A stretch of DNA of 64,000 nt, taken from the NCBI RefSeq assembly GCF_039544005.1, contig NZ_BAABKV010000001.1, positions 2,790,001-2,854,000 on the forward strand. The letters run 5' to 3'. How positions within the stretch are numbered: position 1 is the first letter of the stretch; the number at the start of each line of letters is the position of its first letter. Of this stretch, positions 1 to 64,000 are shown one piece after another. The notes below the pieces were generated by a model, which was not told the origin of the DNA, did not search any database, and saw only the letters and a list, made by a program, of their open reading frames with translations. The DNA is from Kitasatospora paranensis (GTDB lineage Bacteria; Actinomycetota; Actinomycetes; Streptomycetales; Streptomycetaceae). The position numbers were made by a program, and so were the translations under genes.

Positions 1-201
1 GCCGCGGTGTGGAGCGGCGGCGTGGCCTGCGTCCTCGGGGTGGCGGCGCTGGCGGCCGCACTGCCCGCCCTGCTGGCCTACGACGACCGGACGGACCCCC
101 ATGCGGCAGCCGTCCGCGCCGCGGCGGCCGAGCGCTCCGGCGCGGCCGGGGAGTCCGGCGAGTCCGGACCGGTCGACGGCGCCGAGGCGGTGGGTGTCTG
201 A
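1..201 (+). CDS. C-terminal end of a membrane protein (partial)
   Basis: The reading frame is open from the first base of the window and stops at 201, so only the last 66 residues are present. They hold one strongly hydrophobic stretch (about residues 6-24, with motifs such as VACVLGVAALAAALPALLAY) followed by a charged, Ala/Gly/Ser-rich tail. A last transmembrane helix plus a short cytoplasmic tail is the usual end of MFS exporters and similar permeases, but the family cannot be named from this fragment. Inference: integral membrane protein. Confidence 0.6.
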   Translation, partial: AAVWSGGVACVLGVAALAAALPALLAYDDRTDPHAAAVRAAAAERSGAAGESGESGPVDGAEAVGV

Positions 202-244
202 CGGCGGCTCAGCCCTGCCGTCGGCGCCGCCGCCGGCGTTGTCG

Positions 245-477
245 TCAGCCCTGGTCGTCGCCGGCGGGCGGGCCGTCGCTCCAGCGCGGGTCGGAGCGCC
301 ACTCGCGGTTGCGCTCGTCGGCCGTCTCCAGGGCGCGCGCGGCCTCCTCCCGGGTCGCGTACGGGCCGAGCCGGTCCTTGGCCGGACACTCCGGGCCCTC
401 CTCCACCTTGGCGTGCTTGATGCAGTAGAACCACTCCCCGGCTTGCCGGTGGGCTTGCGGCCGAATCCCAGTGCCAT
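245..477 (-). CDS. Small SPOR-like conserved protein, one-base frameshift
   Basis: The ATG at 477 opens with [14 protein letters not shown], a typical conserved N-terminus. The following [19 protein letters not shown] and [16 protein letters not shown] lie in another frame, reached by adding one G to the four-base run at 436-439 (C on the + strand). The repaired product is 77 residues with a Cys pair (FYC...PEC) and a C-terminal part resembling a SPOR-type repeat ([13 protein letters not shown]). Such short proteins are common in Streptomyces; their function is not known. The ATG overlaps a stop of an antisense frame only, so the start is clear. Likely an assembly error rather than a dead gene. 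Confidence 0.7.
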
Positions 478-607
478 CAGTACTGCTCCCGTTCGTTCCT
501 TCGTCGCATACGGACGCCGTGCTCCGACGCACCGCCCGTCGTCCTGGGATGATCCTTTCCCGACACCCGGCCCGTACACACGGCCGGGCCTGCCGGGGTG
601 CGCCCGA

Positions 608-613
608 TAGACT
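608..613 (+). promoter_or_regulatory. -10 box for leaderless map mRNA
   Basis: TAGACT lies 7 bases before the map ATG at 621. Transcription would begin at about the A of the ATG, and no Shine-Dalgarno sequence is visible, so map is probably translated from a leaderless mRNA. The same spacing occurs before several other genes in the window. Confidence 0.5.
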
Positions 614-620
614 CGCGGTC

Positions 621-1466
621 ATGGCTCTCGTACCCGGCACGCAGTCCCCCACCCGCAAGGTCCCCGCGCACATCGCGCGCCCGGAGTACGTGGGACGGCC
701 CGCGCCGACGCCGTACAACGGCCCCGAGGTGCAGACCGCGGAGACGATCGAGAAGATGCGGATCGCCGGGCGGATCGCCGCGCAGGCGATGGAGGAGGCC
801 GCGAAGCTCATCGCGCCCGGCGTCACCACGGACGAGCTCGACGCCGTCGCCCACGCGTACATGTGCGACCACGGCGCCTACCCGTCGGACCTCGGCTACC
901 GGGGCTTCCCCAAGTCGATCTGCACCTCCGTCAACGAGGTGATCTGCCACGGCATCCCGGACTCGACCGTGCTGCAGGACGGCGACATCGTCAACATCGA
1001 CGCCACCGCGTACATCCACGGCGTGCACGGCGACCTGAACGCCACCTACCTGTGCGGCAACGTCGACGAGGAGTCGAAGCTGCTGGTCGAGCGGACGCGC
1101 GAGTCCCTCGACCGCGCGATCAAGGCGGTCAAGCCGGGCCGCCAGGTCAACGTGATCGGCCGGGTCATCGAGTCCTACGCCAAGCGCTTCGGCTACGGCG
1201 TGGTGCGGGACTTCACCGGCCACGGCATCAACACGTCGTTCCACTCCGGGCTGATCATCCCGCACTACGACAGCGAGCGGGCCACCGAGGTGATCAAGCC
1301 CGGCATGACCTTCACCATCGAACCGATGCTGACCCTGGGCAGCTACGACTACGACGTCTGGGAGGACGGCTGGACGGTCGTCACCAAGGACCGCAAGCGC
1401 ACCGCCCAGTTCGAGCACACCCTGGTCGTCACCGGCGCCGGCGCGGAGATCCTCACCCTGCCGTAG
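621..1466 (+). CDS. map: Methionine aminopeptidase type I
   Basis: Removes the initiator methionine from nascent proteins in the cytoplasm. The 281-residue product carries all five metal ligands of the family: Asp in NIDAT and in HGDLNAT, His in FTGHGIN, Glu in TIEPML and Glu in QFEHTLVV. The N-terminal extension with a proline-rich [11 protein letters not shown] segment before the catalytic core is typical of the actinobacterial MetAP1c form. The upstream in-frame extension to 471 lacks coding character and homology; the ATG at 621 gives the family start and fits the TAGACT box 7 bases before it. A terminator-like hairpin follows the stop. Confidence 0.97.
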
Positions 1467-1492
1467 CGCAGGCCCTGCGCACCGACGACGAC

Positions 1493-1524
1493 GGCCGCGG
1501 CCCGCATCGAGCGGGACCGCGGCC
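1493..1524. terminator. Hairpin after map
   Basis: GGCCGCGGCCCG pairs with CGGG-A-CCGCGGCC around a 7-base loop, with a single bulged A. It lies between map (+) and the convergent prim-pol-like gene (-), and could stop transcription from both sides. There is no U tract, as usual in streptomycetes. Confidence 0.6.
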
Positions 1525-1558
1525 GGTCCGGTCGCGGACGGGCCGGCGGGCCCGTCGA

Positions 1559-1618
1559 TCAAGCGGTCGAGCGGTCAAGCAATCGAGCAGGCGGTCGACC
1601 GGGCGGTCGAGCGGTCAG
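1559..1618. repeat. Degenerate GGTCGAGC/GGTCAAGC repeats
   Basis: The stretch consists of imperfect 8-12-base units built on GGTCGAGC, GGTCAAGC, AATCGAGC and GGTCGACC. It ends at the stop codon of the prim-pol-like gene. No function is evident. Confidence 0.5.
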
Positions 1619-2310
1619 CCGATCAGCCACTGCTCCTCGGCGACCGCGCCGACCTCCGTGCAGGCGTCGGTGAGCACGTCGAGGACCCGCAGCGGGTCCG
1701 GCAGCGGCTGCTCCGGGCCGCGGAGCCAGCGCACCTGGCTGCCGTCGAGCAGCGCGGCCGGCGGCAGCAGGGTGTACGAGCCGCGGCAATGCCAGCGCAG
1801 ACCGGGGTGCTCGGACATGGTGTCCGGAGTGGAGTCCAGCGCGCTCGTCCACCACTCGTCCTCGTCGGGGGTGCCGCGGGTCGCGGTGAAGAAGAGGTAG
1901 CGGTCATCGCCGACGGCGGCGATCGGGCCGCCGACACCGATCTCGTCCAGGCGCTCCAGCGCCAGGCGGCCGGCGGCGGCCGGGACGTCGAGGACGTCGT
2001 GCATGCGGCCGGTGGCGGTCACGAAGTTGGCCTCGGGATCGCGGGAGAGCCAGCGGGCGAGCTGCTCGGGCTCCGTGGTGGCCTGGGTCTGCCAGGCGAA
2101 GGACAGCGGGTGCTGCGCGGGCGCCGGACAGCCGACCCGGTCGCAGGAACATCGGTGTCCGGCCGGATGGGCGGCCGGTGCCAGCGGGAATCCGGCACGC
2201 ACGGCACCGAGCAGCAGATCCAGCCGCGCAGCCGCCTCCCCGCCCGTGACCGGCTCGTCCTGCCGCCGCTCACGCCGCCACCAGGTGGTCCACCTGCTGC
2301 TGGCTTCCAT
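1615..2310 (-). CDS. Prim-pol-like protein (bifunctional primase/polymerase N-terminal family)
   Basis: 231 residues from the ATG at 2310. The order of motifs follows the prim-pol N-terminal domain: LDLLLGAVRAGFPLAPAA, a Cys/His cluster (HRCSCDRVGCPAPAQHP), TTEPEQLARWLSRDPEANF, then WHCRGSYTLLPPAALLDGSQ. In active members a VVDLD motif carries the metal-binding acids; the matching place here reads VLDVPAAAG, so the second acid is missing. Streptomyces genomes carry many such small, stand-alone copies, mostly with no proven polymerase activity. Inference: a degenerate prim-pol protein with a possible nucleic-acid or nucleotide-binding role. It runs convergent to map. Confidence 0.75.
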   Translation of the reverse strand: MEASSRWTTWWRRERRQDEPVTGGEAAARLDLLLGAVRAGFPLAPAAHPAGHRCSCDRVGCPAPAQHPLSFAWQTQATTEPEQLARWLSRDPEANFVTATGRMHDVLDVPAAAGRLALERLDEIGVGGPIAAVGDDRYLFFTATRGTPDEDEWWTSALDSTPDTMSEHPGLRWHCRGSYTLLPPAALLDGSQVRWLRGPEQPLPDPLRVLDVLTDACTEVGAVAEEQWLIG

Positions 2311-2776
2311 CGGGCCCCTTCCGCTCTGCCGTGATCCGCCGTGCCTGGTGCGGCACGTCGACGACGCAACATCCGACGCAACGCCCGGCGCGGCCCGCTG
2401 CTTCCCGGGGTGGCCGGGTGCCGAGTCTGCCGTGGGCCGGATCCGGGGTTTCCGGACGGCCGGCGCCCGGGGTCACGGTACGGAGTTCGAGAGTTGCGAC
2501 TCGGCGGGCGGACGCACCAACGTGCGCTCGGCACCGGCCCGTACGGGGCCCGCGGACCCGGGCGGAACCCGGGGGCGTACAGAGCAGGATAAGGCTGCCG
2601 GGGACCCCCGGATGACCGGGGGCGGTGCTGCACCGGTCACACCTGCTCCACACCACCTCTGCCGGACCTGCACGCGGGCCCGCCCGGACGGTCCGCCGGG
2701 GGCGCCGCACGGCCCCTGCCCGGCGGGGACCGCGGCCGGGCCGGTGGCGGCGGGGCCGCCGCGTACCCTGGTGGAC
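2311..2776. other. Intergenic region with no recognisable gene
   Basis: 466 bases between the prim-pol-like gene and the small gene at 2777. Several long open frames cross it on both strands, but their products are Arg/Pro/Gly-rich shadows without family motifs or ribosome binding sites. It must hold the promoter of the prim-pol-like gene (reading left) and that of the small gene (TACCCT at 2764-2769). Nothing else is seen. Confidence 0.5.
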
Positions 2777-2992
2777 GTGAAGAGCACGGAGACCCCATTC
2801 GTCGGCGGCCCCCTGGACGGCAGGGCCCTGCCGGTCATGCTGACGCCGTTCCACAACGTGCCGAAGGTCTACCGCGTCCCCGTTCCGGCGTACCACGACA
2901 CCCCGGCCGTCACCCTGGTCTACCGCCGGGCGAAGGAGTACGACACCAAGGGCCGCTGGCGCTGGCGCTACGAGTACGACGCCGGGGCCTGA
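2777..2992 (+). CDS. Small conserved hypothetical protein with GGPLDG motif
   Basis: About 71 residues, beginning with MKSTETPFVGGPLDGRALPV when started at the GTG at 2777. A GTG at 2771 is in the same frame, but TACCCT at 2764-2769 ends 7 bases before 2777, which supports a leaderless start there. The GGPLDG motif near the N-terminus, a Pro/Val-rich middle and an aromatic, charged end (GRWRWRYEYDAG) are seen in short actinomycete proteins of unknown function. No signal peptide or membrane segment is present. It converges on the PadR gene. Confidence 0.65.
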   Translation: MKSTETPFVGGPLDGRALPVMLTPFHNVPKVYRVPVPAYHDTPAVTLVYRRAKEYDTKGRWRWRYEYDAGA

Positions 2993-3031
2993 CCGGCCCC
3001 GGCGCCGCCCGCCACATGGGCGGACCCGGTC

Positions 3032-3708
3032 TCAGACCTGCTCGTCGGCGAGGATCAGGTACAGCTTGCGCTTCGCCTCGTTGAGGACGGCGAGGCCCTT
3101 GGCCCGCTGCTCCTCGTTGCCGGTCGTCATCACCTGGCGGATGGCGTGGTCGACGGCGCCCAGCGCCGCGCCGACCTCCTGGACGGCCTCCCAGTCGACT
3201 CCCCGGCCCGCCTCCTCCCAGGGCGAGTCCGGGCCGGCCTCGGCCTCGGCACGCCCGGCCTCGGTGAGGTCGAACAGCTTCTTCCCCCGGTCTCCTGAGC
3301 GGCGATCAGCCCCTCCTCCTCCAGCAGCTGGAGGGTCGGGTAGACCGATCCCGGGCTGGGCCGCCAGGCCCCGCCGGTCCGCTCACCGATCTCGGTGATC
3401 ATCTCGTAGCCGTGCATCGGCCGCTCCTTGAGCAGCGCGAGCAGCGAGGCCCGGACGTCCCCGCGCCTGGCCCGGCCACCGCGGCGGGGCCCTCCCCAGC
3501 CGCGCCCGCCACCCCGGCCGCCGTGGCCGTGCCCCGGGCCGAACCCGTGGCCGAAGGGACCCATCGGCCGCGGCGGCATGCCGGGCATCCCGGGCCCGCC
3601 GGGGCCACCGAACGGCCCGAAGGCCGGCCGCCCCTCGAACGACTCGAAGCCCTCACCGGGCATTCCGCCGCGCCGACGCTCTCCCCTGTATCGCTTTCCT
3701 GCGCGCAT
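3032..3708 (-). CDS. PadR-family regulator with Gly-rich N-terminal extension, one-base frameshift
   Basis: Winged-helix transcription factor. An 80-residue Gly/Pro/His-rich segment (motifs GPFGGPGGPGMPGMPP, GHGHGGRGGGRGWGGP) precedes the PadR core RRGDVRASLLALLKERPMHG, TGGAWRPSPGSVYPTLQLLEEEG. The frame breaks after QETGG: one G added to the five-base run at 3284-3288 (C on +) restores KKLFDLTEAGRAEAEAG and a C-terminal dimerisation helix ending KLYLILADEQV. Repaired length is 225 residues. ATG 3708 is preferred over the GTG at 3720; an ATG at 3663 is also possible. PadR proteins usually repress a nearby gene and themselves; no obvious target gene adjoins it, so autoregulation through the AT-rich palindrome upstream is the best guess. 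Confidence 0.85.
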
Positions 3709-3741
3709 GACGCGCACCACCTCTCGACGTGGACGCTCCTC

Positions 3742-4333
3742 TCACCGAAGCATCTCGATAACTCGACGATATATCGGTGACTGTCGCTCGTCAACGGTTG
3801 GACGGTTGACGACCCGCGGCCCGTGTCCTGTGCCGGCGAATCTGGACCGCGTGCCACTGAAGGTGGACCGACGGCAGTTTGCGACAGTGACGATGGGCCG
3901 CCACAGGTCAGCCGTCCTGGCCAGGAGCGACAGTCGCCGTTGGGCCTCGTCGCGAACCCTTGGATCCGCATCCGCCGCCAGCACCTGAAGTTGCCGGAAG
4001 AGTGCCGTCACGCCGTCACCGGTCATCCAGCGCGGATCACCGTCCAACTCTGCGCCGAGCTGGTCAGCAGTCCCCTGGGCGGTCGTGTCGGCTCGGGCTG
4101 CAAGCACGGCACGCGGACCGGCCGGGTCCCCACGTGCCAACAGGGCCGCGGCTGCCCCCGAGGTCACTGCGGTGTCTTCCAACGTCCAGCAAGAGGCGGC
4201 GCAGGACATCGGCGACGGCCCCGATCCGAGGCGCCGCCGCCAGCCGAAGCCCCGCAGCAGCCCTGATGCTCCATGAGGAAGACTCTGCAGCGACGAGCGA
4301 ATCAATCAGCTCTTGATCTTGGAAGCCGTTCAT
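3742..4333 (-). pseudogene. HEAT-repeat-like protein, frame broken
   Basis: The ATG at 4333 starts MNGFQDQELIDSLVAAESSS and continues to VADVLRRLLLD. Near 4183 the sense shifts to another frame, LEDTAVTSGAAAALLARGDP, then VTALFRQLQVLAADADPRVR. Together these form two or three helical-pair repeats like the small HEAT-repeat proteins of Streptomyces. The shift needs one base removed (GTTG to GTG or TTG) or two added, and involves no G/C run, unlike the other frameshifts here. The last 55 or so residues (after LSLLARTADLW) look non-coding and run over the PadR promoter. Codon third positions include more A/T than the neighbours. Inference: a decayed gene; a natural or technical cause cannot be told apart. 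Confidence 0.55.
3767..3776. promoter_or_regulatory. Palindrome CGATATATCG upstream of the PadR gene
   Basis: A perfect 10-base palindrome in an AT-rich island (about 3753-3780, also containing CTCGATAACTCG) 60 bases before the PadR start. AT-rich dyads of this kind are common PadR operators, so autoregulation is inferred. It lies inside the implausible C-terminal tail of the upstream HEAT-like frame. Confidence 0.45.
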
Positions 4334-4527
4334 GTCACCAGCGTGCCAAGAGAGGCCTCGGCTGCGGCGGTTGGCTTCATCCGCGAGAATGAGCAGCACT
4401 TCGACATTGGCTCGGGAGGCAGGAGTCTCCTGAGGCCGAGGCAGAGTGTTCACGTTTTCGACAGCACCGTGCCTCCCGCGCGACGGGCCGACTGGATCGC
4501 CCGGCGGTCCTGACGTACGTTCGGCTC

Positions 4528-4566
4528 ATGACGCAAGCCATGGAATCCGGCGGAGTACCCCGGTGA
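4528..4566 (+). CDS. Possible 12-residue leader peptide
   Basis: ATG at 4528 encodes MTQAMESGGVPR and its TGA (4564-4566) overlaps the GTG start of the next gene (GTGA). TACGTT at 4516-4521 lies 6 bases before the ATG, fitting leaderless transcription. If translated, it would couple to the downstream gene. It is short and could be chance. Confidence 0.3.
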   Translation: MTQAMESGGVPR

Positions 4567-5081
4567 GCGGTTGGTGGGCCCACCTGGAGGAACAGACCCG
4601 CCAGGAGGTCGACGCGAACGTGTTGCGAGACCGCCGGATTGCAGCAGTCAAGGACGTGTGGGTTGCTCTGCAGCCGTTGGGGGTGGGCCTGCGCGAGGCG
4701 GAGCAGGTGGTCATCGGGCGCTACGAGGCCCTCGGTGACCGCGTGCACAGCCCGCATGATCCGCTCGACGTTCCCTCCCTTGCGACTCGCGCCGTGGCTC
4801 TGCCAGGCCAGGTGGCCGCCGTTGAGGCCCTGTGGGACGGCGACACCGTCCACGACTGGTTCGTGCTGCTGGTCGCGGTCCTGGAGCATCCGACCGGGGA
4901 AGGCCACCTGGCAACCGTCCATCGCCGCCGTGGTGGCCCCCCGCCGGGCGCTGCCGCAGCCGAGGCGGGCCGGGCCCTGGCCGAGCACCTCGGGGTGCCG
5001 TTCCACTTTGCCTCCCCGGACGTGCCCGACGACGAGGCCCCACGTTGGCGAACGGTCCAGGGCCCGTCTAAAAGGCCTTGA
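4563..5081 (+). CDS. Conserved hypothetical protein (Streptomyces family)
   Basis: 172 residues beginning MSGWWAHLEEQTRQEVDANV from GTG 4563. The first half is alpha-helical and charged (RDRRIAAVKDVWVALQPLG, LREAEQVVIGRYEALGDRV). The second half contains a hydrophobic, possibly enzymatic-looking segment (WFVLLVAVLEHPTGEGHLA). No signal peptide or transmembrane span. The family appears in streptomycetes but I know no function for it. Its start overlaps a possible leader peptide. No operon partner follows. Confidence 0.6.
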   Translation: MSGWWAHLEEQTRQEVDANVLRDRRIAAVKDVWVALQPLGVGLREAEQVVIGRYEALGDRVHSPHDPLDVPSLATRAVALPGQVAAVEALWDGDTVHDWFVLLVAVLEHPTGEGHLATVHRRRGGPPPGAAAAEAGRALAEHLGVPFHFASPDVPDDEAPRWRTVQGPSKRP

Positions 5082-5277
5082 TCGGCGCCGCGAGGGGACG
5101 CCGACGATACCTAGGAGTGGGCCAGCTGCAGGGTGCCTCCCGTTCCGTGACCATCACCCGACCGCGACTCGTGAACAACGCCAAGTTGGCGAGTGAGTGG
5201 TCGAGTCGGTGGGTGAGCGTTCGGCGTCGAGGCCTGCGGCGAGTTTCCTGGCGTGGCCGGAGGTGGCGGGCGGGCGC

Positions 5278-5793
5278 TCAGTCATCCGTCGAGGGCGTGG
5301 TCGTGCCGGCGGTCAGCCGCCAGAGTCCGGCCACCTCGTAGTAGACGTTGACCAGTTGCAGCAGCACCAGTGTGACGGGCCAGAGCAGTGCGCCCAGGCC
5401 GGGGACCAGGTCCATCGGCAGGGTGTAGGCCATCACGATCCGCACGGCGGCGTCGATCAGCATCGCCACTGCCCAGATCGCGGTCGAGACCCGCCAGATC
5501 CGCCGGAAGGCCGGCTCGCGTTCCCACAGCACGTCCCACGAGGTGCCGTCGGATCGGAAGCGCCCCTCCAGCAGGGGGCGGCCGCCGTGGAAGAGCAGCG
5601 GGCGCCTGGCCCTGATCGAGATCAGGAACCAGAGCCCGGCGACGCCGGTCAGCCAGCCGTCCTTGGCCAGCAGGAACCGGGGGCTGGCGCCGACCAGCGC
5701 GGCTGCGACGCTTTGATCAGTCTCACCGACGGTTGGTCGGCCGTCCGTACCGTAGAACGAATCGAGGCTGTCACTGGAGCACAAATGCCGCAT
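5278..5793 (-). pseudogene. VC0807-like membrane protein, 5'-truncated
   Basis: The readable part matches the C-terminal two thirds of the VC0807-type integral membrane family: VAAALVGASPRFLLAKDGW, the hydrophobic GVAGLWFLISIRARRPLLFH, then FRRIWRVSTAIWAVAMLIDA and AVRIVMAYTLPMDLVPG. Full-length members are about 210-230 residues and begin with extra helices; here the first 27 residues (from the ATG at 5793) show no homology and no further homologous sequence is seen upstream in any frame. Inference: the 5' end was lost by a deletion or rearrangement. The role of the family is unknown. Confidence 0.6.
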
Positions 5794-5954
5794 CGCCGCT
5801 CTGGGCCTGGCGGACGGTCGCCATCGATGCGGCAGCGTCCATTTCGAGTGGTCCGGTGGTCCTCAGCCAGACCGGTTCGGGCTGATCATCAGGGCTGTCA
5901 CGCCCCGCTTGTAGAGTCCACACGAACTCGCAGGTGGCTGTTGGAGGAGCACAG

Positions 5955-6976
5955 ATGTCGAGAACCACCCCACCCCGGCCTGTTGACATCGCGTCCATTT
6001 TCCCGGAGCTGGCGCCGTTGGCCCGGCAGGCTGTCCGCCTGCACCCCCGCGCGGGTCGGCCGACTGTTCACGACAGCTCCGTCGGTGGACCGCTCCTGTG
6101 GCCGGCCAACGAGGTGTGGCCGGCTTGCACGAAGGAGCACTACAACCACAAGCTGCCCGTCTCCCTCGACGACGTCCGCCAGATGCGGGCGCTGCTCGAA
6201 GCCGCCTGGCTTCGCCCTCGCGAACCCCGCGAAGACCTCCTCGACCCTGACCAGCGCGCGTACCTCGACAAGCTCAAAGCAGGGCACCCGGCCCACACCG
6301 AGCCGAACGCCCTGCTGCCGGTCGCCCAGCTCTACCTCCGCGACATCCCAGGGCTCTCAGGCCCGGAGGGAAGCGACCTTCTGCAAGTGCTGTGGTGCCC
6401 CCTCGACCACGACGAGGCGCTCCCCGCCGCACACCTCGTCTGGCGGAACGCAGCAAGCGTCGGCACGCTGCTCACCGACCCCCGGAACCCGCGGACGTCG
6501 AGCACTACGGCGACTACGTTCCCGAGCCCTGTGTCCTGCACCCCGAGGTCGTCACTGAGTACCCGGCACCCCTCGAACTCCCGAAAGAACTCGCCGACCG
6601 CCTCCACAACTGGGGGGAAGAGCAGGAGGAGGAATCGGAGGAGGGCCCCGGCGGCGCCTACTACCAGTACGAGCTCTCGGTCGCTCCCGGCTGGAAGGTC
6701 GGCGGTTGGGGCCCGTGGAGCTTCCGCGACCCCTCACCCATGCACTGCCGGAGCTGCAACACCCCGTACAAGCCCCTGTTCACCGTCGACTCCGGCGAAT
6801 GGGACGGTGGAAGCGGCAGCTGGATCCCCCTGGAGGACCGCGAGGAGCCCTCAGGCCCCACGGGGCTGCGCCGTCCTTCCGATCCGCCGATGGTTCAGAT
6901 CGGCCGGGGCTACAACATGCAGATCTACGTCTGCCCGACGTCGTTCGACCATCCGCATCTCGAAGTCATGCAATGA
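5955..6976 (+). CDS. DUF1963-like conserved protein, one-base frameshift
   Basis: GGAGGAG at 5943-5949 precedes the ATG by 5 bases. The first part (MSRTTPPRPVDIASIFPELA, then GGPLLWPANEVWPACTKEHY, LLPVAQLYLRDIPGL, GSDLLQVLWCPLDHDEALP) has the layout of YwqG/DUF1963 proteins. The frame breaks after LLTDP; adding one C to the run at 6479-6483 gives DPPEPADVEHYGDYVPEPCV and continues to APGWKVGGWGPWS, a Cys pair (CRSCNTPYKPLFTV), EWDGGSGSWIPLED and IGRGYNMQIYVCP. Repaired length is 340 residues. Soluble, cytoplasmic, possibly zinc-binding through the Cys residues. Function unknown; often found near other hypothetical genes in Streptomyces. Confidence 0.75.
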
Positions 6977-7152
6977 GCCCACCACCCGGTCGTGCGCCCT
7001 CCGGCCTCGACCGGGAGCCTCTGGAACTCGACCACTGAAGCCAACCAGGTTCGCTGGCAGAGGACAGCCCGCCCTGCCACCGCACCCGACTCGGGACCCG
7101 GGCGGGCGTGGAATGCCCCGTACCGGGGGCGGGGCGCACTACGGTGGGCCGC

Positions 7153-7551
7153 ATGGCCGCTGAACGAGACCTCGCCGTGCTGCTCGCCGGGCTGGAGCCC
7201 GTGCTCAACCCGGGGCGGTACGTGTACTGCACGTTCCCCGCGAAGGTGCCGGCCGGGCTGCGCCCGGTGGCCACGGTCGCCGAACCGGAGGGCGTGACGG
7301 CGGTCGTCCCCCAGGAGGAGGCCGACTCACTGGGGCTGCGCTACACGTACGTGGCGGCCTGGATCACCCTCAAGGTGCACTCCGCCCTGGACGCGGTGGG
7401 CCTGACCGCGGCGGTCGCCGGCGCGCTGGCCCGGGAGGGGATCAGCTGCAACGTGGTCGCCGGCTTCCACCACGACCACCTGTTCGTCGGCGCCGACGAC
7501 GCGGAGCGCGCCACGGCCGCCCTCCGGGAGCTGTCCGCGGACCGGAGCTGA
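7153..7551 (+). CDS. ACT-domain protein
   Basis: 132 residues. The start MAAERDLAVLLAGLEPVLNP is typical for the small stand-alone ACT family (COG3602-like). YVYCTFPAKVPAGLRPVATV is followed by VTAVVPQEEADSLGL, ITLKVHSALDAVGLTAAVAG and GISCNVVAGFHHDHLFVGAD, the two beta-alpha-beta units of an ACT fold that binds small ligands, usually amino acids. TACGGT at 7140-7145 ends 7 bases before the ATG and no ribosome binding site is visible, so the mRNA is probably leaderless. The in-frame extension to 7108 is not supported. Confidence 0.8.
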   Translation: MAAERDLAVLLAGLEPVLNPGRYVYCTFPAKVPAGLRPVATVAEPEGVTAVVPQEEADSLGLRYTYVAAWITLKVHSALDAVGLTAAVAGALAREGISCNVVAGFHHDHLFVGADDAERATAALRELSADRS

Positions 7552-7552
7552 C

Positions 7553-7655
7553 GCCACCGGCACCCCACCGGCACCCCACCGGCACCCCGCCGACACCCCT
7601 CCAGGCCGTCCGCACCCGTCCGCACCCGTCCATCCGCACCCGTCGGCACCCGGAG
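7553..7655. repeat. Tandem CCACCGGCAC and CCGTCCGCAC short repeats
   Basis: Right after the ACT gene, about three copies of a 10-base unit (CCACCGGCAC / CCGCCGACAC) are followed by several copies of a related unit built on CCGTCCGCAC. Probably formed by replication slippage; it could act as a weak terminator or mRNA end but forms no clean hairpin. Confidence 0.55.
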
Positions 7656-7756
7656 GCCCTCTGGCCCGGACACCCGCGGAGGGCGACAATCCGTGCGGGA
7701 CCGCACCACCGCACCACCGCACGCACCCCGTTCAACCGGCAACGGAGGGACGTACC

Positions 7757-8771
7757 GTGACCACCACCACGCCCTGGACGTCCACCGCGGCGGCCGCCCT
7801 GGCCGACGCGCTGGAGACCGCCGTCCACCACCGCGGCGTACCGGGCGGGGTGCTCCTCCTCGGGGACTGCGCCGGCACCGGCCGCCTCGTCCACGCCCGC
7901 GGCACCGTCGCACCGGAATGCGGCCCCGCCGCACCCGACGAGCACACCCGCTACGACCTCGCCTCACTCACGAAGATCACTTCCACCTGGGCGCTCACCG
8001 GCCGCGCCCTCACCGACGGCCTGCTCGGCCTCGACGAGCCGATCGCCGCGCGCTTCCCGGAACTCCCCTGCCCGGAGGCGGACTGACCGTACGGCAGTTG
8101 CTCACCCACAGCTCGGGACTCGAACCCGTCACCCGGCTGGACCGCTACCTGCTCACCGACCGGCCGCTGGCCGAACTGCTCTGCGCCGCCCCCTGGTGTC
8201 CCCTCCAGGTCGCGAACACCGTTACATCGACCGGGGATTCGTGCTGCTCGGCCTACTTCTCGCCGCCGCACACCGGCGTCGCCTGGAGGTGCTCGCGGAC
8301 GACTACTGGGCCGAAGTCGGCATGAACGAGACCGAGTTCGGCCCGCTCCGGCGCTCACCGCAGGTCGCACCGACGGAGCAGCGGCTGCGCGGTGCCCCGC
8401 GCACCTGGGGCGTGCCGCACGACCCCAATGCGGCCCTGCTGGGCGGGGTGGCCGGCCATGCCGGGGTGTTCTCGACCGCCGCCGACCTGGCGACCTTCGC
8501 CGAACACCTGCTGGCCGGGGACCGGTGGCTCGCCGAGAGCCTGCGCCCGCAGATCGCCATCGAGGCCGGCCGCAGCCGGGGTCTCTGCTGGATCGTCACC
8601 GACGCCGGGGTGGCGTACCACCACGGCTACACCGGCACCAGCCTGTACCTCGCCCCCGCCACCGGCCGCTACCTGGCACTGCTCACCAACGCGGTCTACC
8701 ACGGCTTCAGCGCCAGCCGGCTGACCCCGCTCCGCGACCTCGCCCTCGCCCTGCTGGAGCAGGACGGCTGA
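7757..8771 (+). CDS. Serine hydrolase (class C beta-lactamase fold), two one-base frameshifts
   Basis: Repaired length 338 residues. The first piece has the SxxK nucleophile motif (DLASLTKITSTWALTG). One C added to 8065-8068 joins it to LPGGGLTVRQLLTHSSGLE, and one C added to 8189-8193 joins that to LVSPPGREHRYIDRGFVLLG. The last piece has GMNETEFGPL, HAGVFSTAADLATFAEHLLA and the HxG-type third motif (YHHGYTGTSLYL). Such proteins hydrolyse esters, amides or peptidoglycan-related substrates; true beta-lactamase activity is less likely. No signal peptide is visible, so it is probably cytoplasmic. It starts at an ATG-less GTG (GTGACCACC) 3 bases after the motif GGGACGTACC. Confidence 0.8.
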
Positions 8772-8786
8772 CGGTCCGAGCCGGTA

Positions 8787-8816
8787 CGGGCCCGGATGGT
8801 TTCCCACCCGGGCCCG
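8787..8816. terminator. Hairpin between serine hydrolase and lipase genes
   Basis: CGGGCCCGG (8787-8795) pairs with CCGGGCCCG (8808-8816) around a 12-base loop. It lies between two convergent genes and probably serves both. Confidence 0.55.
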
Positions 8817-8820
8817 CACG

Positions 8821-8862
8821 GTCAGCCGTCAGCCGTCAGCCGTCAGCCGTCAGCCGTCAGCC
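8821..8862. repeat. Six tandem copies of the 7-mer GTCAGCC
   Basis: Exactly six perfect units in 42 bases. On the - strand the unit reads GGCTGAC, which contains TGA; because 7 is not a multiple of 3 the array carries stops in all three frames. The lipase stop codon (8857-8859) is in the last + strand unit, so the lipase reading frame ends inside the array. Confidence 0.9.
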
Positions 8863-9813
8863 GCAGAACACCGGTGTGGCGTGCGCCGGGTCGAGCGCGT
8901 TGACCACGTAGTGCAGCGCGGTCGGGTCGAACGCGATCAGCACGTGCTCGGCCAGGTCGATCGGGCAACTGTCCTGGATGGTCACGTTGGTGACGTTCGA
9001 CCCCGACAGCCGCTGGGTCCGGTACGGGGTCACCACCTCGTCCAGCGCGGTCATGATCACCGTGTACTGCACCCCGGGCACGGTGTCCGGGACGGAGGCC
9101 AGCTTCTGGTTGAACGCCGAGTTCACGACCTGGTCCCGGCAGCCCGGGCAGGAGGTGTAGATCAGCTCGGTGACCCGCGGCAGGTACGGCGCCAGGTTGG
9201 CGATGCCGTCCAGGGTGGTGCCGTGGTTGGACGGGGCGAGGCCGATGACCTTGCCCACCTTGGCCGCGCCACCGAGGAACTTCACGTAGTAGTTCGGCAG
9301 CATGCCGCCCTGCGAGTGGCCCACCAGGTCGACCTTGGCGGCACCGGTCGCCGAGCGCACCAGGTCGACGAAGCGGGAGAGTTGGGCCGCCGAGTCGGCC
9401 GCCGGGCCGAGCCCGCCGATCGGCAGCAGCAGGCCGCTGCCGGAGGAGGTGATGCCCGGCACCGTGCCGTAGTCGAGGGCGAAGACGCAGTAGCCCAGGG
9501 ACTTCAGCAACGGCGACAGGGTCAGCCAGTTCTCGTAGCGGTTGGCGAACGTGCCGTGGACGAGGACGACCGGATCGGGGTGGGCCGCCGAGGGGCGGCA
9601 GTTCCAGTCGTTGGCGCCCGGCGGGGAGGCGACCGAGTCACCGTCCGGCGCGGTCGAACTCGTGGCCGCGGCCGACTCGGCGGCGGGAACGGCGGCATGT
9701 GCGGGGGCGGTGCCGCCGGTCAGCAGGGCGGCCGCCAGGAACGCCGGGGTGAGCGTGCCGAACAGCCTGCGGAGCGGGAGTCTTGCGGAGAAGCGGAGAA
9801 GTGGGGTTCTCAA
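8857..9813 (-). CDS. Secreted triacylglycerol lipase/esterase (lipase class 2 type)
   Basis: Alpha/beta hydrolase exported by a Sec-type signal peptide (hydrophobic core PAFLAAALLTGGTAPAHA). Mature part: VVLVHGTFANRYENW (oxyanion region), the nucleophile elbow VDLVGHSQGGMLPNYYV, and later Asp/His candidates in TALDEVVTPYR and CPIDLAEHVLIAFD. Cys residues near DWNCR, SCPGC and VFCG suggest extracellular disulfides. I place the start at the TTG at 9813 because GGAGG (9820-9824) sits 6 bases before it; an in-frame ATG at 9864 would add a poorly fitting 17 residues. 318 residues, close to the EstA/LipA-type family. Divergent from a PucR/CdaR-type regulator with about 110 bases between, suggesting regulation by it. 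Confidence 0.88.
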   Translation of the reverse strand: MRTPLLRFSARLPLRRLFGTLTPAFLAAALLTGGTAPAHAAVPAAESAAATSSTAPDGDSVASPPGANDWNCRPSAAHPDPVVLVHGTFANRYENWLTLSPLLKSLGYCVFALDYGTVPGITSSGSGLLLPIGGLGPAADSAAQLSRFVDLVRSATGAAKVDLVGHSQGGMLPNYYVKFLGGAAKVGKVIGLAPSNHGTTLDGIANLAPYLPRVTELIYTSCPGCRDQVVNSAFNQKLASVPDTVPGVQYTVIMTALDEVVTPYRTQRLSGSNVTNVTIQDSCPIDLAEHVLIAFDPTALHYVVNALDPAHATPVFCG

Positions 9814-9924
9814 CTGTTGCCTCCACACCAGAAGTTTGTTACCAACAGGTAACCGGAGCTCCATGATGGGGGCGCCGTGCCGGGCCGACCCTTGGGCGTC
9901 CTCCAGACCTGGACGGTGATTTCT

Positions 9925-11193
9925 GTGAGCAGTCACAACGGCGCGGCGGTGTCGGAGAAGCTCTGGCGCATTCCGGTGATCGGCGGCGTCCCGGCCGACC
10001 AGCGGCTGCTGGCCACCGTCCCGGCCCTGGTCGACGCCGTCATCGCGGCTCTGCTGGACCGCGTCCCCACCTACCGGCGCCTCCCCCGCGAACAGGTCTT
10101 CGGCGAACTGACCCGGATCACCGAAGGCCGGATCCGCTCCTTCGCCCAGGCCGTCCGCACCGGAGAACCGGTGCCCGCGGCGGAGTTCGACGCCGTCCGG
10201 GACGCCGCCGCCCGCCGCGCCGAGGAGGGGCTGCCGCTCGACGCCGTCCTGCTCGCCCACCACCTCGGGCTGCAGATCTGCTGGGACCTCGTCGCGGGTC
10301 AGGCCCGCGAGGGCGACACCGCCGACCTGCTGACCCTGAATCGGCTGCTCCTCGACCACCTCCGCCAGGTCACCGCCGCGGCCGGCGCGGGCTACTTCGA
10401 GGAACGCCGCACCATGGCCGACGAGCACCACGCCGCCCGGCACGCCCTGCTCACCGCCCTGCTCGACGGCGGCCCCGCCGAGGAGGCCGCCGGCCGGGCC
10501 GGACTGCGGCTGCCGCCCTGCTACGCCGTGCTGGTCCTCGCCGTCCCCGAACACCCCGACGAACGGGCGGACGGGGTGGACCGCACCGTCGCGGGACACC
10601 GCAAACTGCGCCGCCTGCGCGCCGAACTCGACCACCACACAAGGCAGTCGGCGCTCTCCCTGCTGTCCGCCGACGGCGGCCCGGTGCTCGTCCCGCTGGA
10701 GTGCGGACCCGGCGAGGTCCCCACCGCCGACTGGGACCGGATCGCCGAGGCCCTCGCCCGCGCCGCCCACGCGGCGGGGGTGCCCGTTCTCGCCGGGGCG
10801 GCCGCCGCCGAACCGCGCGGGGTCGCCGCGGCGGCCGCTCTCGCCCGTGAACTCCTCGACGTCGCCCAGGCATTCGACCGCCCGGCCGGGCTGCACCGGC
10901 TGGACGACCTGCTCCTGGAGTACCAGCTCACCCGGCCCAGCCAGGCCAGACCCCGGCTCGCCTCACTGATCGAGCCCCTGGCACCCGGCGGCGAACTGCT
11001 CACCACCCTGCGCACCCACCTGGCCGGCGGCCTCAACCGCCGCCACACCGCCCGCGCCCTCCACCTGCACCCCAACACCGTCGACTACCGGCTGCGCCGC
11101 ATCGCCGCCCTCACCGGCCTCGACCCGGCCCGCCCCGCCGACCTGCTGCGGATCACCGCGGCCATCGCGGCCCACGACGCCGAACGGGCCTGA
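9925..11193 (+). CDS. PucR/CdaR-type transcriptional regulator
   Basis: 422 residues from GTG 9925 (an in-frame GTG at 9916 is possible). The N-terminal half is a helical sensor-like domain (LLATVPALVDAVIAALLDRV, VLLAHHLGLQICWDLVAGQA). The middle has a GGDEF-like fold remnant typical of CdaR. The C-terminus has the PucR-type helix-turn-helix: LRTHLAGGLNRRHTARALHL then HPNTVDYRLRRIAALTGLDP. It probably activates transcription. The secreted lipase gene is divergent and close, so it is the likely target; the effector is unknown. Confidence 0.85.
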   Translation: MSSHNGAAVSEKLWRIPVIGGVPADQRLLATVPALVDAVIAALLDRVPTYRRLPREQVFGELTRITEGRIRSFAQAVRTGEPVPAAEFDAVRDAAARRAEEGLPLDAVLLAHHLGLQICWDLVAGQAREGDTADLLTLNRLLLDHLRQVTAAAGAGYFEERRTMADEHHAARHALLTALLDGGPAEEAAGRAGLRLPPCYAVLVLAVPEHPDERADGVDRTVAGHRKLRRLRAELDHHTRQSALSLLSADGGPVLVPLECGPGEVPTADWDRIAEALARAAHAAGVPVLAGAAAAEPRGVAAAAALARELLDVAQAFDRPAGLHRLDDLLLEYQLTRPSQARPRLASLIEPLAPGGELLTTLRTHLAGGLNRRHTARALHLHPNTVDYRLRRIAALTGLDPARPADLLRITAAIAAHDAERA

Positions 11194-11242
11194 ACCACGG
11201 CGATCGACCCACCGCCCCGCGCCCCGTCCCGATGCCCGCCGC

Positions 11243-12592
11243 TCAGCGGTCGCGGGCGTCCACGATGCGGCGGATCTTGCCGACCGAGCGCTCGATCGTC
11301 TCCGGTGGGACGATCTCGACGGTGACGCTCACCCCGACGCCGTCCTTCACTCCGGTGGCGATCAGGGCCGCCGCGGCCGTGCGCTGCTCGGGAGTGGCGT
11401 CGGGACGGCACTCCACCCGGACGGCCATGTGGTCCATCCGTCCGCGCCGGGTCAGTTCGAGCTGGAAGTGCGGCGCGACCGCGGGGGTGCGCAGCACGAT
11501 CTCCTCGATCTGGGTGGGGAAGACGTTGACCCCGCGCAGGATGATCATGTCGTCGCTGCGTCCGGTGACCTTCTCCATCCGCCGGAAGGCCGGGCGGGCG
11601 GTGCCGGGCAGCAGCCGGGTCAGGTCGCGGGTGCGGTAGCGAATGATCGGCAGCGCCTCCTTGGTGAGCGAGGTGAAGACCAGCTCGCCGCTCTCCCCGT
11701 CGGGCAGGCTCTCGTCCGAGAACGGGTCGACGACCTCCGGGTAGAAGTGGTCCTCCCAGATGTGCAGGCCGTCCTTGGTCTCGACGCACTCGGCGGAGAC
11801 CCCGGGGCCGATCACCTCGGACAGGCCGTAGATGTCGACCGCGTGGAGGTCGAGGCGTTCCTCGATCTCGCGGCGCATCTCCTCCGTCCAGGGCTCGGCA
11901 CCGAAGATCCCGATCCGCAGCGAGGTGCTGCGCGGGTCGACGCCTTGGCGCTCGAACTCGTCGAGCAGGGTGAGCATGTACGAGGGGGTGACCATGATGA
12001 TCTCGGGCCGGAAGTCCTGGATGATCTGGACCTGGCGGGCCGTCATGCCTCCGGAGGCGGGGATCACCGTGCAGCCGGCCCGTTCGGCGCCGTAGTGCGC
12101 GCCGAGCCCGCCGGTGAACAGCCCGTAGCCGTAACTGATGTGGACCTTGTGGCCGGGGCGGCCGCCGGCGGCGCGGATGGAGCGGGCGACCACGTCGGCC
12201 CACATCGCGAGGTCGTTCTCGGTGTAACCCACCACGGTGGGACGGCCGGTGGTGCCGCTGGAGGCGTGCACGCGGCGGACGTCGGCCATCGGCACGGCGA
12301 ACATCCCGAACGGGTAGTTGTCGCGCAGGTCCGCCTTGGTGGTGAACGGGAAGCGCACCAGGTCGGCGAGCGAGCGGCAGTCCTCCGGCCGGACGCCGGC
12401 CGCGTCGAAGGAGCGGCGGTAGAACTCGACGTTCGCATAGGCGTGCCGCAGCGTGTGCTGGAGCCGCCGCAGCTGGAGGTCGGCGAGCTCGCGACGCTCC
12501 AGGCGCTCGCCCGCGTCCCGGAGGTCCGCGGGCAGCGGCTCGCCGAGCCGGGCCGGCCCTCGCGTCCCGTCCGCCGTGCCGTTGCCGCTCAT
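11243..12592 (-). CDS. paaK: Phenylacetate-CoA ligase
   Basis: Activates phenylacetate to phenylacetyl-CoA with ATP, the first step of aerobic phenylacetate breakdown. Adenylate-forming motifs are clear: HASSGTTGRPTVVGYTENDL (ATP-binding P-loop), FGAEPWTEEMR, DIYGLSEVIGPGV, and the C-terminal GRSDDMIILRGVNVFPTQIE hinge plus a last lysine region SVGKIRRIVDA. Length 449 residues, normal for PaaK. ATG 12592 is preferred to the ATG at 12631: GGGAGG lies 4 bases before it and the longer start would sit inside an operator. No other paa genes are in the window, so it may serve aromatic acid activation in a stand-alone way. Confidence 0.93.
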   Translation of the reverse strand: MSGNGTADGTRGPARLGEPLPADLRDAGERLERRELADLQLRRLQHTLRHAYANVEFYRRSFDAAGVRPEDCRSLADLVRFPFTTKADLRDNYPFGMFAVPMADVRRVHASSGTTGRPTVVGYTENDLAMWADVVARSIRAAGGRPGHKVHISYGYGLFTGGLGAHYGAERAGCTVIPASGGMTARQVQIIQDFRPEIIMVTPSYMLTLLDEFERQGVDPRSTSLRIGIFGAEPWTEEMRREIEERLDLHAVDIYGLSEVIGPGVSAECVETKDGLHIWEDHFYPEVVDPFSDESLPDGESGELVFTSLTKEALPIIRYRTRDLTRLLPGTARPAFRRMEKVTGRSDDMIILRGVNVFPTQIEEIVLRTPAVAPHFQLELTRRGRMDHMAVRVECRPDATPEQRTAAAALIATGVKDGVGVSVTVEIVPPETIERSVGKIRRIVDARDR

Positions 12593-12617
12593 CACGCCTC
12601 CCGACCATCCGCCGACC

Positions 12618-12629
12618 GACCGTTCGGTC
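12618..12629. promoter_or_regulatory. TetR-type operator GACCG-TT-CGGTC before paaK
   Basis: A perfect 5-base inverted repeat around a 2-base centre, extended by a further GACC on one side. It lies 26 bases before the paaK ATG. Inverted ACCGNNCGGT-type sites are typical of TetR-family repressors such as PaaR. The regulator itself is not adjacent. Confidence 0.5.
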
Positions 12630-12869
12630 ACTGCCTGGGGGATCCAGTAATCCAGGCCCTGACCAGCCTGTCAAGGGTCGCGGCCGCCCGGCGCCGGGGC
12701 TGCCGCCACCGCCCCCGCACCCGGTACGACGCCCCGAGGGCGAGGGCGTCACCGGACCGGCGGACCGCTCTACCACGCCGGCGGCCGTCGCGCCCGAAAT
12801 GCCGCATACCGCCGCGCCCCGGGCCGCCGGACGCTAGCCTCGTTTCCCGTACGGAGCGGCCGACGGCGT

Positions 12870-14066
12870 GTGGGGTGGCAGGACGTGGCGCGTGAGTTGG
12901 CGGCGTTCCGCCGCATGGAACGTCACCTGAGCGGCAGCGCGGACCGGGCCGATTTCCTGGTCGACCTCTCCAACATCGTCCGCGAGACCGGACTCGGCGG
13001 CGGCGCGCCGAGGGCGCTCGAACGGCTGCGGCTCGTCCTCGCCGCGCTGCGCGCATCCACCGGCGACCCGGAGGTCACCGTCCACGCCATCGCCGACAAC
13101 AGCCTGCTGGACCCGCGGTACGACCAGGACTTCTCCGACCCCGCGGAGGCGGAGCTGCTGCGCAGCTGGCGCGGCAGCGGGCTGATCGCCGCCATCGGCA
13201 AGGCGGACCCGGACCTGCTCGACCACGCGAAGGTCCTCGGCACCCCGGTCATCAGCAGCGACTTCTTCAAGGGCCACCGCGGGGAGCATCCGTGGATCCA
13301 GGGCGACCGGGACCACTTCCTCAAACCCGAACGCCCCACCCCGGACGGTCCGGTCCGGCTCGTCCGCCGCGACATGCGGGTCTTCGCCGACCGGGAGGTC
13401 TCACGGGAGGGCGAGCGCGACGACCTCAAGGCCCGCAACCTGGTGGACTTCCACGGACGGCCCCGCGCGGACGTCCTCGAACGCTCCTGGCGCTGCCCGC
13501 GGACACCGTGCAACCCCAGCCCCGCGATCCGTGGCGGCCGGGTGGTCTGCCGCGCCCACGGCACCCTGCTCGCCGAGGGCGGACCGCGCCGGCCGCGGGT
13601 CCAGCTCAAGATCCTGGTTGACGGCGTGTGCCGGGCCTGGGAGAACCTGGCCGAGGACGGGAGCCGGGAGTTCGCCCTCGGCCGCGGCCACCTCGCACGG
13701 ATCGACAGCCGGCACCTCGCCGAGGACCGCCGGCTGCGGATCAGCCGGCAGCACCTGCTGATCGTCGCCCACCGCGGCACCCTCAAGATCCTGGACACCA
13801 GCACGGCGCTCAGCCAGATCCGCACCCTGCGGCCCGGCGGTGTCCCCACCCCGTGGCAACGGCTCCGGCACAGCGACGAGGAGTCCGCGGGCACGCCCCG
13901 CGAGCGGCTGTTCGGACCGTTCGGCCCCGACGACGAGATCGAACTCGTCCCGGGCGTCGTACTGCGCCGCAGCGGCCAGCGCTGGCCGGGGGAACGGCCC
14001 GGGGGCGTCCGCGCCAAACCACCCCGACGGCCGCCGGACGGCGACGAGTTGACGCGGATCGGCTGA
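12870..14066 (+). CDS. Regnase-like NYN ribonuclease fused to an FHA domain
   Basis: 398 residues from GTG 12870. Residues about 28-160 fit the NYN/Zc3h12a (Regnase) RNase fold: FLVDLSNIVRETGL, VTVHAIADNSLLDPRYDQDF, AIGKADPDLLDHAKVLGTPV and ISSDFFKGHRGEHPWIQG, with acids at the expected strand ends. A central Cys/His cluster (WRCPRTPCNPS...VVCRAHG) may bind zinc. Residues about 265-340 look like an FHA domain: EFALGRGHLARIDSR, RLRISRQHLLIV, LKILDTSTALS, which binds phosphothreonine. No signal or membrane segment. The kinase gene follows after 64 bases in the same direction. Inference: an RNase controlled by kinase-dependent phosphopeptide binding. The domain calls are from motif reading only. 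Confidence 0.7.
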   Translation: MGWQDVARELAAFRRMERHLSGSADRADFLVDLSNIVRETGLGGGAPRALERLRLVLAALRASTGDPEVTVHAIADNSLLDPRYDQDFSDPAEAELLRSWRGSGLIAAIGKADPDLLDHAKVLGTPVISSDFFKGHRGEHPWIQGDRDHFLKPERPTPDGPVRLVRRDMRVFADREVSREGERDDLKARNLVDFHGRPRADVLERSWRCPRTPCNPSPAIRGGRVVCRAHGTLLAEGGPRRPRVQLKILVDGVCRAWENLAEDGSREFALGRGHLARIDSRHLAEDRRLRISRQHLLIVAHRGTLKILDTSTALSQIRTLRPGGVPTPWQRLRHSDEESAGTPRERLFGPFGPDDEIELVPGVVLRRSGQRWPGERPGGVRAKPPRRPPDGDELTRIG

Positions 14067-14130
14067 CCCGGGCGGACTTCCGCCGACGGGGGCGGGCACC
14101 ACGACGGGTGCGGACACGGAAGGGGGTCAG

Positions 14131-16911
14131 GTGGAGCCGCTGCGGGAGGACGACCCCGAACTCATCGGCCCCTACCGGCTGTTCGCCCTGCTGGGCCGGG
14201 GCGGCTGGGGGAACGTCTACTTCGCCCGACCCGAGTACGGCCGTGCGGTGGCACTCAAGACGATCCGGCCCGACCGCCTGGAGGAGGACCCGGAGCGGTT
14301 CCGCAGCCGGTTCGCCCGGGAGGTCGAGGCGGCCAGGGTGGTCGGCTCCGCCTGCACCGCGGAGGTCGTCGACGCCGACACCCGGGCCGCCGAACCCTGG
14401 TTCGCCGCCCGCTACATCCCCGGGGTGGACCTGGCCACGGCGCTCGACCTGCACGGCGGTCCGCTGCCGCGGAGGACCTGGCGGGTGCTGGCCGCCGGGC
14501 TGGTCGACGCACTGCGCAGCATCCACGCCGCCGGGCTGGTGCACCGCGACCTGAAGCTCGCCAACATCCTGCTCGCCGCCACCGGCCCGGCCGTGATCGA
14601 CTTCGGCATCGCCCGGCAGCTCTCGCCGGACGCCGGCACCACCCTGACCGCCACCGGGTTCGCACCGCGGACCCTCACCTTCGCCTCGCCCGAGCAGCTC
14701 CGCGACGAGCGGGTCGGACCGGCCGGGGACGTCTTCGCGCTGGGCCTCGTCCTCGCGTACGCGGCCCTCGCCCGCCACCCCTTCGGCCCGGGCTCGGCGA
14801 CCCAGATCGGCGTCGGCATCCTCCAGGGCCGCCCCCGGCTCGACGGGCTGCCGCCCGACATCGCCAAGGTCGTCCGCGCCTGCCTGGAGCCGCAGACCCG
14901 GAACCGTCCCGGCCTCGACGAGCTCTCCGCGCTGCTGCCCGCCGACGGGTCGCCGAAGGGGCACGAGTGGCTGTCCCCGGAGCTGCGGGGCGCCGTCGAC
15001 GAGCGCGCCGGGACGGCCCTCGACCTCGCCGAACCCATCCGGCCCCGCCGGGGCGCGCCCGCCCGCCCCGCGCCCGCCCGGGTACCGACGACCGGGCCGC
15101 CGGCGGACCGCCGGTCCGACCGCACCAGCGCCTCGCCCGCCCCGGCCCGGGAGGGGGCGACCACCCTGCCGCCGGTCGCAGCGCCACCCCGGGCCGTGCC
15201 CGGGGCAGCGCCACCGACGGCGGACCGCCCGGCCCCGGCCAGGCCGGCCGCGGCCAAGCCGACCGGGCCCGGTGCGAAGTTCCGGGCGGAGGCCGATGCC
15301 GGGGACTCGGAGGCCATGCGACGGCTCGCGGCCGCCCACCAGCAGGCGGGCGACCGTCCGTCGGCCCTGCACTGGTACCTGCGCTCTGCCGAGGCCGGCA
15401 ACGCCACCGGTGCGCGCGAGGCCGCTCATCTGATCGAGAAGCACTTCCCGGAGCAGCAGCGCCAGGTGCCGGCACTGTACCGGCGGGCCGCCGAGGCCGG
15501 GGACCTGCATGCCGCGATGCGGCTCGGCGAACTGCTGGAACAGGAACCCGGCGGGCTGGAGGAGGCCCTGCCGTGGTTCGAGCGGGCGGCCGTCCACAAC
15601 TACGGGAAGTCCCGGGCGGCGGTACTGCGGGTCCGGTCCGCGGTGTCGCTGGCCGCGGTGCCCGCCGCCGAGCGCGCCGTACTGCGCGAGCACCGGGCCG
15701 CCGCCCTGGAGGGACAGATCGACGCCATCCTGGCGCTGGGGAACTGGTACCAGAAGGAGAAGCGCCCCCAGGACGCCCTGCTCTGGTACTGGCGGGCCGC
15801 GGAGGCGGGCCACCCGCACAGCATGCTGCTCACCGGCCAGCTCCTGGCCAAGGACCCGCAGCGGCAGGCCGAGGCGCTGGACTGGTACCACCGGTCGGCG
15901 GCGGCCGGGAACACCGAGGCCCTGTACTGGCTCGGGCAGCGCCTGCGCGCGGAGGGCCGCCGGCCTGAGGCGCTCGCCCGCCTCCGCCAGGCCGCCGAGA
16001 AGGACCACGCCCCGTCCGCGTTCGCCGTGGCCGAACTCGTGGAGCAGAACGGGCAGGAGGACCGCGCCCGGGAGTGGTACGAGCGGGCCGCCGCCAAGGG
16101 ACACCCCGGGGCGGCGCAGGAGGCCGAACGGATCCGCGCCGCCCTCGCGTGGAGGGCAACCGGTCCGAAGGCGACGAAGACCGCCACGCCCAAGCCCGCG
16201 GCCGCCCCGGCCGCTGCCAAGCCCGCGACCCCGAAGCCCGCGACCCCGAAGCCCGCGACCTCGAAATCCGCCGCCAAGAAGGCGAAGCGCCCCGTCGCGG
16301 ACCTGGTGGCCGCCGCCCGCACCGAGGCAAGGGCGCACGAGCAGGCCGGCCGGCTGGAGGACGCCGTGCGCTGCTACACCCAGGCCGAGCAGCTGTCCGA
16401 CCAGGCCTCGAAGTGGGACGTCGCCCGGTTGTGCCTGCGGCTCCGCGACCGGGCGTCCGACACCGAGGAGCAGCGCCGGCTCAGGAAGCGGGCGCTGCGG
16501 CGCTACCGGGAACTCGCCGCTACCGGCGACGTCCGGGCCATGCAGGCCCTGGTCGAGCACGGCGCCCACGACGCCAACCACTGGCAGGTCCAGGCGGCCG
16601 AGGCGGGGAGTACCAAGGCCATGCGGGCGGTGGCCAGGGTGCGGCTGGACAGGGGCGGTGAGGACAACGTCCGGGCCGCCCTGGTCTGGCTGCACCGGGC
16701 CGGGCAGGCGGGCAGTGCGGCGGCCGCGATGGACGGCGCAAGGATCCACGAACAGCGCGGCGCCCACCGGGACGCCCTCGACTGGTACCGCTGGGCCGTG
16801 GCCAACGGCGACAAGAGCGCCGCCCAGCACGTCACCCGCCTGGAAACGGCCCACCCCGGCGTCGCCCTCTGGCAGCGCGTCTCCGACCGCCTGCGCCGCA
16901 CCTGGGGTTGA
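14131..16911 (+). CDS. Ser/Thr protein kinase with Sel1/TPR-type repeats
   Basis: 926 residues, GTG start after an AGGGGG-type ribosome binding site. The N-terminal kinase domain (about residues 10-270) has the glycine loop LLGRGGWGNVYFA, the ATP lysine at 43 (VALKTI), HRDLKLAN at 138 and DFGIAR at 157, so it should be active. A Pro/Ala-rich linker follows (about 300-375). The rest holds Sel1-like repeats, each close to AxxWYxRAAEAGhxxAxxxLG, e.g. ALHWYLRSAEAGNATGAREA and ALLWYWRAAEAGHPHSMLL. A Lys/Pro/Ala repeat (KPATPKPATPKPATSK) splits the repeats in two. There is no transmembrane segment, unlike PknB-type kinases. The partner is the NYN-FHA gene upstream; the FHA domain may read its phosphorylation. 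Confidence 0.88.
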   Translation: MEPLREDDPELIGPYRLFALLGRGGWGNVYFARPEYGRAVALKTIRPDRLEEDPERFRSRFAREVEAARVVGSACTAEVVDADTRAAEPWFAARYIPGVDLATALDLHGGPLPRRTWRVLAAGLVDALRSIHAAGLVHRDLKLANILLAATGPAVIDFGIARQLSPDAGTTLTATGFAPRTLTFASPEQLRDERVGPAGDVFALGLVLAYAALARHPFGPGSATQIGVGILQGRPRLDGLPPDIAKVVRACLEPQTRNRPGLDELSALLPADGSPKGHEWLSPELRGAVDERAGTALDLAEPIRPRRGAPARPAPARVPTTGPPADRRSDRTSASPAPAREGATTLPPVAAPPRAVPGAAPPTADRPAPARPAAAKPTGPGAKFRAEADAGDSEAMRRLAAAHQQAGDRPSALHWYLRSAEAGNATGAREAAHLIEKHFPEQQRQVPALYRRAAEAGDLHAAMRLGELLEQEPGGLEEALPWFERAAVHNYGKSRAAVLRVRSAVSLAAVPAAERAVLREHRAAALEGQIDAILALGNWYQKEKRPQDALLWYWRAAEAGHPHSMLLTGQLLAKDPQRQAEALDWYHRSAAAGNTEALYWLGQRLRAEGRRPEALARLRQAAEKDHAPSAFAVAELVEQNGQEDRAREWYERAAAKGHPGAAQEAERIRAALAWRATGPKATKTATPKPAAAPAAAKPATPKPATPKPATSKSAAKKAKRPVADLVAAARTEARAHEQAGRLEDAVRCYTQAEQLSDQASKWDVARLCLRLRDRASDTEEQRRLRKRALRRYRELAATGDVRAMQALVEHGAHDANHWQVQAAEAGSTKAMRAVARVRLDRGGEDNVRAALVWLHRAGQAGSAAAAMDGARIHEQRGAHRDALDWYRWAVANGDKSAAQHVTRLETAHPGVALWQRVSDRLRRTWG

Positions 16912-17110
16912 CCGGAAGTCCCGGCGACCATTAGTGCCGCCAGGCCCGCCCGCGACGTGCCCCACGGGCCGCAGGCAGACGCGGCGGCCCGGAGGGGCGG
17001 TTCGCCCCGCCGCACCCTCCGTACCGACACAAACCACTGTTGCGCCGCACGGTGCGTGCCCTAGGTTGTCGACGATCATGAAAGATCATCCAGCCGAGAA
17101 GGAGCAGCCG

Positions 17111-18772
17111 ATGCCCCTGCGATCCCCTGTCCCACGGATCCGACGAGCCGTCACGACCGCCGCAGCAGCCGCTGTCCTGGTGGCGGCGAGCGGCGCTGCC
17201 GCCCCGGGTGCGGCTGCCGCGGCCCGCAACCTGCCGCCGGCCGTACCCGGCCCGTTGACGACGTCCCCGGCCTCCACCTGCCAGGGTCAGGACATCCTCG
17301 GCGCCGGTGACGTCACCCTCTACGCGAAGGTCACGGACCCGGACGACGCCACCCTCACCGCCGGCTTCCGGGTGACGCGGCACGATACCGGTGCGGTCGT
17401 CGCCGAGACGAGCACGCTGCCCGCCGGCTCCGGCACCACGGCCGCGTTCGTCCTCAGCCGCGATCTCCTGCTGAAGGCCGCGGCCGGCGGGATCACCCGG
17501 TTCGACTGGAAGGCACGGGCGGCCGACTCCCTGCACAAGAGCGACTGGTCACCCACCTGCCACTTCTCGTTCGACCCGACGCGGCCCCGGCTCCCCGTCA
17601 TCTCCACGCCCGGCCCGACCGCGGTCGGCACACCGGTCACCATCTCCGTCGGGGCGGCGGCCACCGGGGACGGCGTCGTCCCCAGCCGGTACCAGTACAT
17701 GCTCTCCCCCGACGCCACCGTGAACGGCGAGGTCGCCGCCGATGCCCTCGGCCACGCCTCCATGACCTTCACTCCGCCCAGGGCCACCGAAATCCTGACG
17801 GTGACCGGCCTTTCGGCCGGAGGCAACCCGGGCGAGAGCGCGACGATCACGATCTCCTCCACTCCGCCGCCACCGCCCCCGATCCCGGCCGAGGAGGATC
17901 TCAGCGGTGACGGGGTGTCCGACCTTCTCGTCGTCGGCGGCCGTGGCGGCGTGCCCTCCGGGCTCTGGCTGGCCGCCGGGTCGAACGACGGCCGCGTCGC
18001 CGCCGCTGTGAACATCGGCGCCAACGGTGACGGCACAGGCACCGGACCGGCCTCCTTCGACGGAGCGACCGTCCTCACCGGGCGCTTCACCGGCAGCGGC
18101 ACCCAGGACGTGCTCAGCTACCACCCGGCGACCGGCTCGGCCTCGATCATCAAGGGCAACGGGACCGGGGCACCGCTCGACCCGGGCTCCGATACGCACT
18201 ACAGCCTGCCTCCCGGCACGTTCCGGGACGCCAACGGGCACGACCCCTCCCAGTTGGTAAACGCCGGTCACGCGACCGGCCGCTTCGGCCCCTCGGACCT
18301 GCTCGGGATCTCCGGCAGCGACACCGACGGCTACCGGCTCAACCTCTACGCGGCCGGGGACACCGTCGGCACCTACCGGGCACCCGTCGCGCTCGACATC
18401 ACCACACCCGACGGCACCGCCGACTGGAACGAGTGGACGATCGCCTCCGTCCAGATACCCACGGACCCCGACAGGAACTACCCCGTCCTCTTCCTCTGGA
18501 AGAAGGCGACCGGGGACCTCGTCCTGTGGAACGGCATCTCGGCCGAGGTCGACAACAGCGAGGTGTACGCCGACTCCTATCCGATCGCGACCGGCTGGCA
18601 CACCGGCGAGGACATCGACCTGCACGCCGCCGACATCGACGGGGACCGGGTGCCCGACCTCTGGACCGTCGGCACGGACGGTACGGTCACGGCCCACCTG
18701 ATCACCGATGTGACCACCGGCGGACCGGCCACCGTCCGGCAGGTGACGGGCACCTTCGGCACCACGGGCTGA
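17111..18772 (+). CDS. Secreted protein with FG-GAP/VCBS-type repeats
   Basis: 553 residues. GAAGGAG (17098-17104) stands 6 bases before ATG 17111; an in-frame ATG at 17078 lacks this. A signal peptide is clear (RRAVTTAAAAAVLVAASG then APGAAAAA). The first half looks like Ig/fibronectin-like beta domains (VTLYAKVTDPDDATLTAGFR). After a PPPPPP linker come Ca-binding-like repeats: EEDLSGDGVSDLLVVGGRGG and HAADIDGDRVPDLWTVGTDG, as in FG-GAP/VCBS beta-propellers. Extracellular; many Streptomyces homologues have no known role. A strong hairpin ends the gene before rnpB. It follows the kinase gene after 200 bases and may be separately transcribed. Confidence 0.82.
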   Translation: MPLRSPVPRIRRAVTTAAAAAVLVAASGAAAPGAAAAARNLPPAVPGPLTTSPASTCQGQDILGAGDVTLYAKVTDPDDATLTAGFRVTRHDTGAVVAETSTLPAGSGTTAAFVLSRDLLLKAAAGGITRFDWKARAADSLHKSDWSPTCHFSFDPTRPRLPVISTPGPTAVGTPVTISVGAAATGDGVVPSRYQYMLSPDATVNGEVAADALGHASMTFTPPRATEILTVTGLSAGGNPGESATITISSTPPPPPPIPAEEDLSGDGVSDLLVVGGRGGVPSGLWLAAGSNDGRVAAAVNIGANGDGTGTGPASFDGATVLTGRFTGSGTQDVLSYHPATGSASIIKGNGTGAPLDPGSDTHYSLPPGTFRDANGHDPSQLVNAGHATGRFGPSDLLGISGSDTDGYRLNLYAAGDTVGTYRAPVALDITTPDGTADWNEWTIASVQIPTDPDRNYPVLFLWKKATGDLVLWNGISAEVDNSEVYADSYPIATGWHTGEDIDLHAADIDGDRVPDLWTVGTDGTVTAHLITDVTTGGPATVRQVTGTFGTTG

Positions 18773-18815
18773 CCCAAGGGCATCGGCCCGGGCCGACGGA
18801 CACCGGGCATGAACA

Positions 18816-18849
18816 GTGCGGGCCCCCGACCGGAGTCGGGGGCCCGCAC
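18816..18849. terminator. Perfect 15-bp hairpin between secreted protein gene and rnpB
   Basis: GTGCGGGCCCCCGAC pairs fully with GTCGGGGGCCCGCAC around the loop CGGA. It lies between the + strand gene ending at 18772 and the 3' end of rnpB on the - strand and probably terminates both. Confidence 0.8.
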
Positions 18850-18865
18850 GGGTGCACGCCTTGGG

Positions 18866-19278
18866 CGGCGGACGAGTCGGCCTGTACGCCGGGTTCTGTC
18901 TCCCGGGGTGCTTGCGCGGCCCGGGGAGGCGGCCATCCATCTAGGGCTGCCGTTGCCGGCAGCCTCGTGCGGTCCACCCGCGGACTCGGGCGAGCAGCCC
19001 TCGATCATCCGCGCACGGCGCCCCGAGGGGCACCGATCTTGACCTTGCTCCGAGTGGGGTTTACCGAGCCGGCCGAGTCACCTCGGTCGCTGGTGGTCTC
19101 TTACACCACCGTTTCACCCTTACCTGCGGCCGAAGCCGCAGGCGGTCTGTTCTCTGTGGCACTGTCCCGCGGGTCACCCCGGGTGGGCGTTACCCACCAC
19201 CCTGCTCTGTGGAGCCCGGACGTTCCTCGGCGGGCCTCGTGGAGACCCGTCGCGACCGCCCGGCCGGCTCGTCCGCCG
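18866..19278 (-). ncRNA. rnpB: RNase P RNA, bacterial type A
   Basis: Catalytic RNA of RNase P, which removes 5' leaders from tRNA precursors. On the - strand the 5' part contains the universal CGAGGAACGTCCGGGCTCC followed by ACAGAGCAGGGTGGTGGGTA. The 3' part contains ACAGAACCCGGCGTACAGG and GCCGACTCGTCCG. The terminal helix P1 is formed by CGGACGAG (19275-19268 read on the - strand) and CTCGTCCG (18876-18869). Length of about 410 nt is normal for actinobacteria. A TACGAT -10 box lies at the right distance before the 5' end. End points are accurate to a few bases. Confidence 0.96.
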
Positions 19279-19284
19279 TAGTGG

Positions 19285-20753
19285 TCATCGTAGCCGCTCG
19301 GCGGGCTCCCCGGCACACCGGGCCGGGCCGGGTCGAGCAGCTCCGCGGTGCGGGCGGCGGTGCGGGCGGCCCACGGCGTGGTGGTGACCAGACCGAGTGC
19401 CAGGACGGTGAGCCCGAGGCCGGTGACGATCCACCAGCCGACGTGGCTGGCGGCCGGGAACCCGGCGGCGAACGGTCCGACGACGGCCGCCGTCACCGCG
19501 GTGCCGATCACGGCGACGCCCAGCGACTGGCCGACCTGCCGGCTGGTGGAGGCGACCGCGGCCGCGACCCCGGCCTGGGCGAGCGGCATGCCGGAGACCG
19601 CCGAGTTGGTGATCGGCGCGTTGACCAGTCCGAAGCCGATCCCGAAGAGCAGGTAGGCGGCGAGCAGCAGCCAGCCCGGCGTGCCGGCGGTGAGCCGGGT
19701 CAGCAGCAGGCCGCTCGCGGCCAGCGCGACGCCGGCGCCGACCAGCGGCAGCCGGGGCCCCTGCCGGCCGACGATCCGGCCGGACAGCGGGGCGAAGACC
19801 AGCATGGCCAGGGCCATCGGCAGGGTCCACAGGCCGGCCTCGACCGGGCTGTAGCCGCGGACGTCCTGCAGGTAGAGGGCGTTGAGGAAGAGGAATCCGC
19901 CGAGCGCGGCGAAGGCGCAGACCGCGGTGACGGTGGCTCCGGCGAAGGGCACGCTGCGGAAGAAGCGCGGGTCGATCAGCGGTTCGGCGACCCGCCGCTC
20001 CCACAGCGGGAGGGCGACGAGGGCGAGCACCGCGACCGTGGCCAGCCCGAGGATCAGCGGGGAGGTCCAGCCGTGCGAGGGCCCCTCGATGATGGCGGCG
20101 GTTCCGCAGCCGAGCAGCACAAGCATGAGCACCTGGCCGACCGGGTCGAGCCGGCGGGCCCGCGGGGCGCGGGACTCGGGCACGTAGCGCAGGGTGAGGG
20201 CGAAGGCGGCGAGGCCGACCGGCACGTTGATCAGGAAGATCGACGGCCAGCCGTAGCTGTCGACCAGGAAGCCGCCGACGAGCGGGCCGAGTGCCATGGA
20301 GATGCCGACCACACCGCCCCAGACGCCGATGGCCTGAGCGCGTTCGCGCCGGTCGGTGAAGGTGTTGGTGATGATGGACATCGCCACCGGGTTGAGCATC
20401 GACCCGCCGACGGCCTGCAGGGCGCGGAAGCCGACCAGCCAGCCGAGGCCGGGTGCGAGGCTGCACAGGAGCGAGCCGAGGGCGAAGACCAGCAGGCCGG
20501 TGAGGAAGACCCGGCGGCGTCCGATCCGGTCGGCGACGGATCCGGAGAGCATGAGGAGGGCCGCCAGCACCAGGGTGTAGGCGTCGATGACCCACTGGAG
20601 GCCGGACGCCGGGGCGTTCAGGTCGTGCTGGATGGACGGCAGGGCGGTGTTCACCACCGTGTTGTCCAGGCCGACGATGAACAGGCTCAGGCAGCAGATG
20701 GCGAGGATCAGCAGGCGTCGGCGCCGGGCACGGCCGGCCGATTCTTCGTTCAC
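19285..20753 (-). CDS. DHA2-family multidrug exporter (MFS, 14 TMS), one-base frameshift at the end
   Basis: Proton-driven drug efflux pump of the EmrB/QacA type. Motifs: SLFIVGLDNTVVNTALPSIQ in helix 1, GSVADRIGRRRVFLTGLLVF in loop 2-3 (motif A), GGVVGISMALGPLVGGFLVD (motif C). Fourteen hydrophobic helices are countable. As written the frame runs on into rnpB to 19101; adding one base to the run at 19308-19311 gives a natural end GVPGEPAERLR and a TGA at 19285-19287, just before rnpB. Repaired length 489 residues. Start: GTG 20753 (MNEESAGRARRRRLLILAIC); an ATG further upstream (MSTIRPVPA) is possible. The substrate is unknown. Confidence 0.88.
19287..19292 (-). promoter_or_regulatory. -10 box of rnpB
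   Basis: TACGAT on the - strand, about 8-9 bases before the mature rnpB 5' end. It overlaps the last codons of the DHA2 exporter gene (CTACGATGA), so the stop codon and the promoter share bases. Confidence 0.6.
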
Positions 20754-20881
20754 GGAACGATCATCACACCTGGGTCCGGACTGTGCCGGTACGGGTCGGA
20801 TCGTGGACATCCGGGCGACTCGCAGGGGTTCGGGGGCAGGGGGACGGGGTGGGGAGAACGCCGGCCGGGCGGTGCCGCGGG

Positions 20882-22333
20882 TCAGACGGCGGCGAACCGG
20901 ACGGTACGGGTCGCCGGGTCGGCGGTCGCGAGGCGGACCCGGATCCGCTGGCCGAGCGGCAGTCCGCCGTCGGCCGCGCCGTCGCAGCGGGCGACCACGG
21001 CCGGGTCGGCGAGCTGGACCGTCCCGCTGCGGGGCCGCTTCTCGTCGACGTCGATCACCACGGCGTCGAAGTCCTCGCCCTCGCGGCCGCGCAGCAGTTC
21101 GGCCTCCACCAGGTCGACGCAGGCGCGCTCCACCTCGTGGGCCCGCCGGTCGCCGCGCTCCATCAGCCCCGGCAGGTCCAGCAGGCCGTCCCGCACCCAC
21201 TCCGGGACGTCGGCACCGCCCGCCACCGCGAGGCAGATCTCCTGGGCGTACCGGTCGACCAGCCGCCGCAGCGGTGCGGTGCAGTGCGCGTACGGGGCGG
21301 CGAGCGCCGCGTGGCCCGGGTCGGCGGGCGGCGGCACGTGCCGGGCCGTGTCGAACGCCGCGTAGCCGGCGCCGCGCAGCAGGCCGGTGCATTCGTTGAG
21401 GAACGCCGCGTTGCGGGTGTCCGCCGGATCCAGTGTGCGGATCAGCGCGGGGTAGGTCAGGGTGTCCGGCCAGTCGACGCCGAGCCCGCGGGCGATCCGG
21501 CGCAGCCGCGCGTAGGCGCTCCCGGGGGCGGCGGGCAGGGTGCGCAGCACGCCGATGCCGGCGTCGAGCATGAGGTCGGCGGCGGCCATGCCGGTGAGCA
21601 GCGAGATCTGGGCGTTCCAGCCGTCGGCGGGACGGGCGGCACGGTAGGAGAGCCGGTAGCCGCCGTCGGCGGGCTCGACCTCCTGCTCGGGCACGGGCAG
21701 GCTGACTCCGCCGCGGGCGGCCTCCTGCTGCTCGCGCAGCCGGCCGATCTCGGCCAGCAGGGTGAGCTGCTCGTCGGCGGTGCCGGTGTCCAGCGCGCCC
21801 TGCACGGCGTCGTAGTCGAGCCGGCGGCGCGAGCGGACCCGGGCCCGGCGGACGTCGGCGAGCAGCACGGCGCCGTCCGCGTCGAGGTCGATCTGCCAGA
21901 GCACGGCGGGGCGCAGCTCGCCGGGCAGCAGGCTGGCGGCGCCCTCGGAGAGCCGGGCGGGATGCAGCGGCACCCGGCTGTCGGGGAAGTAGAGGGTCTG
22001 CACGCGGCGCCGGGCCTCGGTGTCGACGGCGCCGTCGGGGGTGACGAAGGCGGCCACGTCGGCGATGGCGTAGTGCACCCGGTAGCCGCCGTCGCGGCGG
22101 GCGAGGTGCATCGCCTGGTCGAGGTCGCGGGAGTCGGGCGGGTCGAGGGTGAACAGGTCGAGGTCGGTGGCGTCGAGGTCGGGCAGCCGGGGCAGGGCGG
22201 CGGCGCGCTCCGCCTCGGCCAGCGCGTCGGCGGGCCAGTCGGTGCGGATCTCCAGGCGGGTGCGGAGTTCGTCGAGCTCGGTGTTGATCCGGGCGGTGTC
22301 GGCGGTGCGGACGCTCAGTTGTCGGCGCGGCAT
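20882..22333 (-). CDS. RNB-domain 3'-5' exoribonuclease (RNase II/R family)
   Basis: Degrades RNA hydrolytically from the 3' end. 483 residues: shorter than RNase R because the cold-shock domains are missing and only the RNB catalytic core plus a C-terminal OB-like part is present. The active-site acids are in the signature TLDPPDSRDLDQAMHLARR, followed by GYRVHYAIADVAAFV and LYFPDSRVPLHPARLSEGAA. YAHCTAPLRRLVDRYAQE matches the family's YxHxTSPLRRYxDL motif. C-terminal GQRIRVRLATADPATRTV resembles an S1-like fold. Single-gene unit; divergent from the DUF3995 gene. Confidence 0.92.
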   Translation of the reverse strand: MPRRQLSVRTADTARINTELDELRTRLEIRTDWPADALAEAERAAALPRLPDLDATDLDLFTLDPPDSRDLDQAMHLARRDGGYRVHYAIADVAAFVTPDGAVDTEARRRVQTLYFPDSRVPLHPARLSEGAASLLPGELRPAVLWQIDLDADGAVLLADVRRARVRSRRRLDYDAVQGALDTGTADEQLTLLAEIGRLREQQEAARGGVSLPVPEQEVEPADGGYRLSYRAARPADGWNAQISLLTGMAAADLMLDAGIGVLRTLPAAPGSAYARLRRIARGLGVDWPDTLTYPALIRTLDPADTRNAAFLNECTGLLRGAGYAAFDTARHVPPPADPGHAALAAPYAHCTAPLRRLVDRYAQEICLAVAGGADVPEWVRDGLLDLPGLMERGDRRAHEVERACVDLVEAELLRGREGEDFDAVVIDVDEKRPRSGTVQLADPAVVARCDGAADGGLPLGQRIRVRLATADPATRTVRFAAV

Positions 22334-22481
22334 GGTCGCAGCGTAAGGCGCAACGGGCCGCTCGGCGCCCCGAGGGGGCCCGGCGTCACCGCTGCGGGGG
22401 TGCCCCGGGCTGACGGGGTGTCATCGGCGTAGGGTGGCCTGGGGCTCCGGCCGGCCGGGCCGGACGACCGAGGGGGAGACC

Positions 22482-22946
22482 ATGACGGCAGCTGCGGGAC
22501 GGCCTGCGGGCCCGGTGCGGGCGGTGGGGGCGGTGACGGCGGGGGCGCTGGCGGCGGTGGCCGGGCTCCATGCGGTGTGGTCGCGTTCACCGTGGCCGCT
22601 GGCGGATCGCGCGGACTTCGCGGACGCGGTGGTCGGGGTCGGGGTGGAGCGGGTGCCGACTCCGGCGATGTGCCTGGGGGTGGCGGGCGCGCTGGGCGCG
22701 GCGGCCGGTCTGGTCGGGGCGCGGGCCGGGGTGCTGCCGGCGGCCGGGCCCCGGGTGCTGCGGACGGCCGGTGCGGCCGGGGTGGCGGGGGTGCTGCTGG
22801 CCCGCGGCTCCATCGGCCCGGTGCTGTACGGCCGCGGGCGGATCGTGCGGACGGAGCGTTTCGTGCGGCTGGACCGGCGGTACTACGCGCCGCTCTGCCT
22901 GGTGCTGGGCGCGGGCGCGGCGGTGGTGGCGGCCGGGGGCCGGTAG
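22482..22946 (+). CDS. DUF3995-type integral membrane protein
   Basis: 154 residues with four predicted membrane helices: VTAGALAAVAGLHAVW, LGVAGALGAAAGLVGARAGV, AAGVAGVLLARGSIG and YYAPLCLVLGAGAAVVAAGG. The conserved short motif SPWPLADRADFADAV with later PTPAMCLG is typical of DUF3995 proteins. A ribosome binding site (GGGGGAG) lies 5 bases before ATG 22482; the upstream in-frame ATG at 22434 is not used. Function unknown. Confidence 0.75.
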   Translation: MTAAAGRPAGPVRAVGAVTAGALAAVAGLHAVWSRSPWPLADRADFADAVVGVGVERVPTPAMCLGVAGALGAAAGLVGARAGVLPAAGPRVLRTAGAAGVAGVLLARGSIGPVLYGRGRIVRTERFVRLDRRYYAPLCLVLGAGAAVVAAGGR

Positions 22947-23018
22947 CCCGGCGCGGTCCGTGCCGCGGCCTCGGTAGGGTGGCGGGGTCGTGCCACGGAT
23001 TGTTGAAGGAGTGCCGCT

Positions 23019-23816
23019 GTGCTGGTCCTGTTGCCGCCGTCGGAGGGCAAGGCCGCGTCGGGCGCCGGAGTGCCGGTGGACCTCGGGGCGCTGTCGCTGC
23101 CGGGGCTGACGGCGGGGCGGCGGGCGGTGCTGGACGCCCTGGTGGAGCTGTGCCGCGGCGACGAGGAGAAGGCCGCCGAGGTGCTCGGCCTGTCGAAGGG
23201 GCTGCGCGGCGAGGTCGCCCGCAACGCCGGGCTGCCGGCGGCGGGGGCGCTGCCGGCCGGCGAGGTCTACACCGGGGTGCTGTTCGACAACCTGGGCCTG
23301 GCGACACTGGACGCGGCCGCGTACGCGCGGGCCGAGGGCTCGCTGCTGGTGTTCTCCGGCCTGTGGGGTGCGGTGCGGATCGGCGACCGGATCCCGCCGT
23401 ACCGCTGTTCGATGGGGGTGAAGCTGCCCGGTCTCGGGGCGCTCGGGCCGTACTGGCGGGCGGCGACCGGGGCGGTGCTGCCGGAGGTCGCCGACGGGCT
23501 GGTGCTGGATCTGCGCAGTGCGGCGTACGCGGCGGCGTGGAAGCCGGCCAGCGAGGTGGCGGCCCGGACGGCGACGGTGCGGGTGCTGCACGAGCGCGAG
23601 GTGGGCGGCGTGCTGAAGCGGTCGGTGGTCAGCCACTTCAACAAGGCGACCAAGGGGCGGCTCGTCCGGGACCTGCTGACCGCGGGCGCCGAGCCGGCCG
23701 GGCCGGGCGAGCTGGTGGACGCGCTCGCCGGGCTCGGGTACCGCGTCGAGGTGTCGGCCCGGGGCGCCGCCGGGCGGCCCTGGCAGCTCGACGTGGTCGT
23801 CGACGAGATCCACTGA
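23019..23816 (+). CDS. yaaA: Peroxide stress protein YaaA (DUF328/UPF0246)
   Basis: 265 residues. GAAGGAG sits 7 bases before GTG 23019. The family signature is clear: LVLLPPSEGKAASG at the start, EVYTGVLFDNLGLATLD, LLVFSGLWGAVRIGDRIPPY, RCSMGVKLPGLG and VVSHFNKATKGRLVRDLL near the end. In E. coli YaaA lowers intracellular iron damage under hydrogen peroxide and binds DNA. The role in actinomycetes is assumed to be similar. Cytoplasmic, monocistronic, ended by a strong hairpin. Confidence 0.93.
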   Translation: MLVLLPPSEGKAASGAGVPVDLGALSLPGLTAGRRAVLDALVELCRGDEEKAAEVLGLSKGLRGEVARNAGLPAAGALPAGEVYTGVLFDNLGLATLDAAAYARAEGSLLVFSGLWGAVRIGDRIPPYRCSMGVKLPGLGALGPYWRAATGAVLPEVADGLVLDLRSAAYAAAWKPASEVAARTATVRVLHEREVGGVLKRSVVSHFNKATKGRLVRDLLTAGAEPAGPGELVDALAGLGYRVEVSARGAAGRPWQLDVVVDEIH

Positions 23817-23821
23817 CCGCT

Positions 23822-23852
23822 GCCCACCGGGCGGCACGCCCGCCCGGTGGGC
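23822..23852. terminator. 13-bp hairpin between yaaA and RNase H genes
   Basis: GCCCACCGGGCGG (23822-23834) pairs perfectly with CCGCCCGGTGGGC (23840-23852), loop CACGC. It lies between convergent genes and probably works in both directions. Confidence 0.75.
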
Positions 23853-23857
23853 CCGGG

Positions 23858-25003
23858 TCAGCGCAGGTGCGAGGTGTCGTTGAGGAGCCGCACGGAGGCG
23901 TTGCCGTCGCTGTAGTACTGGACGGCGCAGATCGAGGCCGCGGACAGCTCCATCCGGTACACCGCGTCCGGCGGGGCGCCGAGCGCCAGCCGGACCAGGG
24001 TCTTGATCGGGCTGACGTGCGAGACGACCAGCACGGTCTTCCCCGGGTACCGGGCGAGGATCTTGTCGCGGGCCACGCCCGAGCGGTGGGTCAGCGCGGT
24101 GAACGACTCGGCGCTGCCGGTGGGCCTGGCCTTGGCGGAGCCGAGCCAGGCGTCCAGGTCGTCCGGGTACTGCTGCTGGACCTCGGCGAAGGTGAGGCCC
24201 TCCCAGGCGCCGAAGTCGAGCTCGCGCAGCCCGTCCTCGATCCGGACTTCGAGGCCGAGCCGGCCGGCGACCGCCTCCGCGGTCTCCCGGGTGCGCCGCA
24301 TCGGCGAGCTGACCACGGCCTGGACGCTGCCGCGGGCGGCGAGCGCCTCGGCGGCCCGCTCGGCCTGCCAGCGGCCGCGCTCGGAGAGCTCCGGGTCGCT
24401 GCCGCCGCTGCCGGAGAAGCGCTTCTGCGGGGTGAGCGCCGTCTCGCCGTGGCGGAGCAGCACGAACGTGGTCGGGGTGCCGAGGTCCGCGGGGGCGGCC
24501 CAGCCGGCCTTGGGCGCGGCCGGGGCGGGCAGCGCCTCCTCGACGGGGGCGGCCGGCTCCGCCGGGCGCGCCCTGGGCTCCCACTGGCGGCCGGCCCGAC
24601 CGGCGTCCATGGCCTCGTTGGCGAGCCGGTCGGCGTCCTTGTTCCGCTCGCGCGGGATCCAGGTGTACGCGACCTGGCCGCGCGGGTAGACCGTGCGCGC
24701 CTCGGCGGCGAGCGGCTGCATGTCGGGGTGCTTGATCTTCCAGCGCCCGGACATCTGCTCGACGACCAGCTTGGAGTCCATCCGGACGTCCACGGTGGCG
24801 TCCGGGTCGAGGTCGTGGGCCGTCCGCAGGCCGGCGATCAGGCCGCGGTACTCGGCGACGTTGTTGGTGGCGTGCCCGATGAACTCGGCGGCCTCGGCGA
24901 TGATCCGACCGGTGTCGCCGTCGCGGACGACGGCGCCGTAGCCGGCCGGCCCCGGGTTGCCCCGGGACCCGCCGTCGGCCTCGACGATGAACCTGCGCGC
25001 CAC
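23858..25003 (-). CDS. Bifunctional RNase HI / acid phosphatase
   Basis: 381 residues, orthologous in layout to M. tuberculosis Rv2228c. N-terminal RNase HI domain (about 1-135): IVEADGGSRGNPGPAGYGAV (first Asp), NNVAEYRGLIAGL (Glu), VRMDSKLVVEQMSG (Asp), RNKDADRLANEAMD (last Asp). It cuts RNA in RNA:DNA hybrids. After a Pro/Ala linker comes a histidine phosphatase domain: FVLLRHGETALTPQKRFSG (RHG), AVVSSPMRRTRETAEAVAG, LRELDFGAWEGLTF and VLVVSHVSPIKTLV (second His). This domain is related to CobC alpha-ribazole phosphatase. GTG start; 4 bases after the zinc-ribbon gene stop, so co-translated with it and Nif3. Confidence 0.95.
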   Translation of the reverse strand: MARRFIVEADGGSRGNPGPAGYGAVVRDGDTGRIIAEAAEFIGHATNNVAEYRGLIAGLRTAHDLDPDATVDVRMDSKLVVEQMSGRWKIKHPDMQPLAAEARTVYPRGQVAYTWIPRERNKDADRLANEAMDAGRAGRQWEPRARPAEPAAPVEEALPAPAAPKAGWAAPADLGTPTTFVLLRHGETALTPQKRFSGSGGSDPELSERGRWQAERAAEALAARGSVQAVVSSPMRRTRETAEAVAGRLGLEVRIEDGLRELDFGAWEGLTFAEVQQQYPDDLDAWLGSAKARPTGSAESFTALTHRSGVARDKILARYPGKTVLVVSHVSPIKTLVRLALGAPPDAVYRMELSAASICAVQYYSDGNASVRLLNDTSHLR

Positions 25004-25007
25004 CTGG

Positions 25008-25751
25008 TCAGACGCCCGACTCTGCGGTGCGGACGAGGATGCGGCCGCAGTTGTCGCACCGGACGACGGCGTCCTTGGGCTCGGCCTTGATCGCGTTGAG
25101 GTCGGCGTTGGCGAACTCGACCCGGCAGCCCTCGCAGCGGCGCTGGGCGAGCCGGGCCGCGCCGACCCCGCCCTGCTGCTCGCGGAGCCGGGTGTAGAGC
25201 TTGAGCAGGTCGGCCGGGATCACCTTGGCGACGACCTCGCGGTCGCGCCCGACCTTCTCGACGTCGGCATCGATCTCGGCGAACGCGGCGTCCCGGCGCT
25301 CCTCGGCCTCCTTGAGGACGACGGTGGAGTGCTCCAGACGGGCCGTCAGCTCGGTGACCCGGGTCTGCGAGGACTCCAGGCGCTCCATGACCTCCAGGAC
25401 GACGTCCTCCAGGTCGGACTGGCGCTTGGCGAGCGAGCCGATCTCGTGCTGGAGGTTCTCCAGGTCCTTCGGCGAGGTGACCGCGCCGGAGTCCATCCGC
25501 TGCTGGTTGCGGGCGGCGCGGGTGCGGACCTGCTCGACGTCCTGCTCGGCCTTGGTCTGCTCGCGGGTGGTGTCGGAGAGCTGGGCCTGGGCGGCGATCA
25601 CCAGGTCCTTGAGCGCGACGTGGTCGGCGGCGACCTTCTCGATCTCGGCGAGCTCGGGCAGGGTGCGGCGCCGGTGGGCCAGCTGGTCGAGGCGGGAGTC
25701 GATGGCCTGCAGGTCGAGCAGGCGGATCTGGTCGGCGGGCGCGGCGTTCAC
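25008..25751 (-). CDS. Coiled-coil zinc-ribbon protein (Rv2229c-like)
   Basis: 247 residues. The first 180 form a long antiparallel coiled coil (LLDLQAIDSRLDQLAHRRRT, LENLQHEIGSLAKRQSDLED). The C-terminus has a C4 zinc ribbon: RRCEGCRVEF and RCDNCGRILV. This architecture, first seen in the Chlamydia/Helicobacter CT398-type proteins, appears in a conserved actinobacterial operon with Nif3 and RNase H. It may act as an adaptor; exact role unknown. Starts at ATG 25751, 37 bases after the Nif3 stop. Confidence 0.9.
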   Translation of the reverse strand: MNAAPADQIRLLDLQAIDSRLDQLAHRRRTLPELAEIEKVAADHVALKDLVIAAQAQLSDTTREQTKAEQDVEQVRTRAARNQQRMDSGAVTSPKDLENLQHEIGSLAKRQSDLEDVVLEVMERLESSQTRVTELTARLEHSTVVLKEAEERRDAAFAEIDADVEKVGRDREVVAKVIPADLLKLYTRLREQQGGVGAARLAQRRCEGCRVEFANADLNAIKAEPKDAVVRCDNCGRILVRTAESGV

Positions 25752-25788
25752 GCGGGGGCTCCTGTGGGATTCGTCAGGTCGGCGGGGA

Positions 25789-26625
25789 TCAGGCGGTGTA
25801 GGGCATCGGGGCGTGCCCCGTCCACGGGTCGGTGACCAGGCGGGAGACCCGGGTCTCCAGCTGCCAGCCGTGCTTGCCGGCGGCGTCGGTCAGGGCCCGG
25901 TCGGCCAGGGTCAGCCAGGGCCATTCGGTGGCCCAGTGCGCGGCGTCGAGCAGGGCGACCGGGGACGCCTCGGCGGCCTCGGAGGCCGGGTGGTGGCGCA
26001 GGTCGGCGGTGAGGTAGGCGTCGACACCGGCGGCGCGCGCCTCGGCGAGGAAGCTGTCGCCGGCGCCGCCGCAGACCGCGACCCGGCTGACGGTGTGCTG
26101 CGGGTCCCCGGCGACCCGGACGCCGGCGGCGGTCGGCGGGAGGCCGGCGGCGACCTGCGCGGCGAAGGCGGAGAGCGGCATCGGCTCGGGCAGCATGCCG
26201 ACCCGGCCGCTGCCGCGGCGGCCCGCCGGGTCGGTCGGGTCCGCGACGAGCGGGCCGGTGACCAGCAGGCCGACGGCCTCGGCGAGGGCGTCGGAGACGC
26301 CGGGGTCGGCGTGGTCGGCGTTGGTGTGGGCGACGTGGAGGGCGATGCCCTGCCGGATCAGGGTGTGCACCACCCGGCCCTTGACGGTGCTCGCGGCGAC
26401 GGTGGTGGTGCCGCGCAGGTACAGGGGGTGGTGGGTGACCACCAGGTCGGCGCCCCAGCCGACGGCCTCGTCGACGACGGCCTGCACCGGGTCCACGGCG
26501 AACAGCACCCGGCGGACCTCGTCCTCGGGATCCCCGCAGACCAGGCCGACGGCGTCCCAGGACTCCGCCCACTGCGGCGGGTACAGCTCTTCGAGCGCGG
26601 TGATGACGTCGGACAGTTTCGGCAC
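25789..26625 (-). CDS. Nif3-like dinuclear metal-centre protein
   Basis: 278 residues. Family motifs: VITALEELYPPQWAESWDAV, GLVCGDPEDEVRRVLFAVD, GADLVVTHHPLYLRGT (two metal His), IALHVAHTNADHADPGVSDA (His and Asp) and later RVAVCGGAGDSFLAEARAAG, DAYLTADLRHHPASEA, LDAAHWATEWPWL. Members form hexamers with two metal ions and are linked to GTP cyclohydrolase-like (YbgI/YqfO) functions. First gene of the operon Nif3, zinc ribbon, RNase H/phosphatase, as in mycobacteria. The role is not settled. Confidence 0.92.
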   Translation of the reverse strand: MPKLSDVITALEELYPPQWAESWDAVGLVCGDPEDEVRRVLFAVDPVQAVVDEAVGWGADLVVTHHPLYLRGTTTVAASTVKGRVVHTLIRQGIALHVAHTNADHADPGVSDALAEAVGLLVTGPLVADPTDPAGRRGSGRVGMLPEPMPLSAFAAQVAAGLPPTAAGVRVAGDPQHTVSRVAVCGGAGDSFLAEARAAGVDAYLTADLRHHPASEAAEASPVALLDAAHWATEWPWLTLADRALTDAAGKHGWQLETRVSRLVTDPWTGHAPMPYTA

Positions 26626-27052
26626 CTGTCGAGACTACCGCGCCCGGCGGGCCGGGCCGCCCGCTCCGGGGCCGCCCGGCACCGCACAGGTGCGCGTCAA
26701 CCGGCACCGGCGGCCCGCCCGGGGGTGCGGACGGTCGCCGCTCCCGGCGCTCCCTTTCGGCGCACGCCCACACCGGTGGATCGGCCCATGGGGGAAACGC
26801 GATCTGGATCACTCGTACGAGTGAAGTGACCCGGGCTGCGTTGAGCCCCATCCACCTCGGAAGTAACTTCAGTTCCGCGAACGAGAGTTGCCCAGGCCGT
26901 GGGGGTCGGAGGGCGCCGCGCCGAATCCCGGGCCGATGGCGGAAGGGGGCTCGGCGGTGCGGCGCCGGGCTGCGCTCGTCCTCCAGGAACAACCGGGCAG
27001 CGGTGCCGGAGCAGTGGGCACCGGACGCCGAGACGAAGGGGTGTGGAGCGGG
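26626..27052. other. Regulatory intergenic region before the kinase-like gene
   Basis: 427 bases between the divergent Nif3 and LanKC-like genes. It holds the 16-base palindrome at 26809-26824 and a smaller dyad GAAGTAACTTC at 26860-26870, in a part with noticeably lower GC than the flanks. Open frames crossing it show no coding character. Promoters for both flanking genes must lie here, but no -35/-10 pair can be assigned with confidence. Confidence 0.5.
26809..26824. promoter_or_regulatory. Perfect 16-bp palindrome TCACTCGTACGAGTGA
   Basis: All 16 bases are self-complementary. It is the strongest dyad in the 427-base region upstream of the LanKC-like gene and is a probable binding site for a dimeric regulator. 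The regulator cannot be named. Confidence 0.6.
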
Positions 27053-28350
27053 ATGGGCACAGGCACACCACTGCGTTCGGCCGCCCGGCCGGGGCCGGTG
27101 GCCTCGTTGCTGGAGGTGGCGCGGGCGGCCGTGGCAGGTGCCCGGGGGCAAGGAGGGGACGGCGGCTGGGGGTCGCGGTCGAGGGCCCCTGGTGCACCAT
27201 GCGGCCGCCCGCGCCGACCGGGTCGGGCACGCCGCCCGGCCCGCGGCTGCACGTCGGCGCGCCCCCGGGGCGTACCCGGCCGTCCTGGCCGCGGTGGCCC
27301 GGGTGGTCGCCGCGGACCCGTGCCCGTTCCGCTTCACCGCGGAGCAGGCGGCACCCGCCGGCGAACGCCCGGAGGCGGCCCCGGCACGCCTGCCGGGGCG
27401 GGCGGTCACCGTGCTGCCCGTCGACGAAGCCCAGACCCGGCGGCTCACGGCAGCCCTGCGGCGGGCCACCGCCGCGCTGCCCGGCACCGCCGTGCTCGCC
27501 GACACGCCCGTCGGCCCGGGCCCCGAGGCACGCCCGTCGGTCGACCCCGTCGAGGGGAGGGGTCGACCGACGGTCTGCTGGGGGCCGTTACGCGCTGCCG
27601 CCCGCACCACCCGGCGGCGGCGGCGTGGTGTTCGGCACCGACACCCTGACCGGCGAGCCGGTCGTCGTCCGGCGGGCGCCGCTCGACGGCCCCGGCGGTA
27701 CGGCCGCGCGCGACGCGCTGCGCCGGGAGGCCCGGCTGCGGGCGCGGCTCGGCCGGGCCGGCCTGGCACCGCGCGCCCTCGGCCTGATCGGCCACGAGGG
27801 CATGCTGCACCTCGTCCGCCGCCACGTCCCCGGCCGGCCGCTGGACGGCTGGGTGGCCGACCGGCTGCGGCACGACGGCGATCCCGGCGTCTGCTGGGCC
27901 GAGGCCGGGCCGGTCGCGCTGGCCCTGCTCGACCTGGTGGACGGCGCCCGCGCCGAGGGCCTGCCGCCGACCGGGCTCACCCCCGGGTCGGTGGTGGTGG
28001 GGCCCGACGGCGGTGTCCGGCTGGTCCACGCCCTCGCATGCGCCGAACCGGGCACCCTGGCCGCCCGCCGGGCCCGGCACGGCGCCGACGGCCACGCCCT
28101 CGGCGGGCTGCTGTTCCTGCTCGCCACCGGCCGGCCGGCGGCCCTCGCCGAGGGCTTCCCCGAGGCCCGGGCCGGCGCCCCGCAGGCACCACCCGACCTC
28201 GTCCGGCTCGGCCGCTGGCTGGCCCTGGCCGGCCGGCAGGGCGAGAGCGCCCGCCGGCTCGCCCCGGCCGTCCTCGGTCTGCGCGCCGCCGACCCCGCCG
28301 AACGGTGGACGACGGCCCGCGCCAGGTCCGTCCTCACCACCGGCTGCTGA
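27053..28350 (+). CDS. LanKC-like pseudokinase, four one-base frameshifts
   Basis: Four missing bases in runs at 27168-27172, 27185-27188, 27554-27557 and 27580-27584 split the gene. With them restored, one 433-residue protein results, including the junctions GGWGVAVEGPLVHHAAARAD and VDPVEGEGSTDGLLGGRYAL. Residues about 185-400 resemble the kinase domain of class III/IV lanthionine synthetases: GVVFGTDTLTGEPVVVRRA, LRREARLRARLGRAGLAPRA, LVRRHVPGRPLDGWVADRL. The catalytic HRD loop is replaced by GLTPGSVVVGPDGGVRLVHA and no DFG is present, so it is probably inactive. No lyase or cyclase domain is evident. An S9 peptidase gene follows, as often in class III lanthipeptide loci, but no classical precursor is seen. 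Confidence 0.65.
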
Positions 28351-28483
28351 CGGCACCGGGGTGAGGACGGTGCCGCACGGTCCGCCCGGCCGGGTCCGCC
28401 CGACCGGGCCCGTCCCGCCCCGGGGCGGCGCCCGCCGCCCCGGGCCCCCGCCGCACCCCGCCACCCAAGGAGGCGAGCCGCCC

Positions 28484-30487
28484 GTGAGCACCGTCGCCCG
28501 CACCGCCGCTCAGGCCCTGCGCCGGCTCAGTTTCACCTTCGCCCCCGACGGCTCGCACGCCGCCTGCCTGGCCGCCGGGCCGAACGGCGGCTGGTTCGCG
28601 GAGAGCTGGCAGCTGCCCCCGGACGGCTCGCCCGCCGCCGTCACCGCGCTCGCGCTGCCCGGCGGCCGTACCGAGAGCATGCTCGCCCAGCCGCTGGCCC
28701 TGCCCGACGGCCGCGTGCTGCTCTGCCGGCACGAGGGCGACCGGCACGCCCTCGTCCTGCTGGCCGCCGCGGAGGAGGCCCGCGAGCGGGAGATCGCCGT
28801 GCTGCGGGTGCCGGCTCTGCGGCTGCTGCCGCTGCCTGCGGGCGCCGCGGCGGGCGGCCCGGTGGCACTCGCGCTCGGCACCGACGCCCGCCCGGTCACC
28901 ACCGTCTGGCTGGTCACCGCCGACGGCGGGCCGCCGCAGCCGCTCGCCGAACTCCCCGGACTGCACGGCGGCGGGGTGTGGCTGGACGACACCGGCCGGC
29001 TGCTCGCCGTCGACCGGCTCGCCGCCGGACACGTCCGCACCGTCGCCGTCGACCTCGCCTCCGGCGCCGTCACCCCGCTGCTGGAGCTGGGCGAGCAGAG
29101 CAACGACCGGCTGCTGCGCTACGACGTCCGGACGGGCCTCGGGCTCGTCCGCAGCGACGCACCCGGCACCGACCGGCTCGGCTGGGGCCTGCTGGGCGGC
29201 GCGGGCCCGATCCGCTTCCCCGAGTACCTGCACGCCCTCGGCCCGCACCTGCAGCCGGTGGCCCTGGCCCCCGCCGCGGCCCCGGACGAGGGCTCCCGGG
29301 TGGTGCTGCTCGCCGACCGCGGCGCCGCGTCGACCCTGCTGCTGTGGCGGCCCGGCAGCGCACGGCCGGTGCCGCTGGCCGTCCCGCCGGGCCGGTTCGG
29401 GGCCGTCGCGCACTGGTCCGCGGCCGGCCTGCGGATGCCGTACTCGGCCCCCGACCACCCGGCCGCCCTGGCCACCCTGGACGTCGACGCCGCCGCCGCG
29501 GGACCGGGCGCCGCCACCGTGGCCGCCGGCGGACCGCTCCCGCTGCACCTGGCCCCGCTGCACCTGCCCCCGCCGGGCGCCGCGCACCCCGCCGCCGGAC
29601 CGGAGACGGCCCGGATCCCGGCCGCCCGCGCCGCCGGCCCGGCCGGAGCGGCGGCGGGCTGGCGGCTGGAGGGATCGACGGCACCCGCGGACGGCGGCCG
29701 CTGGCACGGCGCCCGGGCCCTGCAGCTGACCGGCGCGGCCGGTCCGGTCGAGGCCGTGGTCTACGGCGGGGACACCTGGCAGGCCGCCCCGCACCTGGTG
29801 CTGGCCCTGCACGGCGGCCCGGCCGATGCCTGGCGGCTGGAGTTCGACCCCGCCCTGCAGCGGATGGCCGCCGCCGGCCTCGCCGTGGTCGCCCCGAACC
29901 AGCGCGGCTCCAGCGGCTACGGGCCCGACCACGCCGCCGCCATCCAGGACGCCTGGGGCGGCCCCGACCTCGACGACGTCCTGCACCTGCTGGACGTCCT
30001 CGCCGGGCAGCGTGCCGCGCTCGGCCTGGAGCCGCCCGCGCTGTTCGGGGTCAGCTACGGCGGCTTCCTCGCCCTGCTCGCCGCCGCGCACGCGCCCGCC
30101 GGGCAGGTCGCCCGGTGCGCGGTGGTCGCCCCGTTCCTGTCCGGGCAGCGGCTGCTGGCCGAGTCGGCGGCGCCCGTCCGGGCACTGACCACCCGGCTCG
30201 GCGGCGACGTCCCGCTGGACGACGCCCGCGGCCCGCGCGACGTCCTGCAGCTCGCCCACCGGATCGCCGCGCCGCTGCTGATCCTGCACGGCGACCGCGA
30301 CGAGGTGGTGCCGGTCGGCCAGTCCCGCACGCTGCGGCAGGAGCTGCTGCGGCTGGGCCGCGCGGAGGGCGCCGCGTTCCGGTACGTCGAGGCGGTCGGG
30401 GCCGGGCACGAACTGCTGGCCGAGGACGGCGCCGCGGTGCTGCACGAACTGCTCGCCGGATTCCTGCGCACCGGGCAGCCCGGCTGA
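28484..30487 (+). CDS. S9-family prolyl oligopeptidase-like hydrolase
   Basis: 667 residues from GTG 28484; AAGGAGG (28467-28473) is 10 bases upstream. The N-terminal two thirds form a beta-propeller (LSFTFAPDGSHAACLAAGPN, GVWLDDTGRLLAVDRLAAGH). The C-terminal alpha/beta hydrolase domain has LVLALHGGPADAWRLEFDP, VVAPNQRGSSGYG, the nucleophile ALFGVSYGGFLALLAA, Asp in LILHGDRDEVVPVG and His in VGAGHELLAEDG. The triad is complete. No signal peptide, so cytoplasmic; the propeller would limit substrates to peptides. It lies 133 bases after the LanKC-like gene and 214 before the short repeat peptide, which could be a substrate. Confidence 0.9.
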   Translation: MSTVARTAAQALRRLSFTFAPDGSHAACLAAGPNGGWFAESWQLPPDGSPAAVTALALPGGRTESMLAQPLALPDGRVLLCRHEGDRHALVLLAAAEEAREREIAVLRVPALRLLPLPAGAAAGGPVALALGTDARPVTTVWLVTADGGPPQPLAELPGLHGGGVWLDDTGRLLAVDRLAAGHVRTVAVDLASGAVTPLLELGEQSNDRLLRYDVRTGLGLVRSDAPGTDRLGWGLLGGAGPIRFPEYLHALGPHLQPVALAPAAAPDEGSRVVLLADRGAASTLLLWRPGSARPVPLAVPPGRFGAVAHWSAAGLRMPYSAPDHPAALATLDVDAAAAGPGAATVAAGGPLPLHLAPLHLPPPGAAHPAAGPETARIPAARAAGPAGAAAGWRLEGSTAPADGGRWHGARALQLTGAAGPVEAVVYGGDTWQAAPHLVLALHGGPADAWRLEFDPALQRMAAAGLAVVAPNQRGSSGYGPDHAAAIQDAWGGPDLDDVLHLLDVLAGQRAALGLEPPALFGVSYGGFLALLAAAHAPAGQVARCAVVAPFLSGQRLLAESAAPVRALTTRLGGDVPLDDARGPRDVLQLAHRIAAPLLILHGDRDEVVPVGQSRTLRQELLRLGRAEGAAFRYVEAVGAGHELLAEDGAAVLHELLAGFLRTGQPG

Positions 30488-30701
30488 ACCGCCGGGCGGC
30501 GGCCGGGCCGCCGCCCGGCGGGCCGTCCGCGCACTGCGGCGCGCGGGCCCCGATGCGCGGACGCCGTGCGCGGACGGTGACCGGCTGGGTAGGCTCCTGT
30601 GGCGTTCGGCCGCCTCGGCGGCGCCAGCCCGGGCCGTGACCGCACCCGGCCCGCCCGACGGTGCGCCTTCCGCACCGCAGAGCACGGAGAAGACAGACCT
30701 G

Positions 30702-30857
30702 ATGTCCGAAACCCTCACCGACACCACCGAGCACGACCGCACCGCGCCCGGCGCCGACGAGGCCACGGCCGAGCACGACGTGCACGGCCGGCACCGGGGC
30801 TCGACGGCCCCGGACGACCTCCCCGACGCCGACCCGCACGGACGGCACCGGCGCTGA
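30702..30857 (+). CDS. 51-residue acidic peptide with two HGRHR motifs
   Basis: ATG 30702 after a GGAGAAG site 8 or so bases away. The sequence begins MSETLTDTTEHDRTAPGADE and has two near-identical blocks, EHDVHGRHRG and DADPHGRHRR, the second at the C-terminus. It has no Cys and Ser/Thr occur mostly in the acidic first half, so it is not a lanthipeptide precursor of the known type. The layout, acidic leader-like half followed by repeated basic/histidine units, resembles some RiPP precursors or metal-binding peptides. No known family is recognised. It follows the S9 peptidase gene in the same direction. Confidence 0.6.
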   Translation: MSETLTDTTEHDRTAPGADEATAEHDVHGRHRGSTAPDDLPDADPHGRHRR

Positions 30858-30870
30858 CCCGCGATCCACC

Positions 30871-30905
30871 ACCGCGGCCCGGGGCAGACTGCCCCGGGCC
30901 GCGGT
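30871..30905. terminator. 15-bp hairpin between repeat-peptide and ADH genes
   Basis: ACCGCGGCCCGGGGC (30871-30885) pairs perfectly with GCCCCGGGCCGCGGT (30891-30905), loop AGACT. Located between convergent genes. Confidence 0.78.
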
Positions 30906-30924
30906 GTCGGCACCGCCCGGCGGG

Positions 30925-32007
30925 TCAGTCCATCGTCACCACGGTGCGCAGCGCCGTGCCGTCCCGCATCTGCGCGATCGCCTCGTTGACGCCGGCCAGC
31001 GGCACCCGGTGGGTGACCAGTCCGGCCAGGTCGAAGCGGCCGGCCCGCCACAGCTCGACGACCCGGGCCGCCGTCCGGGCCACGTCGCCGCCGCCGTACA
31101 GCGAGGACAGGATCCGCTTCTCGTTGAAGAAGAGCTCGCCGAGGTTGAAGGAGACCAGGTCGTCCCTGGCTCCGGCGCCGACCACCACGACCGCGCCGCC
31201 GCGGCGGGTCGCGTCGTACGCCGCCCGGACGGTCTGCGCCCGGCCGACGGCCTCCAGCACGTAGTCGTAGCCGCCGGCGGGCAGGCCCCGGGCCGCGGAC
31301 TTCAGCTCCTCGGGGGCGAGGGCGTCGGTGGCGCCGAGGGCGACCGCCCGCTCGCGGCGGGAGGCCACCGGGTCGACCACGGTGATCCGGGCCGCCCCGC
31401 ACAGCCGGGCCGCCTGCACCGCGGCGACCCCCACGCCGCCGGCGCCGAGCACCGCGACCGAGGCCCCCGGTTCGACCCCGGCCGTGTTGACCACCGCGCC
31501 GAAGCCGGTGGTGACGCCGCAGCCGACCAGGGCGGCCAGTTCGTACGGCAGGTCCGCGGGGACCTCCAGCACCGCGTCCGCGGCGACGACGACCTCCTCG
31601 GCGAACGCCCCGGTGCTGTAGAAGCCGTACACCGGGCGGCCGTCCGCCCCGAGCCGGAAGCCGGGCACGGAGAGCCGGCGCAGGCCGGCCGTGCACAGGT
31701 GGGTCTCGCCGCGCAGGCAGAGCGGGCAGGAGCCGCACGGCGGCATCCAGCAGAGCACCACCCGGTCGCCGACGGCCCGGCCGGGCGTGTCCGGGCCGAC
31801 CTCGACGATCTCCCCCGCACCCTCGTGGCCGGGCACGAACGGCGCCGGCTGCGGCAGCACCCCGCTCATCGCCGACAGGTCGGAGTGGCACAGCCCCGCC
31901 GCGTGCAGCCGCACCCGGACGGTGCCCGGGCCGACCGGGACGGTCTCGACGTCGTCGCGGACCTCCAGCACGTCCTGTCCGGTCTCGTGCAGGATCGCTG
32001 CGCGCAT
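30925..32007 (-). CDS. Zinc-dependent alcohol dehydrogenase (MDR family)
   Basis: 360 residues, ATG 32007 with GGGAG 6 bases before it. Catalytic zinc ligands: Cys in AAGLCHSDLSA, His/Glu in FVPGHEGAGEIVEV and Cys in LVGCGVTTGFGAV. Structural zinc: four Cys in CGSCPLCLRGETHLC. NAD-binding Rossmann motif: VAVLGAGGVGVAAVQAARL. These features place it with class III-like or NDMA/mycothiol-type alcohol dehydrogenases that oxidise alcohols or thiol-hemiacetals. The last residues LRTVVTMD are typical. The upstream in-frame extension to 32205 is rejected. Substrate unknown; no operon partners. Confidence 0.9.
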   Translation of the reverse strand: MRAAILHETGQDVLEVRDDVETVPVGPGTVRVRLHAAGLCHSDLSAMSGVLPQPAPFVPGHEGAGEIVEVGPDTPGRAVGDRVVLCWMPPCGSCPLCLRGETHLCTAGLRRLSVPGFRLGADGRPVYGFYSTGAFAEEVVVAADAVLEVPADLPYELAALVGCGVTTGFGAVVNTAGVEPGASVAVLGAGGVGVAAVQAARLCGAARITVVDPVASRRERAVALGATDALAPEELKSAARGLPAGGYDYVLEAVGRAQTVRAAYDATRRGGAVVVVGAGARDDLVSFNLGELFFNEKRILSSLYGGGDVARTAARVVELWRAGRFDLAGLVTHRVPLAGVNEAIAQMRDGTALRTVVTMD

Positions 32008-32240
32008 GGTCTGCTCCCGTTCCTCGTACCCGCCCGTGGCCGCCGTCGGCGGCCACCCGAGCGTACGGTCGGCCCGCGCCGACGGGTACCGGACGTTCGT
32101 CACGCCGCCCGCACGGCCCCGTCGCCCGGGCCTCCACGACGGAGCGCGGACCGGGGGCCGAGCGGCGCACGGACCGCCGCTACCCTCCGGTAGGGTCCGG
32201 TCCACCGCCCCGTCCGCACGGCCCAGCAGGGAGCAGCACC

Positions 32241-32909
32241 ATGACCGACCTCCACCAGCCGGACGCCCGGTCCACGGCCCGTCCGGAGCCCGCGGTGCTG
32301 GCCGCCTTCGAGGCGGCGACCGGCTTCATGCCGCTCGACGAGGGCCTGGCGCTGTACGCGGCCGCGGTGGAGGCGGCCGGACGGACGGGCCTGCCGGTGC
32401 TGGAGATCGGCACCTACTGCGGCCGTTCGGCGATCCTGCTCGCGGACGCCGCCCGCCGGACGGGCACCGTGGCGCTGACCGTGGACCACCACCGGGGCTC
32501 GGAGGAGCAGCAGCCCGGCTGGGAGTACCACGACCCGTCGCTGGTCGACCCGGAGGTCGGCCGGATGGACACGCTGCCGCCCTTCCGCCGGACGCTGTTC
32601 CACGCGGGGCTGGAGGAGCACGTGGTGGCCCTGGTCGGGCGGTCGCCGCAGATCGCCGCGCTCTGGGGCGGCCGGCTGGCGCTGGTGTTCATCGACGGCG
32701 GCCACACCGACGAGCACGCGGGCGGCGACTACGCGGGCTGGGTGCCGCACCTGGCCGAGGACGGTCTGCTGGTCGTGCACGACGTCTTCCCCGACCCGGC
32801 GGACGGCGGCCAGGCCCCGTACCGGGTCTACCTGCGCGCGCTCGCCGAGGGCTTCGAGGAGGTCTCGGTGACCGGCTCGCTGCGGGTGCTGCGCCGCACC
32901 GCCCGCTGA
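32241..32909 (+). CDS. Class I SAM-dependent methyltransferase
   Basis: 222 residues; GGGAGCAGCACC ahead of ATG 32241. The SAM-binding motif I is VLEIGTYCGRSAILLADAA, with an acidic motif II at VALTVDHHRGSEEQQPGW, then LALVFIDGGHTDEHAGGDY (motif IV-like) and LVVHDVFPDPADGG. This matches the methyltransferase_24 type found near natural product and cell-envelope genes. Soluble. It stands alone, divergent from the alcohol dehydrogenase gene. The acceptor substrate is unknown. Confidence 0.85.
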   Translation: MTDLHQPDARSTARPEPAVLAAFEAATGFMPLDEGLALYAAAVEAAGRTGLPVLEIGTYCGRSAILLADAARRTGTVALTVDHHRGSEEQQPGWEYHDPSLVDPEVGRMDTLPPFRRTLFHAGLEEHVVALVGRSPQIAALWGGRLALVFIDGGHTDEHAGGDYAGWVPHLAEDGLLVVHDVFPDPADGGQAPYRVYLRALAEGFEEVSVTGSLRVLRRTAR

Positions 32910-33098
32910 GCCCGTCCTGATCCGCTGCGCCGTTCCGGGCACTTTCGGGCCCGCTCCACCGTCTGACGACACGGCCCCTGCCGCCCGGGTGCCGCCGTGC
33001 CACGGCGGGCCACGGGTCGGTACGGTGTCCGACAGCAGTCGAACGGCTGGGCACGGCGCGGTGGGCAGGACGCGACAGACAGCGGGCGAGGGCAGGGA

Positions 33099-34389
33099 AT
33101 GACGGATCAGGACAACACCGCGCCGGCGGTCTGGGACCCGACCGCGCGGGGCGGTGCGGGCGGCTGGGTGCGCCGCAGGCAGGAGTCGGCCGCACCGCCG
33201 CCCGCACCGCCGCGTCCCCCTGCGGTCCCGGCGCCGGGCGGCCAGCCGCCGCCGGGCAGGCCCGGGCCGCCCGCCCCCTCCCCCGCGGCCGGGCCGGACG
33301 ACCACGCGACCACGCTGCTGCCGCCCGTCCCGGGCGGGTTCGACGACGGCCCGCCGCTGGGCCGCCCGTACGTCACCGCGGCGCCGCCCGCGGCGGGCGG
33401 ACCCGGCTTCCCGGCCGCCGAGCCCGGCTTCCCGCCGGCCCCGCCGCAGCGCTTCGGCCCGCCGCAGCCGCAGGGCTTCCCGCCCCCGCCTCAGGGCTTC
33501 CCGCAGCAGGGCTTCCCGGGCGCGGCGCCGACCGGCTTCCCCCGCAGGGCCCGGCCCACGGCGGCCAGGGCTTCGCAGGCCAGGGCTTCGGCGGGCAGCC
33601 CGCCGGGGGCGCCCCGGGTACGCCGGGCAGTCCTTCGGCGGGCAGGCCCCGGGCGGGCCCGGCGGCGGGTACGAGGACCCGGGGGCCGAGGAGCCCGCCC
33701 GCCGCCGCACACCGCTGCTGGTGGGCGGCGCCGTGGCGCTGGTCCTGCTGCTCGGCGGCGGGACGGTCTGGGCCCTGCAGGGCTCCGGCTCGGACAGCAA
33801 GGGCAAGGCGGCCGGCACGGCCGCACCGCCGCCCGCGGCGGGCGGCGGCTCCGCCGCTGCGAGTGCCCCGGCGAGCGCGGGCGCCTCGCCCTCGGACTCG
33901 GCGGGGGCCTCCCCGAGCGCCGGGGCCGGGGCCGCCGCGGAGGCCAAGGCGCTGGACGCGCTGCTGGCCCGCGGAGAGAGCGCCAAGGCGCCGATCGGCA
34001 GCGCGGTGGCCAAGGTCGCCAGCTGCCCGGCGAAGGCCGAGATCGACAGCGCCGCCCAGGTCTTCGACGACGGCGCCACCCAGCGCGACACCCTGCTGGG
34101 CGACCTCGCCAAACTGGACCTGCACGACCTGCCGGGCGGCGCCGACGCCGCCGTGCTGCTGAAGAGCGCCTGGCAGCAGTCCGGCGACATCGACCGGGCG
34201 TACGCCGCCTGGGCCCGTACCGTCAGCAGCCAGGGCTGCAGCGGCAGCACCGCCCCGAACACCGCCGACCGAAAGCGCGCCAACGACCTCAACCCGCAGG
34301 CCACCCAGTCCAAGCGGGACTTCGTGGCGAAGTGGAACGCGATCGCCTCCACCTACGGACTGACCGAGCGCACCTGGGACAGGATCTGA
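33099..34389 (+). CDS. Membrane protein with Pro/Gly-rich N-terminus, two one-base frameshifts
   Basis: One C restored at 33539-33543 and one G at 33616-33618 gives a 430-residue protein. Residues 1-190 are Pro/Gly/Gln-rich with GF repeats (QGFPPPPQGFPQQGFPG, then PQGPAHGGQGFAGQGFGG). A transmembrane helix follows (TPLLVGGAVALVLLLGGGTV). The exterior part has an Ala/Ser/Pro-rich stalk and a helical domain with Cys (VAKVASCPAKAEIDS, SSQGCSGSTA), ending YGLTERTWDRI. This is a common layout for streptomycete envelope proteins of unknown function. The amidase gene starts 7 bases later, so they are one operon and may act together at the cell wall. Confidence 0.72.
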
Positions 34390-34396
34390 CGCACCC

Positions 34397-35368
34397 GTGA
34401 CCGGCACCACGTACCACCCCCAGCCCGAGCGCCCCCGCCGCTCCGCCCGCCTGCGCGCCGTCGTGCTCGTCTGCGCCGTCCTGGCCCTGTGCACGGCGGG
34501 CTGGTTCGGCCGCCAGGCGCTGGCCCGCGGCGACGACAACCGGCCGGCCGCCGCGCCGCCCGCCGAGAGCCCGTCCGAGCTCGACCCGCTGGCCGGCCTC
34601 CCCTCGCCGTTCGGCACGGCCGTGAGCAGCCCGTCCGCGTCCGCGGGCGGTGCCCCGGCGGGGGCGGCCTCCGCGGCGCCCTCGGGGGCCGGGCCGCTGG
34701 CCGGCCGGACGGTCCTGCTCGACCCCGGGCACAACACCGGCAACGCCGCGCACACCACCGAGATCAACCGCACGGTCGACATCGGCAACGCCCGCAAGGA
34801 GTGCGACACCACCGGCACCTCGACCAACGCCGGGTACAGCGAGGCCGAGTACACCCTGGACGTGGTGCACCGGGCCCGCGAGATCCTGAAGTCCCGCGGC
34901 GCGACCGTGGTGCTGACCCAGGACGGCGACCGGCCGTGGGGCCCGTGCATCGACGAGCGGGCCCGGATCGGCAACAACGCCAAGGCGGATGTCGCCCTGT
35001 CGGTGCACGCCGACGGCGCGCCCGGCTCCGCCCACGGCTTCCACGTGATCATGCCCGGCAAGGTGGTGGCCGGGCCCGCCGACACCTCGGCGATCGTCGA
35101 CCCGTCGCACCGGCTGGGCGTGCTGCTGCGCGACACCTTCCACACGGCGACGGGCGAGCCGTACGCCACGTACATCGGCAAGGACGGCCTGGACACCAGG
35201 ACGGACCTGGGCGGGCTGAACCTGTCGCGGGTGCCGAAGGTGTTCATCGAATGCGGGAACATGCGCAACACCGAGGATGCCGGACACATGACCGACGCCC
35301 AGTGGCGGCAGAAGGCGGCGCTGGCCGTCGCCGACGCGCTGACCTCGTACCTGACGGCCGGCCGCTGA
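34397..35368 (+). CDS. N-acetylmuramoyl-L-alanine amidase (Amidase_3)
   Basis: 323 residues, GTG start 7 bases after the previous stop. One N-terminal membrane anchor or signal (AVVLVCAVLALCTAGW), a Pro/Ser stalk, then the catalytic domain: TVLLDPGHNTGNAAHTTEIN (zinc His), AGYSEAEYTLDVVHRAREIL (Glu), VALSVHADGAPGSAHGFHVI (second His) and VPKVFIECGNMRNTEDAG (catalytic Glu). It cleaves the amide bond between MurNAc and L-Ala in peptidoglycan, working outside the membrane. All key residues are present. Pairing with the upstream membrane protein suggests coordinated wall remodelling. Confidence 0.93.
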   Translation: MTGTTYHPQPERPRRSARLRAVVLVCAVLALCTAGWFGRQALARGDDNRPAAAPPAESPSELDPLAGLPSPFGTAVSSPSASAGGAPAGAASAAPSGAGPLAGRTVLLDPGHNTGNAAHTTEINRTVDIGNARKECDTTGTSTNAGYSEAEYTLDVVHRAREILKSRGATVVLTQDGDRPWGPCIDERARIGNNAKADVALSVHADGAPGSAHGFHVIMPGKVVAGPADTSAIVDPSHRLGVLLRDTFHTATGEPYATYIGKDGLDTRTDLGGLNLSRVPKVFIECGNMRNTEDAGHMTDAQWRQKAALAVADALTSYLTAGR

Positions 35369-35582
35369 CCGCGCGGCGGCCCCGGCGGCGGACGGCGGGG
35401 CCACCGTCACGGTCCCTTCCCGGGGCCGCCCCGGTTCGGCGCCGAAATCCGGGGTATCCCCGGGGCGCTGTGCACCGCACAGCGGTCGGGGCCTAGGCTC
35501 TTGGCCGTCCGGGCACATCCCGGGCTGTCGGCGGACCAGCCCGACACGCAGTCCACGACTCACACCAACGAGGGGAATGTCA

Positions 35583-36514
35583 GTGAATCTGCGCGCTCTC
35601 ACGCGGGGAGACGCAGCCGTCGCAGGTGCGGCCGTGCTGCTCTTCATCGCGTCCTTCCTGCCGTACCTGACGGTCAGCATCTGCATTCTCGGCAAGTGCC
35701 AGTCCTCGTCGACGAACGCCTGGGAGTCCGCGCTCTTCCCGCTGCTGCCGTCGGTGTTCCTGCTCGGCATCATCGCGGCCGCGCTGATCCTGGTGCACCG
35801 CTTCCAGGGCGCCGCCTCGGCCGACCGGCAGGTCCTCGGGCTGCGGCTGGACCAGTGGGGCACCGCACTGTCGGTGGCCTCGTTCTGGGGCGCGCTGTGG
35901 GCGCTGGCGGGCGGCGGCGACGCGCAGAGCCACGGTCTCGGCGCCTGGCTGGCGCTGCTGTCCACGCTGGTGCTGGCCGGTGCGGCCGCGGCGGGTCCGC
36001 TGGTGCCCGCGCTGCAGGCCCCGCTGCTGACCGACAAGCCGGCCGCCCCGGCCGCCCCCGCGGCGCAGGGCTACCCGGGCTACCCGCAGGGCGCGGGGCA
36101 GCAGGGCGTGGGCCAGCAGGGCCAGCCCGGCCCGTACGGCTACCCGGGTGCGGTGCAGGCCCCCAGCCGGGCGGCCTGCAGGCCCAGGCGTACGGCGGCG
36201 AGGCGCAGCCGGCCGGCGGTTACGGCTACCCGGGTGCGGCGCAGGCCCCGCAGGCGCAGGCCGCTCCGGCGGCCACCGCCGTCCAGCCGGCGGTGCAGGA
36301 GGCGCCCGCCGCCCCGTTCCAGCCGTTCTGGTTCGCGGTGCCGGCCGTCCGTCAGCTGGCCAACAAGGACAACCCGGCGGCCCCGCCGGCCGGCGAACTG
36401 GTGCCGGGCACCTGGTACCTGGCGGTCGAGCAGCGCGGCGGCGCCCTGGTGGCGCAGCTGCAGGACGGTTCGCACGGTCTGCTGGCCGACACCTCGGGCA
36501 TCCAGCGCGGCTGA
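35583..36514 (+). CDS. Four-helix membrane protein with Pro/Gly/Gln-rich tail, one-base frameshift
   Basis: Starts at GTG 35583, which has AGGGG (35571-35575) at 7 bases; an ATG at 35577 would be too close. The first 150 residues have four membrane helices (AAVAGAAVLLFIASFLPYLT, LLPSVFLLGIIAAALILVH, WGTALSVASFWGALWALAGG, LLSTLVLAGAAAAGPLVPAL). Then a low-complexity GYPGYPQ/GQQG-type tail. One C added to 36160-36164 restores QAPQPGGLQAQAYGGEAQPA and a final folded part (FWFAVPAVRQLANKDNPA, GTWYLAVEQRGGALVAQLQD). Repaired length is 310 residues. Similar to DUF5336-like proteins of actinobacteria; role unknown. Confidence 0.72.
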
Positions 36515-36530
36515 TCCGCGGCACGACGCG

Positions 36531-36570
36531 CAGAGTGGGGCGGCTCCCGGTCGGGAGCCGCCCCACTCTG
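36531..36570. terminator. Perfect 18-bp hairpin terminator
   Basis: CAGAGTGGGGCGGCTCCC (36531-36548) and GGGAGCCGCCCCACTCTG (36553-36570) pair completely, loop GGTC. It lies between two convergent genes and is symmetrical, so it should act on both transcripts. Confidence 0.85.
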
Positions 36571-36583
36571 CTGTACGGCCGGT

Positions 36584-37642
36584 TCAGCAGCAGTCGTTGA
36601 CCACCAGGCCGGCGGGCAGCAGGTCGCCGCCGAAGACCGTGACGGTGGCGTGGTCGCCGCCGAGCGCGGCGACCGCGAGCAGCAGCGCACCGGCCGTCCA
36701 GGTGGTGCGCTCCTCGGGCCACAGGGCGTCGTCCTCGAAGACGTAGCCGGTCCAGTACGAGCCGTCGGTGTGCCGCAGGTGGGAGATCGAGCGGAGGATC
36801 TCCACCGAGCGGTCGGACTGGCCGGCCGCCCAGAGGGCGAGGGCGAGTTCGGCGCTCTCGCCGCCGGTCACCCAGGGGCGGTCGCTGACGCAGCGCACGC
36901 CGAGGCCGGGGACGACGAAGCGGTCCCAGTCCCGGGCGATCCGGCGGTCGGCGGCCTCGCCGCGCAGCGCGGTGCCGAGGATCGGGTAGTACCAGTCCAT
37001 CGAGTAGCGGTCCTTGTCGAGGAACCGCTCGGGGTGGTGGGCGATGGCGTGGCGCAGCCGGCCGGCCGCGAGCTCCCAGTCGGGCTGGGGGTCGTCGAGG
37101 TGGTCGGCTGCGGCGAGTCCGCAGCGCAGCGCGTGCAGGATGCTGCAGGAGCCGGTGAGCAGCGCCTCGTTCGGGGCGGTGCCGTCCTCGTCCTGGCGCC
37201 AGGCGATCGGGCCGTCGGGCAGGCGCAGTCCGACGGTGAAGTCGAGGGCGCGGCGCACGGTCGGCCAGATCCACTCCAGGAAGGCGTCGTCGCCGGTGGC
37301 CTGGTGGTGGTGCCAGGCGCCGACGGCGATGTACGCGCAGAAGTTGGTCTCCTTCGACGCGTTGGTGACCTCGCCCGCGGTGTAGGCGGCGTACCAGGAG
37401 CCGTCGGCGTTCTGGTGCTCGACGAGCCAGCGGTAGGCGGCCTCGGCGGCGGCGTGCTCGCCCGCGGTGTCCAGGGCCATCGCGGCCTCGGTGTGGTCCC
37501 AGGGGTCGAGGTGGCCGCCGGTGAACCACGGGATGGCGCCGTCGGCCTGCTGGTCGGCGAGGATCGAGCGGACGGTGGCGGCGGCCTGCTCGGCGTCCAG
37601 CACCCCGTCCAGCAGCAGCGCCTCCGGGACGGCGGCCGTCAC
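36584..37642 (-). CDS. Alpha/alpha-toroid (prenyltransferase/squalene-cyclase-like) protein
   Basis: 352 residues from GTG 37642. Repeats of the helical toroid type with conserved Asp-Gly-x-Ile/Trp turns: ILADQQADGAIPWFTGGHLD, LVEHQNADGSWYAAYTAGEV and LRHTDGSYWTGYVFEDDALW. Trp and Asp/His residues line the likely pocket (DPWDHTEAAMALDTAG). It could be a prenyltransferase-like or a glycoside-hydrolase-like (six-hairpin) enzyme; the typical DxDD cyclase motif is absent. Its GTG overlaps the stop of the methyltransferase gene by 4 bases (GTGA), so the two are translationally coupled. Third gene of the GT4, methyltransferase, toroid operon. Confidence 0.75.
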   Translation of the reverse strand: MTAAVPEALLLDGVLDAEQAAATVRSILADQQADGAIPWFTGGHLDPWDHTEAAMALDTAGEHAAAEAAYRWLVEHQNADGSWYAAYTAGEVTNASKETNFCAYIAVGAWHHHQATGDDAFLEWIWPTVRRALDFTVGLRLPDGPIAWRQDEDGTAPNEALLTGSCSILHALRCGLAAADHLDDPQPDWELAAGRLRHAIAHHPERFLDKDRYSMDWYYPILGTALRGEAADRRIARDWDRFVVPGLGVRCVSDRPWVTGGESAELALALWAAGQSDRSVEILRSISHLRHTDGSYWTGYVFEDDALWPEERTTWTAGALLLAVAALGGDHATVTVFGGDLLPAGLVVNDCC

Positions 37643-38373
37643 TTGCCCGCCCGGTGCGGCTTGGCGGCGTAGACCACGAAGCTCTTGCCGATGACCGGGT
37701 TGAGGGCCTTCTCGGCGGCCTTGGTGATCGTGCTGATCACCGGGGTGCCGACGATGTCCCAGACCAGCAGCTGGTGGTAGGCCTTGACCGGCAGCGCCTT
37801 GTCGTTGTTCACGCCGACCGCGCACTTGATCCACCAGTACGGGGAGTGCAGGGCGTGCGCGTGGTGGGTGCCGTAGGGCTCCAGGCCGGCGCCGCGGACC
37901 TTCTCGACGAGCTCGTCGCCGCGGTAGATCCGGATGTGGCCGCCCTCGACCTCGTGGTACTCGTCGGAGAGCGCCCAGCAGATCTTCTCGGGCAGGTAGC
38001 GGGGCACGGTGACGGCGAGCAGGCCGCCGGGCTTGAGGACGCGGACCATCTCGGCGAGGACGCCCTTGTCGTCCGGGATGTGCTCCATCACCTCGGAGAT
38101 GATGATCCGGTCGAAGGTGTCGTCGTCGAAGGGCAGGTTCAGCGCGTCGCCCTCCATCGCGGTGGCGGAGGCGCCGGCCGGGGCCTCGCCGGCCTCTTCC
38201 ATGGCCGCGAACCACTTGCGGACCTCGGCGATCTCGTCGCCGTTCTGGTCGAGGGCGACGACGTCGGCGCCGCGCCGGTAGCACTCGAACGCGTGCCGGC
38301 CTCCGCCGCAGCCCAGGTCGAGCACCCGGTCGCCGGGGGCGAGCGGGAAGCGGGAGAAATCGACGGTCAGCAC
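37639..38373 (-). CDS. Class I SAM-dependent methyltransferase of the GT4 operon
   Basis: 244 residues from GTG 38373, with GGGAG 7 bases ahead. Motif I is DRVLDLGCGGGRHAFECYRR; motif II is VVALDQNGDEIAEV; AMEGDALNLPFDDDTFDRII and SEVMEHIPDDKGVLAEMVRV follow; GGLLAVTVPRYLPEKICW is motif VI. This is the Methyltransf_11 type, acting on a small molecule or a glycolipid. The C-terminal part (HSPYWWIKCAVGVNNDKALP) is amphipathic and hydrophobic and may touch the membrane. Placed between a GT4 glycosyltransferase and a toroid protein, so all three probably make or modify one glycosylated lipid or envelope compound. Confidence 0.88.
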   Translation of the reverse strand: MLTVDFSRFPLAPGDRVLDLGCGGGRHAFECYRRGADVVALDQNGDEIAEVRKWFAAMEEAGEAPAGASATAMEGDALNLPFDDDTFDRIIISEVMEHIPDDKGVLAEMVRVLKPGGLLAVTVPRYLPEKICWALSDEYHEVEGGHIRIYRGDELVEKVRGAGLEPYGTHHAHALHSPYWWIKCAVGVNNDKALPVKAYHQLLVWDIVGTPVISTITKAAEKALNPVIGKSFVVYAAKPHRAGK

Positions 38374-38422
38374 TGCGGGGCTCCCATTCGTTGCTGCTGT
38401 ACTGAAGAGGGTTGACGGAGCG

Positions 38423-39739
38423 TCAGGCGACGTAGCGCCAGCCGTGCCCGGCGCGGGCGCGCTGCCCGGCCCCGGTGGCGACGGCCGCGCGGTAGCGCTC
38501 GGCGGTGAGTTCGGCGGCCCGCTGCCAGGTGAAGTTCGCCAGCACCCGGGCGCGGCCGGCGGCGCCGAGGCGCTCGCGCAGGTCGGGGTCGTCGAGCAGC
38601 CGGCCGAGCGCGGCGGCCAGCGCCCCGGCGTCGCCCGGCGGCACGGCGAGGCAGGTCTCGCCGTCGGGGCCGGCGACCTCGGGGATGGCGCCGCCGGTGG
38701 TGGCGACCAGCGGGGTGCCGGTGGCCATGGCCTCGGCGGCGGGCAGCGAGAAGCCCTCGTACAGGGAGGGGACGCAGGCCACCTCGGCGGAGCGGTACAG
38801 GTCGACCAGCTCGGCGTCGGTGAGGCCGGTGCGGAAGTCGATGTGTGCCTCCAGGCCGAAGCGGCGCACCGCGTCGGCGACCGGCCCGTCGCCCTTCTGC
38901 GGTTTGCCGACGACGACCAGGTGGGCCTCGCGCTCGGTACGGACCTTGGCGAGCGCCTCGACGAGGTGGACGAGACCCTTGAGCGGGACGTCGGCGGAGG
39001 AGGTGGTGACGATCCGTCCGGGCACCACGGGGACGGCCGCGTCCGGCGACCAGAGGCGGGTGTCGGCGCCGATCGGTACCACGGCGACGGCGCCGGGCGC
39101 GGCACCGAGGTGCTCGACGATCTCGGCCCGGGAGCTGCCGGAGACGGTGATGATGTGCTCCAGGCGCCGGGCGACGCGCTTCTGCATCCGGGTGAAGGCG
39201 TACCAGCGGCGCAGCGACAGCCGCTTGAGGGCGGTCGGGGCCGCCTCCAGCTCCAGGCGGCGGTCGACGGTGATCGGGTGGTGGACGGTGGTGACCAGCG
39301 GGAACCCGTGCCGCTCCAGGCCGAGCAGGCCGTAGCCCAGGGTCTGGTTGTCGTGGACGACGTCGTAGCGGCCGCGGTGCCGGGCGAGGTACTGCCGGGC
39401 GCGCAGCGAGAAGGTGAGCGGCTCGGGGAAGCCGCCGGTGCGCATGGTGGCGTACTCGAGGACGTCCACCGGGCCGCGGTACTCGGCGAGGGCCGGGGTG
39501 CGGAACGGGTCGTCGCTGCGGTAGAGGTCGAGGCTGGGCAGTTCGACGAGCCGGACGCTGCCGGGGCCGTCGACCTCGTCGAGCACGGGGAACGGCTGGG
39601 CGCCGATCACGTCGACGTGGTGGCCGAGCCGGGCGAGCTCGCGGGAGAGGTGGCGCACGTACACGCCCTGGCCTCCGCAGAACGGGTCGCCACGGTAGGA
39701 GAGCAGGGCGATCCGCAGCGGTCGCGGCAGCGCGGTCAT
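38423..39739 (-). CDS. Glycosyltransferase family 4
   Basis: 438 residues. ATG 39739 behind a GGATAAGGGG site. GT-B fold retaining transferase: N-terminal SYRGDPFCGGQGVYVRHLSR (glycine-rich acceptor side), VVHDNQTLGYGLLGL, and C-terminal VVPGRIVTTSSADVPLKGLV, HLVVVGKPQKGDGPVADAVR, CVPSLYEGFSLPAAEAMATG (EX7E motif). It transfers a sugar from a nucleotide donor, cytoplasmic or at the inner membrane face. First gene of a three-gene operon with a methyltransferase and a toroid protein; divergent from a TetR regulator, which likely controls the set. Confidence 0.92.
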   Translation of the reverse strand: MTALPRPLRIALLSYRGDPFCGGQGVYVRHLSRELARLGHHVDVIGAQPFPVLDEVDGPGSVRLVELPSLDLYRSDDPFRTPALAEYRGPVDVLEYATMRTGGFPEPLTFSLRARQYLARHRGRYDVVHDNQTLGYGLLGLERHGFPLVTTVHHPITVDRRLELEAAPTALKRLSLRRWYAFTRMQKRVARRLEHIITVSGSSRAEIVEHLGAAPGAVAVVPIGADTRLWSPDAAVPVVPGRIVTTSSADVPLKGLVHLVEALAKVRTEREAHLVVVGKPQKGDGPVADAVRRFGLEAHIDFRTGLTDAELVDLYRSAEVACVPSLYEGFSLPAAEAMATGTPLVATTGGAIPEVAGPDGETCLAVPPGDAGALAAALGRLLDDPDLRERLGAAGRARVLANFTWQRAAELTAERYRAAVATGAGQRARAGHGWRYVA

Positions 39740-39946
39740 GCTGGCCCCTTATCCCTACTCCAACCCAGCCCCGGCGGCCGCAGCGGTTAAAGTAGATCAC
39801 GTTTCACGGTGGTGTGGCGGTCGTCGTCGGGCAAGTGAACGACGAGAGACCTCGAAGATACCGGCCCGTAGCTTCCCGTTTCGGGCCGGGGCTGGTGATT
39901 CACGCCACGCCGGCCGTCCGTACCCGTCGGCGCACTGGGGGCACCG

Positions 39947-40543
39947 TTGGCACCGAGTACCGCAGCAGGGGTTCACCTCTCCCCGCGCCAGGCCGAGCGC
40001 CGGCTGGCGATCCTGCGCGCCGCCACCTCGCTGGCCGCCCGGGGCGGCTACGAGGCCGTCCAGATGCGCGAGGTCGCCGAAGGTGCGCAGGTCGCACTGG
40101 GCACGCTGTACCGCTACTTCCCGTCCAAGGTGCACCTGCTGGTGGCGGTGATGGAGGCCCAGCTGCGGCGGCTGCGCGAGGAGGTGCGGCGTCGCCCGCC
40201 GGCCGGCGACGGGCCCGCGGAGCGGGTCGCCGCAGCGCTGGCGCAGGCCTTCCACGCCCTGCAGGGCGAGCCGCGGCTGGCCGAGGCGATGGTGCGGGCG
40301 CTGTCCTTCGCGGACCGCTCGGTGGGCCGCGAGGTGGACGCCGTCGCGTCGCTGACCTCGGAGATCGTGCTGGAGGCGGCGGGCCTGGCGGAGCCGCCGA
40401 CGGCCGAGCAGCAGGCCGCGCTGCGGGTGATCGGCCACACCTGGCACGCCAGCCTGCTGGCCTGGCTGTCCGGCCGCAGCTCGCTCGCCGAGGTGCGGGC
40501 CGACCTGCGGACGGCGGCCCGGCTGCTGACCCCGCCCGACTGA
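39947..40543 (+). CDS. TetR-family regulator (KstR-like)
   Basis: 198 residues from a TTG at 39947; the exact start is unsure. N-terminal TetR DNA-binding domain: QAERRLAILRAATSLAARGG, YEAVQMREVAEGAQVALGTL, YRYFPSKVHLLVAVMEAQLR. The recognition helix VALGTLYRYFPSK and the ligand domain (FHALQGEPRLAEAMVRALSF, EIVLEAAGLAEPPTAEQQAA) are close to the KstR group, whose effectors are sterol or fatty acyl-CoAs. Divergent from the GT4 operon, with about 200 bases between containing an AT-rich part (TTAAAGTAGATCACGTTTCAC region). Inference: represses itself and the GT4 operon in response to an acyl-CoA-type ligand. Confidence 0.83.
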   Translation: MAPSTAAGVHLSPRQAERRLAILRAATSLAARGGYEAVQMREVAEGAQVALGTLYRYFPSKVHLLVAVMEAQLRRLREEVRRRPPAGDGPAERVAAALAQAFHALQGEPRLAEAMVRALSFADRSVGREVDAVASLTSEIVLEAAGLAEPPTAEQQAALRVIGHTWHASLLAWLSGRSSLAEVRADLRTAARLLTPPD

Positions 40544-40644
40544 GGCCCGGGCAGGGCCCGGAGCCGCGCGACGGGCCCCGCACCGGAGCCGGAACTGCAA
40601 CACGTTCCACCGGGTGTGCCTGCGGCCGCCGGGGCCCGGCCGGT

Positions 40645-40650
40645 TAGAGT
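40645..40650 (+). promoter_or_regulatory. -10 box for the B12 riboswitch transcript
   Basis: TAGAGT, with transcription expected at about 40657, just ahead of the riboswitch. No strong -35 box is seen. Confidence 0.4.
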
Positions 40651-40656
40651 TCGCTG

Positions 40657-40800
40657 CGCACGACAACTCCATCCGCCCCTCCCGGGGGAAGCCGGTGCGA
40701 ATCCGGCGCTGACCCGCAACCGTGAGCCCGCCGTCCCGGCGGACGAGCCGGACTGCCCGGGCCGGGGGCGAGCGGCCGGCCGGCTCGTCCGGTTCCGTCG
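40657..40800 (+). promoter_or_regulatory. Cobalamin (B12) riboswitch
   Basis: The conserved core reads GGGGGAAGCCGGTGCGAATC (40684-40703) followed by CGGCGCTGACCCGCAACCGT, the standard B12-element sequence with its junction. The B12 box is GAGCCGGACTGCC (40745-40757). A second helix partner, CCGGCTCGTCC at 40780-40790, is fully complementary to GGACGAGCCGG at 40741-40751, overlapping the B12 box, and is a good candidate for the expression platform. The switch controls the 5.6-kb transporter operon beginning at 40860; high B12 should turn it off. End points are approximate. Confidence 0.93.
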
Positions 40801-40859
40801 AGGTCTACGGGCGGCCCGCCAGGGCTGCTGCACCGCTCATCGAAAGGCTCACCCTCACC

Positions 40860-42218
40860 ATGCTCACCGCCGCCCGCCTGGGCGCCACCGCGCTGGCCGG
40901 CCTGCTGCTGGCCGGCAGCGCCGCCGCCCCCGCCCTGGCCGACACGCCCGCGCCGTCGCCGGTCACGCCGCCCGCCGCGCTGTACGGCAAGGGGGACCCG
41001 ACGTACGACGGCGTCTGGCGCCAGTCGCTCGCGCTGACCGCCCTGGCGAGCGCCCACGTGGTGCCCGCCGCGAGCGCCGTCGACTGGCTCACCGGCCAGC
41101 AGTGCGCCGACGGCGGCTGGCCGTCGTTCCGCGCCGCCACCACCGCGGCCTGCGACCCGAAGACCGAGGACTCCAACGCCACGTCGGTCGCCGTCCAGGC
41201 GCTGACCGCGCTCGGCGGGCACCAGGACGCCGTGGCCAAGGGCGTCGGCTGGCTGAAGGCCAACCAGAACACCGACGGCACCTGGGCGTACAACCCGGGC
41301 AGCCCCGGCGACGCCAACTCCACCGGTCTCGCGGCCGCCGCGCTGACCGCCGCGCACATCGACCCGGCGACCGTCGCCAAGGCCGGCGGGAACGCCTGGA
41401 ACGGCCTGTCCGGCTTCCAGCTCGGCTGCACCGCGCCCACCGCCCGCGGCGCCTTCGCCTACCAGCCGGCGCCCGACGGCACGCTCGCCGCGAACGACCT
41501 GGCCAGCGCGCAGGCCGCGCTGGCCGCGGCCGGCGGCGCCCTGCCGGTGACCACGACCGACCGCCTCGACGCCGCGCCCGCCGCGCTCGCCTGCCCGGCC
41601 GGCGACACCTCACGGACGGTGCCGCACGCGCAGTCCGCCGAGGCCGCCGCCGCGTACCTGGTGGCGCAGCTCGGCGCCAACGGCCAGCACCTCATGCTCA
41701 CCACCCCGGGCGCCCAGCCGGCCCCGGACCTCAACGCCACCTCCTGGGCGGTGCTGGCGCTCGTCCGGGCCGGGCACCCGCACCAGGCGGCGGCCGCCGC
41801 CGACTGGCTGGCCGGCAACGGCTACACCTGGGCCGCCAAGGGCAAGAACGGCACCGACCCGTCCGCCGCGGCCACCCTGCTGCTGGTCGCCCAGGCCGCC
41901 AAGCTCGACCCGTACAACTTCGGCGGCACCAACCTGGTGCAGCTGCTGCTGGACGCCGGCCCGGCCGCCGCGAAGACCCCGGCGGCCGCCGCGTCGGCCG
42001 CGTCCGCGAACCCGGACGGCACCAAGGCGCCCGGCTCCGGCATCACCGAGGCCGACGACAACGGCGGCTTCTCGCCGATCTGGCTGGTCGGCATCGGCCT
42101 GGTGGTCGGCATCGGCGGCGGTCTGCTGATCAGCATCAACCGGCGCCGCCAGGCCGCGGCCGCCGCGGCCGCGCCCAGCGGTGACGACGCCGCCGCCGGG
42201 GGCGACGGACAGTCGTGA
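40860..42218 (+). CDS. Surface-anchored alpha/alpha-toroid protein, probable cobalamin-binding (transcobalamin-like)
   Basis: 452 residues. Signal peptide (GATALAGLLLAGSAAAPALA), then a helical toroid with repeated Asp-Gly-x-Trp turns: DWLTGQQCADGGWPSFRAAT, WLKANQNTDGTWAYNPGSPG, AGNGYTWAAKGKNGTDPSAA. Conserved Cys pairs (CADG...CDPK, GCTAP...ACPAG) suggest disulfides. An Ala-rich stalk precedes a C-terminal membrane helix (IWLVGIGLVVGIGGGLLISI) and a basic tail, anchoring it outside the cell. The fold is shared by prenyltransferases and by the alpha domain of transcobalamin/intrinsic factor; the B12 riboswitch and ECF genes favour the second. No enzymatic motif is seen. Stop overlaps the next start (GTGA). 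Confidence 0.78.
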   Translation: MLTAARLGATALAGLLLAGSAAAPALADTPAPSPVTPPAALYGKGDPTYDGVWRQSLALTALASAHVVPAASAVDWLTGQQCADGGWPSFRAATTAACDPKTEDSNATSVAVQALTALGGHQDAVAKGVGWLKANQNTDGTWAYNPGSPGDANSTGLAAAALTAAHIDPATVAKAGGNAWNGLSGFQLGCTAPTARGAFAYQPAPDGTLAANDLASAQAALAAAGGALPVTTTDRLDAAPAALACPAGDTSRTVPHAQSAEAAAAYLVAQLGANGQHLMLTTPGAQPAPDLNATSWAVLALVRAGHPHQAAAAADWLAGNGYTWAAKGKNGTDPSAAATLLLVAQAAKLDPYNFGGTNLVQLLLDAGPAAAKTPAAAASAASANPDGTKAPGSGITEADDNGGFSPIWLVGIGLVVGIGGGLLISINRRRQAAAAAAAPSGDDAAAGGDGQS

Positions 42219-42850
42219 CCTCCGCGCTGCGCAGGACGGCGGCGGCCGCGGCCGTCGCCGTCCTGGCCACCCTGCTCGCCGCCGCCCCAGCCCAGGCCTC
42301 CGCCTACCGGTACTGGTCGTTCTGGTCGTGGTCCGGCGGCACCTGGGCCTACCAGCAGCAGGGCCCCGCCCTGTACGTGCCGCCGGACGGCTCGGTGGAC
42401 GGCTGGCGGTTCGCGCTGAGCCCCGACGGCGGCCGCGACGCGGCCCGGCCCGGCAGCGCCGGCGACTTCGCCGCGCTCTGCGCCGCCACCCCGGCCCGGG
42501 CCGGCCACAAGCGGGTCGCGGTGGTGCTGGACTTCGGGACGGCCGCCGACGCACCGGCCGGCGCCGGGGCCCTGCCGGCCGCCCGCAGCGCCTGCGCGTC
42601 CGTGCCCGCAGCCGCCACCTCGGCCGAGGTGCTGGCGACACTCGCCCCGCCGCTGCGGTACGACACCAACGGCATCCTGTGCGCCATCGCCGGGTACCCG
42701 CGGGCGGGCTGCGGCGAGGCCGTCGCCGACGCGGCCCCCGACCACGGCGGCTCCGGCACCCTCGGCGGCACGCTCGGGTCGGTGCTCGGCGGTGTGCTCG
42801 TCCTGACCCTCGGCGCCGGCGCCTACCTGCGCTCCCGGCGCCGGCACTGA
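42215..42850 (+). CDS. SCO2322-family membrane-anchored protein
   Basis: 211 residues starting at a GTG that overlaps the previous stop by 4 bases. Signal peptide (RTAAAAAVAVLATLLAAAPA then QASA), an exported domain with many Trp/Tyr at the start (YRYWSFWSWSGGTWAYQQQG, VPPDGSVDGWRFALSPDGG) and four or more Cys (ALCAAT, ACASVP, ILCAIAGYPRAGCGEA), and a C-terminal membrane helix with Arg tail (LGGVLVLTLGAGAYLRSRRR). The family is named after an S. coelicolor gene and appears next to ECF transporters. Together with the toroid it may form the extracellular binding part, similar to the small beta domain of transcobalamin; this is inference. Confidence 0.8.
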   Translation: MTSALRRTAAAAAVAVLATLLAAAPAQASAYRYWSFWSWSGGTWAYQQQGPALYVPPDGSVDGWRFALSPDGGRDAARPGSAGDFAALCAATPARAGHKRVAVVLDFGTAADAPAGAGALPAARSACASVPAAATSAEVLATLAPPLRYDTNGILCAIAGYPRAGCGEAVADAAPDHGGSGTLGGTLGSVLGGVLVLTLGAGAYLRSRRRH

Positions 42851-42861
42851 CGGACGGCCCG

Positions 42862-43991
42862 ATGTCCCCGACCTCCGCGCCACGCGTCGCCGCCCGGTCC
42901 GCCGCGCCCCGCTCCGCCCTGGGCCCCCGGCGGCTGCATCCCGGCGCCTGGTGGCTGTGGTCCCTGGGCCTGGCCGCCGCCGCCACCCGCACCACCAACC
43001 CGCTGCTGCTCCTGCTGATCGCCGCCGTCGCGGGCTACGTGGTGGCCGCCCGGCGCGGCGACGAGCCGTGGTCCCGCTCGTACGGGGCCTTCCTGCGGCT
43101 CGGCCTGGTGGTGCTGGCGATCCGGATGGGCTTCACGGTGCTGCTCGGCTCGCCCGTCCCCGGCACCCACGTGCTGCTCACCCTGCCCCGGCTGCCGCTG
43201 CCCGACTGGGCGCAGGGCGTCCGGATCGGCGGCCCGATCAGCCTCGAGTCCCTGCTGTTCACGCTGTACGAGGGGCTGCGGCTCGCGGTGCTGCTGGTCT
43301 GCCTCGGCGCGGCCAACGCCCTGGCCTCCCCCAGCCGGCTGCTGCGCGCCCTGCCCGGCGCCCTGTACGAGGCCGGGCTGGCCGCCGTGGTGGCGATGAC
43401 CTTCGCGCCGAACCTGGTCGCCGACGTCCGCCGGCTGCGGGCCGCCCGCCGGCTGCGCGGCCGCACCGACCGCGGTGTCGCGGCGCTGCTGAGCGTCGGG
43501 CTGCCGGTGCTGGAGGGCGCGCTGGAGCGCTCGGTCGCGCTCGCCGCGGCCATGGACAGCCGGGGCTTCGGGCGGACGGCCGCCGTGCCGCCGCGGATCG
43601 CCCGGGCCACCGCCGCGCTCACCCTGCTGGGCCTGGTCGGCGTCTGCGCGGCCCTGTACGGGCTGCTCGGCGCCGAGGAGCCGGCTGGGCGCTGCCGGTG
43701 CTGCTGCTCGGCCTGGCCTCGGCCGCCGGCGGGCTGCTGGCCGGCGGACGGCGGACGGTCCGCAGCCGCTACCGGCCCGATCCGTGGGCGCTGCGCGAGT
43801 GGCTGGTGGCCGGCTCCGGCGTCGCGGTCGCCGTGCTCACCGTCTGGTGCGCCGGGCGGTACCCGGCCGCCTTCGCACCGTCCGTGGTGCCGCCGACCGT
43901 ACCGGAGCTGCCGCTGCCCGCGGTCGCCGCCGTGCTGCTCGGCCTGCTGCCCGCCGTCGCCGCCCCCGCCCTGCCGAGGAGGAGCCCGTGA
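42862..43991 (+). CDS. ECF transporter T component (CbiQ type), one-base frameshift
   Basis: 376 residues after adding one G at 43683-43684 (AEEPGWALPVLLLG). Five or more membrane helices: ALGPRRLHPGAWWLWSLGLA, PLLLLLIAAVAGYVVAARRG, FLRLGLVVLAIRMGFTVLL, GLRLAVLLVCLGAANALAS. The coupling helices with the typical Ala-Arg-Gly motif are visible: LRAARRLRGRTDRGVAALLS and AAMDSRGFGRTAAVPP. It transmits ATP-driven movement to the S component. An extra C-terminal pair of helices (ALREWLVAGSGVAVAVLTVW) exceeds the usual CbiQ length. Stop overlaps the next gene (GTGA). Confidence 0.88.
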
Positions 43992-45598
43992 TCACCTTCG
44001 AGCAGGTGTCCGTCCAGTACGCCGACACCGCCTCCCCCGCGATCGCCGGCCTCGACCTGACCGTGCCCGAGGGCGAACTCTGCCTGCTGGTCGGCCCGTC
44101 CGGCTCCGGCAAGTCGACCCTGCTGGGCACCGTCAACGGGCTGGTCCCGCACTTCACCGGCGGCACCCTGCACGGGCGGGTCACCGTCGACGGCCGGGAC
44201 ACCCGCACCCACCGGCCGCGCGACCTCGCCGACCTGGTCGGCACGGTCGGGCAGGACCCGCTCGCCCACTTCGTCACCGACACCGTCGAGGACGAACTCG
44301 CCTACGGCATGGAGTCGCTCGGCCTGGCACCGGACGTGATGCGCCGCCGGGTCGAGGAGACCCTCGACCTGCTGGGCCTCGCCGACCTGCGCGACCGCGC
44401 CCTCACCTCGCTCTCCGGCGGCCAGCAGCAGCGCGTCGCGATCGGCTCGGTGCTCACCGTCCACCCGCGGGTGCTGGTGCTGGACGAGCCGACCTCCGCG
44501 CTCGACCCCGGCGCGGCCGAGGAGGTCCTCGCCGTGCTGCAGCGCCTCGTCCACGACCTCGGCACCACCGTGCTGCTCGCCGAGCACCGGCTGGAACGCG
44601 TCGTCCAGTACGCCGACCGGGTGCTGCTGCTGCCCGGCGCGGGCGGGCCCCCGGTGCTCGGCGACCCGGCCGAGGTCATGGCGCACTCCCCCGTCCACCC
44701 GCCGGTGGTGGCGCTCGGGCGGGCGGCCGGCTGGTCGCCGCTGCCGCTCTCCGTCCGGGACGCCCGCCGCCGGGCCGCCCCACTGCGCGAACGGCTGGCC
44801 GGCCGCACCCCGCCCTCCCCCGCCGCCGCACCCGGCGAGGTGCTCGCCGAGGCCGCCCGGCTGGTCGTCCGGCGCGGTCCGACGGCCGCGCTGCGCGGCG
44901 CCGACCTGGACCTGCGGGCCGGCCGGATCACGGCGCTGATGGGCCGCAACGGCGCCGGCAAGTCGACGCTGATGGGCAGCCTGGTCGGGCTGCACGCGCC
45001 GGCCGGCGGCACCGTCCGGGTCGGCGGGCTCGTCCCGCACAAGGCCCGCCCGCAGGAGCTGATCCGGCGGATCGGACTCGTCCCGCAGGACCCGCGCGAC
45101 CTGCTCTGCACCGAGAGCGTCGGCGCCGAGTGCGCGTCCGCGGACCGCGACGCCGGCGCGCCGGCCGGCACCTGCCGCGCCCTGGTCACCGGCCTGCTGC
45201 CCAGCCTCGACGACGACCGCCACCCGCGGGACCTCTCCGAGGGCCAGCGCCTCATCCTGGCCCTCGCCGTGGTGCTCACCGCGAAGCCGCCGGTCATCCT
45301 GCTCGACGAGCCGACCCGGGGCCTCGACTACGCCGCCAAGGCCCGCCTGGTGACGGTGCTGCGGGAGCTGGCGGCGGCCGGGCACGCCGTCCTGCTCGCC
45401 ACCCACGACGTCGAGCTCGCCGCCGAACTCGCCCACCGCACCGTGGTGCTGGCCGAGGGCGAGGTGGTCGCCGAGGGCCCGACCGCCGAGGTGGTGACGG
45501 CCTCCCCGGTCTTCGCTCCGCAGGTCGCGAAGGTGCTGGCCCCGGGACCCTGGCTGACCGTCGGCCAGGTCCGCGCCGAGCTGGACGGACCGGCGTGA
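43988..45598 (+). CDS. ECF transporter ATPase, two fused ABC domains (CbiO type)
   Basis: 536 residues from GTG 43988. First domain: Walker A VGPSGSGKSTLLG, Q-loop GQDPLAHFVTDTVEDELAYG, signature SLSGGQQQRVAIGSV, Walker B VLVLDEPTSALDP, H-loop LLAEHRLERV. Second domain: Walker A MGRNGAGKSTLMG, signature LSEGQRLILALAVVL, Walker B VILLDEPTRGLDY, H-loop LLATHDVELAAE. Both sites are complete. It corresponds to the A and A' subunits of an ECF module in one chain. Overlaps by 4 bases with both neighbours, so tightly coupled in translation. Confidence 0.94.
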   Translation: MITFEQVSVQYADTASPAIAGLDLTVPEGELCLLVGPSGSGKSTLLGTVNGLVPHFTGGTLHGRVTVDGRDTRTHRPRDLADLVGTVGQDPLAHFVTDTVEDELAYGMESLGLAPDVMRRRVEETLDLLGLADLRDRALTSLSGGQQQRVAIGSVLTVHPRVLVLDEPTSALDPGAAEEVLAVLQRLVHDLGTTVLLAEHRLERVVQYADRVLLLPGAGGPPVLGDPAEVMAHSPVHPPVVALGRAAGWSPLPLSVRDARRRAAPLRERLAGRTPPSPAAAPGEVLAEAARLVVRRGPTAALRGADLDLRAGRITALMGRNGAGKSTLMGSLVGLHAPAGGTVRVGGLVPHKARPQELIRRIGLVPQDPRDLLCTESVGAECASADRDAGAPAGTCRALVTGLLPSLDDDRHPRDLSEGQRLILALAVVLTAKPPVILLDEPTRGLDYAAKARLVTVLRELAAAGHAVLLATHDVELAAELAHRTVVLAEGEVVAEGPTAEVVTASPVFAPQVAKVLAPGPWLTVGQVRAELDGPA

Positions 45599-46439
45599 GC
45601 GCCGCCCGGCCCGCGCCGCTGGGCCGCCGCTCCGGCGCGGCGCTGATGCTGCTCTCCGCGGTGGGCGTGGCCGCCTTCGGCTGGCCGCTGCTCGCCTCCC
45701 CGGCTCCGACCTGGTCGGTCACTCCGCCGACGCGCCATGGCTGTTCGCACTGCTGCTGCCGCTGCTGCTGGCCGTGGTGGTCGCCCAGATCTCCGAGGGC
45801 CGGTCGGCGGGCGGCGGCGCACCCGGGCTGGACGCCAAGGCGGTCGCGCTGCTCGGCGTGCTCGCCGCGGCCGGGGCCGCGCTGCGGCCGCTCGGAGCGG
45901 GCACCGCCGGGCTGGAGCCGATGTTCTTCCTGATGGTGCTGGCCGGGCGGGCCCTCGGACCGGGCTTCGGCTTCGTGCTGGGCGCGGTCTCGATGTTCGC
46001 CTCGGCGCTGCTGACCGGCGGGGTCGGCCCCTGGCTGCCGTTCCAGATGCTCGCGATGGGCTGGGTCTGCCTCGGCGCCGGGCTGCTCCCGGGCGCCGGC
46101 GCGCTGCGCGGCCGCGGCGAGCACCTGCTGCTGGCGGCCTACGGCGCCGTCGCCGCCGTCGGGTACGGCACGGTGATGAACCTCCAGGGCTGGCCGTACA
46201 TCGCCGGGGAGGCGAGCTCGATCGCCTTCGTGCCCGGCGACCCGCTCTCCGCGAATCTGCCGCGGTTCGCCCTGTACTGCCTGACCACCTCGCTCGGCTG
46301 GGACCTGCCGCGGGCCGCGCTCACCGCCGCGCTCTGCCTGAGCGTCGGCGGGCCGCTGCTGCGGGCACTGCGCCGGACGACCCGCCGGGCGGCGTTCGAC
46401 GCGCCGGTGGCGTTCGAGCCGCCCGCCGGCCGGGACTGA
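45595..46439 (+). CDS. ECF transporter substrate-binding (S) component, one-base frameshift
   Basis: 281 residues after adding one G at 45717-45718, giving TWSGHSADAPWLFALLLPLL. Six membrane helices can be counted: ALMLLSAVGVAAFGWPLL, WLFALLLPLLLAVVVAQISE, AVALLGVLAAAGAALRPLGA, MFFLMVLAGRALGPGFGFVL, GAVSMFASALLTGGVGPWLP, LAAYGAVAAVGYGTVMNLQG. This matches S-component proteins; GPWLPFQMLAMGWVCLGAGL is a characteristic motif of the CbrT/QueT-like folds. Cobalamin or its precursor is the expected substrate because of the B12 riboswitch, though cobalt cannot be excluded by sequence. Confidence 0.85.
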
Positions 46440-46472
46440 CCCGGTCGGCGGGCGGGCGGACGGGAGCGGCGG

Positions 46473-46805
46473 TCAGGCCTTCGGCCCCGCGGACTGCACG
46501 ACCTCGAAGGACCAGAGCGTCGAGTCGCTCGCGGCCGGCCGCTTGGGCGCCTCGCCCTCGGCCGCCGGCGGACCCTGGCGGTGCGCCTGCTGCATCGGGC
46601 CGGCCATCCACGCCTGGAAGGCCTCCTCGGAGGCCCACCGGGTGTACACCAGGTACTGCTCGGTGCCCTCGACCGGGCGGAGCAGCTCGAACCACTCGAA
46701 GCCGTCCGAGTTCTCCACGGCGCCGGCCCGGGCGGCGAACCGCTTCTCCAGGGTCTCGCGCATCTCAGCGGGCACACTCAGCACATTGATCTTCACGACA
46801 GACAT
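46473..46805 (-). CDS. Antibiotic biosynthesis monooxygenase-fold protein (heme-degrading type)
   Basis: 110 residues, ATG 46805. Dimeric alpha-beta barrel family: VVKINVLSVPAEMRETLEKR, GAVENSDGFEWFELLRPVEG, YLVYTRWASEEAFQAWMAG. The sequence order and the Asn near the start (KINVL) and Trp in FEWFELL resemble MhuD/IsdG-type heme oxygenases; annotation as HmoA-like is usual for this family. The C-terminal region PMQQAHRQGPPAAEGEAPKR is longer than typical. Convergent with the ECF S gene. Downstream of the FMN reductase gene by 22 bases in the same direction, so the two may be one operon with a redox role. Confidence 0.8.
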   Translation of the reverse strand: MSVVKINVLSVPAEMRETLEKRFAARAGAVENSDGFEWFELLRPVEGTEQYLVYTRWASEEAFQAWMAGPMQQAHRQGPPAAEGEAPKRPAASDSTLWSFEVVQSAGPKA

Positions 46806-46827
46806 GTCACCCATCCTGCCAGCCCCG

Positions 46828-47400
46828 TCACCGTCCCTGCGGCAGCACGGTGAGCACCCGCTCGACAAAGGTGTGGAAGTCCGCCATGAAGTCGGCCAGG
46901 AACTGCTGGACGGTCGGTTCGGTCACCTCGCCGTCGTCACCGAACAGCCCCGGGGTGAACTGGATGTAGGCCTCCGGCGCGTTCATCTGCGGCGAGTTGC
47001 AGAAGCTCAGGATGGAGCGGAGGTTCTGCTGGGCGACGGCCGTCCCGATCTTGCCGGGCGAGGCGCCGATCACCGCGGACGGCTTGTGGGTGAACGAGTT
47101 GGTGCCCCACGGGCGGCTCGCCCAGTCGATGGCGTTCTTCAGGCTGCCGGGGATGTCCCGGTTGTACTCGGGGGTGACGAAGAGCACCGCGTCCACCCCG
47201 GCGATCGCCTCCTTGAGGGCCCGCCCCTCCGGCGGGTAGTCCGCGTCGAAGTCGTGGTTGTACAGCGGCAGGTCGCGGATCGGGATCTCCTGGAACTCCA
47301 GGCCCGGCGGGGCCACCCGGATCAGTGCCCTGGAGAGCACCCGGTTGATCGACTTCGAGGACAGGCTGCCGACGAAGTATCCGACCTTGTACACGGTCAT
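46828..47400 (-). CDS. NADPH-dependent FMN reductase
   Basis: 190 residues; AAGGAG 8 bases before ATG 47400. Flavodoxin-like fold: VGYFVGSLSSKSINRVLSRA (phosphate loop for FMN), DLPLYNHDFDADYPPEGRAL, DAVLFVTPEYNRDIPGSLKN (signature TPEYN), AIDWASRPWGTNSFTHKPSA and GASPGKIGTAVAQQNLRSIL. It reduces FMN or quinone-like compounds with NADPH. Upstream of the monooxygenase-fold gene, which might use the reduced flavin or electrons. Confidence 0.92.
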   Translation of the reverse strand: MTVYKVGYFVGSLSSKSINRVLSRALIRVAPPGLEFQEIPIRDLPLYNHDFDADYPPEGRALKEAIAGVDAVLFVTPEYNRDIPGSLKNAIDWASRPWGTNSFTHKPSAVIGASPGKIGTAVAQQNLRSILSFCNSPQMNAPEAYIQFTPGLFGDDGEVTEPTVQQFLADFMADFHTFVERVLTVLPQGR

Positions 47401-47691
47401 GCGCGGTTCTCCTTCCGCCCGGACGGGCCGTCCCGCCCGGCCGGATCGGCGGGCCGCGGGCACGGTCCTCCTGCATCCTGCCCCGCGCCCGGGGACCGGG
47501 CGACCCGGACGGTGCGCACGGAGCAGCGCCCACAGCCGTCGGCAGGGCCGTCCCCGCATCGTCCCCGCGGCCCGCGGGCGGACCGGCCCGGCCGACCGGT
47601 CCGCCCGACCGGTCCGGCGGACGGACCGTGCGCTGACCATCCGTCGGTAAAAAGGCGCGCAGCCGCCGGACGGTCCGTCTATGGTGCCCGG

Positions 47692-48597
47692 ATGACCGAC
47701 ATCATGCCGCTCTCCGACCGCTCCTCCTGGCTGCCCGACCACCTGCGGCGGCTGACCGCGGCGTACCGGGCGAACGGCCTCACCGAGGCCGCCGCGACGG
47801 CCATGGTCGAGCGGGGCCGCGAGCGCGCCGAGGACTGGCAGGCCGCCGAGATCGTCGCGGACGGGCGGCGGGTGGGCCTGGTGGCCGCCGGGGTCGTGAC
47901 CGAGAACGGCACCACGACCGGGCGGATCGGCATCCTGCGGCTGGACCCGGCCGCGGGCGGCACCGACCGGGACAGGCTGGCCGCCCGGGACTGGGCGGAG
48001 GGGTGGTGCGCCGAGCGGGGCGCCCGGCAGGTGTTCGTCGCCCTCACCGAGCCGGACACGCTGTTCGACGACTACGGCGTCCGCGGACAGAACCGGGTCA
48101 AGCCGGTCGGCATCGCACCGACCCCGGCGGAGGGGCTGACCGGCCGTCCGATGACCGCGGCCGAGTACCCGGTCTGGCGGGCCGCCCAGGAGGCCGAGTA
48201 CACCGCCGACATCATCCGCGCCGGTGCGCTCGACCCCGATCAGGCCCGCGCCAAGTCCGCGCAGGACTTCGCCCGGCTGCTCCCCGACGGGCTGGCCAGC
48301 ACCGGGCACGCGATCCTCGTCCTGGAGAACGGCGGCCGGACGGTCGGCACCGGCTGGCTCCTGCACGGCTTCCTGCCGGGCGTCACCTTCGGCTACTCGC
48401 TGGAGGTCCACCCCGAGCACCGCGGCAACGGCCACGGCCGCGGCGCGATGACCGTCGGCGAACTCGCCACCGCCGCCGCCGGCGACCAGGCGCTGATGCT
48501 CAACGTCTTCGGCGGCAACGAGGTCGCCATGAACCTCTACACCAGCACCGGCTACCGCGTCCTGGAGGAGCACCGCTCCCGCGAACTGACCGGCTGA
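47692..48597 (+). CDS. GNAT-family N-acetyltransferase
   Basis: 301 residues, larger than a single GNAT domain; a degenerate N-terminal half (WLPDHLRRLTAAYRANGLTE, WQAAEIVADGRRVGLVAAGV) and an active C-terminal domain. The acetyl-CoA site is in FGYSLEVHPEHRGNGHGRGA followed by LMLNVFGGNEVAMNLYTSTG, YRVLEEHRSREL. TATGGT at 47680-47685 lies 6 bases before ATG 47692, so the mRNA is probably leaderless. The acceptor is unknown. Confidence 0.85.
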   Translation: MTDIMPLSDRSSWLPDHLRRLTAAYRANGLTEAAATAMVERGRERAEDWQAAEIVADGRRVGLVAAGVVTENGTTTGRIGILRLDPAAGGTDRDRLAARDWAEGWCAERGARQVFVALTEPDTLFDDYGVRGQNRVKPVGIAPTPAEGLTGRPMTAAEYPVWRAAQEAEYTADIIRAGALDPDQARAKSAQDFARLLPDGLASTGHAILVLENGGRTVGTGWLLHGFLPGVTFGYSLEVHPEHRGNGHGRGAMTVGELATAAAGDQALMLNVFGGNEVAMNLYTSTGYRVLEEHRSRELTG

Positions 48598-48643
48598 CCT
48601 GCCCCGATAGGGTGCGCGGCACCGTCAGAAGAAGAGGTGCGGC

Positions 48644-49845
48644 ATGGGCCCGGGCAGACAGTGGCAGCTGGGGCGCGCGCAGCGCCGGTACGAGCGGGGC
48701 ATGCAGCTCGCCAAGGAGCAGAAGTGGGCCGAGTCCGAGGCCGCCCTGCGCTCGGTGACGGAGACCCGCACCGCCGCACTGGGGCCCGACCACCAGGACA
48801 CCCTGCGCAGCCGGGGCCAGCGCGCCGCGGTGCTGCGCCGGCTCGACCGCACGGACGAGGCCGTCGCGGAGTTGAACACCTGCGTCGAAGCGCTCGGGCG
48901 GACGCTGGGCGAGTCCGCCCGGCCGACGCTGGAGATGCGGGTGCTCCGCTGCCAGGTGCTCCGCAAGGCCGACCGGGGCGCCGCGGCGATGCCGGACGCA
49001 CGGTTCGTGACGCAGGCGCTGGACAGTCGGCCCGACGAGCTGAACTTCCAGGCCAGCGGTCTGCTCGGAGGGATCCTGAACGATCTGGGCCGGCACGAGG
49101 AGGCCTCCGAGGCGTTCGCCTCCCAGGCTTCGGTGTTCGACGGCCTGACCGGTTCCCTGCGGCTGGCCGCGCAGCAGCTCCGTGCCAACCACGCGACCAC
49201 AGCGCTCTACCTCGGACGGTTCGAGCAGGTGGAAGCCGTCTCCCGGGGCATGATCGCAAGCATCGGGACCCTCGCACTGCGGTCACCACCAAGGTGCGCG
49301 CTTCGGCGTCGAACAGTCTGGCGTTCGCCCTGCACGGCCAGGGCCGGCACGAGGAGGCCGAGCAGGTCGCACGGGATGCGGTGGCGGACCTCACCAGGCT
49401 CGGCTTGGACCGGTTCCGCGGCACCGTCCGGCTGAACCTGGCTCGCAGCCTGCGCGGGCAGCGCCGGTTCGAGGAGGCGCTGGCCCAGGTGGCCGCCGCC
49501 CGGGCCGATTTCGCCCGCGAGCGGGACGCGGAGCCGGGCGATGACTCCGCCGCCGCCACCGGCGCCGCCGCGGCCCTGCTCGGCCTCGGACGCCCTGCGG
49601 AGGCGGAGGCGGCGGCCGTCGAGGCCCTGGACATCTGCCGGGCGGTGTTCGGGCCCGCGCACCACCGGCGGCTGGAGGCCGGGCACCTCCACGCCCTCGC
49701 GGTCGCCGCGCAGGGCCGTGACACGGAGGCCGCCGGGCTGCTGGCGGCCAATCACGAGGCCTGGCTGGCCGCCTTCGGCGCCGGGCACCCGGGGACGGAG
49801 GCCGCCGCGGCCGCGCTCAGCGCCGCCGCGCCGACCGGAGGCTGA
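48644..49845 (+). CDS. TPR-repeat protein, one-base frameshift
   Basis: 400 residues after adding one G at 49265-49267 (IASIGDPRTAVTTKVRAS). Helical tetratricopeptide repeats: RRYERGMQLAKEQKWAESEA, LGPDHQDTLRSRGQRAAVLR, LGRHEEASEAFASQASVFDG, LHGQGRHEEAEQVARDAVAD, LGRPAEAEAAAVEALDICRA. The phrases LGPDHQDTLRSR and FGPAHHRRLEAG are typical of NB-ARC/FxSxx-COOH-type streptomycete TPR proteins, but no ATPase or signalling domain is attached. Probably a protein-protein scaffold. Its 3' end overlaps the convergent membrane gene by 29 bases. Confidence 0.82.
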
Positions 49846-50476
49846 CGACGAGGGCGGCGGCCAGCAGGGCGGCGGCGGGGACGGCGATGTTCGGGAGCTG
49901 CCGCAGCCCTGCCGGGTCCGCCGCCGCGTCCACCGGCAGGCCGAGGACGGCGAGCTCGGTGAGACCGTCCCAGGTCGCGGCGAGGTAGCCGAGGACGGCC
50001 CAGAGGAGCGCGAACAGCGCCAGGGCGGCGCTGCGTTCCGCGGCGGCGAGGACGAGCAGCGCCACGGCGATGACGACGAGCGGGGTGGCGCCGTTGAAGA
50101 CCAGGAGGTGGGCGGCCTCGGCCCAGGCCGACGGGATGCGCAGGCCCGGCCAGTCGGCCGCGGTGAGCGCCGCGGTCAGTGCGGCCGTCAGGACGGCGGC
50201 GGCGAGCACCGGAACGGCGCGCGGCACCCGGCCGTCGCGCCGGTAGCGCCGGAGGATCGCCGCGGCGCCGACCGCCAGGGCGGCCGTCCAGTAGAGGGCG
50301 AGCCATCCGGGGTGGGCGAGTTCGTACCGGCCGAGGATGCCGCCGGGCGACCGGAGCGGCGTCACGCAGGGCAACCCTCCGGTGCAGCCGGAGCCGGGCC
50401 GGAGGTAGAGCGGCAGGGAGAGCACGAGCAGGCCGCCGAACAGGACGAGGACGAACCGGTACCGCCGTGCCGCCAT
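49817..50476 (-). CDS. Six-helix membrane protein of unknown function
   Basis: 219 residues (ATG 50476; another ATG at 50482). Six hydrophobic segments: FVLVLFGGLLVLSLPLYL, WLALYWTAALAVGAAAILRR, AVPVLAAAVLTAALTAALTA, HLLVFNGATPLVVIAVALLV, LALFALLWAVLGYLAATWD, NIAVPAAALLAAALVVSL. An exported Cys pair (SGCTGGLPCVTPLRSPGG) may form a disulfide. Not recognised as a known family. Its 3' end lies within the TPR gene's end (29-base overlap on opposite strands), which would give antisense pairing of the two mRNAs. Confidence 0.7.
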   Translation of the reverse strand: MAARRYRFVLVLFGGLLVLSLPLYLRPGSGCTGGLPCVTPLRSPGGILGRYELAHPGWLALYWTAALAVGAAAILRRYRRDGRVPRAVPVLAAAVLTAALTAALTAADWPGLRIPSAWAEAAHLLVFNGATPLVVIAVALLVLAAAERSAALALFALLWAVLGYLAATWDGLTELAVLGLPVDAAADPAGLRQLPNIAVPAAALLAAALVVSLRSARRR

Positions 50477-50707
50477 GTCCACCGCATCGCTCCCGTCGAA
50501 GGCGTCGTCAGCGGCGAGGCTACGCGGTGGGGACCCCGCAGCCCGGCGTCTTCGGGGATACGCCGGTCCGTCACGGACCGTTCACGACACTCGTTTCACC
50601 ACCAACCCGGACAAGCTGCCCGAACGACACCGGGCGTCCCTGTCGTCTCCGCACAACCTCCTGCATAATCGGGCGCGTTCGTCACACCGATCGAGGAGGA
50701 CCGGCCC

Positions 50708-51679
50708 ATGCCGGGAGAGCACTGCCCGCTGTGCGGCGCGGTCCGGGCCGCTGGCGGCTGCGGCTGCGGCTCCTCGCACCCCGACGTGACGGAGACGGCG
50801 ATCCTGCCGCACACCGAGGGCCCGCCCCTGGTGCGCCCGTACGTGCCCGCGGCCGCGACCGACCACCGGTCCGGCCCGGCCGCGCCCTACCAGGACCCGT
50901 TCGCGACCGCGCTGATGCCGCAGGCGCCGGCGGCCCCGCCGATACCGCCGCGCCCGCCGGGCCACCCGGCCGCGGCCGTTCCGGGGCATCCGGCGGCCGG
51001 CGGCGACCTGGGGGTCTTCTCGTTCCAGGGGACGGTGCAGCAGCGGCCCGGCGGCCGCGCCGAGCGGCGCGAGCACCAGCAGCTGGCGGCCGGACGGCGC
51101 CGGACGGCGGTCGTCGTCGCGGGCCTCGGCATCGCGGCGGTCGGCGCGGGGCTGGCCTTCGTGCTGGCGCCCTCCTCCGACAGCGGCGGGCCGGACCAGG
51201 CGCTGCCCGCCCCGACCGGCAGCATCGAGGCGCCGCCGAGCGTCGACGTGGCGGCGCCGACCGGCGAGGCCTCGTCCTCCGGCCGGCCGAAGGCCTCCGC
51301 CACGGCCGGCCGCAGCAAGGCGCCGACCGGGAAGGCACCGGTGGGGGTGGTCAGTGCGACCGGTCCGGCGGCGCCGTCGGCGAGTTCCCCGGCGGCGGCC
51401 AGCCCCACGCCGTCCGCCCCGGCGACCGTCCGGGTGCTGAAGGCCGGTGACAGCGGAGCGGACGTCAGGACGATGCAGCAGCTGCTGCTCACCGCCGACT
51501 GCGGCGACCACCACCTCAACACGTGGTTCGTCAGCGGCACCTTCGACTCCTGGACGCAGTGGGTGCTGGCCGACTTCCAGCGCCAGCACCGCATCAAGGG
51601 CGACGAGCGCAACAGCACCCTCTACGGTCCGCAGACCCAGGCCGCGCTGCAGGCGACGGCCGCCGACCCGGGCTGCTGA
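50708..51679 (+). CDS. Membrane protein with N-terminal Cys cluster and C-terminal peptidoglycan-binding domain
   Basis: 323 residues, ATG 50708 with GGAGGA 7 bases ahead. The start has a Cys-rich zinc-binding-like motif (MPGEHCPLCGAVRAAGGCGC). A Pro-rich cytoplasmic part follows, then one membrane helix (TAVVVAGLGIAAVGAGLAFV), an Ala/Ser/Pro-rich exported stalk and a C-terminal PG_binding_1 domain (VRVLKAGDSGADVRTMQQLL, FVSGTFDSWTQWVLADFQRQ, TLYGPQTQAALQ) with conserved Gly/Asp and Cys (TADCGDHH, DPGC). The inside-zinc, outside-wall design suggests sensing of the cell wall from the cytoplasm, e.g. linking growth to a cytoplasmic partner. Confidence 0.82.
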   Translation: MPGEHCPLCGAVRAAGGCGCGSSHPDVTETAILPHTEGPPLVRPYVPAAATDHRSGPAAPYQDPFATALMPQAPAAPPIPPRPPGHPAAAVPGHPAAGGDLGVFSFQGTVQQRPGGRAERREHQQLAAGRRRTAVVVAGLGIAAVGAGLAFVLAPSSDSGGPDQALPAPTGSIEAPPSVDVAAPTGEASSSGRPKASATAGRSKAPTGKAPVGVVSATGPAAPSASSPAAASPTPSAPATVRVLKAGDSGADVRTMQQLLLTADCGDHHLNTWFVSGTFDSWTQWVLADFQRQHRIKGDERNSTLYGPQTQAALQATAADPGC

Positions 51680-51709
51680 CCCGGGCCGGGGCGTCCGTCC
51701 GACAGGACG

Positions 51710-52294
51710 TCAGCCGGTGAAGGCCTTGACCAGGCTGAAGACCGCGAGGAGCAGCATCAGGGTCGCGGCGATCCGCACGATGACCTTCATCGGGACGTGC
51801 CGCAGCAGCTTCTGCCCGCCCACGATGGCGATCCCGCCGACGGCGCACAGTGCCAGCCACGAGCCGATGCCGACGGCCAGCGGGTCGGCGTACTTGGCCG
51901 CCAGGTTGGCCGTCATGATCTGGGTGAGATCGCCGAACTCGGCGACGGCGACGACCACGAAGCTCGCCCCGGCGACCTTCCAGAAGCTGCTGGAGGAGGG
52001 CTCCTTGGCGGCGTGGCCGTCGTCCTCGTCGTCGTGGTGCCAGAGCAGCATGACGGCGCCGAGCAGGAACAGCGCACCGGAGACGCCCTCCACCCAGCGC
52101 TGCGGCAGCAGCGACAGCAGGCTGCCCGCCACCAGGGCCAGCCCGACCTGGAGGGCGAAGGCGGCGGCGATACCGGCGAAGACGTAGGAGGCCCGGTACT
52201 TGGTGCCGAGCACGAGGCTGGCCAGCGCCGTCTTGTCGGGGAGTTCCGCGAGGAAGATGATGCCGAAGGTCAACGCGGCAACGGTCAGGCTCAT
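51710..52294 (-). CDS. GDT1/TMEM165-family cation exporter (Mn2+/Ca2+)
   Basis: 194 residues, ATG 52294. The family's two ExGD motifs are present: FGIIFLAELPDKTALASLVL and VVVAVAEFGDLTQIMTANLA, with TMs between (FALQVGLALVAGSLLSLLPQ, VSGALFLLGAVMLLWHH). A His/Asp/Glu-rich loop (HHDDEDDGHAAKEP) separates the two halves. Transports manganese (or calcium) out of the cell or in exchange for protons. The yybP-ykoY riboswitch directly upstream fits a manganese exporter, so mRNA rises when Mn2+ is high. Confidence 0.92.
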   Translation of the reverse strand: MSLTVAALTFGIIFLAELPDKTALASLVLGTKYRASYVFAGIAAAFALQVGLALVAGSLLSLLPQRWVEGVSGALFLLGAVMLLWHHDDEDDGHAAKEPSSSSFWKVAGASFVVVAVAEFGDLTQIMTANLAAKYADPLAVGIGSWLALCAVGGIAIVGGQKLLRHVPMKVIVRIAATLMLLLAVFSLVKAFTG

Positions 52295-52377
52295 CAGGGT
52301 TTCGGTCCCTCGGTCGGGCTGCCGGCCGAGGCTCCGTGCGGGGACGCTTCGGCCCGACAGCACTGGTCATGATCACA

Positions 52378-52490
52378 GCACTGCGGCCGAAGGTCTCGCC
52401 GACACCCCGCGGACGCGGTGCCCCGGGCGCCGGGCCCACGAGGGGCCAGTATGTCGACGGTCCGGTGGAGGGCTACTCCCCTTCAACGCC
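52378..52490 (-). promoter_or_regulatory. yybP-ykoY (manganese) riboswitch
   Basis: On the - strand, GAAGGGGAGTAGCCC (about 52486-52472) is the conserved 5' helix and loop of the yybP-ykoY motif, and GTCGGCGAGACCTTCGGCC (52403-52385) is the second conserved loop of that motif. Between them are GC-rich helices of a size expected in actinobacteria. The element is followed by the GDT1-type gene at 52294, the usual target. Binding Mn2+ should promote expression. Boundaries are approximate. Confidence 0.85.
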
Positions 52491-52518
52491 TCCCACCCTA
52501 CCGGACGGGCCGGCGGGC

Positions 52519-53271
52519 TCAGGCGGGCACCTTCCCCCGGCCGACGACCTCCAGCACCGCCACCACCGCGACCGCCTCCACGGCCAGCAGCGCGACCAGC
52601 ACGAACAGCTGCACCGCACCGGCCTGCACCGGGGTGGCGCCGCCGAGCAGCATGCCGACGAACGCGCCGGGCAGCGTGACCAGGCCCACTGTCCTGGTCT
52701 GGTCGAGCGCCGGGACGAGCGAGGTCGCGGCGGCCGTCCGGCAGATCTCCAGGCGGGCGTCGCGGTCCTCGAAGCCGAGCGCCAGCGCCGCCTCCACCTC
52801 GCCGCGCCGCTGCCGCAGCTCGTCCAGCGCCCGCCGGCCGGCCAGCGAGGTGGCGGTCAGTCCGCCGCCGATCAGGATTCCGGCGACCGGGATCAGCGAC
52901 AGCCCCTGGTACGGGAGCAGCCCGGTGACCAGCAGCAGTGCCAGGACGGGCAGCACCCCGGCGCCGATCGGCACCGCCGCCCAGACCCAGCCCGGGCCGG
53001 CGGTCATCCGTCGGCCCGCGGTGCGCACCGCCACCGTGAACATCACCAGCACGAACAGCGTGGACGTCCACAGCGAGCCCACCACCCAGGTGATGACCAG
53101 GGCGACCGCGGCCAGCTGCACGACCGCCCGGAGCCCGGCCCGCACCACGGCCTTGCCGTGCCCGAGCCCGCCGCGGCCGGCCACCGCGGCGGCGGCGGCC
53201 AGCAGCACCGCGATGAGGACCCCGAGGCCCCAGGTGACCGGCAGCAGCTGACCGGTCGAGGCGGCGGCCAT
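52519..53271 (-). CDS. UPF0014/FetB-type ABC permease
   Basis: 250 residues, ATG 53271. Six or seven membrane helices: WGLGVLIAVLLAAAAAVAGR, LAAVALVITWVVGSLWTSTL, GWVWAAVPIGAGVLPVLAL, LSLIPVAGILIGGGLTATSL, TLPGAFVGMLLGGATPVQAG. The conserved motif LRQRRGEVEAALALGFEDRD and RTVGLVTLPGAFVGMLLGG identify the FetB family, related to iron export. Its ATPase partner FetA is not next to it. It begins 4 bases after the protein mannosyltransferase stop on the same strand, so expressed with it. Confidence 0.85.
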   Translation of the reverse strand: MAAASTGQLLPVTWGLGVLIAVLLAAAAAVAGRGGLGHGKAVVRAGLRAVVQLAAVALVITWVVGSLWTSTLFVLVMFTVAVRTAGRRMTAGPGWVWAAVPIGAGVLPVLALLLVTGLLPYQGLSLIPVAGILIGGGLTATSLAGRRALDELRQRRGEVEAALALGFEDRDARLEICRTAAATSLVPALDQTRTVGLVTLPGAFVGMLLGGATPVQAGAVQLFVLVALLAVEAVAVVAVLEVVGRGKVPA

Positions 53272-53275
53272 CCGG

Positions 53276-54901
53276 TCAGATCCAGCTGGTGAACCACATC
53301 CGGTCCTGCCAGTCCGACATCGGGATCACCTCCGCCGTGTAGAGCGGGTGGAAGTAGGCGAAGCAGCCGACGATCGCGAACACGATCAGCCCGGCGCCGG
53401 CCGCGCCCCAGCGCCGCCGGCGGACGGTGGACCGGGCCGGTCCGAGCAGCGCGCCCAGCATCATGGCGACGGCGAGGCAGAGGAAGGGCACCAGCAGCAC
53501 CATGTAGAAGGAGAAGATCGTCCGGTGCTGGTACTGGAACCACGGCAGGTAGATCCCGGCGACGCCGGCCAGCACCGCGCCGGCCCGCCAGTCCCGCCGG
53601 AAGAACCACCGCCACAGCGCGTAGGCCAGCGCGAAGCAGGCCGTCCACCACAGCAGCGGTGTGCCGAGGGCGAGGATCTGGCTGGCGCAGCCGCCCGAGG
53701 AGGTGCAGCCCTGCTGGCCCTGCGGCACCTGCTGCCAGTACATCGACACCGGGCGGCCCTGGACGAGCCAGCTCCACGGGTTGGACTGGTAGGTGTGCGG
53801 TGAGGACAGGCCGGTGTTGAAGTCGTACATCTGCGCGTGGTAGTGCCACCAGCTGCGCAGGGCGGCCGGGACCCAGGTCATCGGCACCTGCGGCAGCGGG
53901 ATGTCGACCAGCGGGGTGCGGGCCATGGACAGGCCGGCCCGGTGGTCGGCCCAGTGCCGGCCGTACCCGCCGTCGGTGGCGAACCAGCCCGTCCAGGCCG
54001 CCAGGTAGACCAGGGCGGCGGCGCCGACGGTGGACAGCAGGCCGGGCAGCGCGTCCCGGCGCAGCAGGGCGCGGGTCGGCCGGTGGGCGCCGGCCCGGCG
54101 GCGGCCGGCCCGGTCCCAGAGCAGCGTCAGCACGGTGAACACCAGCAGGATCTGCAGGCCGTTCCACTTCACCGCACAGGCGCAGCCGAGCAGCACGCCG
54201 GCCGCGATCCGCCACGGGCGCAGCCCGAGCCGGACTTCGTCCCCGGCTCGGCCGCCCTCGGCGCGGGCGGCTTCCAGCACGGCCCGGGTGTGGTCGCGGT
54301 CGATCAGCAGGCTGCCGAAGGCGCCGAGCACGAAGACCATCGACACGCCGTCCAGCAGGCCGACCCGGCTCATCACGAAGTGCAGGCCGTCGACGGCCAT
54401 CAGCAGCGCGGCGGTGCAGCCGAGCAGGGTGGAGGAGAGCAGCCGGCGGCCGATCCGGGCGAGCATCAGCACGGAGAGCGTGCCGAGCAGGGCGACCATC
54501 ACCCGCCAGCCGAAGGGGTGCAGTCCGAAGACCCACTCGCCGAGGGAGATCACCCACTTGCCGAGCGGCGGGTGCGCCACGAACTCGGGCGCCGGGGTGA
54601 GCGGGATCTTCTGGGACGGCGCGAGGATCTGCTGGTTGGCGTCGTCCGGCCAGACGCCCTCGTAGCCGAGGTGGAGCAGCGACCAGGCGTCCTTGGGGTA
54701 GTACGTCTCGTCGAAGACGAAGGCGTTCGGCGTGCCGAGGTCCCAGAACCTCAGCAGGCCGGCGAAGAGCGCGACGGCGATCGGGCCGAGCCAGCCGGAG
54801 TGCCGCACGGCCCAGGCGAGCAGGCCGCGGGCGGGGGCGGCGTGCTGCGCGGCGGTGGCGCCACCGGTGGCCGGGGTGTCGGTGACTGCGGTGTACGCCA
54901 T
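53276..54901 (-). CDS. Dolichyl-phosphate-mannose protein mannosyltransferase (PMT family)
   Basis: 541 residues, ATG 54901. Multi-spanning GT39 protein. Catalytic Asp-Glu pair in the first loop: AFVFDETYYPKDAWSLLHLG. Further family motifs: VAHPPLGKWVISLGEWVFGL, MAVDGLHFVMSRVGLLDGVS, LGCACAVKWNGLQILLVFTV. An inserted Cys-containing loop (GCTSSGGCASQILALG) is outside. It transfers mannose from polyprenyl phosphate to Ser/Thr of secreted proteins, as known in Streptomyces. Located with the UPF0014 permease. A GGGGAGG sequence stands before the ATG. Confidence 0.93.
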   Translation of the reverse strand: MAYTAVTDTPATGGATAAQHAAPARGLLAWAVRHSGWLGPIAVALFAGLLRFWDLGTPNAFVFDETYYPKDAWSLLHLGYEGVWPDDANQQILAPSQKIPLTPAPEFVAHPPLGKWVISLGEWVFGLHPFGWRVMVALLGTLSVLMLARIGRRLLSSTLLGCTAALLMAVDGLHFVMSRVGLLDGVSMVFVLGAFGSLLIDRDHTRAVLEAARAEGGRAGDEVRLGLRPWRIAAGVLLGCACAVKWNGLQILLVFTVLTLLWDRAGRRRAGAHRPTRALLRRDALPGLLSTVGAAALVYLAAWTGWFATDGGYGRHWADHRAGLSMARTPLVDIPLPQVPMTWVPAALRSWWHYHAQMYDFNTGLSSPHTYQSNPWSWLVQGRPVSMYWQQVPQGQQGCTSSGGCASQILALGTPLLWWTACFALAYALWRWFFRRDWRAGAVLAGVAGIYLPWFQYQHRTIFSFYMVLLVPFLCLAVAMMLGALLGPARSTVRRRRWGAAGAGLIVFAIVGCFAYFHPLYTAEVIPMSDWQDRMWFTSWI

Positions 54902-55048
54902 GGACTCGCTGTTCCTCCCCTGTCCGCCCGGCCGCCACGGGCCGCACCGGGGCCGGCGCGGCGCCGACCACCCGGGTGACACTATGTCGCCTTTGTCGCG
55001 AATCCTAGCCCGCTCCCCTGTCGGCGGGCCGCAGTAGCGTGGCGGCCG

Positions 55049-55079
55049 TTGACCCTCGACCAGGTCGAGGCCCCAGAGT
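55049..55079 (+). promoter_or_regulatory. MerR-type promoter/operator
   Basis: TTGACC (-35, 55049-55054) and CAGAGT (-10, 55074-55079) have a 19-base spacer, which contains a perfect dyad CCTCGACC-A-GGTCGAGG (55054-55070). A long spacer with an operator in it is the hallmark of MerR-regulated promoters, where the regulator twists DNA to make it active. It lies 20 bases before the MerR-clamp gene, so autoregulation is expected. Confidence 0.75.
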
Positions 55080-55098
55080 CCTCGGTGTGGAGAGCGGG

Positions 55099-56160
55099 AT
55101 GCGGAGCATCGGTGAGATGGCCCGGGCCAGCGGGCTCGGCGTGAGCACGCTGCGGTTCTACGACGGCGCGGGCGTGTTCGGCCCGGCCCGGGTGGATCCG
55201 CGGACGGGGTACCGCTGGTACGCGCCGGAGCAGCTGGCCGACGCGCGGCTGATCGCCCGGCTGCGCCGGGTCGGGATGCCGCTGGCCGGCATCGCGCAGG
55301 TGCTCGGCGGCGGCCCCGGGGAGGCCCGGGCCGTCCTGGACGCCCATCTGCGCAGGCTGGAGGACGGCCTGGCGGACGCGCGACGCGAGCTCTCCACTGT
55401 CCGATCGCTGCTGGAGACGAGGGAGCACCCGATGACCGAGACCCGACCGACCCGACTGACGCTGCCCGCGGCGGGCCTGGCCGCCGCCCTGGAGGCCGTC
55501 CGATTCGCGGTGCATCCGGACGCCGGGGCGCTGCCGGCCGTCGCCGGCGTGCTCTTCGACGGGACGGACGGCGGCGTGCTGCGGCTGGTCGCCACCGACC
55601 GCTACCGACTGGCCGTCTCGGAGGTGCGACCGGCGGCGACGGAAGGGCCCGCCGCCGACGTGATCGCGCCGACCGCCTTCGTGGACGGGCTGCGCGCGCT
55701 GCTGGCCGCGGCGGACGGCGCGGTCGAGCTGACGGTGGAGGGCACGGCCCTCACCGCGGTTCTCGACGGGCGGACGGTCCGCGGCGAGCGCGTCGACCTG
55801 GACTACCCGGACTACCGCCCCATGCTGCGCACGTCCCCGACCCACCGGGTCGAGCTGTCCGCCGGGGCGCTGCGCGCGGGGATCGGGGCGGCTCCCGTCC
55901 GGACGGCGCGGCGCGACCAGGACGGCGCGGACTTCGACGTCGCGGAGCTGGCGGTGACCGCGGACGGCACGCTGGCGGCAGACGGTTCGGCCGAGGGCGC
56001 GCTGCGGGTCCAGGTGAACCGGGACTTCCTGCTGGAGGCCGTCGCGGCGGGGGCCGGCGGCCAGCTGGTGCTGGAGCTCGGCGGCCCGGTGGCCCCGCTC
56101 GCGATCCGCTTCCCGGAGCGGGCCGGCACCTTCTCGCTGCTGATGCCCGTTGCTCCCTGA
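55099..56160 (+). CDS. MerR-family regulator fused to a DNA-polymerase sliding-clamp-like domain
   Basis: 353 residues, ATG 55099. Residues 1-110: MerR HTH (RSIGEMARASGLGVSTLRFY, DGAGVFGPARVDPRTGYRWY, LARLRRVGMPLAGIAQVLG) with a coiled coil. Residues about 115-353 resemble domains of the bacterial beta clamp (DnaN): LEAVRFAVHPDAGALPAVAG, VLFDGTDGGVLRLVATDRYR, LAVSEVRPAA, LDYPDYRPMLRTSPTHRVEL, NRDFLLEAVAAGAGGQLVLE, APLAIRFPERAGTFSLLMPV. MerR effector domains are variable; a clamp-like one is known from some actinobacterial annotations but its meaning is unknown. It has its own MerR-type promoter. Confidence 0.85.
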   Translation: MRSIGEMARASGLGVSTLRFYDGAGVFGPARVDPRTGYRWYAPEQLADARLIARLRRVGMPLAGIAQVLGGGPGEARAVLDAHLRRLEDGLADARRELSTVRSLLETREHPMTETRPTRLTLPAAGLAAALEAVRFAVHPDAGALPAVAGVLFDGTDGGVLRLVATDRYRLAVSEVRPAATEGPAADVIAPTAFVDGLRALLAAADGAVELTVEGTALTAVLDGRTVRGERVDLDYPDYRPMLRTSPTHRVELSAGALRAGIGAAPVRTARRDQDGADFDVAELAVTADGTLAADGSAEGALRVQVNRDFLLEAVAAGAGGQLVLELGGPVAPLAIRFPERAGTFSLLMPVAP

Positions 56161-56170
56161 GCCGTGACGG

Positions 56171-56208
56171 CGGCCGGGCGCCGGGTCCGTGGACCCGGCG
56201 CCCGGCCG
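56171..56208. terminator. Perfect 18-bp hairpin between the MerR and MFS genes
   Basis: CGGCCGGGCGCCGGGTCC (56171-56188) and GGACCCGGCGCCCGGCCG (56191-56208) are fully complementary. The 2-base gap (GT) means the loop must open the innermost pair. It lies between convergent genes. Confidence 0.78.
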
Positions 56209-56224
56209 GCGGTGACGGTGGCGG

Positions 56225-57538
56225 TCAGGCCGCCGTGCTGAGCTCCCCCACCGGGCGGGTCAGCGCGACCGTCACCGGGGCGGCGTTGTCCTGCGCGGGC
56301 GTGAGGTGGCCGCGCAGCCGCAGCGCCAGGGTGATGATCAGCAGGGTGCAGCCCGCCATCGCCAGCAGGTAGAGCGGCCAGGTGCCGGAGCCGACCAGCA
56401 GGACGCCGACGGCCGGGCCGACCGCGATGGCGACCTGCTTCACCAGGGCGTGCGCGGCGTTGTAGGTGCCGAGCAGCCGGGCCGGGGCGAGGTCGGCCAC
56501 GATCGGGCCGAGGGTCGGGGCGAGCAGCGACTCACCCACGCCGAACAGCGCGTACACGGCGACCACGGCGACCGTGGCGGCGAGCGCCTCGGAGCGGACG
56601 AGGCCGGCCACCAGCGCGGCCGCCCAGGCGCCGAGCCAGACCACACCGGCCGCGGCCATCGCGGCGGTGCGGCGGCGGCGCTCGGTGATCCGCACGACGA
56701 ACATCTGGAGCAGCACGATGGTCAGCGCGTTCGCGCCGATCGCGATGCCCAGGGTGGACGGCGCGGTGCCGACGGTGTCGGTGGCGAAGGCGGCCACCCC
56801 GGACTCGAACTGGCCGTAGCAGGTGAAGAAGATCAGGGCGACGAGCAGGCAGAGCCGGAGCATGGCCTTGTCGGCGGCCAGCGCGCGCAGGCCGGTCGGG
56901 CCGCCGCGCTCCGCCACCGCCACGGGGGCGGCCGCCGGGATCCGGGCGGTGCCGGCCACCAGCCCGAGGCCGATCAGGGTGACCGCCTCGATGGTGAACA
57001 GCCGGGTGAGGCTGGCCGGGTCGGCGACGTCCACGATCTGGCCGCCGACCAGGGCGCCGATGCCCATGCCCAGGTTGACCAGGGTGAACTGGAGCGCGAA
57101 GGCCCGCGAGCGCTCGGCCTTGGCCGAGCTGCGGACGATCATCGTGGAGAGCGCCGGCGCGCAGGCGGTGAACCCCGCGCCGAACAGGAAGGACGCCGCC
57201 AGCAGGGTCGGCGCGGTCTGCGCCTGCCCGAAGGCGTACGCGCCGGCGGCGGCCAGCGCGGCACCGACCAGCAGCACCGGCCGGGGGCCGTGGCGGTCGA
57301 TGCCGCGGCCGGTGAACGGCAGCACGGCGAGGGCCGCGAGCGCGAAGACGGTGAACACCATCCCGGCCGCGAACGAGCCGAGCCCGCGCACCTGGTCCAC
57401 ATAGACGAACATGTACGGCATCGTGAAACCGCTGCCGAACGCGCTGAGCGCGTTGCCGATCTGGACGCGGCGCAGCGGACCGCCCGCCCTGTCCGTCCGC
57501 CGCACCCGCTGCTTCACCGTGCCGGCCACCGTGCACAC
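56225..57538 (-). CDS. MFS transporter (12 TMS)
   Basis: 437 residues, ATG 57538. Twelve hydrophobic helices; motif A-like GRGIDRHGPRPVLLVGAALA between helices 2 and 3; later LFGAGFTACAPALSTMIVRS, LVNLGMGIGALVGGQIVDVA, ANALTIVLLQMFVVRITERR. Drug or metabolite efflux, substrate unknown. Divergent from a MarR regulator with 122 AT-rich bases between, a common regulator/target pair, so MarR probably represses it and is relieved by the pump's substrate. Confidence 0.88.
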   Translation of the reverse strand: MCTVAGTVKQRVRRTDRAGGPLRRVQIGNALSAFGSGFTMPYMFVYVDQVRGLGSFAAGMVFTVFALAALAVLPFTGRGIDRHGPRPVLLVGAALAAAGAYAFGQAQTAPTLLAASFLFGAGFTACAPALSTMIVRSSAKAERSRAFALQFTLVNLGMGIGALVGGQIVDVADPASLTRLFTIEAVTLIGLGLVAGTARIPAAAPVAVAERGGPTGLRALAADKAMLRLCLLVALIFFTCYGQFESGVAAFATDTVGTAPSTLGIAIGANALTIVLLQMFVVRITERRRRTAAMAAAGVVWLGAWAAALVAGLVRSEALAATVAVVAVYALFGVGESLLAPTLGPIVADLAPARLLGTYNAAHALVKQVAIAVGPAVGVLLVGSGTWPLYLLAMAGCTLLIITLALRLRGHLTPAQDNAAPVTVALTRPVGELSTAA

Positions 57539-57552
57539 CCCTTTGCCATGAA

Positions 57553-57569
57553 GGAAGGTTGACCCTTCC
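57553..57569. promoter_or_regulatory. Inverted repeat GGAAGG-TTGAC-CCTTCC in the MarR/MFS intergenic region
   Basis: Six-base arms with a 5-base spacer. Further dyad-like parts lie in the AT-rich piece to 57640 (AGAG-CTAAA-CTCT at 57592-57604, two CAAAG copies at 57611-57640). Candidate binding sites for the MarR protein; exact operator not certain. Confidence 0.45.
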
Positions 57570-57660
57570 GCTTTTAACTCCGCAAGATTTCAGAGCTAAA
57601 CTCTACGGATCCAAAGACTCAGGTGTCAAAGGCTTAACGCCTACAGGAAGCCGTGGGAGA

Positions 57661-58230
57661 ATGGGCGCCATGACCGCACGCAAGCCCGAGTCACCGGCCG
57701 CGGCCGAACTCGGCATCGCCGAGCAAGTCGCCCTCTATCAGCGGGAGTTCCCCACCGTTGACCCGCAGGTGGAGACCATCGTCTCCACCCTCTCCCGGCT
57801 CGCCCGGCGGATGAACGTGGCCTACGGCCGCCAGCTGGCTGTGCTCGGAATCACCTCCGCCGAGTGGGAGGTGCTCAAGGCCCTGGTCTTCGCGGGCAGC
57901 CCGTACCGGCTCGGCCCCGGCGAGCTCGCCAAGCGGCTCGGGCTGACCCCGGCGGCGATGACCCACCGGATTGACCGGATGGTCGGCGACGGGCTGGTCA
58001 CCCGGGACCGCGACGAGTCCAACCGGGTCCGGGTGATCATCGAGCTGACCGAGACCGGCCGGGACAAGTGGCTGGAGCTGATGCGGATGGCCGCCGTCTT
58101 CGAGGCCGACCTGCTCCAGGACATCGTCGGTGAGGAGCGCAGCGCGCTCTCGGCGACCCTCGGCCGGATGCTGCGGCGGATCGAGCAGAGCCAGCCGGAC
58201 GCCCTCGGCCGCACCGAGGACCTGGCCTGA
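57661..58230 (+). CDS. MarR-family transcriptional regulator
   Basis: 189 residues from ATG 57661 (ATG 57670 also possible). Winged helix: LARRMNVAYGRQLAVLGITS, AEWEVLKALVFAGSPYRLGP, GELAKRLGLTPAAMTHRIDR (recognition helix), MVGDGLVTRDRDESNRVRVI (wing). Dimer helices at both ends. It most likely represses the divergent MFS gene and itself and is released by a small aromatic or drug-like ligand. GGGAGA lies ahead of the start. Confidence 0.9.
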   Translation: MGAMTARKPESPAAAELGIAEQVALYQREFPTVDPQVETIVSTLSRLARRMNVAYGRQLAVLGITSAEWEVLKALVFAGSPYRLGPGELAKRLGLTPAAMTHRIDRMVGDGLVTRDRDESNRVRVIIELTETGRDKWLELMRMAAVFEADLLQDIVGEERSALSATLGRMLRRIEQSQPDALGRTEDLA

Positions 58231-58271
58231 CGCCCGTCGCAGCACCTTTCGCGCGCCCGGCCCCGCGCACG

Positions 58272-58312
58272 CGCGACCGCCCCGGACGGGAGACCCGTCC
58301 GGGGCGGTCGCG
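58272..58312. terminator. Perfect 19-bp hairpin between MarR and chitinase genes
   Basis: CGCGACCGCCCCGGACGGG pairs fully with CCCGTCCGGGGCGGTCGCG, loop AGA. The strongest hairpin in the window, located between convergent genes. Confidence 0.85.
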
Positions 58313-58328
58313 GTGATCGGTCGGTGCG

Positions 58329-60131
58329 TCAGCAGGCGCCGTTGTCGGCCCAGACGCCCCACTGGCCGCTGAGGGTCGGGTCCTCGTTGGTGGTCCACCA
58401 CTTGTTGGTCCAGTAGTGGCCCTTCCAGGAGACCTTGGTGCCGGCGGTCGCGTAGACCGCGGCGGCGTCCCAGCTCGGGGCGGTGCAGGTGCCGCCGGTC
58501 GGCGAGCTGCTCGGGGAGCTGCTCGGCGAGGAGGACGGCGAGCTGCTCGGCGAGGACGACGGCGAGGCCGAGGTGCTCGGGGAGCTGCTCGGGGTGGCCG
58601 ACGCGGTGCTCGTCGGGGCCGGGCAGGACGCCGCGGAGCCGTTGGTGGCGCTCACCATCTTGTCGAACAGCGTGGTCTGCGTGCCGAGGTCGTACAGCGA
58701 GAAGGCGAACGAGCCGCCGAGGCCGTTGCAGTGCGCGTAGTCCAGCTTGGCCTGGATCGACTGGGCGTTCTCACCCGACCAGAAGGTGGTGCCGTCGTAG
58801 AAGTAGGCGGCCTTCGCGGAGTCGTCCCAGTAGGTGTCGGCCGCGTTGTCGACGAAGCCGTTCAGCTCCTTGTACATCCGGATACCGTTGACGTTGCCGG
58901 ACATCGCCGCGCCCGTGGCCGGGCCCGTCGCGCTCTGGAACAGGCCGTGGTTGGCACCGGCGGGCACGCCCGTCCAGCCGCGGTAGTAGAACGGGACACC
59001 CATGTTGATCTTGTTGGCGGGGAAGCCGCCCGGGATCCCGTACTGCGGGTCGCCGACCGTCCACGCCTTGATGGCGTTGTCGATCGAGTACTTGCCGTTG
59101 CCGCCCGGGATGGGCGTCATCGGGTCGTTCGGGTTGTTGTAGATCGGCGCCTGGTGGTTGGTCGGACCGGTCGCGTCCCACGCACCGTGCATGTCGTACG
59201 TCATGACGTCCAGGAACGTCAGGTACTGGCCGATCTTGTCGGTCTCGATGTTCTTGATCTTGTCCTGGCCGGCGCCGACCGCCGCGGAGAGCGCGTAGGT
59301 CTTGCCGTCGGCCGCGCCCTGGGCGTTCAGCTGGGAGCGCAGCTCGCCCAGCAGGGCGGTGTAGTTCTGCTTGTCCGCCGCCGCGGAGTGGTTGCCGGTG
59401 TGGCCGCCGCCGCCCGGGTACTCCCAGTCGATGTCGAAGCCGTCGAAGACGCCCGCCGCGCTGCCGGTGCCGCCGAAGCCGCCCTGCACGGGCAGGTTGC
59501 CCTTGATGAACATGTCGACGCAGGAGGAGACGAACTTCTTGCGCGCGGCGTCGGTGGCCGACACATCGGAGAAGTACTTCGAGTAGGTCCAGCCGCCGAT
59601 CGACAGCAGCACCTTGAGGTTCGGGTTCTTCGCCTTCAGCTTCTTGATCTGGTTGAAGTTGCCGACCAGGGGCTGGTTCCAGGTGTCGGCGACGCCGTCC
59701 ACGCTGGTGCCGGCGTCGAAGGTCTTCTGGTAGTCGGCGAACGCGTCGCCCGCACCGTCACCCGCGCTGCCGTTGCTCTCGTCCTGCGAGGAGGCCTTGG
59801 TGGCCTCGAAACAGTTGAGGTTGGTCGGGTCGATGTTGGCGAAGTCGTAGATCAGGTAGTCCAGCTTGGAGGCCACGCCGGTGTCCTGAACGGTCTTCAG
59901 GTAGTAGGCGTTGCTGTAGATCGACCACTGGTCGAAGTAGGCGACCTTGATGCCGCCGGAGGTGGCGGGCGCGCCGGTGGAGTTGGTGGCGGCGGCCTGG
60001 GCCGCGCCGCCGGAGGTCAGGGCGAGGGCGCCGCCGAGCAGCAGGGAGGCGGCGGTGCCGGCCGCGAGGGCACCGAGGCCCCGGGCGCGGCGCCGGCTGT
60101 GCCGGGGCTCTTTCGGGACGGAACGAAGCAT
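58329..60131 (-). CDS. Secreted GH18 chitinase with C-terminal CBM5/12 chitin-binding domain
   Basis: 600 residues, ATG 60131, AGGAG 9 bases ahead. Signal peptide (GALAAGTAASLLLGGALALT then ASGGAAQAA). GH18 barrel begins GIKVAYFDQWSIYSNAYYLK; SLLSIGGW-type motif VLLSIGGWTYSKYFSDVSA; catalytic signature FDGFDIDWEYPGGG with Glu acid; then LDVMTYDMHGAWDATGPTNH, VPFYYRGWTGVPAG. A long Ser/Pro repeat linker (PSSSPSSSPSSS) leads to the CBM (PSWDAAAVYATAGTKVSWKG, HYWTNKWWTTNEDPTLSGQW). It degrades chitin outside the cell. A DasR-type element precedes it. Confidence 0.97.
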   Translation of the reverse strand: MLRSVPKEPRHSRRRARGLGALAAGTAASLLLGGALALTSGGAAQAAATNSTGAPATSGGIKVAYFDQWSIYSNAYYLKTVQDTGVASKLDYLIYDFANIDPTNLNCFEATKASSQDESNGSAGDGAGDAFADYQKTFDAGTSVDGVADTWNQPLVGNFNQIKKLKAKNPNLKVLLSIGGWTYSKYFSDVSATDAARKKFVSSCVDMFIKGNLPVQGGFGGTGSAAGVFDGFDIDWEYPGGGGHTGNHSAAADKQNYTALLGELRSQLNAQGAADGKTYALSAAVGAGQDKIKNIETDKIGQYLTFLDVMTYDMHGAWDATGPTNHQAPIYNNPNDPMTPIPGGNGKYSIDNAIKAWTVGDPQYGIPGGFPANKINMGVPFYYRGWTGVPAGANHGLFQSATGPATGAAMSGNVNGIRMYKELNGFVDNAADTYWDDSAKAAYFYDGTTFWSGENAQSIQAKLDYAHCNGLGGSFAFSLYDLGTQTTLFDKMVSATNGSAASCPAPTSTASATPSSSPSTSASPSSSPSSSPSSSPSSSPSSSPTGGTCTAPSWDAAAVYATAGTKVSWKGHYWTNKWWTTNEDPTLSGQWGVWADNGAC

Positions 60132-60326
60132 GGCTGCGGACTCCTGGTCGTGGGGGACCCCGCCGCGCCCGTGGAGGTTCCGTCGCGGGTGGGACCGCAC
60201 GGCAGGGGCATGACAGGGGAATCGAGCGTTGGCCTGCGCAAACGGATGCCCGGGGGCGCCGAACCGGCACCGGTGGCCCGAACCACCGGCGCCGGCCCAG
60301 GGGCTCCCTGCACCTGGCCACAAAAA

Positions 60327-60338
60327 TGGACTAGACCA
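60327..60338. promoter_or_regulatory. DasR-responsive element (dre) before the chitinase gene
   Basis: TGGACTAGACCA (+ strand; TGGTCTAGTCCA on the - strand) matches the streptomycete chitinase element TGGTCTAGACCA at 11 of 12 places. It lies 196 bases before the chitinase ATG, in the promoter region. DasR blocks such genes until GlcN-6-P from chitin releases it. Confidence 0.72.
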
Positions 60339-60409
60339 AACGCCCCGTCAAGAGTCGTCCGCCCCGCTTGAGGCGGTCTTAAGGTTGGGCCGCAGCCGCG
60401 GCGTACCCG

Positions 60410-60937
60410 TCAGTAGCGCAGCGCCGCCGCCACCGACACCTTCACGTCACCGGTCAGCTTGCGGTTGCTCGTGGCCGTGGCCTGCATCGTCGCCCCCGCG
60501 GCGACCTCCGGCACGGTCAGCACCGAGACGTCGAGGCGATTGCCGTTCGCGTCCTTGAAATCGACCTGGATCGTGTACTTGCGCGGCTGGGAATCGTGGT
60601 TGACGACCGTCACCGGGACGTCCAGCTTCCCGTCCGCGTCGGTCACCGCGGTGCCCAGCGTGACGTCCGCCTTGGCGTCCAGACCGCCCTGGACCCCGGC
60701 CACCGCCGACGAGGCGGCCGACTCGGCCGAGGCCAGCGCGGACTGCGCCGACGAGGCCAGCCCGCCGACCGCCGAGGAGGCCGCCGAGGCGAGCTCGGAC
60801 GCCTTCGACTGGACCGCCGCGGCGGCGGACGACACCGCCGACGAGGGGGTGGACCCGGAGGAACACCCCGCCAGCGCCACCCCCGCGACCAGGGCCGCGA
60901 CGGCCGGCCCGGCGGTGGAACGAATCCTGTGCTTCAT
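60410..60937 (-). CDS. Lipoprotein with beta-sandwich (FxLYD-like) domain
   Basis: 175 residues, ATG 60937, GGGAG 5 bases ahead. The lipobox is VALAGCSSG. An Ala/Ser helix-rich stalk follows (AVSSAAAAVQSKASELASAA), then an exported beta domain: DVTLGTAVTDADGKLDVPVT, VVNHDSQPRKYTIQVDFKDA, VLTVPEVAAGATMQATATS. Similar domains in actinobacterial lipoproteins have no known ligand. Probably attached to the outer face of the membrane. Upstream of the chitinase but far enough for its own transcript; divergent from the BlaI gene. Confidence 0.85.
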   Translation of the reverse strand: MKHRIRSTAGPAVAALVAGVALAGCSSGSTPSSAVSSAAAAVQSKASELASAASSAVGGLASSAQSALASAESAASSAVAGVQGGLDAKADVTLGTAVTDADGKLDVPVTVVNHDSQPRKYTIQVDFKDANGNRLDVSVLTVPEVAAGATMQATATSNRKLTGDVKVSVAAALRY

Positions 60938-61116
60938 GGCTGCTCCCGGAGGACGACGGCACTCGTCCCACCCTTGGCCGCCGCACCGCCGCCCGGCGAG
61001 CAGAGCCGCGCGAACGGGTGATCCCCGCCGCCGTCGCCCGGGCCCGTAGCATGGCCGCCGGACGGCCGCACGCCGCGGCCGGTCGCGGACGGCAGGGACG
61101 CAGGGAAGGCAGCACG

Positions 61117-61506
61117 GTGGCACGCAGACTCGGCGGGCTGGAGGCGGAGATCATGGACCGGATGTGGTCCTGGGGCCGCCCGGCCACCGTCCGCGAGGTG
61201 GTCGACGACCTGAACCGCCACCGCCCGGTGGCGTACACCACCGTGATGACCGTCGCCGACATCCTGCACACCAAGGGCCTGCTGAGCCGCCGCAAGGAGG
61301 GCCGCGCCTGGGTGTACGAGGCCACCGCCGACCGCGCCGCCCACACCGCCGCGCTGATGGCCGAGGCGCTCGGCACCGGCGGCGACGCACCGGCCGCACT
61401 CGCGCACTTCGTCGGCACCATGGCCCCGGACGAACTGGCCGCGCTGCGCCACGCGCTGGCCGCCCTGGAGGGCCGGGACGACGGGGACGGCGGGGACGGC
61501 CGGTGA
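61117..61506 (+). CDS. BlaI/MecI-family repressor
   Basis: 129 residues from GTG 61117, GGAAGG about 7 bases before. Winged-helix: ARRLGGLEAEIMDRMWSWGR, PATVREVVDDLNRHRPVAYT, TVMTVADILHTKGLLSRRKE, GRAWVYEATADRAAHTAALM. Binds DNA as dimer and is usually inactivated when the membrane metalloprotease partner is triggered. That partner is the next gene, whose GTG start overlaps this stop (GTGA). The target gene is not known; no beta-lactamase gene is adjacent. The lipoprotein divergent from it is a candidate. Confidence 0.92.
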   Translation: MARRLGGLEAEIMDRMWSWGRPATVREVVDDLNRHRPVAYTTVMTVADILHTKGLLSRRKEGRAWVYEATADRAAHTAALMAEALGTGGDAPAALAHFVGTMAPDELAALRHALAALEGRDDGDGGDGR

Positions 61507-62387
61507 GTGCCGCCCTGCTGCTGCTCCTGTGGGCGGCACTGGTCACCACCGCCCTGCCGCGGCTGCTCGCGGGCGCCCGCTGGACGCACCGCACACCCGT
61601 GCTCGCGGTGGCCGCCTGGCACGCGCTCGGCGTCTCGGCCACCCTCGCGCTCGCCCTGGCCGTCCGGCAGCTGGCCGACCCCTCGCCGCACCACCACGCC
61701 GGGCTGCTGCACCTGTGCGGGCTCGCCGTACCGGCCGAGTCCGCCGCCCGGGCCGCGGCGGGCCTGGCCACCGCCGTCGCCGCCGTCCCGGCGGCCCTGT
61801 TCGGCGCGGCCGTACGGCGGGCCGCCCTGGCCCGCCGGCGCCACCGGGAGGTGCTCGACCTCGCCGGGCACCACGGCGTGCTGCCCGGAGCCGTCGTCCT
61901 CGACCACGCCGTCCCGACCGTGTACTGCCTGCCCGGGCTGCGCCGCCGGGTGGTGGTCAGCCGCGGCGCCCTGGACGCGCTCTCGCCCGGGCAGCTCGCC
62001 GCCGCCCTCGCCCACGAGGACGGTCATCTGCGCGGCCGGCACCACTTGGCGGCCTGCGCCGCCGACACCTTGCGCCGCTGCTTCGCCCCGCTGCCGCTCG
62101 GCCGGCTCGCCGGCCCCGAGGTGCGCGCCCTGCTGGAGATGGCGGCCGACGACCGGGCCCTGCGCAGCCACCCCGTGACCGCCCTGGCCGGCGCGATGGC
62201 CGTGGTCGCCGCGGGCCCGGCCCCGGACTCCGCCCTCGCCGCGGGCCACCACGCGACGGCCCGGATCCGGCGCCTGGCCGCGGCCGGCCCCCGGCCGCCG
62301 CGGACGGCCCGGCTGCTCGGCGGCGGCGCCGCGGCCGCGCTCACCGCCCTGCCGTTCCTGCTCGCCTGCCTCCCGCACCTGGCCTGA
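61503..62387 (+). CDS. M56 (BlaR1/MecR1-type) membrane metallopeptidase
   Basis: 294 residues. Three to four membrane helices (LLLLLWAALVTTALPRLLAG, VLAVAAWHALGVSATLALAL, AAAGLATAVAAVPAALFGAA, and the C-terminal GGGAAAALTALPFLLACLPH). The zinc motif HEDGHLRGRHH (HExxH) lies in a cytoplasmic loop, preceded by VVVSRGALDALSPGQLAAAL as in the family. No extracellular penicillin-binding sensor domain is attached, as typical of actinomycete M56 proteins. It likely cleaves or affects BlaI after an unknown membrane signal. Overlaps BlaI by 4 bases. Confidence 0.9.
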   Translation: MSAALLLLLWAALVTTALPRLLAGARWTHRTPVLAVAAWHALGVSATLALALAVRQLADPSPHHHAGLLHLCGLAVPAESAARAAAGLATAVAAVPAALFGAAVRRAALARRRHREVLDLAGHHGVLPGAVVLDHAVPTVYCLPGLRRRVVVSRGALDALSPGQLAAALAHEDGHLRGRHHLAACAADTLRRCFAPLPLGRLAGPEVRALLEMAADDRALRSHPVTALAGAMAVVAAGPAPDSALAAGHHATARIRRLAAAGPRPPRTARLLGGGAAAALTALPFLLACLPHLA

Positions 62388-62426
62388 CCGCCGGCCGGCC
62401 GGGCCGGGCGGGCACGCGGCGGGCGG

Positions 62427-62989
62427 TCAGGACAGCCCGGCGCCCTCCTGCATCGCCGCCTGCTCGATCTCCCGGATCTCCCGGCGGTGGACGGTGTCCT
62501 GCCGACGGGTCACCACGGCCGCCGCGGCGACGGCGCCGGCCCCGAAGACCAGCAGGTCCAGCCACGGCCGCTCCAGCACATGGCCCAGGGCGGCGTCGAG
62601 CGAGTACCGGCCGGCGCCCGAGATGCCGAGCGCCAGCCCGCAGGTGCCGAGCAGCGCCGGGTACTCGAAGCCGCCGCCCACCGCGAAGAACCCGGCCGGG
62701 GAGTGCACGGCGATCGCACCCGCCATCGTGCCGGCCACGATCGAGCCCGCCGCCGGGGTGGCCAGGCCCAGGACCAGCATCGCGCCGCCCCCGCCTCGCC
62801 CAGCCCCGAGGCGATCGCACTGGGCCGACCGGGCTCGAAGCCCATGTGTTCCATGGCCTGCGCGGTGCCCTCCAGGCCGCCACCGCCGAACCACCCGAAC
62901 AGCTTCTGCGCCCCGTGCGCGAAGAGCACACCGCCGACGGCGGCGCGCAGGACGAACAGGCCGAGGTCCTTGCGGTGCAGACTGGTCAT
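62427..62989 (-). CDS. DoxX-family membrane protein, one-base frameshift
   Basis: 187 residues after adding one G at 62788-62792 (GLGEAGGGAMLVLGLA). Family motifs: GLFVLRAAVGGVLFAHGAQK, LFGWFGGGGLEGTAQAMEHM, GFEPGRPSAIASGLGEAGG, GSIVAGTMAGAIAVHSPAGF and EYPALLGTCGLALGISGAGR, YSLDAALGHVL. Four membrane helices. DoxX proteins relate to thiosulfate:quinone oxidoreductase or detoxification complexes (MRC in mycobacteria). ATG 62989. Convergent with the M56 gene. Confidence 0.88.
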
Positions 62990-63091
62990 GACGATCCCCT
63001 GGGTCGGTGGCGGCACGTCCCCTCCATCCCAGCCCACCCGCCGCGGCCCATCGACCCGGGACCGCCATCCGGGCGAACGCGAAGGAGGGCC

Positions 63092-63403
63092 ATGCCGACG
63101 AGCGAGCGACCGCGGTACGACCTCGACGGATCCGCCGTCACCGACGAGCCGTCGTTCTGGGCCGAGCTGGGCAGCGCCGTCCGCGCACCCGACGGCTACT
63201 ACGGCAGCAACCTGGACGCGCTCGCCGACTGTCTGCGCGGCGGGTTCGGGCCCGAACCCCCGTTCACCCTGGTCTGGCACGCCTCGGCGCTCGCCGCCGA
63301 GCGACTGGACCGCCGGATCCTGATCGACGGCCGCGAGGGCAGCTACTTCGAGGCGGTGCTGGAGGTGCTCCACCGGGGCGGGGTGGCCGTGCGGCTGCGC
63401 TGA
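63092..63403 (+). CDS. Barstar-family ribonuclease inhibitor
   Basis: 103 residues, AAGGAGG (63082-63088) 3 bases before ATG 63092. Barstar fold: RYDLDGSAVTDEPSFWAELG, DGYYGSNLDALADCLRGGFG (the conserved YGxNLDAL segment that binds barnase), FTLVWHASALAAERLDRRIL, EAVLEVLHRGGVAVRL. Inhibits a guanyl-preferring RNase by blocking its active site. No barnase gene is adjacent; orphan immunity-like copies are common in Streptomyces. Confidence 0.9.
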   Translation: MPTSERPRYDLDGSAVTDEPSFWAELGSAVRAPDGYYGSNLDALADCLRGGFGPEPPFTLVWHASALAAERLDRRILIDGREGSYFEAVLEVLHRGGVAVRLR

Positions 63404-63527
63404 TCGGGCCCGGTAACGTGCCTGACGCACCGTTACGCACCCGATACGGGCCGGCCAGAACCGGCCCGCCGACTGCCTGCGTGATCACGTGCGACCCCTC
63501 TTCACGACGCGAACCGCAGGAGTACCC

Positions 63528-64000
63528 ATGAAGCAGCGCCCGGCCACCGCGGTCCGAGCGGCGGCGGCCGTCACGGCCGCCCTGACGCTCACCCTCGGGG
63601 CCGTCGGCTGCAGCAGCAGCGGCACGGCGGCCGCGGGCGCCCCGGCCGCCTCGCCCACGGTGGCCGGGGCCGCGGCCCCGGGCGCGGGCACCGCGTCGGC
63701 CTCCGCCGCCGGTCGCTCGGACTCCGCCGCGACGGCCGGGGCGTCCGCCACGGCGACCGGCCCCGACCGCTGCCACGCCTCGGAGCTGAAGGCCGACGTC
63801 CAGCTCCAGGGCACGCCCGGCTCGGCCATGGTGATGCTCACCAACAAGGGCGACCGCACCTGCACGGTCAAGGGCTACCTCGGGTACGGCGGGTTGCTGG
63901 CCGACAACAGCCGGGTGGATGTCGCCACCGCCCGGGTGCCCAGGCCCGGCGCCCCGGTCACCGTCACCCTCAAGCCGGGCACCACGGCCTTCTCCGGGCT
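63528..64000 (+). CDS. DUF4232-type lipoprotein (partial, cut by the window end)
   Basis: At least 157 residues; the frame is still open at 64000. The lipobox is LGAVGCSSS. An Ala/Ser/Gly-rich stalk (AGRSDSAATAGASATATGPD) leads to the DUF4232 domain: RCHASELKADVQLQGTPGSA, MVMLTNKGDRTCTVKGYLGY with conserved Cys pair. Found on the outer membrane face of actinomycetes, function unknown. AGGAG before ATG 63528. Confidence 0.87.
   Translation, partial: MKQRPATAVRAAAAVTAALTLTLGAVGCSSSGTAAAGAPAASPTVAGAAAPGAGTASASAAGRSDSAATAGASATATGPDRCHASELKADVQLQGTPGSAMVMLTNKGDRTCTVKGYLGYGGLLADNSRVDVATARVPRPGAPVTVTLKPGTTAFSG

What the first reader, a model, noticed from the sequence alone, without database searches (positions are those of the whole stretch)
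12870..16911. Two-gene module: Regnase-like RNase with FHA domain plus a soluble Ser/Thr kinase with Sel1 repeats
The first gene combines a NYN/Zc3h12a-type RNase, a Cys/His cluster and an FHA phosphothreonine reader. The second encodes an apparently active kinase (HRDLK, DFG) that lacks a membrane helix and sensor PASTA domains and instead has many helical repeats, likely for protein recognition. A kinase able to phosphorylate, an FHA to read it, and a nuclease to act on RNA make a compact switch that could control RNA decay, stress or phage response. I know of no described system with this set.
Basis: partly seen in the sequence, partly recalled or inferred. Interest (0 to 1): 0.76.

Follow-up and report, generated by a model that had tools for sequence, protein, structure and literature searches.

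The report
Kinase-switched Regnase-like RNase gene pair
Two neighbouring genes in a Kitasatospora-type soil bacterium encode an RNA-cutting enzyme that carries a phosphate-reading domain and, next to it, a protein kinase; relatives of the RNA cutter often sit beside a kinase, and share a likely phosphorylation site in a loose tail, which suggests a phosphorylation switch on RNA cutting that has not yet been tested.

Summary
Window 12870-14066 encodes a Regnase/MCPIP1-like PIN(NYN) domain, a Cys3-His cluster and an FHA domain; 14131-16911 encodes a soluble, active-looking Ser/Thr kinase with Sel1/TPR-type repeats. AlphaFold plus Foldseek/VIA supports both folds of the first protein. In 71 non-redundant relatives found by RNase homology alone, three catalytic Asp and three Cys are invariant, and 49 of 71 have a kinase gene within 600 nt, against 14 of 765 other genes in the same loci. 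Orientation differs between clades, and the partner kinases come from several lineages with different C-terminal halves. New here: a Thr in the disordered C-terminal tail, 18-23 residues past the FHA, in 57 of 57 members of the four main clades (13 distant rows not counted), which suggests a GarA/DgcB-like phospho-switch. PIN+Zn and PIN+FHA combinations are already described as effectors of vWA-MoxR-VMAP conflict systems (PMC7159879); the stand-alone kinase pairing was not found in my literature searches. No defence-island enrichment was seen. Verdict: a new variant of a known kind; function and direction of the switch unproven.

The parts
12870..14066 (+). RNase-FHA gene, 398 aa, GTG start (clade-B relatives mostly start near the position of Met16)
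12942..13373 (+). Regnase/MCPIP1-like PIN (NYN) domain, residues 25-168; conserved acids D32, D76, D113, D131
   Evidence: fold; conservation
13488..13562 (+). Cys/His cluster, residues 207-231 (C209-x4-C214 ... C227-x2-H230), likely zinc ribbon
   Evidence: three Cys 71 of 71; position 230 His 63, Cys 8
13593..13982 (+). FHA domain, residues 242-371; GR (271-272) and SRxH (292-295) kept, the usual NG motif lost in this clade
13986..14063 (+). disordered C-terminal tail, residues 373-398
   Evidence: 375-398 pLDDT < 50
14052..14054 (+). Thr395 codon: conserved tail threonine, candidate phospho-acceptor
14131..16911 (+). Ser/Thr kinase gene, 926 aa, no membrane helix seen
14176..14925 (+). kinase domain (K43, HRD138-140, DFG157-159)
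15283..16161 (+). first Sel1/TPR-like helical solenoid, residues 385-677
16294..16905 (+). second Sel1/TPR-like helical solenoid, residues 722-925

Best explanation
The pair is a two-component phospho-switch on an RNase. Shown by sequence or fold: a conserved Regnase-like PIN active site, a metal-type Cys/His cluster, an FHA that keeps its phosphate-contacting Arg and Ser, a disordered tail with a fixed Thr, and an active-type kinase whose variable C-terminal half (Sel1/TPR repeats here; a hydrophobic helix plus further domain, a short TPR-like part, or WD40-like or PQQ-like repeats in relatives, the last three by eye) is the probable sensor. Inferred: on a signal read by the repeats the kinase autophosphorylates, the FHA docks the RNase on the kinase, the kinase phosphorylates Thr395 in the RNase tail, and the phospho-tail binds an FHA in cis or in trans (as in GarA and DgcB), changing the assembly and thus the activity of the PIN RNase. 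I think activation (release of RNA cleavage under stress or attack) more likely than silencing, but the direction is a guess. The output would be regulated RNA decay or growth arrest.
For: Kinase neighbour in 49 of 71 non-redundant relatives against 14 of 765 other genes of the same loci (partner kinases themselves not counted in the background). Arrangements differ: same strand downstream (window clade A 8 of 8; G18 clade 18 of 18; L167; L091), divergent with 135-274 nt between the matched parts (17 rows of clade B), same strand upstream (L054, L056, L059), convergent (L024). Several kinase lineages stand next to the same RNase family: A and B sisters (0.856), G18 with L167 elsewhere in the tree (0.921), L091 and L024 elsewhere; L091's RNase groups with L088, but its kinase is of another lineage and lies on the other side. 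Catalytic and FHA residues conserved. Tail Thr in 57 of 57 tails of the four main clades at offset 18-23; T[RMSLTV][RLMVIFY] in 56 of 70 tails, 11.9 expected and at most 21 in 2000 shuffles (pattern written after seeing the tails). L096, which lost SRxH, has no tail Thr and no adjacent kinase. Precedent: DgcB's FHA takes a phosphorylated peptide from its own N-terminal region as activating ligand (PMC6733907, abstract seen); DgcB FHA is also among the structure matches.
Against: No biochemistry. 22 of 71 relatives have no kinase within 600 nt; 21 of these 22 keep GR and SRxH and 18 of 22 a tail Thr motif (my reading), so a kinase in trans would be needed. Six of the 22 belong to the vWA-cluster clade; in L058 the kinase-like gene scores just below the PF00069 cut-off (30.2, cut-off 31.7). 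The window's own clade has lost the NG motif of FHA, and the three-letter tail motif is not above chance in it (2 of 8, 1.35 expected). By BLAST score the window kinase is nearer to several other kinases of relatives (230.7 bits in G007, 226.4 in G025) than to the clade-B partners of G025 and G033 (184.7, 180.5), so common origin of the A and B pairs is unsure. The tail Thr could be a substrate site not read by the FHA. Rows are related, so counts are not independent events.
Confidence: 0.6

Rival explanations
1. FHA is only a docking site for the autophosphorylated kinase (or for a third phosphoprotein), so that the kinase places the RNase at a target; the tail Thr is not its ligand.
For: SRxH is kept in 70 and GR in 71 of 71; a solved FhaA FHA complex with the intracellular domain of Rv3910 (3oun, title; that Rv3910 is a pseudokinase, and that GarA docks on PknB, is recalled).
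Against: Does not explain why a Thr (57 of 57) in an otherwise variable disordered tail lies at nearly constant distance from the FHA across clades that pair with different kinases.
Confidence: 0.25
2. An anti-phage (abortive infection) effector with the kinase as sensor.
For: The same RNase-FHA module is fused at the end of a large protein beside VMAP and MoxR genes (6 loci: L025, L026, L174, L175, L176, L180; Pfam for L025, BLAST for the others) and recurs in clusters with vWA, SpoIIE-type phosphatase, kinase-like and second Zc3h12a RNase genes (L058 measured, L057, L093, L094, L098 by likeness). Patchy occurrence: 20 of 70 genomes of the genus, 21 of 391 in the order, own genome included.
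Against: No PADLOC enrichment in 71 flanking proteins; the ten window neighbours scanned are metabolic, transport, regulator or RNase II-type genes; in the G18 clade the pair may be stably inherited (18 of 18 same arrangement).
Confidence: 0.3
3. A housekeeping RNA-decay regulator in stress or development, not a conflict system.
For: One arrangement in all 18 G18 rows; ordinary metabolic surroundings.
Against: Patchy presence, several arrangements, kinase replacement.
Confidence: 0.3
4. Chance neighbours: an RNase gene that happens to lie by one of the genome's many kinases.
For: 29 of 32 kinase matches over the cut-off in the 8.4 Mb genome, some of them pieces of one gene.
Against: 49 of 71 against 14 of 765; adjacency kept through changed orientation.
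Confidence: 0.02

Closest known systems
PIN + Zn-binding (+ FHA) effectors of vWA-MoxR-VMAP ternary conflict systems (Kaur et al. 2020, PMC7159879)
   Same: Same three kinds of domain; six fused homologues found here beside VMAP and MoxR genes.
   Different: No vWA, MoxR or VMAP match among ten window neighbours, and a dedicated active-type kinase; the six fused copies have lost the FHA GR and SRxH and an Asp at 113 or 131 (by reading).
Regnase-1/MCPIP1 and ZC3H12 PIN RNases
   Same: PIN fold and four acidic positions.
   Different: No CCCH finger of the Regnase spacing (recalled); an FHA and tail instead; bacterial.
GarA/OdhI and DgcB FHA switches
   Same: FHA plus a conserved Thr in a disordered extension, with a Ser/Thr kinase.
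   Different: C-terminal, not N-terminal, tail; output is an RNase; tail binding not shown.
AfsK-type actinobacterial kinases
   Same: Best NCBIfam match of the kinase is AfsK, NF053615.
   Different: Far below the AfsK cut-off (232.9, cut-off 1300); repeats instead of the AfsK C-terminal half.
kinase + PP2C + vWA theme of GAP1-N2 systems (PMC7159879 section 29) and the TerY-P triad (recalled)
   Same: L058 joins vWA, SpoIIE-type phosphatase and kinase-like genes to RNase-FHA genes.
   Different: The window has only the two genes.

Membership tests
Regnase-like PIN/NYN RNase | PIN fold of the Regnase/ZC3H12 kind | tested here: met
   (predicted model)
Regnase-like PIN/NYN RNase | four acidic active-site positions | tested here: met
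   D76, D113, D131 71 of 71; position 32 D or E 71 of 71 (matching to the Regnase acids is by motif, recalled)
Regnase-like PIN/NYN RNase | score above the PF11977 cut-off for the window protein | tested here: not met
   no PF11977 hit; the sister RNase L058:4884-5891 passes. Hence 'Regnase-like fold', not filed as a PF11977 member
Regnase-like PIN/NYN RNase | CCCH zinc finger | tested here: not met
   spacing C-x4-C ... C-x2-H/C; CCCH spacing recalled
FHA phosphothreonine reader | FHA fold, GR and SRxH | tested here: met
FHA phosphothreonine reader | NG motif | tested here: not met
   lost in the window clade; YG, NG or other in the rest
Hanks-type Ser/Thr kinase | Lys, HRD, DFG and PF00069 match | tested here: met
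PASTA receptor kinase | membrane helix and PASTA domains | tested here: not met
AfsK equivalog | NF053615 cut-off 1300 bits | tested here: not met
   232.9 bits
vWA-MoxR-VMAP ternary system | vWA, MoxR and VMAP genes in the locus | tested here: not met
   ten window neighbours; MoxR-like AAA and VMAP found in L025
GarA/DgcB-type phospho-switch | conserved Thr in a disordered extension next to an FHA | tested here: met
GarA/DgcB-type phospho-switch | phosphorylation of that Thr and binding to the FHA | not testable with these tools
   needs biochemistry
anti-phage defence system | location among defence genes | tested here: not met
   (71 of 98 listed flanking proteins scanned)

The most novel reading that the evidence does not exclude
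A stand-alone class of phospho-switched Regnase-like RNases in actinobacteria: one effector (PIN-Zn-FHA with a self-read phospho-Thr tail) that has taken several different kinases as plug-in sensors, the same effector also being wired into VMAP and vWA-kinase-phosphatase conflict systems. It would be a bacterial counterpart of kinase-controlled Regnase-1.
Probability: 0.45. Interest if true: 0.78.

Novelty: new variant of a known kind. Interest (0 to 1): 0.62.

Why it matters
If true, it links bacterial Hanks-type kinases directly to RNA cleavage through a single two-gene module, gives an exact residue (Thr395) and domain (FHA) to mutate, and offers a clean case of one effector combined with many sensor kinases. 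It would also give the RNase-FHA modules of the large VMAP-type conflict systems a testable mechanism.

Tried and rejected
Chance neighbourhood: rejected. Defence-island location: tested, not found. RNA structure between the genes: nothing special (z 0.60). One conserved insertion place: paaK neighbours the RNase gene in 4 of the 30 paaK loci fetched (G000, G848, G851, G015); the other paaK loci that I read carry other genes there; no empty site was worked out. Orphan partner kinase in genomes whose RNase has no kinase neighbour: inconclusive, as all 8 genomes searched hold many similar kinases; the same call speaks against a close tie of the A and B partner kinases. Viral contigs, phage and plasmid collections were not searched. 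Sequence search of the PDB gave nothing below E 0.1. The kinase domain was poorly modelled (6 rows, pLDDT about 22-58); only the repeats are confident. The first kinase tree lacked near paralogues of other genomes; remade with them. Tail test: the pattern, the offset range and the grouping into four main clades plus 13 distant rows were chosen after seeing the tails, so the shuffle figures overstate; control motifs with P or G in place of T were also enriched (43 and 26 of 70, 17.4 and 15.2 expected), probably because they overlap PTR/PTM. Rows dropped before the count of 71: L051 and L086 (one record; in-frame TGA; kinase adjacent), L061 (partial match; kinase adjacent), L163 (only the C-terminal part in frame; kinase adjacent), L159 (in-frame TGA; weak kinase match), L097 (partial; none seen), and 19 of 90 rows as near-copies at 95%. 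Six fused and five 'second RNase' copies are not in the 71. L092 was left out of tail counts (masked end). The kinase HMM was made from kinases of these loci, so distant kinases can be missed; the background count used the same HMM.
Full report
Observation. The kinase is clear from Pfam. The RNase-FHA protein has no match above a cut-off in Pfam and none at E up to 1 in NCBIfam, PADLOC or PHROGs, so I tested it by structure and by relatives. The AlphaFold model on 26 rows (alignment A3) has mean pLDDT 84.8, with residues 375-398 disordered. Foldseek against the PDB puts MCPIP1/Regnase PIN first (E 2.4e-5), with FHA domains from rank 10 (APLF 1.3e-4; later DgcB, MDC1, FhaA); VIA-align gives Z 12.4, 2.1 A over 99 residues for APLF FHA and Z 10.4-11.4 over 129-137 residues for ZC3H12C, MCPIP1 and PRORP PIN domains. 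Paralogues pass the Pfam cut-offs for RNase_Zc3h12a and FHA.

Relatives. Searching by the RNase protein found it in 13 of 61 relatives, 21 of 391 genomes of the order, 20 of 70 of the genus, 59 of 394 of the family with a clade-B query, weak matches included, and 5 of 396 of the phylum with an alignment; each count includes the window's own genome. A scan of GTDB species genomes gave 36 named loci: Streptomyces, Kitasatospora, Frankia, Parafrankia, Microbispora, Acrocarpospora.

Conservation. 90 rows reduce to 71 at 95% identity. D76, D113, D131, C209, C214, C227, G271, R272 and S311 are 71 of 71; D32 is Asp 59, Glu 12; position 230 is His 63, Cys 8, an exchange expected of a zinc ligand; S292, R293 and H295 are 70 of 71. 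The exception, L096, also has no tail Thr and no kinase neighbour.

Kinase neighbour. 49 of 71 have a kinase within 600 nt of the matched parts: window clade A 8 of 8, clade G18 18 of 18, clade B 21 of 26, vWA-cluster clade 0 of 6, remaining distant rows 2 of 13 (my clade labels; recounted). Background: 14 of 765 other genes of the same loci have a non-partner kinase within 600 nt. The binomial value printed there treats rows as independent, which they are not; the stronger argument is the repeated pairing. Clade A and G18 have the kinase downstream on the same strand; in clade B 17 rows are divergent, 3 upstream on the same strand, 1 downstream; L024 is convergent. On the kinase tree with 20 other kinases of the window's genome and 20 loci of near paralogues from relatives, A and B are each supported (1.0) and sisters (0.856), G18 and L167 lie elsewhere (0.921), and L091 and L024 elsewhere again (several deep forks are weak). 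Against the A-B tie, the window kinase scores higher against other kinases of the same relatives than against their clade-B partner kinases. The halves after the kinase domain differ: repeats and no hydrophobic helix in A; a 19-residue mean over 1.9 in 17 of 20 clade-B kinases (L046 1.89, L047 1.84, L092 cut short); a short helical TPR-like part in G18 and L167; WD40-like repeats in L091; PQQ-like repeats in L024 (the TPR, WD40 and PQQ names are my reading of the sequence). All 49 partner kinases keep HRD.K..N and DFG.

RNase tree. On the tree of 70 RNase proteins the A and G18 groups are each one side of a branch (SH-aLRT 100 and 99), and the neighbour labels need 13 changes, against a shuffled mean of 43.1 (the program warns of long branches among the distant rows).

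Tail threonine. After the FHA each protein has a poorly conserved tail. In the four main clades (57 tails) a Thr lies 18-23 residues past the column of P373 in 57 of 57; the Thr frequency nearer the FHA is 0.077, and Ser occurs anywhere in that interval in 11. T[RMSLTV][RLMVIFY] occurs in 56 of 70 tails, mean 11.9 and maximum 21 over 2000 shuffles; by clade 22 of 25 B, 18 of 18 G18, 6 of 6 vWA-cluster, 8 of 13 distant, each never reached in 2000 shuffles, but only 2 of 8 in clade A, which is chance (1.35 expected). The two-letter form T[RMSLTV] is 8 of 8 in clade A (P 0.002), but not significant in the vWA-cluster (P 0.067) and distant rows (P 0.26). The patterns and the interval were set after seeing the tails. 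G18 tails run on for 11-46 residues from the Thr to the end, so its place is tied to the FHA, not to the end of the protein. FHA domains read phosphothreonine (general knowledge). Together with DgcB, whose FHA takes a phosphorylated peptide of its own N-terminal region (PMC6733907, abstract), and GarA, whose N-terminal ETTS motif is phosphorylated and whose phosphothreonine is bound by its own FHA (PMC5448819, passages), this is the basis of my mechanism.

Wider family. The same module ends a protein called at 1089-1354 aa beside VMAP and MoxR genes in six loci (L025, L026, L174, L175, L176, L180; Pfam in L025; BLAST in the others). In all six the FHA GR and SRxH are gone and position 113 or 131 is not Asp (by reading). 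In L058 it stands beside genes for a coiled-coil-like protein, a SpoIIE-type phosphatase, a vWA protein, a second RNase that passes PF11977 and shows FHA-like motifs, and a kinase-like protein just below the PF00069 cut-off; L057, L093, L094 and L098 look alike by length and sequence, some cut by contig ends. The second RNase ends at its FHA without a tail. Kaur et al. 2020 (PMC7159879; sections 11 and 29 and passages seen) describe PIN RNase with a C-terminal Zn-binding domain, and PIN combined with FHA, among the effectors of these systems. So the domain set is not new; the stand-alone pairing with exchangeable kinases and the tail Thr were not found by my searches (open-access papers only, the nearest papers seen in part).

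Defence. I listed 98 flanking proteins of 20 loci and scanned 71 of them, from 17 loci. Matches at 1e-10 fell on 8 PADLOC models, none on more than 2 proteins, at most 5 proteins in all; two were traced, a DinG-like protein in L060 and a protein in L056 that matches mad3 and mad8, three were not. The ten window neighbours scanned are beta-lactamase-like (two pieces), lipase, PucR-type regulator, AMP-binding ligase, FG-GAP-like, MFS, RNase II, DUF3995 and YaaA. So no island.

Conclusion. The pair is real, conserved and very probably functional as a pair. The most likely mechanism is kinase control of a Regnase-like RNase through FHA and tail Thr; biological purpose (phage, stress, development) and sign of control are open.

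Noticed in passing
L058:294-11220 (also L057, L093, L094, L098): Cluster of RNase-FHA, coiled-coil-like protein, SpoIIE-type phosphatase, vWA protein, second Zc3h12a RNase and kinase-like gene; looks like an expanded vWA-kinase-phosphatase conflict system.
   Followed up: partly
L025:2843-9698 and L026, L174, L175, L176, L180: RNase-FHA module fused to a large protein beside VMAP and MoxR genes, with FHA residues and a catalytic Asp lost.
   Followed up: partly
L062:1778-10045: RNase-FHA next to two proteins without Pfam match, a vWA protein and a kinase-like protein below the PF00069 cut-off.
   Followed up: partly
L021:8971-14604, L022:8625-14344: RNase-FHA gene directly before two genes that look like trehalose synthesis (TreY/TreZ by eye).
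   Followed up: no
L047:11335-12333, L087: A second kinase gene (about 320 aa) about 1.5 kb downstream of the RNase-FHA gene.
   Followed up: no
window 7757-8771: Two ORFs match the first and second parts of the beta-lactamase profile; may be one interrupted gene.
   Followed up: no
L094:8132-9913: An ORF that looks like a reverse transcriptase (group II intron type by eye) near the RNase-FHA gene.
   Followed up: no
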